This document shows, piece after piece, positions 1 through 64,000 of a stretch of DNA of 64,000 nucleotides (within the stretch, counting starts at the first letter, position 1; every line of letters starts with the position of its first letter). The stretch is from NCBI GenBank assembly GCA_000697055.1, contig JNDT01001773.1, positions 30,572 through 94,571 on the forward strand, in the 5' to 3' direction. The position numbers were made by a program, and so were the translations under genes. Under the pieces are notes generated by a model that searched no databases, was not told the DNA's origin, and was given only the letters and a program-made list of their open reading frames with translations. Origin of the DNA: Saksenaea vasiformis B4078 (lineage: Eukaryota > Mucoromycota > Mucoromycetes > Mucorales > Saksenaeaceae).

Positions 1-323
1 GAACTGCGGCGTGGCAATCTCCGCTTTCCCAAGCGCGAAGACGCGTATTGCTTTTGCTATTCTTACCTCGTATGAGCCATGGGAGAAGTTCATGCGAGCG
101 ACATTAAGACCAGCATTGCGCAACTGAGTGATCATTTCAACATTGTTCGTTTTAGGACCTTGAAAGATTGACATGCGTTGGTTAAATGGATTCTCTTGAC
201 CGTCTTTGTATTACCGATGGTGCCAATGATACTAGATTTGCGTCCAGCAGTAGGCTCGATATCGACATTGAGTTGAGCTTTCCATTGGAGAGTAGAGGTG
301 ATTTCTGGAGTAAGAACAGCCAT
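1..323 (-). CDS. pyk1: Pyruvate kinase, N-terminal part (cut by window edge)
   Basis: Pyruvate kinase converts phosphoenolpyruvate and ADP to pyruvate and ATP, the last step of glycolysis, in the cytosol. Three exon pieces are visible: 323-215, 158-67, and a third that begins at base 3 and leaves the window. They join in frame through two GT-AG introns (214-159 and 66-4). The protein reads through [11 protein letters not shown], then [20 protein letters not shown] and [11 protein letters not shown]. These are the conserved first blocks of the enzyme, including the RMNFSHG active-site segment. The start ATG at 323 is the first in frame and a TATA box lies about 52 bp upstream. The C-terminal ~85% of the enzyme is outside the window. 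Family call is firm; the intron boundaries are inferred from the conserved sequence. Confidence 0.93.
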
Positions 324-374
324 AGTTTTACAGTTATAGTAGAGAGACTCTGGAGGAAAAAGATTACATCACCG

Positions 375-382
375 TTTATATA
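375..382 (-). promoter_or_regulatory. TATA box of pyruvate kinase gene
   Basis: On the minus strand this reads TATATAAA, about 52 bp upstream of the pyruvate kinase ATG at 323. The spacing suits a strong glycolytic promoter with a short 5' leader. CA-rich sequence lies further upstream (about 465-480). Confidence 0.6.
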
Positions 383-1538
383 GACGTTCAGATGAACACA
401 AAAAATTGCCTGTTTAAACGCTATAAAGTGGTGCTGTTTCCGAGGTACACGTGGCACATACTCTCACACACAAACATATTGCTTTTCATGTCTCACATTT
501 TGCCAACAACTGTGAGTTTTGTTGTCTCATCCGCTGAAAATCCGAAGACAAAAGGTCATGTGGACTAAAGCTTACGATACTTGTCCGGTAAGATCTCATG
601 CTGAACGGTCATGGATTCTGAAACGTTCCAAACTCAATGCTACTTTACACCATTCCATGTTACACGAAACTTAGGTCGTCCCTTCTTCAAGCGTTCCATG
701 TGCCTCAGGATTACCTTTTTGCTCAGTCGAGATTTTGACAAATTGTTTTCAAGCATCGTATGATGTCGGAAAGATCCTCGTATGTTTTAAAGTTTCTTAT
801 CTGGATATCAGTATGTTTACGTGCTTGCTGGATGATTGTCTGTGCCAGTTTATGTTGTAGCAGTAGTCTCGTGATTTTATGACAAAAAAAGGCTCGAAAC
901 TCCCCTTTTCTCAAGAAGACCATGTCATCGCGGCTATATGCACGGTTAACGTGTGCGGGGGATGAAGTTATGCAGAATCCTAGGAGCCGCTGTCCCTGAG
1001 GTATAGTTGTTCTTGGAGACTCGGATCCTCTAAACCGACATTTGTCAGGGTTCAGTTATGATATCGTAACCGCGTAATAGGGATCGTCAGTTTTCTTTTT
1101 TTTTTTTTTTATCTCCTCTATTATCTTGCTTCATTTCAAAATTTTCTCCTTTTCCCTAGCCGAAGAACAGGTGCATTACATTAGCTCGAAATTTTGTATC
1201 TCCCCACTCGAAAAACTTGTCAACGGACTAGAATGATTTTACAGAAAAGTAAATAACGAGAGGCAGAGGTTTCCCTTTTTCATTCACTATCCCGGATAGA
1301 ATGACGACGCGACACGTCTTTCTGGTTCTATTTACACAGTTGATATCTTTATATCAAAATTACTTCTTTCATATATGGTCTGAAACATCTTGCTATGTTA
1401 ATTCAACTACGGAAAGTAGATAAGATTAAGTCCGGATACTATCTATTCCAAAATGGATACCCTTGTTTTTTCTTTTGAGTTATGTATAGATTGGAATGGT
1501 CAGCAGGCAATTGTCTTCAAAATTATACATGGGTCTTT
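383..1538. other. Intergenic, no supported gene
   Basis: About 1.15 kb without a convincing gene. It contains the upstream region of pyruvate kinase and a long T run near 1099-1115. A 66-codon minus-strand frame at 723-923 is helix-like in composition but has no recognisable motif and no ATG-associated signals. I see no tRNA or repeat here. Confidence 0.5.
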
Positions 1539-2336
1539 TTAATAACAACGGCACCGCCGTATTTTACAGTACTTCTCGCGAAACCAATTTGTAACCTTTT
1601 TCCATTTGTCGTACTTTTCTGGTGGCTGACATAGTAACGACATATGGATACTTAAGCAAAGCGGTGTTACATATCGCTCACTGCGTAATTCCGCACCATA
1701 TTGTTCCGGGAAATGTAAAATGTCTGATTTGTTCATGAAGCTGGAGGAAGCGAGCGACTCTGTCTGGCGTAGATGGACATCGGGTCGTACACTGTATAGA
1801 AACGACCATTGGCGGCTGCAGCGTTTCCGGTTCGTGATCTGATGTATTCCATAATGAGTAATATTCACCTTTTGTTGTGAATTTCGCAATCGACATTCTC
1901 GTGGACCTGATGCGTTGCCTATAGATCGCGTCGGCATGAGTTTCGATGAGGAAGAATGCACCGTCATGGTGAGGTCTCGTACTGTAGGATCTGCAACAGA
2001 CGCGCTGTAGCGGTATCGCTTAGGAGTTGTTGTAATAGCAACAAACGTCGCTTGTAGTGTCGCTGGGTCAAATTCGTTAAATCGATGGTGAGTGGTTGTC
2101 TTCCGCCGCCCTTCTTGCTCAATGATCGTGGTAAGATGAATATTTGGTAGGACGTAATTTCGAAATACATGGATCGCCGCATAGTATAGCCGCCGCGATG
2201 TCTGTGCAACCATGTAGAGTGTAGGTAAATCAATACATGGCAGGAGCAACATGTAAATTAAGACATCATCCGGAAGGCGATCGAGCTGGTTGTAAGACTT
2301 GGAAGAATATCTGATCTTTTTGTACAGATTCTTCAT
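1539..2336 (-). CDS. F-box protein, hypothetical (possibly frameshifted)
   Basis: Single-exon reading frame of 265 residues starting at ATG 2336. Residues about 18-55 (LDRLPDDVLIYMLLLPCIDL followed by PTLYMVAQTSRRLYY) form an F-box, the Skp1-binding module of SCF ubiquitin ligases. The C-terminal end (WSFLYSV, then RYVTPLCLSIHMSLL and KKVTNWFREKYC) looks like the tail of the large F-box families of Mucorales. Between them, residues ~145-175 are arginine-rich and unlike the flanks. The +1 frame over 1800-1896 instead reads FTTKGEYYSLWNTSDHEPET, which looks more protein-like, so a pair of compensating frameshifts is possible. Substrate unknown. Confidence 0.6.
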   Translation of the reverse strand: MKNLYKKIRYSSKSYNQLDRLPDDVLIYMLLLPCIDLPTLYMVAQTSRRLYYAAIHVFRNYVLPNIHLTTIIEQEGRRKTTTHHRFNEFDPATLQATFVAITTTPKRYRYSASVADPTVRDLTMTVHSSSSKLMPTRSIGNASGPRECRLRNSQQKVNITHYGIHQITNRKRCSRQWSFLYSVRPDVHLRQTESLASSSFMNKSDILHFPEQYGAELRSERYVTPLCLSIHMSLLCQPPEKYDKWKKVTNWFREKYCKIRRCRCY

Positions 2337-3386
2337 TTATAGGAAAGAAAGAAGACAATGACTGAATAGGCTTCTATTGCGCGATTGAAGTAGTTGTATT
2401 GAACCCTACATCAAAGGTATACCCCTCGCCTGCGTGCTTTTGCCCCGTAGCTGTACGGTTTGCCTCTTTCCTTACTTGTATTTCTCAGTAGAAAGTCTAG
2501 TAAAGATGCGCAGATTTGCATCTTTGTTTCAGTGACAACAAAATGCAAAAAGCAACCAGCTTTAAATCTGCGATCATTCTCTGCGAGCACAGGATGAAAA
2601 TTCCTGTCAGCATCGGTTCGATGAGTGACTGCACACGTACACGGAGAAAAGCATACAAAAAAAAAAAGCTTTTATGTCTCGCGCATAGAACTGAGAAACC
2701 CCTTTTTCCCCGCTCAATCAAAATAACCACATTCCAAACCTGCCAAATCTCTGGCACCCAAAGTTTGCTTTTCTGATCTACTTGACAAACAAACTCGCAT
2801 ACTTTGAATTATTCTGTAAGCAAGAAGTTTGGACTTAATCGTACCTTTATAATCATGTAGTCCCACTGTAGCGATCTGCAATGGTACATTTAAATAATAT
2901 ATGCAAGCAGGCTCTTTTTTGTTTTTACTCAAACTTTTATTAATAGCTCGAAACTTAAGGACACCTAGTCAATGGTTCGGCGTCTTCTTCCCAAAAATTG
3001 AGAACATTGTGAGCCCAAATAACAATGGTATAAGAGAATTAGATAGAGAAATAAGGCTATGCCAATACCTTGATCGTACAAGAGTTCGTGATGGGACAAT
3101 CGTAGCTGCCACATTTGTATACCTAGTAGCTTTTTCCGATGTTACGCTAGTATTTCGATCAAGTCACATAAAATTTCAAAATGTTACGGTTAATGGATCC
3201 GACAGGGCAGTGTACATCATGAAACCTAACAAATTCTTTGCGTCTGGCTCACGTTGCATTCTTCTGATGTCCTGATATCATATGTAATATCCATAGGTAA
3301 GGAATGTTTGTATGGCTTTTTCGTACCCTACTGGCAGGGTCTGATTAATCCTTGACTTTGGAAACATAAAAGACAAGAAGGGCTCG

Positions 3387-3475
3387 CTGTAGGCCAAAAT
3401 GGTCGCAAAAAGCCGCATTGATTAATGTATGCGACTTGTGGTCCACAGTTTCTGTGTGACGACTTTGGCCTACAG
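3387..3475. repeat. Miniature terminal-inverted-repeat element
   Basis: CTGTAGGCCAAA at 3387-3398 is the exact reverse complement of TTTGGCCTACAG at 3464-3475. A second, internal palindrome (TGTGGTCCACA) lies between them. The 89-bp unit has the shape of a MITE or a solo Tc1/mariner-type end pair. No transposase remains. Confidence 0.45.
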
Positions 3476-4048
3476 TGAATCCAGCAGACTTGTCTGTACG
3501 GTTAACCATGTCACTACAATTTTCTGGAAAACTCGATGTCTGCAGTTACAACCGTTAATAACCTTCTCGGCAACTTTCTAGTCGTTTTTTTTTATCACTA
3601 CTAGACAGCTTTTTGATATATGAAATCTTCCAAATTATTGGCGAGAAATCATACACAAAGAAGGAGCTGTTTAGAGGTCTCCGAGTACCCTTCCATGCGT
3701 TTTACCTATAGCAAGCGCAAAGGAATCACTGGCAGCACCAAATGCATTTTTAGCGTCATTTTTCCCAGTCTCTCTTGGTGTAGTTTATTGTCGGAATTAT
3801 CATTGCGACATAATGTTCTATATCTGTATCAATTAGAGAGAACACTGAAGCAACATAAATGACACTTTCATGGTTGGATTACCTCCTAGTTTTCTGCAAT
3901 ATTAGTGGCCTTTAGCAGGTTGCTTACAATGTCTTTAAATTTATCTAGACATATATACCGTGCTTTATGACAAATTAAAGCTACGAGTTTTCTACGTGGG
4001 GTGACAATTTTAAGGTACTGTTGAACATACACTGTGAGGAAGGCGTTT

Positions 4049-4185
4049 CCGACAATTCACTTGTTTGTGCCATTTTCAGGTAGATAATCGTTCCAGTGTA
4101 GCACATTACTGCCAAGTATGTCTTGAAGCTGATACAATGATTCCAACTATTTACCTGAAAATGACAAAAACAGGTGAATTGTCGG
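4049..4185. repeat. Imperfect inverted repeat, ~38-bp arms
   Basis: The arm at 4049-4086 matches the reverse complement of 4148-4185 with only a few mismatches across ~38 bp. The spacer is about 61 bp. It could fold as a long hairpin or be a MITE remnant. It lies immediately left of the dispersed-repeat copy starting near 4260. Confidence 0.45.
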
Positions 4186-4259
4186 TACCTTTTCCCCATA
4201 GTGATAGAGAGAACATCAGTGCATAAGAAATCAAATTGGTGTGTATGCTGGATATACTG

Positions 4260-4800
4260 AGGTGTTTATTGAATGAATTTTTACACTACTCTACGTGAAT
4301 TTTGCGCCCGTCAGGAACCAGGTCCGCGCTAAGTAAGGGATGAAGTATGCGGTTACCACTACATAAATTGGCGATAAAATAATACTCTACTTACATCAAC
4401 TTGGTTCCCGATGAAGGATGTAAGAATGAGCGACACCTGTGCATACAGATGGGTATCGTTTCATTTACCGAATGTGACAAGAAGGAACTCACTTAGCCAA
4501 GACTGGTTCGAACAGAGGTCTTGTAGGCTCAAATATGAACATGGAGAATGAATGATCATGTATATGTTTCGAAGAATTGACATCCTTACCGGGATGTTTT
4601 TGTAAAGAACAGAGCCAAAGAAGAAAAAGCAAATTCATGTGTTCCTTTAAAGTACGGATCATTTTGGGAGGAACCTGTTCTTATCGTTAGACATTTTTAC
4701 TGCTTGCGATGGGATCCTGGGAATCCATCACTGAAGCCCCTCAATGCTAGAGTCTGGTTATCCAGGCGCGAGCTATTCCTTGGATTAACGCAAAATAAAC
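4260..4800 (+). repeat. Dispersed decayed repeat, copy A
   Basis: Several blocks match in order the segment at 14838-15480: TTTATTGAA followed by TTTTTACACTA, then GAAGTATGCG-like and ACTTACATCAAC blocks, then AACAGAGCCAAAGAA, AAATTCATG and GGAACCTGTT. Both copies are diverged and carry no long reading frame. The pattern suggests an old transposon-derived family rather than a gene. Confidence 0.5.
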
Positions 4801-6508
4801 CACTTCTTACTGCAAAGACGTATCACTCTCAAGTGTGAAAGTTATTTGTCTTGAATGCCTCATAGTACTTATCTGACGCAAACGTTGATCCCAAATTCAG
4901 TAAAACCCACAGAAAATGGAGATGCAGAGCGAAGTCTGATTTGGCCTCAAAATTGCAATATAGCCTGAAATTCGGAGAACTAGATGTATCTTTCTTCCAA
5001 GATGTTACTTTCAAGTCGTGGAAAATGTTAAAGAGGAACAATAGAACTTCTAATCCAGCTGCGATCTTTTCCGTGAGAAAGCCAGTGAATAGCATGTGTA
5101 GGAAAGACGATACAATAAGTGAGTTAAAGTTACACTGCGCATTTAAAGTTGGTTAGCACTAATGAACTGCAGTGCAATAAACAATCTATATCCCCGCCAG
5201 AAGCACGTAACGTACTAGCATATAACAATCATGCATCTCGGGACGAATATCCAACTCCGCCTACAGAAGCTAGCAACCACGAGCACATCTACACATCAGT
5301 GTTCACATACTCGGACGAGTTCAGGTTACTATATGTAACAGGAACGTCTTCTACGTTTCCGTTGAGGATCTCGACTACATGTAGAATTATGCTGAACTGC
5401 CATCATACAGTGCATTGTGTGTAGAAACTCAATGGATTCATTCAAACGTGAGAAAAAGGGTGATGGTTGACGATAATAGGTACGAATTCGCAAGAAAAAA
5501 GGATATGGACCTTGTAGTTCTAGTGATAGCAAACTTTGTCGTCTTCTTTCCATCTCTTTTTCCTACCTTTTGCTTTAATTCTTTGCCACGGTTTAAAATG
5601 GTGCTTCTATACTAGCGTTGATGCGAGGGGACTGTCCTGTAGTGCAATCGAAGTTTTTTCTCGAAACATCTAGTTTGTCCTTCTTGATCGCTTACCACTA
5701 AAATTTATTATCTTTGTATTAGTGCATTAGTTAGTGCGCAAGATACATAGATGGCACGAATCTAATATTTTATATACCCATAGACTATGGATGACTATCC
5801 TCCTGCAATTTTTTTTTACAATTCTCTGTTAGATGAGTAGAATCGATAGGTGAAATATACTTCAAAAAAACATACTACAGAACCTTTGCAGATTATTACC
5901 AGCGACAACAAACGTTACAGTTAGTATAGATCGCATTCTATAGTTGGTGGTTGGATCCATGATGAAAGTTAGTAATTAGATGTGGAATTGGGCTCGTCGC
6001 GATCATCCAATGCAATAGATATTTCAGTGTGGTCTGCAGCAGACTAGTACTGGTTGCTACGATACAATAGAATAGATGGATAGCGCAGATGATGGCATAT
6101 TGACCCCAACAGCGAATTTTCTTCTACCTCCGGCCGTTATAGCGCCCTTGGTATTTGAGATGGCAGTAACGCCACATCGTCACTGCGAGATGATTTGCTC
6201 AAGTAATACTTTATGTATTGATGCTAGGAACGTCCTATTTTTGGATCTGAAGCTGGTTGCTATTTTTAGATGAAATATAACGTTTATTGAATAGTGCATA
6301 CACACTAGAACTTCAAAATACCAGTTAATGCCTGTTTGATTACGCCAGTGGCTCCGCTTACATAATTTCTGTAGGAAATGTAAAATTAATGATTGCGTGT
6401 TGCTCTACCAGAAGTAGCTTTGAGAAGTATATCTTCTCCACCTGAAGGAATGATGATCGTAAGCTTCCGGTCGTAGCATCGTGAAGATCTCTACCTCTGA
6501 TGTACGAT

Positions 6509-6550
6509 GGCTCTTGTACATGCTGGCTCTTGTACATGCTGGCTCTTGCT
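6509..6550 (+). repeat. 16-bp tandem repeat
   Basis: GGCTCTTGTACATGCT occurs twice in direct succession (6509-6540) and is followed by a partial third unit, GGCTCTTGCT. No associated gene was identified. Confidence 0.5.
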
Positions 6551-8201
6551 CTTGTGTAACTTTTAGAAACCATGGATGAACGGAAGACGCGTCGAGGCAG
6601 GAACGAAGAGTAGATTGAAACAGAAGGATTGGGGCGTGAGACATCTGCACTTTTCGATTAGGCTCGGTACAGTGACAGCACACTTTATATATTCTAAAAA
6701 AGAGAGATATGGATGGGATGATGGAGAATCTGTCCCTTTGATACCTGCGAAGGGGAAGGAAGCGTTAGTTGGATGATAAAGTTACGATTTAGAGAACAGC
6801 TTTGTTGGATACAAAGCTATGCCCATTTGTTGCAGAGTAGTACACTAAGATACAGCACAAACGCCAAGTAGAAAGATCCCCTTAAGATCATGAACATCAC
6901 GGCGAGCAACTCTGTCTCAGCGCAGCGAAGGTCACAATCATTTTTTGTTCCGATATTGCGCACTATTAAATTATTGTTACTGCCATGGCCTGAAGATGTT
7001 ATTGAGGATGAATGTATATCCATCATCGACAACAAGGTAGTAACTACATTTCAAGAGTCTGCTTAGTGAAGGGCAGGCGATTGGACATACTTCGTGTCTC
7101 TCGCATCGAACGACAAATAGTGAATAAGATGCCTGTATCAATCGGCGTTATATCTACGCGGTGTCCAATAGGAGGACATCTGTTTCCTAGTTGTTTGATA
7201 TGAGTCATGTTCATCTTGAGTGGCATGTAGATGTTAGATATTCAAAGTAGAAAGTTGTCTAGACGTGCTTTTTTTGGGTATTGCGCACTGCTTATAGTCA
7301 AAAGCTTACACAAAGATGAGCAAACAGGCTTTACAGTCTCTTAGAGCTACTTATCAGACTGGCATGTATATTAGTATTTTAAAATTCGCTGCATAATCTC
7401 AACCTACGACTGGTGAGGAATCCTATAATTATTGACAATTCTCACTGTCTACAAAAAGCACTTCTGTAATGCACGTCGAACAGTCTGTAGATCGCAACCT
7501 CCAGAAGACACGCAAGAACATCTTCATTCGTCCGCTTGGCAGCCAAAAGCACATGGTAGAGAACCTGTTGAAGATCCAACTGTCCAGCCGTTACTAGCAG
7601 TGACGTAGTCCTTGAGTTCGAGTAAGTCAATGCGATTGTAACAACTTATCGCCGATCTTCCGAATAGAAAACGCGTACCCATGTTCAAATTGTTCAAATT
7701 GTGTGGAAAGAGAAAATGGAGAAGAATATAAAATGATTCTCATATCTATATATACCTGTCCAAGATTTCTTCGTGGTGTTAGATTACAAACAGTAGCTTG
7801 TGATAAGGGATAAAGTTACTGTCCTACGTTAGTCATTGGTGCCACCAGAGCTGAGGTTGTTTTAATCAACAGACGCAAGATAATTTTCTCCACAAGCTAT
7901 GTGAAACAGTCCGAGTATTATTCTTCCAGTCAATTGCCTATAAGTAGATTACAGCCGCTTTTCGCATTTGTACCATGTCACATTCGTATTAGCTGGTTCA
8001 CAAAATAATTCGTGTGCATAACCGTGCAATCACCTTCAAGGGTTCCAAATGATCAAATTTTTTTTGAAACATACATGGAAGTAGACACGATAACAAACAC
8101 GGGTCCATCTTCTGTTTAAACGCTACGCGGAGATCGTGTATAGTGAATGGTTGTATTCATGAGAAGAGAAAAAAAACAGAAATAAGTTATATAAAAAGAT
8201 A

Positions 8202-9378
8202 TTATTGTTGCTTCTGTGTCATGTACATGGAGCTCACACGTTTGACCCGATCCGGTTCATCTGCCATTTGCGACTTATCGTGTTCCGAGGGCGCTGTTGC
8301 GTAATCCACACAGTGTTTTGGGAAGACACCCTTGGCATTTCCGCGCGAAAGGTTAATGCCCTGGCACCATCCATCGTCATACTCGACTAGAACCTCGACG
8401 CGATCGCCAATTTGGATGTCAATTTCGTCGCTCAGCGTTGGTGTGTAGGTAGAGATGACAGTAAACACGCCAATGGAGTCATTTTGGGGCGTTGGAGACG
8501 GTGATACAGAAAGCGTTGTTGCCGTTGCTGCTGCTGTTGCCGTTGCTGCCGTGGACATCTGAGGGTACGGGGGAGGAGGAGGACTGGTGGCGGTCGTGAT
8601 CGGCGGAAGTTGGATCTGCGGGGTCTGTACAGTGTTCATGCTAGCATAGGCAGCGTGCGGTGGGAAGTTATTGTCGATTGCGGGCGGAGGGTCATGGCTG
8701 CCGAAGCCCATGGTGAACGGATCAGGCTTGGTCATACGTCGGTTGGACTTCTTTTTGCGACGTACCATGACAAAGGCGACTAAACCACCGATAACAATAA
8801 GAACTGCGGCAACAATGCCACCAATCGCACCGCCAGATGGTCCAGCGGGTGCAGCAGCTCCTCGATCAGCCGCAGATCCGATAAATCCATTACTACTCGT
8901 AGGTGCTGGTGTAGTATTTATAAGATCAGCAGAAGAGGAAGGGGGAACTGGCCAGGGGATAGTTGGATTGTTGGTGGTAGTGGTGGTGGCAGGCGAACGA
9001 ACATCAGAAGAGGCTGAGGCAGAAGAGGAAGTTGGACGTGGTTTTTGAGGTTTCTTGGTAGTATGTGTGACGGAAGTTGTTGATACATTGGGTGATTTCG
9101 GATGTGGCTCTTTTGACTTTGGAGGATTGACAGAGTGCGTCGGTTTAGGGTTGTGTGTTGTCGATGGTTCCTTGCGTGTCGGGGATTCTTTGGTCGTTGT
9201 CGGTTTGGGACCTATTCCATGTGAGAAATAGTTTCTAAAGATATATAGTGTTACCATCCGTTTTCTGAGTTGGATCGAGAGGTTCAGCTCGTGGTCGAAT
9301 GGGCTGGGCTTGAGTGAATTCCATGACAGAGACAATGGAGACCAAGATGGCGGCAACGACTGGTGACTGGGACATCAT
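8202..9378 (-). CDS. Single-pass membrane protein with cytoplasmic SH3 domain
   Basis: Two exons, 9378-9255 and 9211-8202, joined by a 43-bp intron, give 377 residues. The first exon encodes a signal peptide (MMSQSPVVAAILVSIVSVME, cleavage probably near AQA/PIRP). Residues ~42-165 are Ser/Thr/Pro/Lys-rich and likely glycosylated outside the cell. Residues ~170-191 are a Gly/Val/Ile transmembrane helix followed by RRKKK. Residues ~289-346 are an SH3 domain with the expected acidic RT loop and the DDGWC tryptophan. The layout (secreted stalk, one membrane span, cytosolic SH3) is that of fungal cell-surface or fusion/polarity proteins such as Fus1-like sensors. Exact orthology is uncertain. A TATAAA on the minus strand lies near 9470, about 95 bp upstream. 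Confidence 0.82.
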
Positions 9379-11570
9379 CTTGTGAACAAAAAGGAACGAG
9401 AAGGGTCAGCTATGTTGAACTGCTGTATTCTATATTTTAGGAGAGAACAAAGAGAAGGAACGTGTCAGGGTTTATAAGGAGCAGAAAGGCATAAATAACA
9501 AAAACAAAAAAAGAAGAGAAGAGAAAAAAATTATATATCGAAGGAGTTTAACTTTTTCGGTCTCTATGTTGCACAAAAACTCCTTTTTAATTGATCTTTT
9601 CAGTTGAGATGAAGGGGCGTGTCGGAACATCTTGGGATTACTACTGTGTAACGCTATGAAGGTTAAATTCCACTCGTTGCCACCATCGATCTATCAACAA
9701 ATGTTACTACATTTTCAAATGTTTTCCAATGCCAGGTTCCTTGTACCTATTGAAATGATAGAGGGCATTTCTCGTGATGTGTACTAGCTATTGATAATAG
9801 GGCTGACCCGAGGATGATTAAATATTCCCGCAGAGGTGACAACATATCCCGATGCATGCCAAATCTCCACGAATAGAGATAGATTATCATTGATCCTTAA
9901 CTGCCCTTTGCACCTTAATCTACTTACCTATAAAAACGAACTCGAAATCTCGAAAGACCGTGATCCGCTAACTCGTTCCTGTTTGAGTCACTAACTTTTT
10001 ATTACTATTAGTAATCCACAGGAATACATTTATGTATCTCTTCCTGATTTCAGATCCGATTGTTGCCAAAGTGACCCAAAGTCATTTACGCGATAGGATT
10101 CATGAAGATTACCAGGTTCATCAAAAATCCAGATGTCTGCGTGGCAGCCGTTTCCAGTGTTTGTATTCATAGCAACCAATAACTAAAGAATGAATGATGA
10201 TAATAATATGGGAAGGGACCCATGTGGAAGTGCATATATGTTCACCTTGGTTCTGTGATTCATATTTCTGTTATCACTGGAATGTATGCTCCCAGAGGTA
10301 CCGGTAATCTTTAATGAGTTCCGGGAATATAAAGTTCTTGAAATGGGTTTGACATGGGTGCAATCTAGGTATGTCAACTGTTGAGTAGCAATCGAAAATG
10401 GTAACAGGGAGGTGAAATTAACAGAAGTGCTTGATCTTACATGATAAGTCCGACAAGTATCTGAACCAATTTAGGCGCCATGCATGGTCTCGTTAGATCT
10501 TTTTTTTTTTCCCCGGGAATTGCTACAGACACTCCAACGGGATACTCCAGTTCCCTCAAAATCGGAAGTTGCTCCAGATAAATGACTCCTTCCATTCTGA
10601 GGATTGATGCAATATAACGTTGTTCGCGTTACTGGCAATGCCGCGAATGGTGGAGGCTGTCATCTGGAGGGAATCAAAGGATGGAGTGTTCCGAAAACGT
10701 GAGACACCTTGAGTGACGGAGTATGCAAACTAGTAAAGATGCCCAAGTGGTATCGCTTTCAGGATAGTGAAATATCTTCCAGTGACCAATTAGTCCCGAC
10801 AACCAGATTAAGTGATAGAAATATTACGAGAACCTGAGCGATTTTGCATGGAACCAGTCCGATGGGTCTCCAGCCGTGAGAACGCCTCTCAACTTACTTT
10901 TCCCCGAAAGTTATCTTTGCTCACTCCATTGCGCACGTATATCCTCTACTTTTGCTTCGATCAAATGTCGATGGTACCAACGCTAAAAGATATCAGCATT
11001 CACTGAGCCGATCCAGCTCAACTTCGAGTTTAAGAACAAACAATAGCATGCTAGAACCTTGTCGTTTCATTTGATACCTGCATTGGAGAAGCTTTGAAAC
11101 TACGGCGACAGCGTCTAATGGGTTTCATTTGTTTATGCAGCAGTCAAAGGATTGATGGATTATGCAAAGAGGGAGTGAGTGATCATAACAATATGCCGTA
11201 AAGCCTGCACAAGCAAGTAACAATAACGCTAGAAGCAGCGCTAATGGATCTCCTAACAAAACGTCTTCTCGCCATCCCCCCAGAATAAGCAGGTTCTCTA
11301 TTTTAAACACTATTTGAATCCAAGTTAAAACATCCCGGCATCATGAAACTGCAACGGAATAACTGAGCACAAGAGGGCATATGAATTGATGGTGTCTAAG
11401 CGAACACAGGTTGATCTACCGGAAACTACAGACAAACGAAAATAGGCCAGAAAGAACGAATACATCCTTTTCGTGTTGAATCGTAGAAAGCATTAGTGCT
11501 ACAAGATAATGAAACAGAAAAAAAAGGGTTCACATTTGCATCCTATGTACACATTCCCGGAAATAAAGTT
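9379..11570. other. Intergenic, no supported gene
   Basis: About 2.2 kb. The left end is the promoter of the SH3 membrane protein. A short poly-T tract lies at 10500-10511. Frames of about 60 codons (10183-10377, 10812-11006, 11125-11310) have no recognisable motif and I do not support them as genes. Confidence 0.5.
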
Positions 11571-12815
11571 TTACAGCAGATACATAGCTCCATCTTGAAA
11601 GTGGATTTCCTCCCAACCTTTTTCTCGCCGTTCCTGTAACCATGTTCGGATAATCATAGGTTTGAAAAGCGAGTTGATGCCGCTTCCAGTGATGTCAAGC
11701 CATCGTAGGTGTTCGCACCGATGAACAAATGTCCCAATACCTTGCTCGTTTGCTCGGCTAAGAAATGCTACTGAGAGGTACACTAGCCGAGGAAGTCGTT
11801 CTGCAGCAAAGCCCATAAATCGATTGGTGATTTGCCAACAGCGTGTTAGATGTAGCAGACGCAGGTTCGGGCAATGCTCTGCAATGCTCACAAGAGCGTC
11901 GTCTGTGATATCGTACAAAGAATTGAGCCGAAGGTGGGTTAGAGACCCCATGGAGGAGCTCATTGTGAAGTCCAACGTTTGATCGCATATATTCCGACAG
12001 AACGAAAGATCAAGATGCCGCAGTTCGCTTTTTCCATGTTTACAATTGTCATTCTTAATAAGACTAACCAACGCAGCGGCGTCTACATTACGCACCAATG
12101 CTATCCACAAACCCTTGATTTTGGCCTTGCTAGCCAAAGGTAAACACGTATTTTGCACCTGCTCACAGCCTGATATATCCATATATGCAAGTCGTGTACA
12201 ATTCTTCACAACTGTGCTCATCTCCGTGTCTGTCACTCGAGTCAGCCACTCTGCTTCTTTCTCTGTTGTATCCAGCTCAGCATAGTTTTCGTTTCGTGGT
12301 CGACTTGTCCAAGCCGGTTCGTCAAACGATTCCAGCCCCGTGCGATTCATATCAACACGATCAATACGAACATAGCCTCGCGTTGATTCATCTTCTGTAT
12401 GTTCTGTTGTTGACTGGGTAAGTGCACTCGTTAATCTCGACGGTATTAAACGTGGCGATTTGCGTAGAACGAGCGATTCCACATGCGCACCCAGCGATGG
12501 ATTATTTTCAATGCTGCGAACAAGGCAACGCCAATGATGTAGGGTGCAAATATACAAATGACGATATAACACGGGTGTAACTACATGATGCCACATGCTG
12601 CAAACTAGCGCGAGCGTTGGAAGGCAAGATCGAGGAGTATACTCAACGATTAGCTTGACTAATTCTGGTGGAAGGAAACGGATGTCCGTGATGGTACGAG
12701 ACGATGATGCTGGAGATGAATCGGCGATCCAGTAGAAGCGCATGTTGGATAAAAAAGATAGTATCCCATGGTCTCTGCCTTCTTCATACAGCATTGGCCG
12801 GAAAATTGCTTGCAT
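11571..12815 (-). CDS. F-box / leucine-rich repeat protein
   Basis: Single exon, 414 residues, starting at ATG 12815. Residues ~46-92 form an F-box (RFLPPELVKLIVEYTPRSCL, then TLALVCSMWHHVV), which docks to Skp1 in SCF ubiquitin ligases. Residues ~200-395 hold AMN1/GRR1-type cysteine-containing leucine-rich repeats, for example LAYMDISGCEQVQNTCL, LRHLDLSFCRNICDQTL, LTHLRLNSLYDITDDAL and LRLLHLTRCWQITNRFM. These form the substrate-binding surface. The family recruits phosphorylated targets for ubiquitination; this member's substrate cannot be inferred. The frame is intact and free of introns, unlike most neighbours. Confidence 0.88.
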   Translation of the reverse strand: MQAIFRPMLYEEGRDHGILSFLSNMRFYWIADSSPASSSRTITDIRFLPPELVKLIVEYTPRSCLPTLALVCSMWHHVVTPVLYRHLYICTLHHWRCLVRSIENNPSLGAHVESLVLRKSPRLIPSRLTSALTQSTTEHTEDESTRGYVRIDRVDMNRTGLESFDEPAWTSRPRNENYAELDTTEKEAEWLTRVTDTEMSTVVKNCTRLAYMDISGCEQVQNTCLPLASKAKIKGLWIALVRNVDAAALVSLIKNDNCKHGKSELRHLDLSFCRNICDQTLDFTMSSSMGSLTHLRLNSLYDITDDALVSIAEHCPNLRLLHLTRCWQITNRFMGFAAERLPRLVYLSVAFLSRANEQGIGTFVHRCEHLRWLDITGSGINSLFKPMIIRTWLQERREKGWEEIHFQDGAMYLL

Positions 12816-14055
12816 GAAACATTCGATTTACTTGGTTTTTGCTTATCCCCTTTTGTCCATTACAAATGATTTTACGTTGACTCCGAATGAACTTTATGTT
12901 AGATAGTTAGTCTACATTACGCTGATTCAACGCTAACATTTACGTACTATTTCTTACACGTTGAGTTGTTGTCAGATGTAGGGTTTCGTTATCTGACACA
13001 AAGAATGTTTCAGATGACCGGTGTGATATGTATTTAAGGGGGAAAACTGATCTTCAGTTCCGTTCCCATTGACTTATATTCCCGGCAGGGGTATCAATTC
13101 ATCACAGATACGGAATTGTTCGTCATTACGATGAATCAGTTAAAAAAAGTGTTGCAACACTGCATATCCATATTCTGCAATAGATCGCTAGATCCTTACT
13201 TCCAGTATATGCAGACAATCAAAAACCGCACGGTACGGTGAATGACAGCTCAGCAGTTGTATCCATCATGGATTTGATGCGGCGTGACTATCCGTACAAA
13301 AGCGGAGTATCGTTCGTGGCTCAGTAAAATGCCATTCAAGTGTTATTCCATTTCTGCTGTTCGAATAAATTCCCACTGACGGGGGCAAAATTCATGTAAG
13401 CGAAATATGATTGTTTGCCATAAGTGGTATATCAAGGACACGTATTCATTTTCTTTTCAGCACAAAATTTGTTTCTTGGACAGGTAAATGGATGTCGCCA
13501 TTGTCGTTTGATTGGAACGTCTAGTGTGACATAAAATTTAGATTTCGCCCAGGGTTTAGCATGCATTTGACGCGAGTCAATTCCAATGAGACCTAGCAAC
13601 ATGTAACTAGCGCTTCTAGGAAACGTACACATCTGCTTCACATATGCGCTCTTACTATCAAGATTGACTTACAAAACGAGAAACATACTGGGATAGGTGT
13701 AACAAATCGTTCGAACTCGACCTACAACCATTTACAGCTTTTCAGAACAGTTACGGTTGATGTAAACGCATACAATCAGATAGTCAACGTTATTGTATAG
13801 TTAGTGATTCAGCGGACAACTTCCAATTCGATCTCGCACGCCTTTCGTGGGCCGAGTTATCTATTGACCGTCGAACAAACATCTGTTGAAGTGTGCTTAG
13901 GTAACTACGGAGTGTCTTTCTAATCCCACAGTTCTTCGTCGTATTTTCGGGTCTCTTCGCTACCGCTTCTCGGTAACCACAATAATTTATCGCAACGGAC
14001 TCGAGTTGCGTATCGCTTGAATCCCAAAAACCGCGGTCGAACGCATTCTAGCGAG

Positions 14056-14307
14056 ATGTGGATTCCTTTTCTTTTTTTTAAAAAATGCTACAAGCATACA
14101 GAGCATCTAAAACAGAAATATATGGAACTTCTATCAGAACGTATTGAAGAAACTATCATACCAGAAAAAAAAAACGATCCTTCTAGGAAAAATCTTCTAG
14201 AGCAGAACTTGTTGAGCGGGAAAGTGCGTCGAGGCCAAAGTCTGCCGTCAACAGAGAGTATTACAAGAGACTTGGTGGATGGTACCAGCTTCAAATCACA
14301 TATGTGA
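14056..14307 (+). CDS. Possible small hypothetical protein
   Basis: An 83-codon frame beginning at ATG 14056. Its central part (KQKYMELLSERIEETIIPEK) and following residues are charged and helical, with coding-like composition. I recognise no family. It lies in a repeat-bearing, gene-poor stretch and has no clear promoter signals, so it may be chance. Confidence 0.2.
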   Translation: MWIPFLFFKKCYKHTEHLKQKYMELLSERIEETIIPEKKNDPSRKNLLEQNLLSGKVRRGQSLPSTESITRDLVDGTSFKSHM

Positions 14308-14837
14308 AAGTCAGGCATAATCCATGGTCTACGCCTTAAATGCGAACGTGAGTTAGTATTCTACAGTCTGTAGAGAACGTACGGTAATGGTGGAATCAAA
14401 TTTCATACAGTAGAAGTCAACAACCAAAGTAACCATTAGGAAAAACAAAGACAGAACCAGATCCAAGGTGTGATTATTGTTACAAATCTCCGGAGGAAAA
14501 TTCCCTAGGAGTACTACATTACCGACGCCTGATAACATAAAGTGACCCTCGACGGGAGGTGGAAATTGCGTATCTTTGTGCGCAGAAAACTATACGGACA
14601 AGTTGCGGAAGAAATGTCAAAAATGACAAAAAAGTTCAGATCTCACAAAGGATGTAGAAGAAATGGACGCTTGCACCATATTTGAAATGTCTGGATGTCC
14701 TTTAATGAGGCGCATCTTCGGCTATGTATTGTTTATAAGGTGGGGTGTTACATTTTATTCTTCAATTTAGGCTCTGATGATTACATGCAGAAAAATATAT
14801 GCTTTACTACGGTAACGGTTGATCTTACTCTGCGTCT

Positions 14838-15480
14838 ACTGTTTATTGAACAAGTTTTTACACTAATCTATATAAACTTTGCGTTCATGAGGAGCCACTT
14901 ATACGCTAAAAAGGAGTCAAGTATGCGTTCGTTAATACATAAGTTGGCAACAAATTCATAACTACTTACATCAACGCGGCCCCTCGATGGACGCGAAATT
15001 TATATGGACAGCATAAAAATTGTTCATGGTTAGTAAATGGAACAATACTTGGATGTTATTTTATTTAACCCCGAAGGGTAATCCTACGCATTCGTAGGTG
15101 CCACACCCCGCACCATTTCGGTGTGGGTGTGGGGTGGGGGTGGGAGTGGATGGCTTCCATGGAGTGGCCAGTGTCATAGTTTAACGACCAATGGTCTCAA
15201 CACTCGATCAAAAGACATGAGTTTCTTTGTGTATAGTTATCCCCAGTACGTACCGGGGACGTTTCATGTGGGAAACAGAGCCAAAGAAAAAAAATAAAAA
15301 AGAAATTCATGCGTCCCTTTAAATACTGCCCATTCTACGCGCTCCGATTGGTTGGGGAACCTGTTACAATGGACCAGCGCAATACATCTTTGATTTAGAA
15401 GTAAAGGCATATGAGACTCTGCGCAAAAGCTTTCGGGTACCCACCGCAAAGATTGATCTGCTACCAACGCAAAGTAGTAT
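14838..15480 (+). repeat. Dispersed decayed repeat, copy B
   Basis: Co-linear with the segment at 4260-4800: shared blocks include TTTTTACACTA, ACTTACATCAAC, AACAGAGCCAAAGAA, AAATTCATG and GGAACCTGTT. This copy carries an insertion around 15060-15160 with a GC-rich hairpin and G-rich tract. No protein-coding remnant is recognisable. Confidence 0.5.
15125..15144 (+). other. G-quadruplex-like tract
   Basis: Four runs of three or more G separated by 1-3 bases: GGGTGTGGGGTGGGGGTGGG. It follows a CCACACCCC-rich segment that could instead pair with it as a hairpin. It sits inside repeat copy B. Confidence 0.5.
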
Positions 15481-16199
15481 TTAGATGATGCAAATGTGTA
15501 TTCAAAATCCAGTATTTCTTGCGGTGACGTGTCCGTTAGAGTGAAGGATTATTTACCGGAACTTCTCGGATGCAAAGGTCGAGTTTTATGAGTATTTGAG
15601 TGTATGAACCTTAAGGTGAATAAATCTTGATAAGGTGCTACTTCCATTGCCAAATTGAGTTAGTTATGCATCTTGCACCACTGCACCAGAAAGCTCGGTT
15701 ACTTCTTGTTGTAACCTTGTTTGCAGTCCCACAGTTAAGATGTCCTAGATGTGTCATCTTTATGAAAAAAGAGTTGTGACGGATACTCCATAGTGTCTGC
15801 TCCTTTGTATAGTAAAATAAAAGAAAGCGGTTCAAAATAACACTGAACTTGCCAACACAACTTTTTTTTTGGGTTTTCACTGTGGCACTTGTATTTCCGA
15901 AGGCTTCTTAATAAAAACATTCTTTATATCCTTGTTTTATAGAAACAACTGCATCATTGTGACCTAGGTGGCTTTAACAATGCATTAGATCAAACATCTG
16001 CTTAATATATCTTATCATAGACCCAGGAGGTGATGGAGGTTTGAAACCCTTGGTTCCACAAGTTTGTGTGGTCAAAATTATATCAACTCTCCATTTATCC
16101 GTTTTTCTTTCAGTTGTTTCTTCCTTTCTGAAGGTGACCGATATAATTTTTCTTTTCTCCTCTAATCGTTATTCTGCTGTACACGTAGATACGCTAACA

Positions 16200-19100
16200 A
16201 TGACACGAAATTCTCGCGGAAGTGGCCGTGGCTATGGCGGCGGATATAGCGGTGGAAATGGCCGTGGTCAAGCTGGTGGTTACGGTGGTGGTCGAGGCGG
16301 TGGTCGAGGCGGTGGTCAAGGCAGTGGTCGAGGCGCAAGACCGGCAAACGACAATAACCGCAATAGCAACTCTACTAGGCCCGCTGGCCATGTGCCTATT
16401 AGCCAGCATGCTGATAAATCCGTAGCCGATGCGGAGCGCTTGATTTTCAGATTGAGAAAAGTATCTGAGGTCAAAGATCTATCTGAGATGGTACGAAGAA
16501 ATGAAGATCAATGGAATTCGTGCTGGGAGATTGTGGACAAATTGACAGCTGTGTCATTGAAATTTCTTCTGTCCAGTCTGGCACGCATGCCATTCTCGTG
16601 CGTGGTGGGACCCCCACCGCTTGATTCCATTTCCAAAGCCGCTAATAAGATGTTTGATGGCCTTAATAACAAGTACGCAAAGGAAAATCCAAATGACTTG
16701 GTCGAAAATGTTGAAATCGTCATCCACGTGGTTAAGGTTAGTTAGAGAAAACCTTCTTTTATAGCACTAAGTGGAACATGATGTAGAAAATGTTGGAATA
16801 TTCTTGGGATACGCTAGAAAGAGATTTCGTAAAGGATTCGCTGGAATCCATGCTTGCAGATGCTGCTGACCGACTTAGTTCCAGAAAGCCAGAACACCGC
16901 AATACAAGCAACAAAGCAAACGATTTACTTGACAAACTCGAAAAGCCTTGGGCAATAAAAACGGGGAAAAAATCCGCTATTTCAGGTCCCGCAGGTCCAA
17001 ATGCGCCTACGGAGGCTAGCGACTCTATTACAGAAGGTGAACAAGATCGGAGCTGGAAGAACGCAACTATTGGCTGGTTGTGTGATGTAAAGAAGTTTCA
17101 ACCTCCGCAGTTACCAATCATGAGAACACCTGGAGATGCAAAGACCGGTGGTGTCTACGGTTCTCCCAAAGAGTACTACGACACAGTTATTCCGATATGG
17201 GTTGCAATGACATTTGGAGAAGGCAGCAACAATCTCAGCCCGAAATGTGTCCAGAAGGATCGTGACAAAGTTTGCGGGAGGGTCTTGTGGTTGACTTCTG
17301 CGGACAGACCTACTTCCGTCCGCTGTCGAGTAGCTGGTTGCCATAACGCTGCCTCATTTGTTTGCTCAATCCCTTATCATAACCAAGGATTGTGTATGGG
17401 ATGTGGGCGTAGAGCTTTCGGGAAACTCTGTGGTCCTCCTGGACCCACGGCGTCGACGCATGTATATGACGGAGTAGTGCATCGTGTCGATTACGACGAT
17501 CAAATTTTTATCCATGGATTTACCTGCAGGAAGCCACCACAAGCACCTATTCATTGGAGAACATCCAGCAGACTAGCTGCACCAAACCTCGTGGCGTTGG
17601 TAAAGGTGTCCAGGAAAGGAGCACCGTTGTCTACAAGTGATCGGATTGTGTGGGGAGAATTAAAACAAGGACGAAAATTTGACGAAAGAAAAGATGGCAA
17701 ACTCATTGTCTCAGTGCTGAACAACCTTGATACTGATCGCAACAACGTCCACTTTGAAAGGAACGACAATGTGGTCATCATTGACTGCCAAACATTTGTT
17801 CCTGAATTTGTTCCAGTTTTACAAGTACTTGAACAGCAAAGACATTCTGAGATCCCTTTTGAAAATGGCGCTTTGATCAATATTTCAGCGGACACTAGTA
17901 AAGAGGTACCACGGCTTCTGGTTGATTGCAGTGAAGAAGCAAAAATGATCGAGATAGACTCCTCTCTTTCAGGAAACGCCGTTGAATCTGTTATGGACGG
18001 ACTCATCAATAACAGCAACATGGATCCCATCGTGCAAATACGAGCCCATAGCGATAAACGGGAGATACTTCATCAAAAACTTTGTCGATTGGTCAGGGAT
18101 GCTACGCTAGACTCGAAGCAGTTGATAAGCTTCCTGGAAGCATTATACTGCCCCGTTCATCTTATTCAAGGACCTCCAGGCACTGGAAAATCGTATGTGG
18201 GTGTCGTTATTACACGCGCACTTTTGACAATTAGAGATCTATGGATCAAAGTCAACCGCTCGATTGGTCAACCTCCGGTCCTTGTACTATCATACAAAAA
18301 CCACGCTATCGATGAATTCTTATGCGACCTTATTCGGGCGAATCGTAGGGATTCACAGCCCGTCTCGATGGTTAGAATAGGCGGGAGCTGCAACGATCCA
18401 TTATTGCACCGATACTCTGAAAGACAGCTATATGCCAATCAGGATTTTGTGAGGGAATGCCGTACCAACCTTATAGAAACCACCGAATATCTTCGACGAT
18501 TCTATATGCTTCGTAAATCAGCAACAGAGCTCATCACGTACAAGGTAGACACAGAGAACGATGAGAACGACGAGAAACAAAAGAAAAGCGCCTCTTATGG
18601 CGCTGCCCTTGTATTGGGGAATGCCATCGCTCACTTGAAGATTATGTCTCCAAAGATGACGGAATCAGCGCGACAGCGGCTACTTGAAGGTCCTACAGAG
18701 GAGTTCAGTCAAGACATTTTCCCAGAGGAAGAGGTTGAGCATCTCATAAGGACTATGCCATTTGAACATAGCCGTGATCCTCTCCATGACTACGAGATGA
18801 TAGAAGAACTTTACGAAGGGATTAAACACTACGACCTTAAGATGGATCCTCACGAGGTCGTATACAAATGGATTACTGGTTTTGTTCCGCTGCCTCGGTG
18901 TTCGTTCGACTTCGCAGATGGCAGTCTATGCCCAGCCATTGCAACGGAGGGTTCTTACCTATGTCAAAAGCACCGGTGCTGTTTCAGAAAGAAGATTGAT
19001 AATGGATGGGAAAGGTGTCCGGAAGTTATTGTGCCTGGAAAAATGCATTGTTCTGACCACGCGTGCGATGTGTACAATTGCATGGACCCACGACTTCCAC

Positions 19101-22100
19101 CTCCACAGACTCTTTGTAACAAACATGCCTGCTGGATATGTCTGCAGAGTGACTGCATCGCTCAAGTAGCTAGAGACAGTCCTCCTCGAAACACGTGCGA
19201 GCAACATCGACTGTGCTGCGGATTTGATCAAACAACTAAAAGCTTCTGTTACAGACAGGTTTCTGATTCAAACGGGAGCTACTGCGACGTTCATGCATTG
19301 GTGCCTTGCAGAGGAATCACCAAAGCATGGAAACCTTGCAAACTCATGGTATCTTCAGTCGGAATCCCTTACTGCTATCTTCATCAAGATCAATACCGCC
19401 CGGGAATGTTATCCCTGCAACAAACAACGTCTCTACAAAGCTTGCCAACTCCCCAACCGCCGGTCAATAATTATCGCAGTGATGGAAGAGCTACTTGTCA
19501 AGGGATAACAAAGAAGGGACGCCCATGCAAGGGATTAGCAGTTGCCCACTCACTTTTCTGTAAAGATCATGCCAAACAGGTGCCCGTATCAAAGACGGAA
19601 GATATTGAAATGGACCTTGATACTGTTTTCGGACAACAAGAGGTTGAAGAGAAACTTGAAAACAGGTAAATAATACGAGCAAGGGACATAAAATTGCTAA
19701 CATGGATGCCAGCGCAAGCACTTTCAGCGATGTTCACAGTAATGGTCGTAACGATCCCCAAGATGAGAATATGGATATTGTTTCAGGTGAAAACGATGAG
19801 ATCGCTTCTATGGAGAACGAAGAGGTTGATCTCATAGATCCTGCGGACGATATGTACTACGATGCACCTGAAGTAAAGTCGTTCTACGATAACCCGGATG
19901 AAGTCGAGGAGTCAGAGGCCCAACAGCATCTACGAGACGTGTTCATGGTCGGTAACGATGACGATGAGGACGCTGACATGATGGAAATCGAAGAGACCAT
20001 GGCGAACATTGCCGAAGAGGAGGAAAAGCAAGAGCAATCGGGTTCAACGAGAGATCAGTCCTCCTGGATTCATCCAAGTCGCTGGACCTGGGATACCGCT
20101 CCTGCCGATCGCTGGCAAATAGGACAAGCGCTGCTCGATGCCGTCGATGTCCTTTTGGCGAGATTGTCAAAAATGGTTGAAGCCAAAGTGATGGTTGCAA
20201 GAAAGGACTACAGCAATGCAAAATCCAAAGCGAATGCTAGTCTGTACGAAGGAAAGGCGGTTATTGGAGGTACAATCGTAGGTTGTGTTTCTCGTTTGGA
20301 CGCTATTATGGCTACGCGCCCATTTGCGATTGTCGTCGAGGAGGCCTCTGAAGTACTTGAGCCGCTGTTGGTTGCATGCTTTGGTTCAACTGCGTGCAAA
20401 CTAGAACTGATCGGTGACCATCTACAACTGAAGCCTTCGATTCAATCCAAGTTCGATTTTGAAAGGATCAATAGAGTAAATGCGTCACTATTCGAGCGAT
20501 TGATTCGCGCTTCTGGTGACCATCAAGTGCCATCTACGGTTCTGTCTATTCAAAGACGCATGCGTTCGGATATATGCGACCTAACAAGGTCTTACTACCG
20601 TGAGATTGTTAAAATCGAGGATCATGAAATTTGCAACGAACGCAAAATTGGCAAAGAAAGTTTTTCGTCGACATCAAAGCTACGTTTGACTGAGACAGGT
20701 GGATGGGAGGTTCCGGGAGTCTTTTCACGGGTGTTCTTCTGGACTCATACAGGAGTCCAGACGCGAGCATCTGTAGGCATGTCGAGAGTGAATCAGCTCG
20801 AGGCGGATATGGCTTGCAAACTCGCAAGATACCTTACTGATTGCGGCGTACCCAAGAAGTCTATCGCAATTCTCACACCTTACAAGGGTCAGCTGATGTT
20901 GATCAGAAAACAGATGAAAAATGGTCCAGATCCGCTTTTGCAAGATGGGCCTAGGTCCAATAGCGCGGATTCAGTTGTTCTATCCACCGTCGACCGGTTT
21001 CAAGGTGATGAAGCGGATATCGTCATTGCTTCTCTCGTGATCGATTCCAACTCGAAGACGCCCTTTGTCCAACTAGTCAATCGCATGATTGTACTATTGA
21101 GCCGCCCTAGGATTGGTCTCTACATCCTAGGAAACACTGGATACTTTGAAAAACGAGAGATAGAGCACTGGAGCAACACCTTCCGTCTATTGCGCGCTCC
21201 ACCGAGAAAAATTACAGAACTTGCGGACGATGAAGATGACGCCGCTTCAAATGACGATCATAACGAAGCTTCGCCTGACGATCCCAAATCATGTCGATTA
21301 GGGCCAAAACTTCCTCTATGTTGCCCCATACACCGTGAGAACATACACTTGGTTACGAAGCCAGATCAGCTTCAATTGGGATTTTGCGAGAAGCTCTGCG
21401 ACCACGTCCTCGAATGTACGCATCTATGCAATTTGAAATGCCATTGGAAAGATCACAAGAAACATAACAACAACTGCCGAGAAGAAGTGAACTCTCCTTG
21501 CTTGAGACATCCCATCAAGTTAACGTGTGCACATGTGGAGCAAAATATTTTTTCCCTTGGCACTTTACCGATTGATGAGATGCTGCGTCGCTATCGATGT
21601 GATGTGAAGGTTTCCGTAGAACTTCCATGCATGCATACTGCCACATTTACGTGCGCTGACGAGAACGATTTTTCAAACGGAAGCAAGCCATGGCCGCAGT
21701 GTCAAGAACCAGCTCATGTGCCGTACATGCGTGACGGCTGTAAACATTTGGTACAATGTAGATGCTACGAGCATAAAATGTACACAGCGGACAGTTCTTT
21801 GCTTGGAACGTGCGATGAAAAGGTGGACTACGATCCACCATGCGGCCACACAAGAAGCGTGAGATGCTACATGAAGAAACTCTATGATAGTAACAGCGCC
21901 AATTACACATGTCCGCAAAAAGTTACAATTAATTTACCTCGGTGCGGTCATAGTAGCACCGTTCCATGCAAATTAGCGATCGATCTACAGTCATGGACAG
22001 GGGACCGGTGTTCACCCGTTGGCGTTGTCACCGAAGGGCAGAAAATAGGCCCAAAGGATTACACGTGCAATGAAACGGTAACGTTTATTCGTAAATGCGG

Positions 22101-25100
22101 TCATCGAGTACAACTACCTTGCGAAAAGGCGTGCAACTATGCATCGGCGAACAGCATCTGTACCGTGAAAGAAACAACAGTGAACCCAGATTGTGGTCAT
22201 GAATGCAAGGTGACCTGTCAGCAGAAGACAATGTTCAGCGGTCTGGTTGCTCCCATGCGGTTGACAGTAGTCAAGGAAGGCGAAAGATACACAAGCCATG
22301 CCAATCAAATCTCTTGTAGCACTTCAGTAATGTTACTGCGTCACTGTGGTCATACAGAAACGATGGCTTGCAGTAAAGCACGTACTGAAGGCGCCGCCGG
22401 GCAAACACTATGCAACGCTATGGTCGACGTTACGAGCCCCTTGTGCGGACATCAGAAACAAATTCAATGCTACAGAAAAAGGACAATGTACTGGCATCCC
22501 TGGGGTACAAGTAAGAAGGCTGACGATGTCATCAAAGGCGGTGTTGTGAACGACGACATTGATCCTCCGGAAGAAACACCCGATAATCTGAAGCAATACT
22601 TCGATAGTTGTACCGAGACAATCACCTTGTGGAGAAAGTCCGCCTGCTCCCATCGAGTAGAGATGCCTTGCGGAAAAGCAATCAAGTCCCTGAAAGACAA
22701 AAGTCTGGTATCGAAATGCCTGGAGCCTATATCATTGATTCTGCCATGTGGCCATTTCCGTACAGCAGAGTGTTATGAAGAAGCGCACTTTGAATCCAAA
22801 CCTGAAAACTTCCCGTGCCGAGTGAAAATCGAGGTGAAATGTTGGAATTATGATGTCTGCTCCCAGAAAGCTACAGCTACGTGTGGTTCTATGAACGTTT
22901 ACCGATGCGAAACCCACACAGCCTGGAAATGTGACAAGGGTCATACGTTCAATATCTTGCAATGCTACGAAGGCATTCCGACGCAGTGCCCAGACTGCTC
23001 TCAAGAACCACTGGATGCAGAGATTCGACAGATAGATTTGCACCTGACTGATGAGGAAGACCACTCTGTGGATATTTATTCGCAAAAATTACCTTTGGTA
23101 TTTGTAAAGAACCCGGCGCTGACCAGTGGTGCGCTCAAGAGGACGGCTGCAGACGTCGACAGCTTCTTCCGCGCGAAATCCATTCTCCTCAAAGGCTACA
23201 AATCATGGGTTGAAAATTTGCAGCTTTGGGAACGGCCATTGTTCAAGCCCAAGTACACTTTCTGCTTTGTAGAGCTGTCCACAAACAAGGACATCAGTAC
23301 CTTCGACCCGGCTGATATGGCAAAAACCTCGACGTTGAACGGTATCGCAACCAGAATATGGTCTGCAAAGAACCTGAAGACTTTATTGGCGTCAATGGTA
23401 CATAAGCATGTAACACTTCTATGTGGTTTCGGGTACACATGCCGTGTCTTGGTGAATCCGCAAAATCTGTCTTATCCTTCAAAGAAGTTGAAAGGCGTGA
23501 ATGGAAAAGTTTCCAAGTACCGTCAAGGAGGCTATGACAGCGTCCTGTATTCACGAAATAACGAAGAAATTCTGATATTTTGGGATCCATACGCCTTATT
23601 TGCGACTCATCGGGTGGTCCTAACGAAAGAATCCCTGGCCACCATTTGTGGTGAATTGAATCGCAGCGAGGCGTACCAAGAGAGCACCAGCGGAGCTCTG
23701 TCATTGGCGCCACAGTCTATCGAGCGTCTTCTGCCTAGAATTAACGCAAGAGCACGCGATAATCAGTCTGGGCTCTACAAACAGTTACGTGAACGTATGA
23801 GATCAGTGATGAATGACCTCCGAGGGACTAGAGTGGAAACGCTCCAGCTACCGCTTCAATGGGATGCAGAAACGTTGATGCGACTGGGAACTGCGTCTCT
23901 AACGATAGAGCAAAATCTGAAACAGAAGCTGTTGTTTGTCCCAGGCACAGAGCAAAAGAAACATGACGCAGTATTTGGAGGAACGAAGTACATTAAAGCC
24001 TTGATGCAGTCAAATCCTACGATCGACCTTAATCTCCTCATGTGTCTCGAGCTGATACAGTTCAATGATACAACAACAGCAGAGGAACAGCTGGGTTCAT
24101 ACATCCGTGCTGTGCAGTCATCCGGCTTGGAAGCTCATCCGTTGGTGTTGTTGGCAAACGCAAGACTGGAAAAAATGAAAGGAGGTGATCCAAAGGCGGC
24201 AGACCGGCGAAAAGCTTGCTTGAAAGCTTTCGTGAGCATGTATCCACATGCTGAGGATAAATGGCTTACCAAACAAGAAAAAGAAGTACTTGGCCACACA
24301 ACTGGAGAATCTGGAAATGGAACAACAACTCTGCTGCCTAGCGCGGAAGATCCAGTAGAACGATGGAATCAGTTGAAACAAAAGTATCATTGCACTTCAG
24401 AAGCGATGGAAGAATTACTACAGCTTGTAGGGTTGAAAAAGGTCAAGACGTTCGCCGTGGAAATGTTCAAGACTGCATTGAGATTACAAAAGCTCAGCGC
24501 AGAAGCCAGGAAGGCGAACATCGTCTCCTTCAATTACTGTTATATGGGAAATCCTGGAACTGGAAAGACCACCGTTGCACGACTTTTTGCGAGGATCCTT
24601 TACGATTCTGGAGTAAGAGAGAGCGATACATTCATTGAATGCAGCGCACAGCAATTGAAAGATGAAGGCGCCAAAAAATTCAGAGAATTGGCTGCCAAAG
24701 CAAAGAACGGAGTGCTATTTATCGATGAAGCATATGACCTCGATCCGAAGAATGACACCAACGGAAGACCGATTGTTTCCGAGTTGCTGACTATCGCAGA
24801 GAACCAGAGAAACGAAATGTCCGTTATCCTGGCGGGATACGAGAATGATATCATATCAAAGCTCTATTCTTATAATGACGGTCTTCAAAGCCGATTCCAG
24901 TCCGTTAACTTCGAAGATTTCGATGAAAATGAGTTACGAACGATTTGGCAAGGCATGGTCAAGAAAATCAACATGGAAACAAACGAGCGAATCGATAACA
25001 TTGTGGCGAAAAGACTCGTCAAAGCAGCCAATAGGAAAGGATTTGGTAATGCACGAGATGTTAGAAAGGTGTTGGAGAGAGCAACTCAGCGCGCGTTCCA

Positions 25101-27216
25101 GAGAGATCCGGATGAACCAGACGGAAGGATGGTTTTGATAGTAGAAGACGTTATCGGAGAGAATCCATTGACAAACCCCAAGATCCAGCAAATATTGCAG
25201 GAAATAGATGAGAAGACAGGGTGGAAGACAATCAAGCAGACTGTCAGAACACTGGTGGAACTTTGTGCCAAGAACTACGAACGTGAGCTAAATGGACATC
25301 CACCGCTGCCTGTGCAACTGAACCGCTTGTTCTTGGGTAACCCGGGCACTGGAAAGACTACCTGTGCGGCACTGTATGGAAAGTTGCTCAAACAATTGAA
25401 TTATCTATCGATTGGTGAGGTTGTCATGAAGACGGCGAGCGATTTCATTGCCGGATATGTTGGCCAATCACAAACAAAAACTGTCGAGATATTCAATGCG
25501 GCCCGTGGAAAGGTTCTTGTTATCGATGAAGCATATAGTCTTAACGATGGCAAATTTGGACAGCAAGTGCTCGATGTGATAGTAGAAAAAGTTCAGAATT
25601 CGGAGACAGATGATATGGCTGTCCTCCTTCTCGGGTACGAAGAGCCAATGCTCAAGATGATAAAGGAGGCAAACCCTGGATTAGCAAGACGGTTCCCTCG
25701 CGAATATGCCTTTATGTTCGAAGACTATAATGAAATGGAACTGCTTGAAATCTTCAGCAATACTTGCAGAAAGCGGAATATTGTGGCATCCCACCAGGTT
25801 GCCGAAAGGGCAATGCGAGCACTGTCGCTTCAAAAATCGTTCGCAAATTTCGGAAACGCAGGCGCGGTAAATGCGTTGCTGGATAACGCGGTCGCTCGAG
25901 CTGGTAGTAGACCGCAGCCCGGTGGTGACTTTTATTTGGAACCCGCAGATATTGAACTGAAGGAAGACAGCCAAGAGGACCCATTTGCGCCATTGGATTC
26001 GCTGTACCGTGTAGATAACATCAAGATGGAGTTGCAACGCCTTCATAACAGATTTAAGGTTGCCGACGCCCAAGGTGATCCTTTACCAGAGGTCGGGCAC
26101 TTTGTATTCCGCGGATCGCCCGGTACAGGAAAAACAACAGTGGCCAGAGTGATGGCGAAGATCCTCGCACAATTTGGTGTTATAGCCAGTGACAAGCTCG
26201 TGCAGACGTCTGGGTTAGAGCTTACCGGAGAATACGTGGGACACACAAAAAAGAGAGTCGAAGAAAATTTGGATCGAGCCAAGGGAAGTGTCCTATTCAT
26301 CGACGAGGCGTACGAGTTGGGTGTGGGCCACTTTGGTCAAGAAGCAATGACAACGCTCGTGGCCGCAATGACAGATCCAAGGTACAAGGGCCTTGTAATC
26401 ATTATCGCTGGCTATCGCAAAGACCTTGACGACATGTTGAACCGGAACGCTGGCCTCAAAAGCCGGTTCACGCGCTTCATCGATTTCTTGGATTGGGAAA
26501 CATCGGACTGTATGAAGTTTATGGACAGTTTCATCGAGAAAGAGGGGTATATTATTGAAGACAGTGCCCGACAAGAGATGGAATCCGGCTTTGAATCTGT
26601 TCGTCGTTTGCCTGGATGGGGCAATGCACGCGATGTGATGAAAGTTTGGGACATGATTCTCGAGTCTCGTGCAGAACGTCTTGTAGGATCTAACGATATC
26701 GAGAGAAAGATCGCTCTCTCTGACATTGAAGAAGCAATGGAAAAAATGCTAAAGGCGAGAGAAGTGCCCGCCGGCCCAAGTAGATCCATGCCCCACATGT
26801 CGATGCAGTCTCCCCCTGTTCAATTCGCAGATAGAACCCAAGATAGAAGTCCCGAAATCCAGCAAGAGGAGGAGGCTCAACAGAGCAAGGAACCGGAGCC
26901 AGAGTCTGAAGGAGACGAAGAATCTGAATCAGAGGACGACGAAGATAACTACAGGGATCCTGGTGTTCCAGATGATAAGTGGGAAGAGCTAAAGCAGGCG
27001 AAACTCAAGAAAAAGCAAGAAATGAAGAGGTTGAAGGAGGAAGAAAAGCAGAAGGAGATACGCCGACAAAAGCAAATAATGGACGCAATCAGACAGATAT
27101 GTCCTTGTCCAGCAGGTTTTCAATGGTTCCAAGTAGGCGGCGGCTGGCGGTGTAGAGGAGGATTCCATTTTGTAAGCGACGAAGAATTACAGCGTCGATT
27201 TACGACAACCAATTAA
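16200..27216 (+). CDS. Giant ZNFX1-like SF1 helicase / Cys-His array / triple CbbX AAA+ ATPase
   Basis: Three exons (16200-16736, 16787-19665, 19713-27216) give 3,639 residues. Order: RGG/GGR-rich RNA-binding-type N terminus (~1-50); UPF1/ZNFX1-type SF1 helicase with Walker A GPPGTGKS (~641), motif II VVEEASE (~1344), motif III GDHLQLKP (~1373), motif V TVDRFQGDEADIV (~1563) and motif VI RMIVLLSRPRIG (~1594). A Cys/His-rich insert (~882-1115) sits between motifs Ia and II. An NFX1-like array of about ten C-x(n)-CGH-x(5)-C units follows (~1675-2240). Then come three CbbX/SpoVK-type AAA+ modules, Walker A G(N/S)PGTGKTT at ~2751, 3014 and 3273, each with a (F/V)IDEAY Walker B. The end is acidic, coiled, then CPCPAGFQWF...CRGG. 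ZNFX1 relatives act in small-RNA pathways and antiviral RNA sensing; the function here is inferred only. Confidence 0.88.
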
Positions 27217-27701
27217 ATTACTTAGTACATTGCCTTTTTTTCTTTTCTTTCTTCCCGCGCCATCTAGCTACAATCGTATTTTTACCTTGTACTTTTGATC
27301 TTTTCCTACAGTACCTATCTTACTGAAGATAAAACGGAATCTCTTTAGTAAAAAGCGTTGATACTTTATTTGGGTCTGTATAGACCACGCTTAAATGTTG
27401 TACCTTTGCTCGTGTGACATACACTGCCGAGTGTCAATGCAAAGTGAGAAAATCAAACGCTTCCAGATATTGAGAAATGAGACTCTTATTTTACTTACAT
27501 AACATGTCAGTATCAGTATTTATGAAAAGGATATAAAAGGCGGTCAACTGCACGACAGGATATAGGTGGTCTGTGTGAGGGAATCCACTATCACACAAGT
27601 CACGACACTACGTAAGTAGCAGTTGCTACGCGCTTTCGTTTCCTCTCTCTCTTTCTCACCTAAATAAAACAAAAAGCTTTCCTTTTTGCTGTACTCACGG
27701 A
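27217..27701. other. Promoter and leader of CTP synthase
   Basis: Between the helicase stop and the CTP synthase ATG. T- and C-rich just after 27216 (likely helicase 3' end), with a TATA box at 27532 and pyrimidine-rich leader sequence (about 27640-27690) before the ATG. Confidence 0.5.
27532..27539 (+). promoter_or_regulatory. TATA box of CTP synthase gene
   Basis: TATAAAAG, 170 bp upstream of the CTP synthase ATG at 27702. It implies a leader of roughly 130 nt. Confidence 0.5.
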
Positions 27702-29489
<1,788 letters not shown>

Positions 29490-29724
29490 ATGCAGATTGT
29501 ACGTATAAAAGCAATAAAATATATTATTCTTTAAAAAAAATTCACTGTACATACAAAATCAGGGTCTTTTGTTGGGATATGATACAAGCACGAAGATAAC
29601 AGTCTGGGGAGCTTCGAGAAGGGGTCTTTCTACACCGCTTTAAAAAAAGAAAAGATAACGGGATGCGGGGAAGCTATTTGTAGAAAGAGGGTATATTTCG
29701 CGATGACCGCATGGCTGATCATCA

Positions 29725-30220
29725 CTAAACAGCTTCATCGTGTGAAACATCATCATCTTTCCCTACATTCGATGAGGAGGGCGGTAATGACGGTGATAAG
29801 TGACTTAATTGGACTTTTAAAGCGTGATTTTCGATCTGGATAGATTGAATATAATCAATCGCATTTCTCAAAACACTGGCCCGATGCGGTTCTCCCTGCA
29901 TTGGTAATATTTGTGCCAATTCTTTCAACAGATTATTCTGCAAAAAATGTTAGTATTCACAAGGTACATCTCTCATCTATACATACCATTTTGTCTCTCC
30001 TGCGACGTTCTACGCGGTTATGTGTTTCTCTTCGTTGTAGGATTCGATGCATCATCGTGTTACAGTCCAGACTGGTCTTGTTAAGGATGTTGACGCCATT
30101 GACAAGCAGCTTTTCATGGTGCTGCGAGCGTTTTGTCTTGCTGTTTTCATTTAATCTTCGAGCCATACTTTCTGGCCCATAAACAATCAGACGATCTTGA
30201 AAAGAAGTGGTTGCGGACAT
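29725..30220 (-). CDS. bHLH transcription factor
   Basis: Two exons, 30220-29987 and 29937-29725, give 148 residues. The basic region ETHNRVERRRRDKM (~65-78) has the His, Glu and Arg contacts typical of class B bHLH factors that bind CACGTG. Helix 1 (NNLLKELAQILP) follows directly across the 49-bp intron, then a loop and helix 2 (RASVLRNAIDYIQSIQIENH), running into a short zipper-like segment. The C terminus is Pro/Ser-rich then acidic. It resembles the USF/MITF/SREBP-like group. I chose ATG 30220 because the TATA box is just upstream and the longer frame lacks an ATG. Target genes are unknown. Confidence 0.88.
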
Positions 30221-30267
30221 GAGTACAGGGAAATAGGAAGTGCGGAACTTCCCAAATCGCAAGGCCT

Positions 30268-30274
30268 TTTTATA
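30268..30274 (-). promoter_or_regulatory. TATA box of bHLH gene
   Basis: TATAAAA on the minus strand, about 50 bp upstream of the bHLH start at 30220. Confidence 0.5.
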
Positions 30275-31319
30275 TGTTATTCATGTTACAACGTCGAAAT
30301 ATTCAAGATCAGCTGGCAAGTACCAGCTTGGCATGAATTGAAGCAGAAAAAAAGTTGAGCACATGGTTTTATAGGGAACCACGTTCGATGCCACTCTAAA
30401 ATACCTCGCACGTCTTTTTTAGTTGTATGAAAAAAAAAGCCCTCAACTCAAACGGAGAAAGGTATCTCGGCTATTGCTTGGATAGGGGATTCTTACTGAC
30501 ATGTGGCCTGATCACTACCGTATTTGTCAAAGGCTGGGGGGAGACCCTGCATTCCACATGGCGTGATTTTTTGTTATGTCGTGCGAACATTGGAATCCTC
30601 AAAACCTTTATTTCTTATATTTTATACCAAAAGCCGTATACCGCATGGTTAAGATGAGATGTTCAACCGCTGATTACCGTTGTCTAATTCCTTCTTATGT
30701 GTATCCATGGATTTTTATTTGTCACATAACAACTAAGTCTGTGTTTACTAAACAAGAAAAAATGTGGTCTGATTTTCTTTGCCACGATCTACTCGTTGTG
30801 GCGCGTCCTACAGAATGCTTCTGTACTTGGTTAAAGGGTTATCATAATATAAAGGGCATCTGGTGATTGACACGCAGCTAGAAGATGTAAGGCAAGGAAT
30901 GCGTCTATATGTACGCCCCTTCGGAATGCCAAACAAAGTCTATGGACGAAATGAATTTGCATGCAACATAAATCCATAGATTTAACCTGTAAGGTACGGT
31001 TGCTAACGAAGGAGTACTATAGCAACTTAGCAACAGTAATATTTTTTTCTCGTTTTTCGTTTCTTTTTTTTTTCTAAAAAAACAGCAAAAGTAAACAAGG
31101 TAGCACATGTTTGTAACACAATGGCCAATGAAATATGAGGGGCGCTTCTAAATTATTGTGATCCGTCATTGCGACCAAAGAATTTAATCCACATTGAAGG
31201 TGCCATTATGAAATACAAGCAATTAGTGAAGATATCTATTTTTTGCCTCCGCATTGTATCATCAGCAGTACAAAAGAAAAAATAGAGGTAGAGTATATTA
31301 TGGAAAAATTTTACGAATG
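30275..31319. other. Intergenic, no supported gene
   Basis: About 1 kb with AT-rich stretches. Plus-strand frames at 30427-30657 and 30576-30866 are short and have no recognisable motif. The left end is the bHLH promoter. Confidence 0.45.
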
Positions 31320-31466
31320 AACCCTACTAAAAGAGAAAAACAAATTGCAAATGCATATGTATCAATGTGGACATTTCATCAGCCGAAGAATATGTATAAA
31401 GGTAAAAGAGTAGCTGATAAAGATTATAAAAGTTTGTCAAAGAAACAAGGAGGAAGGCTTGCTTAG
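31320..31466 (+). CDS. Possible small basic protein (or 3' exon)
   Basis: A 48-codon frame from ATG 31320, open upstream to about 31230 without another ATG. It is strongly basic (KREKQIANAYVSMWTFHQ then KNMYKGKRVADKDYKSL) and AT-rich. It ends four bases past the 3' end of the convergent gene at 31463. It may be a 3' exon of an unrecognised gene, a small protein, or chance. No family recognised. Confidence 0.25.
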   Translation, partial: NPTKREKQIANAYVSMWTFHQPKNMYKGKRVADKDYKSLSKKQGGRLA

Positions 31467-33094
31467 CGTCTTCTATTTACATTGCGTTTCTTCATAGCTT
31501 GATTCTTTTGTTTCTCGAATAGATCAGAAATTGCTTTGATAACGGTTGGTGATGTAATGTTGTGCTCCTGCGCGAACTGTGTGGTTACTGTTTCCGTATC
31601 GTCGAGCAATCGTATGCTAACAGGTATCTTGGTACCGACCGTCAACTCGAGATTGATCTTTACAATCACAGGGTTTTCGGATGGAGGCGGTGGGGCAATA
31701 GATGGTTTGCGAGGCTTTTCATTCGGCCTATAATTCACAGGCATCGGTGACTCACTTGCGCCATAACTGGAGTATTTTGGACGGTTCTGTACTGAGAAAC
31801 GGCCTGGCGTAGGTGAATTCGATTGTCTGCTCACTGAATAGGAGCTTCTTGCACTATTTGGCGTGACATGGGGAGATGAAGGTTCATTTTCTTTGATCCA
31901 GTCGGTTGATGGTCCCCATTGAGCCGAATTATTGTTATCAAACGAACTGTTCCAGTCATCATTCCATCGCCCTGTCTCGTCTACACCACCATCGCTATCC
32001 CAACTTGATTTAGGCTTGTCGATATATGGAGCGAACTTTGAGCTTTCAGTTCGCTTCTCTGAATGTGCCGCCAGCATTTCCTCACGAATCCAATATGGAT
32101 AATCTCGGTCGAAAGCGGGGCTTTTTCCGGCGCCATTGTTCAATGGATTGAGTCTGCTGTTACCAAGATTTTCATAAGCTGCGCTTCCGCCTTTCCGCTG
32201 AGATTCATGCGACGGGGATCGACTATTCTTCTCACTCGATCGAGCAGGCTCTTGTGAGTTTTTGTGATTGCTTATGTTTAATCGATCAAGATTGATGTCC
32301 TGCTGATTATCGTTCGTCCATTGTGAAGCATTTGTATTCAACCGAGTAGAACTTGAATTATTTTCGACGCTGCTGGATTGTCTTGAACTTGCTGGCTCTG
32401 CCAAGCTATCGCTCTTCCAATCTCCATGACTGTTATTATCTGTATGAATGTCTTTTGATACATGATTGATTGATGCCTCGGGAGGTGGTTGTTGCACAGG
32501 TTTATCCGCCTTCTAAATAAGACGAGCTCAATGTCTAATGCCATAAAACAACGCGTTTACTCTTACCGCAGGTTGAGGAGACTCCCAAAATGGATGATCT
32601 ACCAACGGCTGGTCTTTCCATGAGTACTGGCCGCCGGATGGTGGAGGTCGTATGGTGCTTTGGGGCTCAATCTTCGCCTTCCAATTACTGTTCGAGAAGG
32701 TATCTCTGGTGGTTTCTGATATTGTTTTTCTAGCATTTCTTCGGGAAGATTTCTCATATGTCTTCTGAGCGGGCTTTGTAGGCGTTTTATTTGAACTTTT
32801 CGGTGTTGCGGGTACTGAAGCAGATTTCTGCGTGGTAGGTCGTTTCTGATCGGTTTTCCGCTTTGGCTGATTTAGGCCAAGTCGTTGATTAAGAATCTGC
32901 TGTTCATCAACAGGTTTGTAGTTGGGCCCACGACGATGGAGACCTCCGCTTCCTAAGCCGTTTGCTTGAATTTTGGCGTTTGGATCAGCCAGTGTTCTCC
33001 AGGCACCGAGGCCTGTAGCTGGCTCAGCTTGATTAGCTTGATCACCCCAGGACGTTACAATGGGACCATACTCGTCGTCGCTCTCTTGTGCCAT
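31463..33094 (-). CDS. Large disordered hypothetical protein
   Basis: Two exons, 33094-32567 and 32512-31463, give 525 residues. The N terminus (MAQESDDEYGPIVTSWGD) is acidic and includes a Trp motif (TGLGAWRTLADP). The middle is dominated by Ser, Asn, Pro and Lys, with scattered Trp-Asp motifs, and is predicted disordered by composition. Only the last ~75 residues look folded: VIVKINLELTVGTKIPVSIR followed by LLDDTETVTTQFAQEHNI and a basic tail ending NRRR. This end resembles a small beta-grasp or ubiquitin-like fold, but I cannot name a family. The frame is intact across the 54-bp intron. Function unknown. Confidence 0.75.
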
Positions 33095-34112
33095 CTTTCC
33101 TCCCTCCGCTTCTCTGAATTATTTTTACCGGCGTGCAATCTTCGCTTAATTTCAGGTATGTCCACCGGCCGCGGTCAGAGACCTTTTGTTCCCGGCCATG
33201 ATCAAAACTCCGGCCAAGTTTTGGTGACAATGTGACTCGTATGGGAAATTCTCGCTCGTGTTTCAGGGAAGCTTTCATGCTGCAACTGAGTGGGATCATG
33301 GTCATATTCTATATCTTCTGCGTGTGGTTATGATCAACAGATAAGCTCATAATCGACATCATTTGTCGAAAACAGAGAAATTGCTTGCATATTTTTTCTA
33401 CTTTTCTAGTTACTCTACTCTTCTGAACTATGCAGCACTGCAAGGGAGATGCATCTTTCTCATGGGCTAACTAGCATTTTTAAATTCTTTTTCTAATTCT
33501 AATTCCCTTATTTTGCACGCCAAGCTTTCTTGCAGAGACATTCCCGGTTATTGACACAGTAGCTAATTCAATTGGTCATTATCACTCAAATAGAGTTACT
33601 AGGTAAAGAGCTGCTTCAGATAGCAGTGTACTAAAAGTTATTCAACTTGAGAAGACGCAGCCACAATCGAACATAGCATAGAAGAAAATCACAAATTGGT
33701 TTTCCGTCTCTTCTCTGGGTTGCCAAAGCATGCTTAATTCCAAACAAAGACTAGACTAATTACTAGGTGGGACACACATGTCGATCTACGATGTTGCTTT
33801 ATCTTTCTTCATCACACACAAAATGGTCACACAGGTCTAGTCTGGGAACAAAGCATGCTTAGAGTCCAACTCCTTGAAAAAAATATATGGATGGCTTATT
33901 CTCGTGTAGAGTTCAATTGTCACCTTTGTATTTCATTGTTTCCTTTCCGATGATGCATATGATAAACATTTACAAGGTGACATAAACATTCCTAACTTTG
34001 AAATAGCGCCGACATCTGAAGATAGGTATACAAAGAATGGTAGCTTATCAATGTTTGGTCTTTCACTATGACTTCTCTCAAAACAAAGAAATTTTTGCGC
34101 CTGGAGGTAACA
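33095..34112. other. Intergenic between divergent genes
   Basis: About 1 kb. It includes an imperfect inverted repeat around AAGCATGCTT (33726-33760 against 33834-33862). No gene is supported. Confidence 0.4.
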
Positions 34113-35616
34113 ATGGTAACGTCTTCCATGCAAAAATATCTAAAGTACCTCTGTGAAGAAAAATACTGCACTGGATAAACACACGAGTGAACGTAACAGC
34201 TGTCCTACAACTATTGAGTCATTGGAAGTAGTCTCCAAGAGATTCGAAAATAGTGTGAGCGCTTCCAAGAGCTCCAAACACTCCATTGGAGGCTTTCGTA
34301 ACAAAAAGATACTAAATCTTGCACGTCCACGTAAAGAAGCGAAAGGAATTGACCAAAATGATGCGCAAACAGCCGAAGTTTCCAAAACGTGTACCGCTCC
34401 GCCTACTTCTAGCACCCGAAATAAGTCTGGAAACGGGCGAGTTAAAACCTGGTGCATGAAAGGAACATTAGAGCGTTTCAGAGAAATAGGGGCTTCTCAG
34501 ACAAACTCTGATGCTCAGAAGAATGATGGACGGCATAGACATGGTGCAAAAAATCCCACGGCGATTTCACGATGGAAAAGGGCGGCTCTCAAGGGCGATC
34601 CCAACGCGCAGCATGAGCTTGGGCTCATATACTTTGGAGACAGCGGTGTAAAACAGGATTATGAGGAAGCATTTCGATGGATACAAAAAGCAGCGCTCAA
34701 GAATTATGCAAGGGCGCAAAACTCGCTTGGTCTGATGTATGAAAACGGCCGGGGTGTTACCATGAACTATGCAGAGGCAATGAAATGGTACAGAAAAGCG
34801 GCTGAGCAGAACGATGCGGAGGGGCAATTCAACCTTGGTGTCATGTACAGAGATGGCAAAGGCGTAGCACAAGACGGACCAGAAGCGTATAAATGGTTTC
34901 AGAAAGCAGCCAATCAAAATCACGCAGATGCGCAAAACGATATTGGACGCATGTACCATGATGGACGAAACGTAGCAAAAGACTATAAAGAAGCAGTAAG
35001 ATGGTTCAAAAGATCTGCTAGTCAGAAAAATAGCTATGGACAGTGGAACCTTGGTTGGATGTATGGGAACGGTATAGGGGTTAACCAAGACGATACAAAA
35101 GCATTCAATTTGTTTGAGAAGGCAGCGTATCAAAACCATGTAGACGCGCAAAATCAAGTGGGCGTTATGTACGCCAATGGGGAAGGTGTACAGCAAAATT
35201 ATGAAAAAGCTGCCCAGTGGTTCAGAAAGGCAGCTGAACAGGATGATGTATATGCACAATGGAACCTTGGAATGATGTATAGAGATGGCAAAGGAGTACC
35301 TCAGGACCTTGCAGCAGCTCTGAAATGGATTAAAAAAGCGGCTAAGCGAAATCATGCACAAGCTCAAGTTCAAGTGGGGATTATCTACGAAGATGGGCTT
35401 GGTGTGGAACAGAATTACATGAAAGCTGTACAATGGTATAGTAAAGCAGCTGAACAAGGGTATGCTCGCGGACAGTACCACCTTGGGCTTATGTACAGAG
35501 ATGGTAAAGGCGTAACGCAAAATCCTGTAAAAGCGATCGAATGGATTACAAAGGCAGCAAATCGACAGTATGCAAGGGCTCAAGATGAACTTATTACCAT
35601 GCAGAATAGTGGATAA
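34113..35616 (+). CDS. Sel1-repeat protein
   Basis: The repeat region is one open frame ending at 35616. It has nine full Sel1 repeats of 36 residues plus a partial tenth, with the consensus A-x-A-Q-x-x-L-G-x-x-Y-x-x-G-x-G-V-x-x-(N/D)-Y-x-x-A-x-x-W-(Y/F)-x-K-A-A. Such TPR-like solenoids bind partner proteins, as in chitin synthase activators of the Skt5 type and Hrd3. The ~135-residue N terminus is Ser/Lys-rich and disordered. The start is uncertain: the frame has no early ATG. A 55-bp intron (34145-34199) joining ATG 34113 in phase would give MVTSSMQKYLN as the N terminus. Repeats are very regular, implying recent internal duplication or strong constraint. Confidence 0.85.
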
Positions 35617-36898
35617 TTTCCCAAATAACAATGGTAGAGTAGTTGATGGCTTAAAAGCGATCATTTTTATTAAAGGCTGTGTTTGCCAAAATGTAAAGAT
35701 TACGTGAAAAAAAGAAGGTTGGCTGAGACCCAGAGAGCGAACGTCTTTCACTGTTGTCGCACCCGGTATGTTCACATCAATATGCAGCGATAAACGTGGA
35801 AGGATATTCTATCTGCCGAGTACCCAATCTAATTTAGGATCATCTAACACTACCTGCAAACACCATGAACTATTCAACAATGCAAAGATCATCTTGATAA
35901 AAGGAACTCTTTTAAGTCTCAATGATTCTAGCGACCATAAGCGTATCATTCTTTGATTGATATGATTGTCTGAATGTTAGGACTTCAGCTATGAAATGCG
36001 TTGCATCACGTCTGCTGGATCGATTTTGATTGGTGGGACGATTTTTCCGCTTGTCAACCAGGTGGAGACCTTATGGCTGACTCTTTAAGCATGGTAAGCG
36101 TGTAAAAGACGATCCATCCATTTTTATACATTTCTTGTATGCCATTACCAATCCATTACGTTGTGCACCTCAAAAGGCCGGAGAGTCTGTTGGAGTCGAC
36201 GTTAATGTCGGTATCAAGATCGAGTATCATTTGTATGAATGCAGTTCTTTATCATTCATGATGCAATAATCATCAAGTGTAAATGTTGCGTGAATAGAAT
36301 ATTCGACATTGTATCAGGGGCTTTTTACAGTAACGATAATCTTCGCAGCAGCAGTGGAATTTCGGAGCGTAAACGATTTTCCACCAAAAATCTCCCTTGC
36401 ATCCGGTGGATCTCAGTATGACTTTCTAAATCAGGAGGATATGAGATCCCGATTGGATAGACACGGCAAAACAAATAATTACTTCCATCATTCGTTCTTT
36501 TTATTCCAGGTCATCCAACAACACTTTCCCACCAAAATAGATGATTATCTGATAGATGAAGACTATTCCTCATTAAACAAATTATTATTTATTGTGTAGA
36601 TTATCTTGGCAACGTTGCACAATGAAGCATGGTAAATGCTTGATTCTTATGATGTGAAGCGTAGCCAAAAACCCCTTGCCAAGCTATTGTTGCTTTTGAC
36701 GTCATATATACATTTTTTCTGGGTCAAGAGTGCTATGCCTATTTTCGGAACTCATGACGCTTCTGTAAATGGTAAGGTTTCGGTTCATTGTTTTTTTCTT
36801 CCTTTTTTTTCAAGAAAACCCATAAAAAGCACTCCATTGTTCAAATCTCTTTATTTTTCTTCTCTTCTATTAAATTTTGTACGTATTAATTCATAACC
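35617..36898. other. Intergenic, no supported gene
   Basis: About 1.3 kb. A stretch at 36177-36237 reads AGESVGVDVNVGIKIEYHLY after an acceptor-like CAAAAG and could be an isolated exon, but it does not extend into a gene. A TATA-like run (36708) and pyrimidine-rich leader precede the next gene. Confidence 0.4.
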
Positions 36899-37432
36899 AT
36901 GTCTGCCGCCGCTGCCACCGTTGCTACTGTTCCGTTGCCACAGGAGTCCAAGTACAAGTCGTTATTAAAACCTGTAAAGTTTTGGCAAAAGAACAACAAG
37001 ACAGGGGTGTTACCGCCATCAAACCTCGAGAATGATGAAGAGCAGTCTACGAAGAAGCCCGTCCAAAGCAGGATGTTCATTAGTACACCTTCCTTTGGAT
37101 TCAAGAAGCAATCATCCGTATCCAAGGATAACTTTTACGCGAACGTTGCACTCAGAGAAGCTTCAAAGGAAGAAGTGTACAAGTTATCGACAATTGACGA
37201 TGCTGGTGTATACATGCCACCATCACCTACCATGGATGCCAAACGGGACCATTGGGTAGACATTGATCAAGATATCATGGCATTTCGATTGCCTAGTTCC
37301 GATTGTTTGACAACGAAATCAGGTCAACATGACTTCTTCACTCCATCATCTATTGTGAACAACCTTTCACGAACCTCCACTAAATCGATGAGCGATGACG
37401 ACGTTCCTTCTTTGCTAACCGATGCATCGTAA
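36899..37432 (+). CDS. Hypothetical protein
   Basis: Single exon, 177 residues, ATG 36899 after a pyrimidine-rich leader. It is Ser/Lys/Pro-rich and largely disordered, with short hydrophobic patches such as SKYKSLLKPVKFWQK, SRMFISTPSFGFKK and AGVYMPPSPTMDAKR. The SPT and similar SP motifs could be phosphorylation sites. No domain is recognised. Codon usage and the lack of repeats make it look like a real gene, probably restricted to related fungi. It is convergent with the XLF gene, 200 bp away. Confidence 0.65.
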   Translation: MSAAAATVATVPLPQESKYKSLLKPVKFWQKNNKTGVLPPSNLENDEEQSTKKPVQSRMFISTPSFGFKKQSSVSKDNFYANVALREASKEEVYKLSTIDDAGVYMPPSPTMDAKRDHWVDIDQDIMAFRLPSSDCLTTKSGQHDFFTPSSIVNNLSRTSTKSMSDDDVPSLLTDAS

Positions 37433-37632
37433 TATTGCATAAATCAGTAGAGAACTCCTTCTCTGTCAGCTATCCTTTCATTAGACACTGTACAATTTGT
37501 TCAACATATTCCCCTTGTTCTTTTTTCGGCGCTATTCATTTTTCATACATCTTTCATACATTTAACGAATCATTTTTAATATTGTAATTTGCTATTAAAC
37601 CCTATTTGAACTACATTGACAACGAGGCTGTT

Positions 37633-38955
37633 TTAAAGCAACCGTTTCTTCTTTCTCGTATGTTGCTTCATTTCGAGCTCCTTCTCTAGCTCCTGTTTCC
37701 GCCGAGTTTCGCTCATATCTTCACTCTAGTAAAATTCGTTTTTGCATTAAGATAAGGGGTGAGAATGGTCATGGCTTACTAATGGTTCCTCCTCCTTTGT
37801 TTTTGAGTCATCATGTGATGAACGAGATCGGTGCACAAGTAATCTTAAAGGACTCGCTGAAGGCGAATGCTTCTGCAGTCGTACTTCCTGCTTCTTTGAT
37901 ACTCCTGAAAAATCCCATAAAATAACAGTTACATAGCCTTCTCCTTTTTTTGTTCTTTTTTTTTTCTTTTACCAGGTTGAGTCTCCGAGTATTCTTTCTC
38001 AGTTGCCAACTTTATCCATCGTAGCCAGGATGAATTCAAAACCGGAGAGTCATTCGTTGTCATCTGATCTCATGAGGAAATAAAACGCTACACAAAACAT
38101 TTTAAGATCTTGTACCTTGATCAGCTTCTCTTCGATCTCTTGTTCCAGATCGTAGGTTGTTTCAAAAGCTTCTTCAACTAGCGACACATACATAAGCAAT
38201 GTCCCAGAAAAACTTTATGAAAACTTACAGGAAGGTTGGGTTGCCTGTGATCGGGAAAACGTCCGACCACTTATACTATAATCCGAAAAGGTATTATTTG
38301 GAGCATCGGTTGCCGATTTTGCTCTGGCAGAGATGATAGCAGGTATTGCGTCTGCCACGGTTAACATGGGTAATATAAAGTGTTCGTACAGCACAGCTGG
38401 CCCATCTAGACCGCGTTCTTCATCAGTCTCTCTTTTAAGGGGCGCACACGAAAATGTCCAGCATAGTGCTGCCATCTCTTTTGCGTTGCCACAGTGAATA
38501 GCAAACTGCAGAGTGGCATGTCAGGATAATCTCATGAATCAGTCATGTTTACCTCATCACGAGCAGGTTCTAGGCGACACTGATTCGGATCATCAAAAAA
38601 AATCTCCAAACGCCGCACAAGGTATGAAACCTGCTCCATCGTCTCGATTTCAAGACGAAGCTGTTTTGCCCTATGCTTGATTCTGCTCGCATCACCTTGT
38701 TCATACCAAACCGTTTGAAGATCAGTGAGAAGAATCAGATACTCTGACTGTTCAAAGTGAACCTTCACATAGTAATGCCTCATCGCTCGCGACATGACAA
38801 ACCAACTGACAGCAAGAAGCTTCTCATGATCACCATTAGACAGTAACATAATAATAATAATAACTTCGAAGGTGGTGATACTTGGTTGAATGAAGTGACT
38901 GGTGATGATAATGATTAAACAGTACAGGTTGGAAAACATGTCATACTTTGTTCAT
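37633..38955 (-). CDS. nej1: XLF/Nej1-like DNA end-joining factor
   Basis: Seven exons (38955-38947, 38822-38553, 38505-38229, 38177-38116, 38063-37973, 37904-37780, 37725-37633) give 308 residues, close to human XLF (299). XLF bridges Ku/ligase IV-XRCC4 complexes in non-homologous end joining in the nucleus. The head domain shows YLILLTDLQTVWYEQGDAS and HRAKQLRLEIETMEQVSYL, matching the XLF pattern Y-x-L-L-V-S-D-L-Q-x-V-W-x-E-Q. KEMAALCWTFSCAPL and LYEHFILPML follow, then a helical stalk (EEAFETTYDLEQEIEEKL) and a Lys/Arg-rich tail ending KKKRLL, like the Ku-binding C-terminal motif. The nine-base first exon (MNK) is the least certain part. The gene is divergently placed from the polyQ gene at 39343. 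Confidence 0.8.
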
Positions 38956-39342
38956 GATCTCTGGATCAAAGAAAAGTTCTTTTTTAACCCTTGCAATACC
39001 TTAGCTAGACACATTATTTTTCTCATTACCATTGTTTTAATTACCATTGAGTAAGGCACAGAAATACACCGCACTCAGGTTGAACAAGTGTGGAGTAAGG
39101 TGCTTTTTCATCCACAATTAAGCATGTGTATCCATAGTAGGAAAGGAAATGATTATGCATCCTCCACCATTAGTTTCTTCATTTCATTGGCTGTATCTTA
39201 GAGTTGCATGTTTGCTGGTAATCACATTTTGAAGGACCCGCCCCAATAACGCTTGGCTATATCGATCTGAAACCCAGTTTATGCAATATATTCATGCTTA
39301 TATAAAAGACGTACGAAAGAAAGGCGGAGAGCAAAAGAAAAA
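38956..39342. promoter_or_regulatory. Divergent promoter between XLF and polyQ genes
   Basis: About 390 bp separate the two starts. A TATA box serves the plus-strand gene (39299-39308). The XLF side has no obvious TATA box. No other gene is seen. Confidence 0.4.
39299..39308 (+). promoter_or_regulatory. TATA box of polyQ gene
   Basis: TATATAAAAG, 44 bp upstream of the ATG at 39343. Confidence 0.55.
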
Positions 39343-40022
39343 ATGGAACCAAAGTCTGACACAGGTAGGCAGTATATATATGGTGTATATCTTTGGTCAG
39401 TTGTAACTGATGTATTACTGTCTATCAGATTTACAAGCAGAATTTGAGGAAAGAAATGAGAACTTAAAGAAGTCGGTAAACGACGTATTTCGTCCTAATA
39501 GCGACGAAGCCTCGTCAGGAATTCAAAGCGAGAAGCAAACCAGCGGTGAAATGCAAGCTGAATACAACACTCGACACGAAAACTTGAAGCAATCATTTCA
39601 GAGTCTCTGGGAAAACATTGAACACAGGGTTTGTAAATATTTTTTGCTATGAACTTTGTATCTAAAAGAAATGCGTCTAGGCGAGACATGCTGGTTCATC
39701 CGAATGGCATGAACAAAGTCAGCAGCCACAGCAACAACAACAACAACAACAGCAACAAGCGCAGCAGGAACAGAAAGAACAGGAAAGTGATGTTAGACCT
39801 TCTTTACGTCAACATTATTTGGAGGCAGAAGATCCTGTCTTTGCAATGGGATATCGAATCAACAAAAGCGCTATGGATGCCACTAAGCGTGATATATCGG
39901 CCATGCATGAGTTGGATGCCGAGAAATTTGAAACTGTCGCTGCCAAAATAGAAGATATGTTTGGCAACAATGCGCTTACAGAGCAAGGTCCAGATTTGGC
40001 TTTGTACAGGCACAATCGTTAG
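39343..40022 (+). CDS. Small polyglutamine-containing helical protein
   Basis: Three exons (39343-39364, 39429-39628, 39681-40022) give 187 residues. Two similar N-terminal segments, DLQAEFEERNENLKKSVNDV and MQAEYNTRHENLKQSFQSLW, look like an internal duplication of an amphipathic helix. A Gln-rich stretch encoded by CAA/CAG repeats lies near residues 85-105. The C-terminal part (MGYRINKSAMDATKRDISAM, then FETVAAKIEDMFGN) is helical. No family recognised. The second intron uses the less common GTTTGT donor; the nearby GTAAAT donor would break the frame. Confidence 0.6.
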
Positions 40023-40429
40023 TTGCTTCCTCTGAATAAAAAATAAATTTTCTGCTCTATTCATACAAATCAAATATTCTCAACGCTGAAATTATAAATA
40101 GCAAACAACAGCACGATGATGGATGTGCAAAATGCTTTCATTCTTTAGATGAACGTTGTATATCATAAATCGTTACCCCTTAGACTCCATTTTCCCCGCA
40201 TATCCCCAAAAAGAAGCTTGCGTTGTTTACTTGCTTTAGTATGGTTCAACCAAATGATCACCTGTAATTACCGTATCAAGTAAGAAAGAAGAAGAAGAAA
40301 TTTACTTCATAGGTATGCAGATGAATATCTTCACCCTGATATCGCATAGGCAAGGAAAAGCATGCAGGGCTTTTCACATTTTTTTCTTCATTTAAGACTC
40401 ATCTTGCCACGCGTTTCCTTGTTTTCTCA
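40023..40429. other. Intergenic
   Basis: About 400 bp between two plus-strand genes. AT-rich, no gene or repeat supported. Confidence 0.4.
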
Positions 40430-41969
40430 ATGACTATCGAGCCTGATATTAATGCAGATTGTATGGTTCCTTTTTTACGACAACAGCTTGCGGACATTAG
40501 TGACACAAATGTGGAAGTAAGTTTCGTTGCCTGTGCTTCCAGGGGCAACCTGTTTTATAGAAAATTAACAGATGATATCTCTTTTAGCTACGGAAAATTC
40601 TAGAAGAGAGGACCCAACTCGAAGAACAACAAAACATTAAATATGAGCGTTTATGCAAGGCAAGCTGGATGGTATTCGAGGCTAATAACGGATAAAAGCA
40701 GGCGATGGAACAGCATAATAAGAGCTCCAATGCTGCAGAGGAGCAATTAGAAATGCAGTTGTACGAACAGGATCAAGAGATAGAGCGCCTACAGAAGGAG
40801 ATTAGGCAACTCAGGAAAAGTAAAGACGAAATAAATAAGAAAGCGGAGGCGGAAGTAAGTCTTCAAGAAGGGAGAAATGCTGCTTTACACCAATACATTA
40901 CTAGTTGAGTGTCTATGAGAGTGAACGTTTGAAGTGGCAACAACATGAAAATGAACTTCGTCGTGAGATACGCATGCTCAATGCATACCAAGGTGGATCC
41001 AAAATCTCCATACGACAGACTACTCCGCAGATACTTTCTGAGGATAATTCTTCGATAAGTTCGAATGACGGTGGGACTAGAGTAGTTTTTTGCGGCTTTT
41101 GATGGTACTAAAAATTTCATGCAGCAAACACTCAGGAAACAAGCGAATCATCATTTGCTTGCAAAGAGCACAATAAGGAAATCGAGCGACTTAAGCGCGA
41201 GTTGGAAACGAAAGAGAGCATCATCTGTGAGCAAGTATCTCAGGCGCAGCTTCAGTCTCAGCTGATTGCCCATCTGGAGCAAGATATCGACAACATGAAT
41301 CAGCTCTATCAATCATTGATGGAGGAAGTGGAAGGATATACAACACGCTTGCAGGAGACGACGATCAATAGGGAATTGATGACGACTACTGTTATGCAGG
41401 TACAAAGTTTGGTCGCTTTTGTCGGCATATCAATATAATATTTTCCTAGTTTGAGGCTGAGGTCGAAGAAATACATAAGAAGCCGCAGGAGAGCACCGAT
41501 AACCACCATTTGAACCTTGCTGACGAGCTCAATATGGCAGAGAATGATGAAAAAGAGAAAACGATACAAGGTAGAAAGGTTGTTCCGCAAATAAGCATCA
41601 GCATCGTCAACCTGTTATACAGATCTCCAAGAAGAAGTCGTAAGATTGCGTAACTCAGTCGGCGCAATGCGTCTATATCTGAACAAGATCATTGCGCGGC
41701 TTCTTAGCAATGAGGAACTGGAGCAGGTGTTCAGTATAGACGAGCCGTCCACAACTCGACCAGAAACAAAATTACCTCCTCCATCGACTAAAACCTTAGC
41801 TAGTCATTTTCTGACAGAAGCTAAATCCATGACGCTACGCCGAATAAATCAGTTAGGATGGGCAGCTCGTCTCCTGGGTGACAAAGGCGCTATTTCGGAC
41901 GCCAATGCCAGCGCTGGCGAGCCCCGCAGACCTCGATCCCGTACTTCATCTTCATCCCTGCAGCCATAA
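40430..41969 (+). CDS. Coiled-coil protein, hypothetical
   Basis: Seven exons (40430-40516, 40588-40659, 40702-40854, 40905-41070, 41125-41399, 41450-41570, 41623-41969) give 406 residues. Most of the protein is coiled coil, with heptads such as LYEQDQEIERLQKEIRQL, KEIERLKRELETKE and LEQDIDNMNQLYQSLMEEV. A conserved-looking C-terminal helix (GAMRLYLNKIIARLLSNEEL) is followed by a basic Ser/Pro tail. That helix faintly resembles the Rab11-binding FIP helix or septation-linked Uds1-type proteins; this is a guess. The second intron (40660-40701) is of the rare GC-AG type. The stop lies only 126 bp before the VPS54 start. Confidence 0.7.
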
Positions 41970-42095
41970 GGTCCAATATAAAAATAAAAAAAAGTGGTCA
42001 GCGGGAAATCATTCTGCAGACTGTGCTCTTCGGGATCTCTTGTGTCTCACCCGTTCGGACTTCCCAAACTCTCCTTTTCTTCTCCATTGCCATTG

Positions 42096-45000
42096 ATGCA
42101 ACCACAACCAAACCTATCCCCTTCTGGAGACAATGGTGAAAGTTCTAAAGATCTGCCACTGTCCAACTTACGTCATTCTGGTCCTAAACTTGCCACACTT
42201 ATGCCTTCGCCCAACAATGCATCACCATTAACGTCTCGTCCAATGGGCCGCGACCGATCTCTGCCACGCGATGATGTTTATATCCCTACGCCTTCTAGTA
42301 AACCGCCATCCATCCGCTCCGCCTCATCGTTTGGCCGACAGTTCAATAATCATCGCCTTTTTAACGGGCAGCACACGCGCCGGCATTCTAATTACTCAAG
42401 CTTCAGCACTATGAGCGAAACTTCTCTTCCCTGGACAACTCGCGACATTGGATTCAATGCTATTTCAGGTAACCCGGTGCAAAAAGAGAAGCAGAAGCTC
42501 CTAATCACATTTGCTAAGGTGTATTGAATGATCCTGCTAAAAGAACACAGGCCGCGGCAAAACCCGGCAAGGCTGATATTCCACCTGTCAGCCATGCTTA
42601 TATTCCTCGGATTAAACCATCCGATTTTGAAAATTATCTTGCTCACATCGGGCCTGTATTCGACCGTTATCAGTACAATAAGCTAGGCGATGAGGAAAAT
42701 GTGATGTCGCCGAGTCATTCGCCCTATGGATCGCTACATAACATTCTGGACAACGTGGATGAAGCGTCCTTACCTGCCCATCAGCGCCGAAGTAGCCGCA
42801 ACCCCTACAGTCTTCCACAACATGTGCTGTCTTCAGATAGTCTGACGTTAGATGTGGATGACCGGCCATCACCACCACCGCGCGAATTACCAATGATCGA
42901 GAACGTCCCATCCATCTTTTTTGAGCCGGAATTTTTTCTCGAAAATCCACGTACATTCGATGCCGTATGCGAAGGCGCAGATATTATCGGCAATAGCGGC
43001 CCTAATCCACCGGTCTCGACAAACAGCATCTTACAAGAAAAGCTTTCGTATTACCTTGATACTGTCGAAGTCCACTTGATCCGGGAAATCGAGAATCGTT
43101 CCTCGTCGTTCTTCGAAGCCTTATCGAATCTACAAGCCTTACACCAACAGACAATCGATTGTGTTTCTCAGATTCACCAAATCAGACAAAAAATGAAACA
43201 AATTCAGGAAACAGAATGTAAAGACGGACTTCATGTCATTCGATTGCAAGTCAGACGACGAAACCTTGAAAAGCTTTACGAAACGATCAAAAGGGTCAAG
43301 GAGATTCGATCTGTGCAGCCGACAATCCAAATTTTACTGGGACAAGGAGATTATTTCGCCGCGCTGGATCTGATTAATGAAACACGAGAAGCCCTGGAAG
43401 GATCAACAGCATCTGTCGATTTGAAAGCAATTCGCACACTTGTGAATTTCTCAACTCAACTGGATGAAATGCAGAAAACGGTGGCTATCATGATGCAACA
43501 TGATTTCTTGAGTATCTTTTTGTCAGATTTAAGTTACTGGCAGGAAACGGTCGATCTTAACGCGACCAAGGAAAGTCTTGTCGCCGAGAAAGCGGATAGC
43601 TCCGCCGAAGAGGAATGGACCATCGATTTAGACAAAGAGAATGATCTTCGGGAACGGCTTGTACCCAGCACACTCGGTTTGTTACGAACAGAAATGATCA
43701 TGACAGCGTTGGAGGGTTATAAAGAACGGCTACTGGTGGAAGTGAAAGACATTGTGCGAAGGGTAGGCTATTGGAGATCCATCCTACATAGTTGGCTTAC
43801 TACGATAATATCTAGCATTACCCAACCACGGACAATACAGAAGCAGGGTAAGTTAGCAATGATTGGATATCAAAAATTTAATTTGGGCACGTCCATACGC
43901 GTCTGCTGTAGGCAAAGCAACCTCTCCAAACAACTGAAGTCGATGCCATTTGATTCTTTCTTTCAAATGCTTCTCAACCTTTTCGCGACGCTGATAGAGA
44001 CTATTCGGAGGGCGTCTGTATACGATCGATTAATAGTACGACTCGTCGACGATTGTGCCGATCGACTCTCGGATAAGAAATCCCTGGATGAGCTTCGTGC
44101 TGCGCTAAAAAAGGAATCGGCTGATATCGTGTTTGCTGCCGCCGATCTGGCCCATGTGCGCTGTGGTAAACTCATTGGCTACCGAAGTGATCAAAATGCC
44201 GTACTGAACCCGACGGATTTCTATCGTTTATCGCGTGTCATGCGGATGTTTATCCAGCAATGTGAAATGTACTGTGGTCGGACGTGTTTTGGACTGCGTG
44301 GTACGGTCCTGTCGCAGGTATTCTGGTGCGACAAGTGAATTGGAAGCTCATTATTACCATTTGTAGCAAAAAGCGTTTGTTAATCATTTCCATATGGAAC
44401 GTGTGAAGCAAGAAGCTCAGTTAATTGAGAACGAACAATGGGTTTCAAGTGAAGTTCCACCCGATTTCCAAGAAATTGTGGATCGTATCATCGATGGAGG
44501 AATTTCATCCTTTGCAGAAGCACAAAGCGAAGAAAGGAGGAGTGGAGAACGAACTCGGTCTTTAGTGGTGAATGGATCAAGCTATTTTGTGGTGGGATGC
44601 AGTTTGTTGATCCTTAAGATGTTTGAAGAGTACCTTCGATGTATTTTGAACCTAGAAGGGATGACCACAGATATCATGCAGAAATTGGTTGAACTTCTCA
44701 AGGTATGCTGCTGCCCCAGTTTATCATGGCGTGTACTGATGATGATACTAGCTATTCAATTCACGAGTGTGTCAAGTCATTCTAGGTGCAGGTGCTCTGC
44801 GCTCCGCAGGTTTGAGGAACATCTCAGCAAAGCATCTCGGTAAGTAATAAACTCGCAACAAGGCGGCGTCAAGACTATATCTTTTCTTTTTCTTTGTCGC
44901 ATAGCTTTGGCATCACAATCGCTTGGAATTATGATAGGATTAATTCCTGCGCTTAAGGAATGTGTGCGTCGTCGTATGCCTGCGAAACATGCTGTGTTGC

Positions 45001-45556
45001 TCGTTGAGTTTGATCGTATTGTCGATGATTACAACAATCACCAACTTGAGATCCATGCAAAATTAGTAGCCATTATGAACGAGCGGTTCTCTATCCATCT
45101 CAAGGCGATGCAGGTAAAACGACAAGAGGACACATTTGTACCTCGTATTTAACCGGTAGGACGATATAGGACATGGCTTGGGAAGAGGAAGACGACTCCC
45201 GCAAACCTGCCAATGTTTACATGGAAACACTTGTCAGAGAAACCATGACACTCCATAAAGTACTGAACAAGTATCTGCCGCAACGAGACCTACAGGTAAC
45301 AACAGATGCACGTACTTGGAGCGCCGAGACATTTATCCGTCCTTTGTAGTTTATCATGAGCCAAGTGTTTGATTCGTTTACTACGCAGCTCTCACGGGAG
45401 GTTGCACGACTGCCGATCCGTACAGAACGAGCAAAAGCTCGACTTGTCAAAGATGCTGCCTATTTCACCCGTCGATTATCAACGCTCGAAGGCGTTGACC
45501 CTCCTTCCGACGCAGTACTTGATGCAGCAAGATCCATACCCATATCCTCCGTATGA
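42096..45556 (+). CDS. vps54: VPS54, subunit of the GARP tethering complex
   Basis: GARP tethers endosome-derived vesicles at the trans-Golgi network. Nine exons (42096-42468, 42519-43762, 43816-43847, 43912-44317, 44367-44702, 44752-44839, 44905-45113, 45170-45295, 45350-45556) give 1,006 residues. The N terminus is Ser/Pro-rich, then WTTRDIGFNAISGVLNDP and PPVSHAYIPRIKPSDF, typical of fungal Vps54. The central coiled coil (LSYYLDTVEVHLIREIENRS, LQALHQQTIDCVSQIHQI) is the part that assembles with Vps51-53. The C-terminal Vps54 domain shows MPFDSFFQMLLNLF, AKHLALASQSLGIMIGLIPA and AVLLVEFDRIVDDYNNHQLE. Exon 3 is only 32 bp. All splice phases agree. Confidence 0.92.
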
Positions 45557-46847
45557 TCATACCACACGACTCATACTGTAATCCCCCCAAAAAAAAATTG
45601 TTTCAACAAAGACACTCATTTCGTAAACCCCCCTTCTTTTTTTCTTCAAAAATATTTTTATTACGCATCATTATATTGCAATAGAAAACACTAGAATAGG
45701 GCACATAAACTACTACTGACCTGGCGGTATCTATAAAGGAATAGAATCTTAGATTAATTCCCTGTGCTCACGGTTTTTATCACGTTCACAATGATGGGGG
45801 GTTTGATATTTTTTCAGCAAGTCCAATTAAATCCTAGAAGCCACGGAAAGATAAATGTTCCGGTTAAGAAATCCAATTGTAGCATCGAAAGCTGACGTTT
45901 TAAGTCATAGGCCGACGCTTATATTATCCTTCTTAACTTTCCCATCTATCCCCACCTCCCCTACGGTGAGATTATCATCTTCGGCACTCTCCAGAGAACC
46001 TGGAGAGGTTAAGACAACAATCCCGGTGTCGAGAAGATGTGGACCTCGTATCATAGAATGGATATAACTATAATCTCATCACAAAGTAATACCTTTTCCC
46101 CCCATGTATCATGAGAAAAAAGGAATAACAAAACATACCTCGGATAAAGGAACACAAAAAGAGAAACAAACGTGTTTGTCTGAGCGACGCGAGTCTGTTT
46201 TAAATAGAAATTTTTTTCACCAGATGAGTGACTTGGAAAATTGCACTTCCGACTGCGGAGTAACAAAAGAACAGCAGCGACAAATCTACTGGGCGTTGGC
46301 ATCCAACAGATGTGGTGACAGCCTCAGAGTTGATACTATGGCATCTCTTCTAATAATACGGTCGTATGGATACTATATCTCGTTATTGGCAGGCTTTCCT
46401 TTTTCCACGGTGCGCTTGCATAACCAAAAGGAACCTCGATCAGACCATCAGCTATGATTTTCAAACAGCGCACTGTCATCTGCTGCCATATGAGGCACTG
46501 TTGTTTTCTCAAAACATATACCTTGTTTGAAGAACTGACCATTGCTAAAAAAAAAAAAAAAGTCTATGCCATTGTGTTTCTTATTTCAATCAAAAGCATA
46601 TGACATAACATGCAGGGAGTTTATGATGTGGCTATTGTTCTGATAGGTTGATAAGGCGGATCGAACCAGAGCAACCGCAGAAGAGGCGAACGAGCTGTGA
46701 GGATAGATGACATGCCTAGAAAAGGTAGAACGTCATTATTATTGTTTTTATTTGATCTTGTTATGGTAACAAATGAAATGGAATAAACATAAGCAGACTT
46801 CTTGAAATCACCCATCTTCCCAGTATCTTGTTTATTCTTTTTATTCA
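45557..46847. other. Intergenic with possible minus-strand exons
   Basis: About 1.3 kb. A poly-A tract lies at 46546-46560. Two minus-strand frames (45905-46054 and 46336-46542) have coding-like composition but could not be joined into a recognisable gene. Confidence 0.35.
45905..46054 (-). CDS. Possible small ORF or 3' exon
   Basis: A 49-codon frame from ATG 46054 reading MIRGPHLLDTGIVVLTSPGS and then SAEDDNLTVGEVGIDGKV. The composition (alternating hydrophobic, acidic) looks like a beta-rich protein end rather than noise. Stops lie just upstream in frame. No family recognised. Confidence 0.22.
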   Translation of the reverse strand: MIRGPHLLDTGIVVLTSPGSLESAEDDNLTVGEVGIDGKVKKDNISVGL

Positions 46848-49562
46848 ATGCCTCACAAACTTTTTGCCAATAACTTCTGGGTAGGCTTATCAATGCTAGG
46901 CAATTCTTAGAGTTCACACATGGATAGGAAAGCAACAATTGCAATGGTATCGTTATGCTTGTCGACCGGATGCGGGACGCCAAACTGGCCTGTGAAATGT
47001 TGAAGCAGATGTATGAAGCAAGGTAAAAAGGTATATTCTTAACTAGCGCAAGTTATATTGATAGCACAATATAGGGCTTCTTTGGAGGAGGATTATGCCA
47101 AGCGATTGGGGAAGATTGCAGCTGTCGTTCAGTTTCCTGACAGCGAAACAGGCCACCTGGGAACATCTTTAAACAGCATCCAGCTACAATTTGGCCAGTT
47201 AGCCCAGCACCATTTGCAGTTGTCCAGTGATATTAAAAACAGATTGGCGAACCCTTTGGGCGAATTGTTGCACAAACAAAAGGGTTTACGGAAGCAGGTA
47301 CATAGGTTATGCCACATGAACGTAGCATTGACACTTCTGCTTACATAGCTGCAAAACGATATCCAAAAATTATACAAATCTCGACAACTACAGGTAAACA
47401 GGATTCGATGACATTGGTATAATTGTGTTAACTTTCTTTCTATGAAGACCTACTGTGTTCTTCGGGCAAGCGGTTTTATCCTGTGGAATGAATCGTCTTC
47501 TTATATGTTATTGTAGGCGCGTGACCGATACAACGCCGAATGTGCGAAAGCAAATGATCTCATCCAGAAAGCCCAAGCAAAAGAACGTCGGTCTCAGTAC
47601 ATGCGGGCGAACTCAACGATTCAGAACCTGTGTACGCATGCATACTATTGTCTGTTTTCAAAATGTCTCATTACTTTTCTTCAGATAATGCATATCAAGA
47701 AGCTTTAACGGAGTTAGAGGCTATTACCAAGGAATGGAACGAGCAATGGCCTGACGTATGTGATGTAAGTTATTTCTTAGACCTCTAGAATTGTTCGAAC
47801 CATTGTATAGCAATTCGAATTATTAGAGGAGGAGAGAATCGCCTTTATGAAAGACAATATGTTACAATACACAGACGTCGTTGAAGAACGTCGCAACTCT
47901 GAAGCACAGGTAAACTTGTGAACGAAAACAAAGAAGATACTCAACATCTGTTTATTTCAGCTGCTAAATTCAACAAAAGCAACTGTTCAGCGCATTGACG
48001 TAATGCAAGAATTGAGCACGTTTGTCAAAGAAAAAGGTGGCAACGGTGCCATACCAAGTAATAAAACAAAAAGTCTAGGTCCGATTTCTTTTCATTTACG
48101 TCTATATCATAGGCGTTGACGATTACATCAGTATCTACATTCAACAAGGTCATCACCACAAGCCTAGTACCAATGAAGAGAGTTTAAGTCGACCTCCGAG
48201 CGACCGTAGTGAAACCATCGACCTAACCACAAGGAAACGGGAAACAAATGAAATGATAGACAAAGCAATGGTAAATGAATCAGACTCCAGTGCTCCACCA
48301 TCGCCGACGGTTCCAGCTGACTTGCCCACGGATACACCGGTAAAAGTTGAGCTGGTGCAGGATGAGAAAGGTGCACCGACATTCACGGTAGCGCGTATGG
48401 AAATCTATGAATGGGATGACGATGACGATGACGATGACGATGAATCCACTTGTTCCGAGGTGACGTCTTATGCATCAAATAGTAGCAAATCAGAAGTCCA
48501 GATGCAAGAATCGGATGGAAAACTACAGAAGAAAGTTAACCAAGATATCGTATCGAATCTAAGCACAACTTCGGCTCAAGACAATGAGACATCTACCAGT
48601 ACAAAAGAGCAACATGACATTCAATCATCGAAGAGTCATGATATTGATCTGCCTAGCGAGGTTGAGCTTTCTTCTTCATCTTGGAGCAATACCCACGATA
48701 AACGCGTCTATCCGTTGAGACAGCGCCAGACCATGGAAGGAACCAAGAAAGAAAGTAGTTATTCACGTCCGCAGTACATAGCGCAACTTGACATCGATCA
48801 TGAGCAGTCTGCACCAATGTCAGAACCTGAATTATCTCATCAATATGAACCTCAAAACGAAGCAAGCATTCCACCAACACCATACCAAACCAACGATCCA
48901 GACGCAGGTGGAACGTCTGGAGTTCATGAGGAATTAGAGAACATGCTCCGTCAGTTAGAAAGTCAAAGCAAATGGCCATCGAAAACACCCTTGACAAGAA
49001 CCACGCTTTCTGACGCCCGTCAACGCATGTCTGGCTCTTCCGCGAGCAGCATATTCGATCGTGCACAAGCGTCAACGACAAGCTCACCCAAAAATGTAGA
49101 TTTCTTTGATCCCTTTTCCACGCTTGCTTCCTCGACCAGGCACGGTTCGACCGTAAGCCGTACAAGCATTGGTAGCAATAGCAAGTGGACGGCACGAGAA
49201 GCAAATTTAGCGATGTCGAGGAGACAGGATGCTCTGGAAGAACCGAGTGAGGAAGAAAAGCCCACAGCTCGTCTTGTAAATGCAAGGCAATCGATTCGAC
49301 CGCGGTTTGTTGATTACGGTACGTGCTAGGTCTGCCTCCAGAAAGAAAGCAAGCTTACAAACGTGTTTTTTCTGTAGCTGTCGCCTTGTTTGATTACAAA
49401 ACAGACGATCCAGAAGAACTTTCCTTTCTAGAAGGTGACGTCCTAGGCATTATCAGCAAAACCGATGATGGCTGGTGGATCGCCCAATCCGGGACTTCAG
49501 ACAAGAAGCTTGAAGGACGCATTCCATCCAATTACGTTTCGCTCTTGTCAAAGACAACTTAA
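46848..49562 (+). CDS. F-BAR and SH3 domain protein (Cdc15/Imp2/Hof1-like)
   Basis: Ten exons (46848-46880, 46928-47022, 47075-47297, 47349-47393, 47517-47631, 47685-47764, 47811-47909, 47961-48057, 48113-49318, 49378-49562) give 725 residues. The F-BAR domain fills ~1-265 (KLFANNFW, MLVDRMRDAKLACEMLKQMY, ARASLEEDYAKRLGKIA); it binds and curves plasma membrane. The middle is Ser/Glu-rich, low complexity, with an Asp run near residue 365 (WDDDDDDDDDES). The C-terminal SH3 domain (~663-720) reads AVALFDYKTDDPEELSF, GWWIAQS and GRIPSNYV. The order F-BAR, linker, SH3 matches fungal cytokinetic ring proteins. Small 5' exons are supported by the F-BAR alignment and phase. Confidence 0.9.
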
Positions 49563-50122
49563 GCAAAGATGATTTCTTCTGTGAAAAAATGATACGGATA
49601 CGGTATTATTTTGTATTCAAGTAGCTTTTATATTCCATATATTTGACGTCGTAGAGAAGTTCTTTAAAAATCTTGTTTGTTTTAACATATAATCTATAAC
49701 TCGTAAAGCACAAAATCATATGGGGAGCTACAGAAGACAGGCTGATACAACGCAATCACTCGATTATATGCTGGCTTATGTGTGACAGCCGAGCAAAAAA
49801 GCATGGCATCGTTTGCGATTCTGGAAGGAATTGCGTGCAGTGCTATTTTCTGAGTATCACTTAGAATGGTTAGATATCGTCCTTTACGTATAGCTGCCTC
49901 ATTATTGGATGTCCGATTCAATTCTCCAAGTGTTCCGTCAACACTTTACTCACAAAGAGGTTCCCAGCGATTCCCATTCTTGTGCACCTCTCGAGTTAAA
50001 ATAAGTGGTGCATATAGCGCGCACCAAATTGCCTTTTTTATTCGACGTCTATGACGTCAGCCCGGATCTCCAACGAATTTTTTTTTTCACTTTTTGCTAG
50101 GGAACCCTTTTTCATACACCTA
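49563..50122. other. Intergenic
   Basis: About 560 bp between two plus-strand genes. AT-rich after the SH3 gene. Short frames on both strands near 49694-50054 have no recognisable motif. Confidence 0.4.
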
Positions 50123-50752
50123 ATGTTCACGGCAGCTCTGAGAGGCATTGGTGCCTTGACGACTTGTACAGCTCGAGGTAATTGGAGGCGGTACTAGTAG
50201 CTGTGTGGTCTGTTCTCTGACATGGACATAGCTGTTTCTTCGTCGTTGGCCGTTTCAAACAAGCGTAAGCACAAACCAAGAGAAACTAAGGGAAAGGGGA
50301 AACGGTACAATAACTGACGGACAAGTAATGTAGATTTCACACGCGGTGTACAAACAGCTGCGGCTGCTGTCGATGCGACGACGAAAGAGTCCCTGTCAAA
50401 ATTACGTGATCAGCTTCGATATTACGCGATTGCCGAGATCGCTGGCCGACCATTCTTGATTACCAAAAACGACAAAGTTATTGTCAACCGTCTACGAGAT
50501 GTCAACGTCGGTGATGTCCTTAAGCTTGATCGAGTGCGTGAATTAGGCAGCAAGGATTACACGATCAAGGGCGCGCCTTACGTGAACGAGGCATTCTACG
50601 ATATTAACGCTACTGTCATTGAACAAACAAAAAGCAAACTTATTCGAATTGTAAAGAAAAAGAGAAGAAAGAACTACAAACGAACGATTGAACATAAGCA
50701 GACACACACCGTATTGAGAATTTCCAAAGTCGAGGTCAACAAGCTGGACTAG
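50123..50752 (+). CDS. mrpl21: Mitochondrial large-subunit ribosomal protein bL21m
   Basis: Three exons (50123-50177, 50232-50264, 50334-50752) give 168 residues. The N terminus (MFTAALRGIGALTTCTAR) is an Arg/Ser/Thr-rich, acid-free mitochondrial targeting sequence. The L21 fold follows: YYAIAEIAGRPFLITKNDKV, VNVGDVLKLDRVRELGSKDY, APYVNEAFYDINATVIEQTK and KKKRRKNYKRTIEHKQTHTV. The last two blocks are the L21 signature with the basic rRNA-binding loop. It is the homologue of bacterial L21 and yeast Mrpl49. Exon 2 is only 33 bp but keeps phase. Confidence 0.9.
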
Positions 50753-51112
50753 ATGATAATAAAAAAAACAATAGACTTCATACAGAGTATAGATTAAGAC
50801 TGCGTTGGGTATCACTACCTTTGGGGAGAACTTTTCTAAGAAGAAGATTTATGTATTTCGCAATGGGAAACATACTACTTATGTGTGAAAGTGGGTCGAT
50901 ATAGTTTAACTGCTTACAACTTTGGAAATGAGCTCGATTGCGTAAAAAAGACTGCACAGATTTGGGTATGTGTGCAACCTGCGGACACAAAGAGAGTCTG
51001 TCAGTCGAGGGCTCCGTGACCATGTCTGTAGCCCTGAAATCCCCGATTGTTAGACCATTTACGGAAATCAGACCCAGTCCTTTACCTGTCATACAAAGTG
51101 ACGAGCAGTTCC
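50753..51112 (-). other. Region immediately downstream of Fz1 (candidate guide-RNA region)
   Basis: Lies 3' of the Fz1 stop on its strand. It holds an unrecognised 104-codon frame (ATG 51092, stop near 50778) with little protein character. In characterised Fanzor/TnpB loci the guide RNA comes from the sequence at or just beyond the 3' end of the nuclease gene, so this is where an omega-RNA would be expected. No conserved structure could be proven by eye. Confidence 0.25.
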
Positions 51113-54100
51113 TTACTGCCTAACTGTCCTGGACAGTGCTGCCGGGCGAGATGCTAATTGACATCCTGATTCGATGTAACGAACAAATATATCACGAATA
51201 TTTCGGCCGGCATTAACATGTCTGTTCCAAAACTAATCAAATAGTTAAGTATCAACGTGTCAACCCAAGCAGTACGGCTTACTAGAGATGTTCTGATTCC
51301 TCGTCTATCATATGCGCACTGAGGGCACAGTCGGATAGGATAGACAATATTTCTGTAATTGTTGTGAGCTATTCCTATGTTAAAGAAAAATGTACATAAG
51401 CCGGACTAAGTCATACCGGGTCGGCGTCTATTGGGGCATTCACTGCTTAGATGCAGAATCTGCTCGTCGTCACCTAAGCAATATTGACGTTTGTGCTTAT
51501 GATGCTGGCGTCTGATATACTTTTTGCTAGAGATTAATGCATATGAGTCAGGTTTCCACTGTATCCATTTGTTTCCCAAACATACCGATGATTACACAGT
51601 TGCATGTTATAGTCACGGAAATCGACTCTGTCGTGATGACATATGCTACATACTTTGCTGGTTTTGTACTCGTCTACGCATATGACTGGACATCGCTGTG
51701 CTAGCACCTTGCGAAAGGTCTACATGGATAGTAAATGTTAATAGGATTCTCACTACCAAGAGAACTTCAACACCCTCACCTTCACCGGTAACGGTGCATA
51801 CATCTTGTAGCCTCCACTATGCAGGTCGGCATCTCCGTATGCCACAAATGCCCGGAGCTGGTCACGTCTACTGTTTTGTGCCTCACGATGTTGACGATGT
51901 TGGCGATACCGCGCTTTTTTGTTCTGTTTTTGCACATTTGCGACCGGAGGCTGATGCAGAGAGATAATTAATGAACGAAGAATAAGCAGGCAAATGCTCA
52001 CCAGGGTTGAATTGGGATAAAATCCCCCGACTTGGTCTGCGATAACGTCCATGGTCACACTTCTGGAAGAGCCCTGCAAGGCACGCCTTTCCCTGTGTCT
52101 GTAATGACGGTTGAACTCATCCGTTCTGGGAAAGTCCATTCAATATGACCACATATTGACAAGAACATTCTGTAGCTACCTCTGTTTTTCGCTGAATTGT
52201 GCCGTGAGAAAGCGCTGGAATTCCGGAACAGGTGAGGCCGTCTTAGGATGTTCCGAAAGACGATCGTAGACTTCCTGCATGTTGGCAATTTCACGATTTT
52301 TCCTTTCTATCTGAAGACTCCAGTTAAATTTGGAGCTGGATCTAAAAAAGCATGCAGTTATTGCACTGACTACATACAGGATCTTGTTCTTACTGATAAT
52401 AACCGTTCGTGACAGAAAATGTATGGCTATTTCTTGCCTCTTCGTCATGAAGATCCTCCGCTGTGTCTACGGCGGTCACAAGGGAACGAATACCTACGAA
52501 ATACATATATAGCCTTTGTTAGATTCTTCATAGCAAGGAGCATACCAGGATCGATTCCCACGATGCGAGTTCTTTCAGGGTCTAAATGGCGTGCGACCGT
52601 TAAGCCCGTGGGCTCCTTCTTCAAATGATAGATGCCACACTGCAAATCAGAGAAATCCCTGTTACGAGGAAGGAACTGAAAGTCTCTCTGGGAGGACGGA
52701 TAAGATGCTGAAATGCAACCTTTCTGTTAGCGTGCTCCACGGTATAACAAAAACTGGACTGACCTTGGTTTGGTTTGCGAGATTTAAATCTGACTGCCAC
52801 CATAACACCATCCGTCTCAAAGCCATAATCAAACTCTACTTCTGGTAGCTCATCGTTGTTTATCCCTTATATGAACAAGTGTAAGGACATTACTTCCATA
52901 CAGTTGAATATGACCAAACCTTGTGCCCGGCGGCGGCGAGGCATGACTCTATCAAGACAAAAAATTGCTTCCCAAAGTTGTTCGCGGTATATCATGTCCT
53001 TGAGCGCATTATTGAAGGTATGAAAGCCTTGCAAAGGACCCTAACGTAAGAGTGTCAATTTTTCTTCGGTCAATTTATGCTTTTTTTTTTACGAGAACAT
53101 ACTGCTAGATTTTCCGGGAGATTGGTGGTAATGTCTTTAAGCGCCCAGTAAAATATTTTACCGGTTACGGGGAAGTAACCTAGTGTAGTATTATTGATTA
53201 GCTCATATTATGGTTCAAGCAAGGTCACTAGGTTTCAGCTTACCTATCTGGTTTTTAGACATTGGAACGAGAGTCCAGCCTTTTCCATTGAGTTCATTTG
53301 TTTGCTTAAGCATCAATGCTGAGAGATGAAGCATACAGGGAAGCAACCGCTGGTTTTCATCATCACTGAGGTCTGCGGCTATATCTACATTGTCAAGGTT
53401 TTCCTGGTAAACATTCTGAAACTCTCTAGGATGCACCCAACGGTAAGTAATCGTGAGGAAGAAACTATGTTAATATCTTTTCTTGTCATACCCATAAAAG
53501 ACTTCAAGGTCGGTGATTGAATCATCATCTAAAGTTGTCCATGCATTACGGTCAAAAAGTTCTTGTGCTGTTATTCCCTGGACACATCTGGATGCTACAA
53601 ATTTGAAGCAAGGCGATATCACGTAAACAATGTAAAGCAAATACATTAAGCAGTGGAGTAATACCTAGGCTTCTCGCATCGTGTCGCTGATTTTGCGGGT
53701 GGTTCGCAAATAGTTCATCAAAAAAGGCGACGAAGGTTCGCTTCATATATATTTGAAGATTCGACGTGATGTGTAGGTATGTGTCTATAAATACGAAAAG
53801 TTTGTGTTTTCTTCTTCTCAAATAGTTCCACTTACTAGCAACTATTTTCCCCGCAAATGACGGGGCCAGCTCTCTTAACATGTATGTCAACGTGGGAAAC
53901 CGGTAGTTTTCTGCAGAAGTTATAAGTGTATTTGGCCTTACAAATTTACATGTATACCTTTTCCCGTCGCTGGGTTCATTCTGCAAGTATGAAAAAAGTT
54001 TTCGAAAGTCTGCCGTAGATCGACACACCAGCGGTAGTTTGACTATTGATCATGGGAGCAGATTTAGTTTATCCTGATAACTTCCTAACATCGCTACGTA

Positions 54101-54517
54101 CAAACGCTACCCGAATGTTTGTGCCAGGATCTCGACTCAGGATCATTTTAAACGCGGCAATAAAAAAGACTTCGTCATGGATAGGAGGAGAGGTCTCGAA
54201 CTGCCCATCGATCCAACGATGGATGTGCAAATTGACAAGCAACATTGCACACTGACAAGCGGTTGCGTACTGTTCTGCCACTGAACGAAAGACGCCCTAT
54301 ATCAGCTTGTACTTAATATATTTGAAAGATTTTATATGAGAATTCCATAATACAGTACCCTGAGCTGCTTGTGGCTTCCCTGCAGAAAATTGCAAAGCTT
54401 CAATTTTCGAACAAATGAGTAGTCGCGACCAGGCAACTGCGCGATGGGGGTGTTCTGGTACCCATACCGTCTCCTGCGGGCCGGGGGCTCTCCAACTTCG
54501 TTGTGTTGTCTATCCAT
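51113..54517 (-). CDS. Fanzor-like TnpB homologue Fz1 (RuvC-III Asp replaced by His)
   Basis: Nineteen exons give 794 residues: 54517-54359, 54296-54111, 54042-53958, 53910-53836, 53784-53665, 53594-53492, 53425-53244, 53179-53103, 53040-52920, 52865-52764, 52707-52546, 52493-52394, 52341-52180, 52125-52002, 51950-51780, 51719-51586, 51526-51417, 51374-51283, 51232-51113. Landmarks in order: Arg-rich N terminus; NTYLHITSNLQIYMKR; FDYGFETDG; GIYHLKKEPTGL; RIVGIDPGIRSL (RuvC-I Asp); YRHRERR; FVAYGDADL; VDEYKTSKVCSIC (RuvC-II Glu and first CxxC); a second CxxC (CPQC); FWNRHVNAGRN, where RuvC-III should read RD. TnpB/Fanzor proteins are RNA-guided DNA nucleases. Without the third carboxylate, cleavage is probably lost although DNA or RNA binding might remain. 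An intron splits the DPG codon of RuvC-I. Confidence 0.83.
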
Positions 54518-55571
54518 GTTTTTGGGAATAAAAAGGAAGGGAGATTTGTTGTCAAATAGTTAGATGGAATATATGTGAACTCGTAGGACCGTTGTTTCGT
54601 TATCCATGATGGGACGCTGCTAATAGGCTAACAGTTTTTGCACCTTGGTGTCTGCTGAGCCTTTCAGCAAGGAGAATTGCTACGAACACTCAGATTCTGC
54701 CTCTTAGTGACACTCATGTAACATAATTTAGAGAACTGTTAAATAGGTAGCTTCGAATTCTTATGAAATCTGATCGTACGCAAATATCAACGAGTTGTCA
54801 AGCCTCCGTGGATCGACTGCTTAGGCTTTGATAGGTGAAGTGATGATATCTATTTGTAGGCGCTCGATGAGGGTTTAATTTACGGGCATTCAGCTCATGG
54901 GCGCTCATCGTGTGGACGCTAGCTGCACAAATACCTACGATTTGGTTTTTATTTGAGGATGGTCATACGTGCATTAAAATTCGGTAAGGTGTTTGTCCAG
55001 CCGCCGGCGAAAACACATTACATGAGTGTCCCTAAGAGGTAGATCCTGAGTGTCCGTAGCAATTCCCTTCAGCAAGGTATGGCCAGTGCAAACAGACAGT
55101 TAACTTTGTAAATGATGACGTACTGACAGACAGCTACATTCAAATATACATACAAGTAACTATTATGATAAGCACAAGGGCAATCTGTCCAGAATTCTGC
55201 GATGGTGACCGAGAAATATTTTTCTACAACTTTCATATTGGTATCAATGGAAAATGATAAGAAGTGTCATTCTCTTTGTCATTGGGCCCTCTGGCCAGGG
55301 ACCCGTCATCCAGGCCATAAGGCCTTTTTTCGTTTTGAATATTTCGAATAGATAGGCTCAGGATCCAGAAGGCAGATTAGGCATGGGCAATACAGCAACG
55401 TTAGATCAAGAGAATACTGATTATGCGTTTTTAAAAAACGCAATTGGCTTGTGCAACTCATATGTCAGCCTACCATCCATTTTACTGTCTCTAAAAATAT
55501 TTAACAGTAAAGAAACAAAGATTAGGAACCTCTATGCCTGTTAGATTCTTGTATACCATTAACGGTTGTCG
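54518..55571. other. Intergenic between Fz1 and small acidic ORF
   Basis: Contains the Fz1 promoter (A/T-rich just above 54517), the 417-bp inverted-repeat element and about 500 bp with no recognisable feature except an imperfect GC palindrome near 55285-55305. Confidence 0.4.
54661..55077. mobile_element. Non-autonomous TIR element (MITE-like)
   Basis: The arm at 54661-54720 matches the reverse complement of 55018-55077 nearly perfectly over ~50 of 60 bp. The core blocks GAATTGCTACG, ACACTCA, CCTCTTAG and GACACTCATGTAA are shared. The ~300-bp interior has no reading frame. It lies about 145 bp upstream of the Fz1 start. It resembles a MITE of a cut-and-paste DNA transposon; the outer ends and target-site duplication are not obvious. 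Confidence 0.55.
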
Positions 55572-55808
55572 TTACGCCACTGGTGTGGTAGATTTCCTCA
55601 TTTCGCCACCCATTTTTTGCTGCAATTGCTGAAAATTGGCCTCAAAAAGATTTGCTACTACCTCGTCTTCTTCGAAAACCTCCTCTGAAACGTTGGCATC
55701 AACGGAAGCGAATACTTCTTCATGATGCATGTGGTCGTTGTGTTGCTGTTGCGGAGTGTTCATAGCTGACAGCAAGAAGCAAGCTTCCTTTTGGAGCTCC
55801 GTCGCCAT
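55572..55808 (-). CDS. Small acidic hypothetical protein
   Basis: Single exon, 78 residues, ATG 55808. Gln/His-rich near residues 18-29 and acidic in the middle (EEVFASVDANVSEEVFEEDE), followed by a helix NLFEANFQQLQQKMGGEM. No family recognised. It is divergent from sphingosine-1-phosphate lyase, and three 41-bp direct repeats lie directly upstream of its start. Composition favours a real small protein, but evidence is limited. Confidence 0.4.
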   Translation of the reverse strand: MATELQKEACFLLSAMNTPQQQHNDHMHHEEVFASVDANVSEEVFEEDEVVANLFEANFQQLQQKMGGEMRKSTTPVA

Positions 55809-55813
55809 AGAAG

Positions 55814-55936
55814 TCCGAAGATTAACTGAGCGATTTTATTTGCTGTCTTTAACATCCGAAGATTAAGTTGAGATATTCATTCGCTGATTTTTGATTCCGA
55901 AGATTAACTCGTCATTTTTATTGGCGCAGAATACCA
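55814..55936. repeat. Three 41-bp tandem repeats between divergent genes
   Basis: CCGAAGATTAA recurs at 55815, 55856 and 55897, exactly 41 bp apart, with partial similarity in the rest of each unit (TTTATT-GC blocks). They sit between the small acidic ORF (55808) and sphingosine-1-phosphate lyase (56048), so they may be repeated regulator-binding sites. Confidence 0.55.
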
Positions 55937-56047
55937 CAGACACCGCAGGCGAGCTCAGTCGAGCCGCCCACTCGGAGTTACAATAGGAAGGGTTTATCAG
56001 CTGCCTTTTTGCTCACCCTTTTCATTGTTATCCTTTTTTTTACAGCC

Positions 56048-58064
56048 ATGACAAACATAGTGTCAAAACCCTTATCTTCACTACACCTGTTGCAGTACAT
56101 TCAGGCCTTTATTAATGGCCCTACTGTGACACGTGTCAAAAACGTCGTTTTCATTCTGGTTTTGTATCATTATTGGTGCAAATTCTATTCGCGAATTGTC
56201 GTAGCAGGTCCCGTACGAACAGCAATAGACTTTAAGGATTATATTAGACAGGTAAATGACAGCTTCAATGGTCTGCGATGGAGATTAGCAAGTACTAACA
56301 TTCCTACGATTTAGGTCTTCTTTAAGCAGCTCCGTCGTCTTCCTGCAGTGCAGGCTAAAATCAACGAAGAATTGAATAAAACATTGAAACAGATGGAACA
56401 CTCGATGACTTTAAGAGAAGGCAACGTTGTTCATAATTATCAACTGCCTGCACACGGGCTTAATGACGAACAAATCCTGGAGAACCTTCGAGAGTAATGC
56501 GAAGTTACTTTATTATGCTTGGATTGACCTCTCTTTGCGTTGATTTGCTAGATTTCAAAATATGAAGGCTCAAGATTGGAAAGGAGGCAGAGTATCCGGC
56601 ACAATTTATCACGGAGGAGATGACTTGACCAATCTGCTTGCCGAAGCCTATCGATTATTCGCAGTATCCAACCCTCTTCATCCAGAAGTATTTCCCGGTG
56701 TGCGTCGTATGGAAGCTGAGAGCGTATCCATGGTTCTTAATATGTACAATGCACCTGAGACAGGCTGTGGTGTAATGACTAGCGGTGGTACGGAAAGCAT
56801 TGTGATGGCATGCAAGGCCTATCGTGACATGTACAAAGATTTGAAGGGAATCCATTATCCTGAAATGTAGGGAATTTGCTAATCTTATAGTTCGACATTA
56901 ACGAAAAACCTATCCAGTATCGTACCACAAACGGTACATGCTGCCTTCATGAAAGCAGCGGGCTATTTCAATATCAAGCTGATTGTCGTGCCTGTGGATC
57001 CTATCACGTACAAAGTGGACGTTAGCCGGGTAGCAAAGGCAATTACACGGAACACAGTAATGGTAAGTTTCTCTGTATGCGGGCTTGAGCGAAAAACCTA
57101 ACACACACACTCTATATAGATTGCCGGTTCCGCTGTCAACTTTCCTCACGGTATTGCTGATGATATTGTGGCGCTTGGAAAATTAGCAAAGAAACACAAC
57201 ATTGGCTTGCATGTTGACTGTTGCTTGGGTAGCTTTATTATGCCATTCCTCGAAAAAGCAGGTTTCCCAACTGTACCATTTGACTTCCGTGTGGAAGGAG
57301 TCACCTCAATCTCGTGTGACACGCACAAGGTAAATTTTTATTTTTGGCTTATGAAAATCTCACTTTAATCGGTAGTATGGTTTTGCCGCAAAAGGATCAT
57401 CTATTGTAATGTACCGGGATAAGAAGATTCGCAAATACCAATACTTCCTTTGTGCTGATTGGAGTGGCGGTATTTATGCATCACCGAGCGTAGCAGGATC
57501 AAGGTACAGCTATTAGTTTGTAACACCCTGTAGCTAAGCATAGTATAGGCCAGGTGCATTGATTGCAGGCTGCTGGGCTGCTTTGATGAAGCTTGGTGAG
57601 GATGGCTACCTGGATTCGTGCAAAAAGATCGTTGGTGCCAGACGAACTATCCAAGAAGGGTAAGCGTGGTTCCACGTCGAAACATTGCGTTAATTCTATG
57701 TGTTAGCATTGAATCCATTCCTCAACTGCATATTAAAGGTGATCCCATTGCCAGCGTGGTGGCATTTGGTGCAAATGGGTCGCTGAATATCTACGATGTG
57801 GGAGACAAGATGTCAGACCGTGGATGGAACTTAAGTGCGCTGCAAAACCCGGCTGCTTTGCATATTTCGGTGACGTTACCTTGGGTCCAAAGTGCAGACG
57901 ATTTTGTCCGAGATCTGAAAGAGGTTGTTGCCGGGCTTGTAGCAGATCCTGAAAGCGGTAACGGTAGTACGGCAGCCATTTACGGAACTGCCGCCAGTGT
58001 CCCTGACAAGGCAATCATCGAGGATGTAGCAGCAGGATTTATTGATCTCCTTTATAAAGCATAA
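56048..58064 (+). CDS. dpl1: Sphingosine-1-phosphate lyase
   Basis: PLP-dependent ER membrane enzyme that splits long-chain base phosphates into a fatty aldehyde and phosphoethanolamine, the exit from sphingolipid metabolism. Eight exons (56048-56251, 56315-56493, 56552-56866, 56918-57062, 57120-57329, 57376-57503, 57549-57659, 57707-58064) give 549 residues. An N-terminal membrane helix ([17 protein letters not shown]) is followed by [50 protein letters not shown] and [13 protein letters not shown]. The PLP-lysine motif is [32 protein letters not shown] follows. All catalytic motifs are present. ATG 56048 is the first in frame; the frame extends upstream without an ATG. Confidence 0.95.
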
Positions 58065-58134
58065 AAGGTATAAAACTCTGATTACTCTTAGTTTCAAAAT
58101 CGGGGTTTTTATTTTTATTTCAGCATAATGGAGT

Positions 58135-59321
58135 TTACGAACGGCGATGAACAGTACGAGCATCGGCCTGGTTAGTAGGGAAAACTGCAACAAGATTATA
58201 TGAGAGACGTCCCTTTGTTGGCTATTGCAGACTTACCTAGCATGTCACAGATGTTGACATGGGGTGGTCTTGACGCGATAAAAGTCACCATCTCCGCTGT
58301 GGTGACAAACGTTTTAGATTATTTTTTTGTTCAAGTCATGGCATTCGCTTCTTTACCAATATCCTCTCCTAACAAAGGGTCGAGTCCCTTGTAGACACTA
58401 TCTGCCTTCTGTTTGTCTCCGTGGAATCGGATGGTTGAGAATTCAGTATTGACCATGCCTGGACAGATCTGGCTGACACGGATGGGGGTATCGACCAGTT
58501 CGTAGAGAAGGGCTCTGGTAATTGCTTCAACAGCAAATTTGGATGCTTCAAAAGACGTCAGACGATGAAGTCCTTTATTTTATTGCATGACGTACCGCAA
58601 TAGATGCTTCCACCGGGATAACTTTGTTTGCCTATCCACATTGTCAGTGGTGTCACCTTTTTTTTTGTCTTTTTCCGTTCTCTGTACCTGCAACAGAGCC
58701 AAGGTTAATAATATGACCAGATTGACGCGATCTCATGTGAGGTATAAGTGATTGTGTCAAGAACACGAGTCCCTTGACGTTGGTGTCGAACATCGTGTCG
58801 TATGCTTCTTCCGTCACTTTTTCCAAAGGATCCATGCCGATGACAAGGCCAGCATTGTTGACAAGCACATCCACATCCTTTGTAGGAAGATCGGCAACGA
58901 ATTTATCGATATTCTTTTTTTCTCGAATATCCAATCCCATCGTGTGAATTTGGATGCCCGCATGCTTTTGGGTCAATTCCTGCTTAAGGGATTCCAGTCG
59001 CTCAAGACGGCGAGCGGCGAGAATCTGGGAAAGCCGTCGTGAGAAAACCGTGGCATCCGGCATTTCTCTTTTTCTTTACCAAGTTTGAACCTTCATTGGC
59101 AAACTCACGAGCACAGGCTTCGCCAATACCAGCAGACGCACCAGTGCTTTGGATAGATGTAGAGCGTGTCAAAATAACTGATCTTGCTTGGGTAGGTGAA
59201 CGCATTTTTGAGCTTACATGAGCACATTTTTTCCTTCGAGTCGTTGTGACGCATAGGATCGTCTTGACAATAGGTTGTATGCAGCGCGTGTATTGCGTAA
59301 TAGAAGAGCTGCTCGCAACAT
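58135..59321 (-). CDS. Short-chain dehydrogenase/reductase with mitochondrial presequence (YdfG-like)
   Basis: Seven exons (59321-59218, 59146-59080, 59024-58688, 58631-58596, 58545-58357, 58296-58237, 58184-58135) give 280 residues. The N terminus MLRAALLLRNTRAAYNLL is rich in Arg and lacks acids, as in mitochondrial presequences. The Rossmann fold shows LITGASAGIGEACAREFA (nucleotide site), LAARRLERL (the RR suggests NADP), DVLVNNAGLVIGMDPL, the catalytic Ser in INLGSVAG and YCASK (Tyr-xxx-Lys). The C-terminal DMLVFPTNQADARTVHRRS is typical of the YdfG/YMR226C group, which oxidises L-allo-threonine, serine and 3-hydroxy acids. It is convergent with sphingosine-1-phosphate lyase, with 70 bp between stops. 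Confidence 0.92.
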
Positions 59322-59689
59322 GGAGTGTGGGAAAAGAAAGAAGTTGTTTGCCCTTTCTGGTACAGTTGCGTTTTCTTCCGGCGGATATTCAAGCGGCGCC
59401 GGAATTGCGTGTACCCCACATATGGATGCAAGAGAACCGACACACTGTTATGTCACCACGTTGAACTGCATCTCACTTAATAAATGCCGTGTAGGACTTT
59501 TTTCAAAAAGTTTCTCTATGATTTTGGGAGTGGTTCAGCATAGCTGGTTGTATGCAACCCCTTAACTGATCTGACAACAGACGGTATCGCATACAGAAAT
59601 AAAATTAATCGATATGCACAGACACATTTCGTTTTTGTTGTCACCTTTTGTAAACGCATATCTCTGGTAGAATTTGTGCGATCCGACCG
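59322..59689. other. Intergenic
   Basis: About 370 bp upstream of the dehydrogenase. No TATA box or repeat is evident. Confidence 0.35.
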
Positions 59690-59824
59690 ATGATGAGTGC
59701 TACTTACGCGGTGCCACCTAGAGAGAATAGCAACCCTACTCCTGGGAACATTATTGCCGAGTCTCGCACCCTTTCTGTTAAGGTCACGTACTGGTACAAT
59801 CAGGCAAGTCATATACTAATATAA
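59690..59824 (+). CDS. Orphan first exon or tiny ORF next to Fz2
   Basis: ATG 59690 opens a 44-codon frame, MMSATYAVPPRENSNPTPGN then IIAESRTLSVKVTYWYNQ, which reads like the N terminus of a real protein. After YNQ comes GCAAGT, usable as a GC donor; no continuation is seen before the Fz2 gene 236 bp away. It could be a gene truncated by insertion of Fz2, an exon whose partners I missed, or chance. No family recognised. Confidence 0.3.
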   Translation: MMSATYAVPPRENSNPTPGNIIAESRTLSVKVTYWYNQASHILI

Positions 59825-60059
59825 TGCGGGCAATCTGGGGTTTCTTTAGTTGACTTTTGTAACCTAACTATCTCTAATCTGTAAAATCTACTGGTTTCTC
59901 AATGCTTCATGGAAAACTCCACTTTCTTCATTGTTTTCATCATACACCTTATTTGGAAGGGCCCTACGTCACAAGGAAAATAAGAATGTCGTCACAAACA
60001 TTTGAAATGGTACTTACGAAGCTCTCCCAGTGCCTAACGAGAGGCTAGTTGGCCGTTCC
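59825..60059 (-). other. Region immediately downstream of Fz2
   Basis: On the Fz2 strand this follows the stop. It begins GGAACGGCC and contains a possible stem CTCTC...GAGAG (60022-60043). Both Fz genes end in TAAGGAAC, but similarity fades at once. This is the expected place for an omega-RNA 3' end if one existed. Confidence 0.25.
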
Positions 60060-63000
60060 TTACGGCCTAGCATCACCAAGGGGTGCAGGTTCTTGTTGTT
60101 GTTGCTGTTGTGGACGACGTAATGCAGCGGGCCTTGTCTGCAATTGCATGTCACCTTCCATGTATGCGACCAGAATCCGCCGCCTGTTTCTGCCCGCATT
60201 GATATCGCGATTCCAAAACTAAAGAAAACCTTAGCTTCATACTTTCACACAGGAATTACATAACAGTGGCCTTTGTTCTCCATGTTCCATGCCAGCGCCT
60301 CCCAACTGATGTTGGTTGCACAATTTAATCGGATAGACCTGGCAGCGGAAATCGTTCAAAGCTATCATGAATGCTGTTAATGAAACTTGCTTTCGGTATG
60401 ATCTGATCCTCACGTAATGGTTGCAACTCAGGGCATTGCGAAGTCCTTTGCAATATGACATTTTCTTCATTCAAACAGTATCTTTTGCGACGATCGTCGC
60501 CCGGACGACGGAGCAACTTCGTTCTAAGGATACACAATGTTAATTGGTAGGAGCTTGCAAAAACCAGTGACTTACTTGTGCTGGCACCGTGAAGTGGGCG
60601 TCACAAACTGCTGCGTGTCATTGTCACAGCTGGAGCACACTTTTGAAGTGTTATATTCGTCTATTAGTATAACAAGGGACTTCTGCGCGAGTAATTTCCG
60701 GAATTGCTAGCATGTGTTTTTAAGTTAGCATTATCCGAATGGAAAGTATGTAACATATACCTTCACTGGTAACGGACCGAGACCCCTCATTGTAGGCTTC
60801 AAATCAGCATCACCGTATGCAACAATGGTCGGCTGCTGCTGTTGTTGGTGAATATTTTCTCTTAACCGCCGCCGCCGGCGCTTCCTTTTCGATCTTGTAG
60901 ATTTATAATGCGGTTGGATCAAATCCTATCCGAAACATAGACATTAGATCTATAATTAGAGATGTTGTCACTTACGTCTCGGGGCGAACCCGTAGCTACC
61001 CTGTCAGCCAGTACGTTTAACGTACTACGTCGTGCAGAGTACAAGAGCATCCGATTTTCACGATGGCGATAAGGACAATTAAAGTCGTGCATGCTAGTGA
61101 CCACTTTAGTATCGTTGAATATTCTCAAATAAATGTTATACTTACGGTCGATGTATATTACTGATTGTTTGTATGTATCTTTTGAACTCCATTGTGGTTG
61201 CGACTGTAGGCGGTTCTCCGCAATTTCGTCGTAATATTGTTGCATGGATGCATCCCGACGTGATTTTAGTTCCGTTTGCTTGGCCCACGAGAACATGGAT
61301 CGGAGTCTTAAAGCCTGTTAACGATCGTCGATCATCATATGGCAAAGTGGACTTACTGGTATTCATTGTTGCTAATTGTGGCTGTGTGAGCATTGCGCAG
61401 CTCTCGAGTTACAAGTTGCTCGTTGGTGTCCACCGCGCTGAACAACGATCGTATGCCCGGGTCAAGTCCCACGATCCTTGATCCCGCGAGACGCTCCTGT
61501 GCCAGACCTGTCGGTTCCTTGTTAAGGTGATAAATACCCTTCGTCCATGAGCCAAGGTCCATGTTCCGGGGTAGGAGCCGAAAATCCCTTTGGGAGGAGG
61601 GAAAACGTTCTTAACAAAGTATGAGGACAGGAAGAAGCATGCCATTTTCCTCCTACCGTGTTTGCGACACTCGAATACCACAGATGCGCCTACACCATCC
61701 GTTTCAAAATCGTAAGCAAATTCAAGAGCAGTACGTTCAGCATTAACGACAGCTAGAATATAAATTAATTAGCAGCAGTTCGGAAGCACAGCAACCTACG
61801 TTCATTATTCCACCGCCAGCGATTTTTCTGACACTTGTTGATGTTAAATAGTTGTTCCCAAAAATTTTCTCGCCAGACGGGATCTCGACAAAGAGCGTCA
61901 AATTCTTTGAGACTGCAATACGGTAGTTGTCTCCGTCTTGGATTCTCACGCTAGAATCAGAGCATTTAATGTACATGACGACTTAAAACCAGGATACGCT
62001 CACTTACCACAAACAGTGGAGGAACAGCCTCGTTTGCAAGAAAGGCATCACGTAAGATTTTCCATAGACCTCTGCCCGTAATCGGAAAGTAACCGACTTG
62101 ATGTGTTGCAATAGGCAGAAGCGACCAACGGCTACCGTCATATTGAACTGTGTACGGATACAACTCGTACATGTATTTCACAATCCTTGGAAAAAGTGGA
62201 TGGGTTCCTTCATCCTCTGAATCAACCTCGTCAATCAGGATATCACCGAGGTGAGTCTGGTACAGATTGTATTGGGTCCTGTGACAGTCGATATGATTAA
62301 CAATGAAATTAATCACAAGGTATTTACTCAAAAAAAGTCAGCAGTTCGCCTCTGAAAGGCATATCTTGCCAGTGATGGTCCCCTAGTGGTTCATGATTTG
62401 TGATACGAGTAACGGCGAATCGAGCTAGAAGAACCATTGTTAGTGAGATTTATTCGAACTTGTTTCGTACCATGAGCCGCGGGTCCTCCTCCAGGTAAGA
62501 AGCCTTGATGGCGCTCTTTCAAAGCGCGAAAATAGGCCAACCATACATATCGCAAATATGTCGAGACATTATTCACGAGGTGCCTGCGAACATCTATGGG
62601 CATGTTAGATCTATAATCATTGGAAGACTATCTCATACTTTGCATTGCGTTGATTGCAAATGGATCAGGCATCTCGATGAAAAATCCCTCAATCTTTTCG
62701 ATAGTGTACAGATCTATTATACCGAGATTAGTGTCATGCATTTTCAATCGATCAATGCTAACTTACATCCACCATGTTCGTCCTTCCGCAACGGCTCGAA
62801 GTGATCAATCGCCGTGGTCCAAAGGCTTCGTTCCCATGATGGCTACAAAATAAAGGCATGGATACTTGACCACCTCCCTGCATGTACACACTTACGGTTT
62901 GGGTGGTGTTGATGTGTAAGGGCCTGTACTGAACAAATCTGAATGCCGCTCTCCAAAATTCTCAAGTAGCAATTGGTGGAAATGTGAAGTTTCCGTGGTC

Positions 63001-63304
63001 GTGTCCCTCTTCCGCCCAGCGACGGACGTGTAGGTTTGCCAGGTTCAAAGCGTCACGTCGAAGGACGTGATATTGCTCGGCGATATGCCGGAAACGTTGC
63101 TACATGAAATATATGATTAAACAATGGATGTATCGTAGTTTGACTCACCCTTAGATGGCCAAACTGTGGCCTGAGAAAATTGGATACTTTTATTTTTCTT
63201 GTAACCCGTTGGAAGCATCCTCGATCCCGTGGCAAAATCGAGTGCCTGTAGCGTTGCCTCTGCCGTTGTGCGGGTGGGCCTACTCCTTCTTCTTCTTCCT
63301 CCAT
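60060..63304 (-). pseudogene. Fanzor-like TnpB homologue Fz2 with in-frame stop
   Basis: Seventeen exon segments keep one frame over 825 codons: 63304-63149, 63099-62896, 62842-62767, 62713-62639, 62593-62471, 62424-62328, 62278-62008, 61950-61800, 61752-61657, 61609-61357, 61306-61146, 61103-60976, 60925-60761, 60706-60576, 60523-60414, 60361-60243, 60218-60060. Landmarks: NNVSTYLRYVWLAYFRALKE; RWSLLPIATHQVGYFP; FAYDFETDG; GIYHLNKEPTGL; RIVGLDPGIRSL (RuvC-I); YRHREN; IVAYGDADL; IDEYNTSKVCSSC (RuvC-II); LLCNSC; FWNRDINAGRN (RuvC-III). All three acidic residues remain. Codon 98 (62964-62962) is TGA where Fz1 encodes protein, so the copy is probably dead unless translation starts or splices differently. 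An in-frame ATG at 63367 is a possible earlier start. The intron at 60242-60219 is only 24 nt. Confidence 0.8.
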
Positions 63305-63367
63305 AAAAATAAGTAAAAAGCGGATAGGAGGGTAGAGAAGTAAAAAGCTGTTTTGGAATGTGGTCAT

Positions 63368-64000
63368 TATGTGTTTTCATTGCTGTCATTTAAAATTAAT
63401 CATGAGGTTTCTTTATTCTTCTACAATGCTCAATATCAGGTCATGATCCTGTTTCGCAGATAAACTAGCCACATGTGCGCAACTTGTTCTTTGTTTTACT
63501 GCCGCATGAAGAGGCAGCATATGCAGGATCAAGGAGGTGGACATAACCAGCACGGACATAGTTCATTCAAATGGCAGCAAGGACATTGGATGCGAGCTCC
63601 CTGAGAGTTACTTGCTTTGAAAACGCACGAGATAATGTTCAGACCATACACGAACAACAGTGTATCCCTCCTTTTCTTTCATTGTGAGTGTCTAGACTTT
63701 TTGCAGGTGCTGCTTTTGACGCACTCTTATGTCGCTCACTTTATTTGGGATTCAAAATAAGATAGCTTTGTTGCGCAACTACTTAGAAAATACCTAGTCA
63801 CTCAAAACGTGTATCAGTCCTCCATATTTTGAAGAATAACTCACGAAAAAAGGCTGCAAAAAAGAACCAAAACTCATTTATGGATGAAGGATCAGTAGGA
63901 TTGATAGATAAAGAAACAAGCAAGCAACACAGTCTGTGCTCAAACTAATCCCGCGGTAGAAATCAGAATCATATTTACGGCAGTTACCAATTATTGGATG
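63368..64000. other. Right edge, no supported gene
   Basis: About 630 bp upstream of Fz2 up to the window edge. AT-rich, with no reading frame, repeat or RNA gene that I can support. Confidence 0.45.

Follow-up and report, generated by a model that had tools for sequence, protein, structure and literature searches.

What do Fanzor proteins do for the DNA elements that carry them? This role has been stated as an open question (Saito 2023, PMC10432273), and it is raised by a locus of the Mucorales fungus Saksenaea vasiformis B4078. We analyzed a window of 64,000 nucleotides (assembly GCA_000697055.1, contig JNDT01001773.1, forward strand 30,572 to 94,571), in whose coordinates all features are given below; they lie on the minus strand, apart from a nested MITE listed without a strand. 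The original prediction had described two related, intron-rich Fanzor-like genes, which we call A and B. The 5.5-kb gap between them was as claimed, and the ordered sequence blocks reported for both loci were found in place on the minus strand.

Gene models were derived from explicit GT-AG splicing. Gene B (51113..54517) has 19 exons (54517-54359, 54296-54111, 54042-53958, 53910-53836, 53784-53665, 53594-53492, 53425-53244, 53179-53103, 53040-52920, 52865-52764, 52707-52546, 52493-52394, 52341-52180, 52125-52002, 51950-51780, 51719-51586, 51526-51417, 51374-51283, and 51232-51113) that join into a stop-free open frame of 794 amino acids, the length originally predicted. The exon model is backed by sister copies, through both dN/dS and intron conservation. 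Gene A (60060..63304) is intron rich, as predicted, but its 17 exons (63304-63149, 63099-62896, 62842-62767, 62713-62639, 62593-62471, 62424-62328, 62278-62008, 61950-61800, 61752-61657, 61609-61357, 61306-61142, 61093-60976, 60925-60761, 60706-60576, 60523-60414, 60361-60264, and 60218-60060) yield 815 codons with one in-frame stop, not about 824. That stop is a TGA at codon 98, within exon 2 (62896..63099), which also occurs in C272 and is absent from C298, C538, C645, C606, and C445. The donor of the last intron (60219..60263) is disrupted in the window copy and intact in sister copies C272, C177, and C606. An 820-codon model with a 30-bp last intron was unlikely and was dropped once the sister copies revealed the donor of the family. 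Neither these defects of A nor the loss of an acidic RuvC-III residue in B, described below, had been noted in the original prediction.

Are these genes Fanzors? The Fanzor fingerprint combines a DPG motif with a relocated glutamate (Yoon 2023, PMC10711439), and both proteins carry DPG at RuvC-I. In B, exon 11 (52546..52707) encodes RuvC-I as RIVGIDPG, with Asp 456, and exon 16 (51586..51719) encodes DEYKTSKVCSIC, which places the relocated catalytic Glu (660) six residues ahead of the first zinc Cys (667). The corresponding residues of A are Glu667 and Cys674. Two CxxC zinc pairs are present in B (667/670 and 741/744), with about 70 residues between them; A has the first pair, while its second reads C-x-x-H. 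TnpB proteins of IS605/IS607 and pro-Fanzors share the DPG, the relocated Glu, the zinc ribbon, and the NRD-x-NA-x-RN block, but they are prokaryotic and shorter, with zinc pairs that lie closer together (PMC10711439).

The profile check against the TnpB/OrfB zinc ribbon succeeded in part. Exon-level E values for PF07282 were significant: exon 16 of B scored 25.5 bits (E = 1.5e-5), A scored 24.9 bits (E = 2.2e-5), and seven unaltered sister exons gave E values from 1.4e-5 to 1.9e-4, with full-length B reaching just 0.0017. Scores of genuine sequences (18.9 to 25.6 bits), however, all fell below the curated cut-off of 26.3 bits, a threshold of convenience that defines no trait. When the C-terminal profile was compared with canonical Fanzors from the same genome, hhalign returned 93.4% (E = 2.5e-7, 29 columns), against 0.7% for a reversed control. 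Searches against the PDB and NCBIfam gave zero matches, and among 5.8 billion database proteins only three relatives were found at the sensitivity used; gene callers perhaps overlook such genes. The sole structure model, that of a database relative, had a pLDDT of 31.7 and was useless for judging a WED/REC/RuvC fold. The DPG and relocated Glu in both proteins, together with the weak PF07282 hits and the hhalign match to same-genome Fanzors, support the original assignment as Fanzor-type, intron-rich, and fungal. Judged from their sequences, A and B are divergent, intron-rich Fanzor1-type genes and presumably encode RNA-guided nucleases of the TnpB family.

The two genes had been thought to stem from a duplication or from two insertions of one element family. 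Instead, each represents a different family, with one copy of either in the window, and both families belong to one lineage. The proteins align end to end at about 35 to 38% identity (34.8%, E = 9e-138 in one alignment), well beyond chance, and 15 of the 16 intron positions of A recur in B (random mean, 0.6; maximum, 5). Each belongs to its own multicopy family in this genome, with different ends. Because the close sisters of each lie on other contigs (C656 for B, 98.6%; C272 for A, about 98%), a local duplication between neighbors was ruled out. Some 15 introns have thus been carried since before the families split, which implies that the element moves as DNA and relies on host splicing.

What, then, is the unit that moves? 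The B element spans 4,946 bp, from a right end at 51009 to a left end at 55954 that is certain only to 1 to 3 bases because the number of G's at the left junction varies. It is flanked by two copies of the 8-bp target duplication TCGACTGA (left, 55955..55962; right, 51001..51008). Among 11 copies of the family with both flanks, a duplication of 7 to 8 bp was readable in 7 and unreadable in 4. A target duplication of 8 bp is a trait of cut-and-paste DNA transposons of the hAT or P type. The ends bear short, imperfect inverted repeats, GGCTC-like at each end, and BLAST found no long repeat. None of the open frames in the window's B element was seen to be a transposase, nor was one found in B copies, and no autonomous partner sharing its ends was found in C383 and C89, both of which were read. 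Searching the same genome for empty sites returned just the 22 flanks themselves.

At least 36 right and 30 left ends of family B occur in this one genome, and the left flanks follow a rule. Of the 30 left flanks, 29 have a C[C/A]G motif about 20 bp ahead of the element, and in 17 of them it is CCG at exactly -21. In every copy with a readable duplication (7/7), the arrangement is C[C/A]G-N10-duplication; in the window, the CCG stands at 55973..55975, 10 bp ahead of the duplication. Nothing comparable occurs in 36 right flanks. For these counts, 31 left ends passed the filter (≤3 substitutions), and C643b was dropped for its degenerate end; the left regions of C536, C436, C623, C8, C577, C666, and C401 failed the filter and went uncounted. 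Of 39 right ends that passed, C596, C300, and C355 were dropped, as they match little beyond the terminal 16 to 20 bases. Family B therefore inserts in an oriented manner, nearly always the same way round and at a constant distance from a motif, and this one-sided rule is a new observation. Tn7 and CRISPR-associated transposons likewise insert with one orientation and a fixed spacing relative to a recognized site; unlike B, they are prokaryotic, produce 5-bp duplications, and use dedicated target selectors. We rejected the reading of TTnAAnCTCC as a tRNA B-box, since the preceding bases are, by eye, A/T and not the G of the B-box consensus.

Who reads this motif? In our best reading, the site is picked by an unseen transposase. 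Alternatively, the host could tether the transposition complex, for example through a DNA-binding protein specific for TTnAAnCTCCGC, in which case no protein of the element would read the motif. A weaker A/T-rich extension of the motif speaks for such tethering, as do the flanks of the 11 tested copies, which are otherwise unrelated to each other and single copy. The spacing between motif and duplication, however, is identical to the base in all seven copies, tighter than tethering predicts, and we therefore regard this explanation as improbable.

Another candidate is the Fanzor ribonucleoprotein itself, which could read the motif as a TAM-like 5' signal and make or direct a staggered cut 10 and 17 to 18 bases downstream, where the element inserts. 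Such a cut would yield both the 7- to 8-bp duplication and the fixed orientation, and a nuclease that reads a 5' signal would be expected to show a one-sided motif at a base-exact distance. The Fanzor gene, which is under selection, is also the only large gene seen in the B element. Published activities lend some support, as SpuFz1 cuts the two strands 16 to 17 and 20 to 21 bases past its TAM, leaving 5' overhangs, and the TAM of another Fanzor, NlovFz2, is CCG (PMC10432273). Yet the first-strand cuts reported there for known Fanzors fall more than 10 bases from the TAM. Moreover, the bases after the motif vary by site, and a guide taken from the right flank would begin at the duplication, 10 bases off the motif. 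Nor does the element hold a matching constant guide: it contains one ACTCCG, and longer motifs were unmatched within the allowed mismatches. We thus give little credence to site choice by the Fanzor. Were it true, TAM-linked, target-selected transposition would have a counterpart in eukaryotes.

Whichever protein reads the motif, purifying selection acts on B. Among four full copies, dN/dS was 0.16 to 0.22 in five of six pairs and 1.15 in the closest pair (window B and C656), and all 18 introns were retained. The low dN/dS and the kept introns indicate a gene under selection that spreads as DNA. The window copies are themselves probably dead, to judge by their coding sequences: A has its stop and splice defect, and exon 19 of B (51113..51232) encodes a RuvC-III block, FWNRHVNAGRN, in which the catalytic residue, at position 760, is His. 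Asp is present there in window A, in 26 of 27 distinct B copies, counted with one row per contig, and in 5 of 6 A-type copies; the A-type copy in C445 has His.

These His residues could also signal Fanzor-derived proteins repurposed, for example, for RNA-guided binding without cutting, and the roughly 70 residues between the zinc pairs of B, compared with 12 to 18 in the published TnpB pattern (PMC10711439), point the same way. However, the Asp persists in 26 of 27 B copies and 5 of 6 A-type copies, and most copies read also have the other two acidic residues, so the RuvC-III loss appears copy specific and decay-like. Repurposing seems to us very unlikely.

We consider it likely that these Fanzor1-type genes reside on DNA elements of their own families that are moved in trans, with the Fanzor restoring the element by cutting. 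A transposase supplied in trans would move the B element, favoring sites with C[C/A]G 10 bp ahead of the cut. An omega-RNA from the right end, with flanking DNA as the guide, would be loaded onto the Fanzor protein, which would cut the emptied or allelic site; repair of that site would then restore the element by copying, a model already put forward for TnpB. With their stop, splice defect, and His, the window copies would probably no longer be capable of such cutting. By analogy only, the 104 bp from the stop codon to the right end (51009..51112) are a candidate place for the omega-RNA scaffold. The B 3' region gave neither covariation nor an Rfam match, and the fold energy of the last 100 bp before the right end was insignificant (z = -0.01). 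Apparent covariation vanished after unalignable divergent copies were left out; alignment A2 holds 27 of 34 distinct sequences, without C596, C300, C355, C190, C89, C280, and C666b.

Family B resembles SpuFz1 of Spizellomyces punctatus and other characterized Fanzors in its TnpB-family protein, multicopy fungal DNA element, end repeats, selected copies of high identity, and right-end RNA, the last only expected here (Saito 2023, PMC10432273). It differs in that SpuFz1 is a single open frame, its locus measuring 2.1 kb and bearing inverted repeats of 30 nt, whereas B has 18 introns, 4.9 kb, and short imperfect ends; in SpuFz1-type Fanzors the motif adjoins the element, while in B it is about 20 bp away (PMC10432273). 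The elements ROr-4, PBl-3, MCi-4, MCi-2, and MCi-5 are likewise Mucorales Fanzor1 elements, often described without a recognizable transposase (Bao and Jurka 2013, PMC3627910). Their duplications are 9 bp (MuDR type), 11 to 12 bp, or 6 bp, and the target of MCi-2 is also patterned, with duplications ATAATTNNNN(N) (PMC3627910). In family B, unlike them, the duplication is 7 to 8 bp long and free in sequence, and the motif stands 10 bp outside it. Another Mucorales Fanzor1, PpFz1 of Parasitella parasitica, also has an insertion in its RuvC part (PMC11423790); the PDB search gave no sequence match.

Family B thus offers a handle on the role of Fanzors in transposons, as its nuclease gene is under selection, its ends are delimited, and its insertion rule is one-sided. 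With many ends and a rule that is base-exact where the duplication is readable, it can be tested directly whether the transposase or the Fanzor reads the motif and whether the motif is the TAM. For family A, the left ends of six compared copies were unlike and gave no left end or target rule. The visible part of the A element spans 59953..64000, with a right end near 59953-59955 and a left end that falls past the end of the contig; in C272 it lies about 1.2 kb farther out. Within the B element lie a nested 392-bp MITE (54674..55065) with 48-bp inverted repeats (90%) and, near the left end, an acidic open frame of 78 amino acids (55572..55808) that is retained in many copies.

We read both minus-strand loci in three frames and then spliced them at explicit GT-AG junctions. 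For gene B (54517-51113), the Fanzor gene of the B element, this yielded 19 exons and a stop-free protein of 794 amino acids, reproducing the 794 codons of the original prediction. Gene A (63304-60060), the Fanzor gene of the A element, comprises 17 exons and 815 codons after one donor was corrected from sister copies, with an in-frame TGA at codon 98. The correction replaced an implausible 30-bp last intron with one that uses the family donor slightly upstream, which is lost in the window copy and present in three sister copies (contigs C272, C177, and C606). The TGA is common to the window copy and C272 and is absent from the five other copies covering that stretch (C298, C538, C645, C606, and C445). 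The two proteins are 34.8% identical by BLAST and 38% identical across 765 aligned positions.

Two published fingerprints mark Fanzors, the RuvC-I motif DPG and a Glu located six residues ahead of the first zinc Cys (PMC10711439), and both are present in the A and B proteins. The RuvC-III block reads NRD in gene A and NRH in the window's gene B. Counting one row per contig, the Asp is found in the other 26 of the 27 distinct B copies having that exon and in 5 of 6 A-type copies, with His in C445. PF07282 matched the B exon (25.5 bits, E = 1.5e-5; full-length B only E = 0.0017), A (24.9 bits, E = 2.2e-5), and seven unaltered sister exons (22.0 to 25.6 bits), every score falling slightly below the curated cutoff of 26.3 bits. 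A C-terminal profile of A plus B was compared with four canonical Fanzor pieces of this genome and matched them at 93.4% (E = 2.5e-7), compared to 0.7% for a reversed-sequence control; the 29 matched columns surround the second zinc pair and RuvC-III. Searching the PDB by sequence with the Fanzor proteins returned no relative, and the AlphaFold model of one database relative was uninformative. We conclude that A and B are predicted to be divergent members of the Fanzor1 type, a label preferred to Fanzor2 on length and Mucorales precedents rather than on a tree.

Only three relatives of the Fanzors, all hypothetical proteins from Rhizomucor pusillus and Circinella minor, were recovered among 5.8 billion proteins by a search that requires shared five-residue words and that more distant relatives can escape. 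The 38.7-Mb, 666-contig genome itself contains at least 137 PF07282 matches among those listed, with 150 of 388 candidates scored. Several Fanzor families, including ones with canonical blocks, coexist in this one fungal genome.

Introns in Fanzors are reportedly mentioned in the 2023 survey by Jiang et al. Here, 15 of the 16 A introns match B introns in phase and lie within 2 alignment columns of them, while random placement over 5,000 rounds gave a mean of 0.6 coincidences and a maximum of 5. The intron-rich layout is therefore older than the split between families A and B, the two multicopy element families to which these genes belong. Each of the four full-length B copies compared (those of the window, C656, C665, and C633) keeps all 18 introns and has no stop; three splice sites are changed in total (one in C656, two in C665). 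Rates based on these four copies only gave dN/dS of 0.16 to 0.22 at dS of 0.16 to 0.30 in five of the six pairs, with intron divergence of 9 to 15%, which shows long-term selection on the B protein. The closest pair, window versus C656, had a dN/dS of 1.15 (29 nonsynonymous and 7 synonymous changes), which points to relaxed constraint on the newest copies. Together, dN/dS and the introns retained in sister copies support the B exon model.

The B element (51009-55954, minus strand; 4,946 bp) has the same ends in three sister copies, one of which lacks a nested MITE. This 392-bp MITE (54674-55065), with 48-bp inverted repeats (90%), lies in the 5' part of the element and is flanked by a duplication of about 9 to 10 bp, judged by eye. 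At least seven further B copies carry it and so probably share a single MITE-bearing ancestor. Elsewhere in the genome, the MITE occurs on C628, C576, C603, C320, C400, C391, and C500. Near the left end of the element, on the 5' side of the gene, a 78-amino-acid acidic open frame (55572-55808, minus strand) is kept in many copies and broken or diverged in some; its Pfam match, to PF23191, is weak and subthreshold (E = 0.008). The insertion adjoins the 5' part of a PLP-dependent decarboxylase-like gene (55895-58064, plus strand), perhaps a sphingosine-phosphate lyase. This gene and a short-chain dehydrogenase gene (58331-59388, minus strand) lie between the Fanzor genes. With 91% identity to its counterpart in an Apophysomyces sp. 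and 84% to that of R. pusillus, the nearby mitochondrial ribosomal protein L21 places the genome in Mucorales.

Across family B, 36 right and 30 left ends were kept with flanking DNA. Target site duplications (TSDs) of 7 to 8 bp were found in 7 of 11 two-flank copies (the window, C626, C656, C665, C643a, C478, and C5); no readable TSD was found in the other four (C633, C458, C585, and C643b). Copies differ in how many G they have at the left junction, so the left boundary is certain to 1 to 3 bases only. Flank pieces of the 11 copies gave 22 genome matches, all of them the flanks themselves, so these insertion sites are single-copy; no empty site was found in the species' own genome.

Nearly all left flanks share a target motif. 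CCG lies exactly at -21 to -19 in 17 of 30 distinct left flanks, with a binomial P of 1.4e-26 under genome base composition (approximately 6e-25 corrected for 43 offsets) that presumes independent sites, single-copy flanks being shown for 11 copies and the others dissimilar by eye. In 24 of 30 flanks the first base of a CCG falls between -24 and -21, and in 29 of 30 that of a C[C/A]G falls between -24 and -20, C179 being the exception. The information profile also shows a weak extension to TTnAAnCTCCGC, and in 25 of 30 flanks a C directly precedes the TSD. No position exceeded 0.3 bits in 39 right flanks, and CGG occurred in at most 2 of 36 at any offset. The motif is thus one-sided, and family B insertion is oriented relative to it. 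All seven copies with a readable TSD have the spacing C[C/A]G-N10-TSD; copies with the motif 1 to 3 bases further out have either extra G at the junction or no readable TSD.

Known Fanzors use a right-end RNA with flanking DNA as guide and require a 5' target-adjacent motif (TAM) (PMC10432273). In other Fanzor1 elements, the duplication is fixed and has become part of the RNA scaffold (PMC10711439), whereas the family B duplication is free in sequence and would therefore belong to the guide. It is improbable that the Fanzor itself reads C[C/A]G: a guide starting at the TSD would not abut the motif, and the bases after it vary from site to site. The simplest account of family B insertion is that the site would be chosen by a trans-acting transposase whose target preference is asymmetric; the Fanzor would act afterwards, cutting emptied sites so that the element is restored or spread. 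The omega-RNA would be expected in the 104 bp from the gene B stop codon to the right end, where covariation, Rfam, and folding energy gave no support for one. Of 15 100-bp windows, one, just upstream over the end of gene B, folded better than its shuffles (z = -2.9).

Mucorales elements that carry Fanzor genes were already described in 2013, including one with a patterned target duplication (PMC3627910). Searching open-access literature by titles and abstract openings, we found no description of this lineage or of such a target rule.

A 2-kb B-type copy at approximately 59262-61261 of C5 is apparently an internally deleted derivative; it retains both ends and has a 7-bp TSD at the C[C/A]G-N10 spacing. 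In C596, C300, and C355, the terminal 16 to 20 bases of the B right end adjoin unrelated sequence; these are perhaps other elements sharing that end. On C383, unrelated open frames follow a B-type left end that has the target motif, and a right end is absent within 7.8 kb. A divergent B subfamily (C280, C666, and C89) has the same terminal bases and an unalignable 3' noncoding part.

Family A ends differ from those of family B. The right end of the A element lies near 59953, and its left end, judged from C272, about 1.2 kb past the contig end. The C445 A-type copy is bordered on both outer sides by similar sequence, approximately 15 bases long (ACCGATT...CTT), perhaps a long target duplication. 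The C538 A-type copy has AAGGTCATA on both sides.
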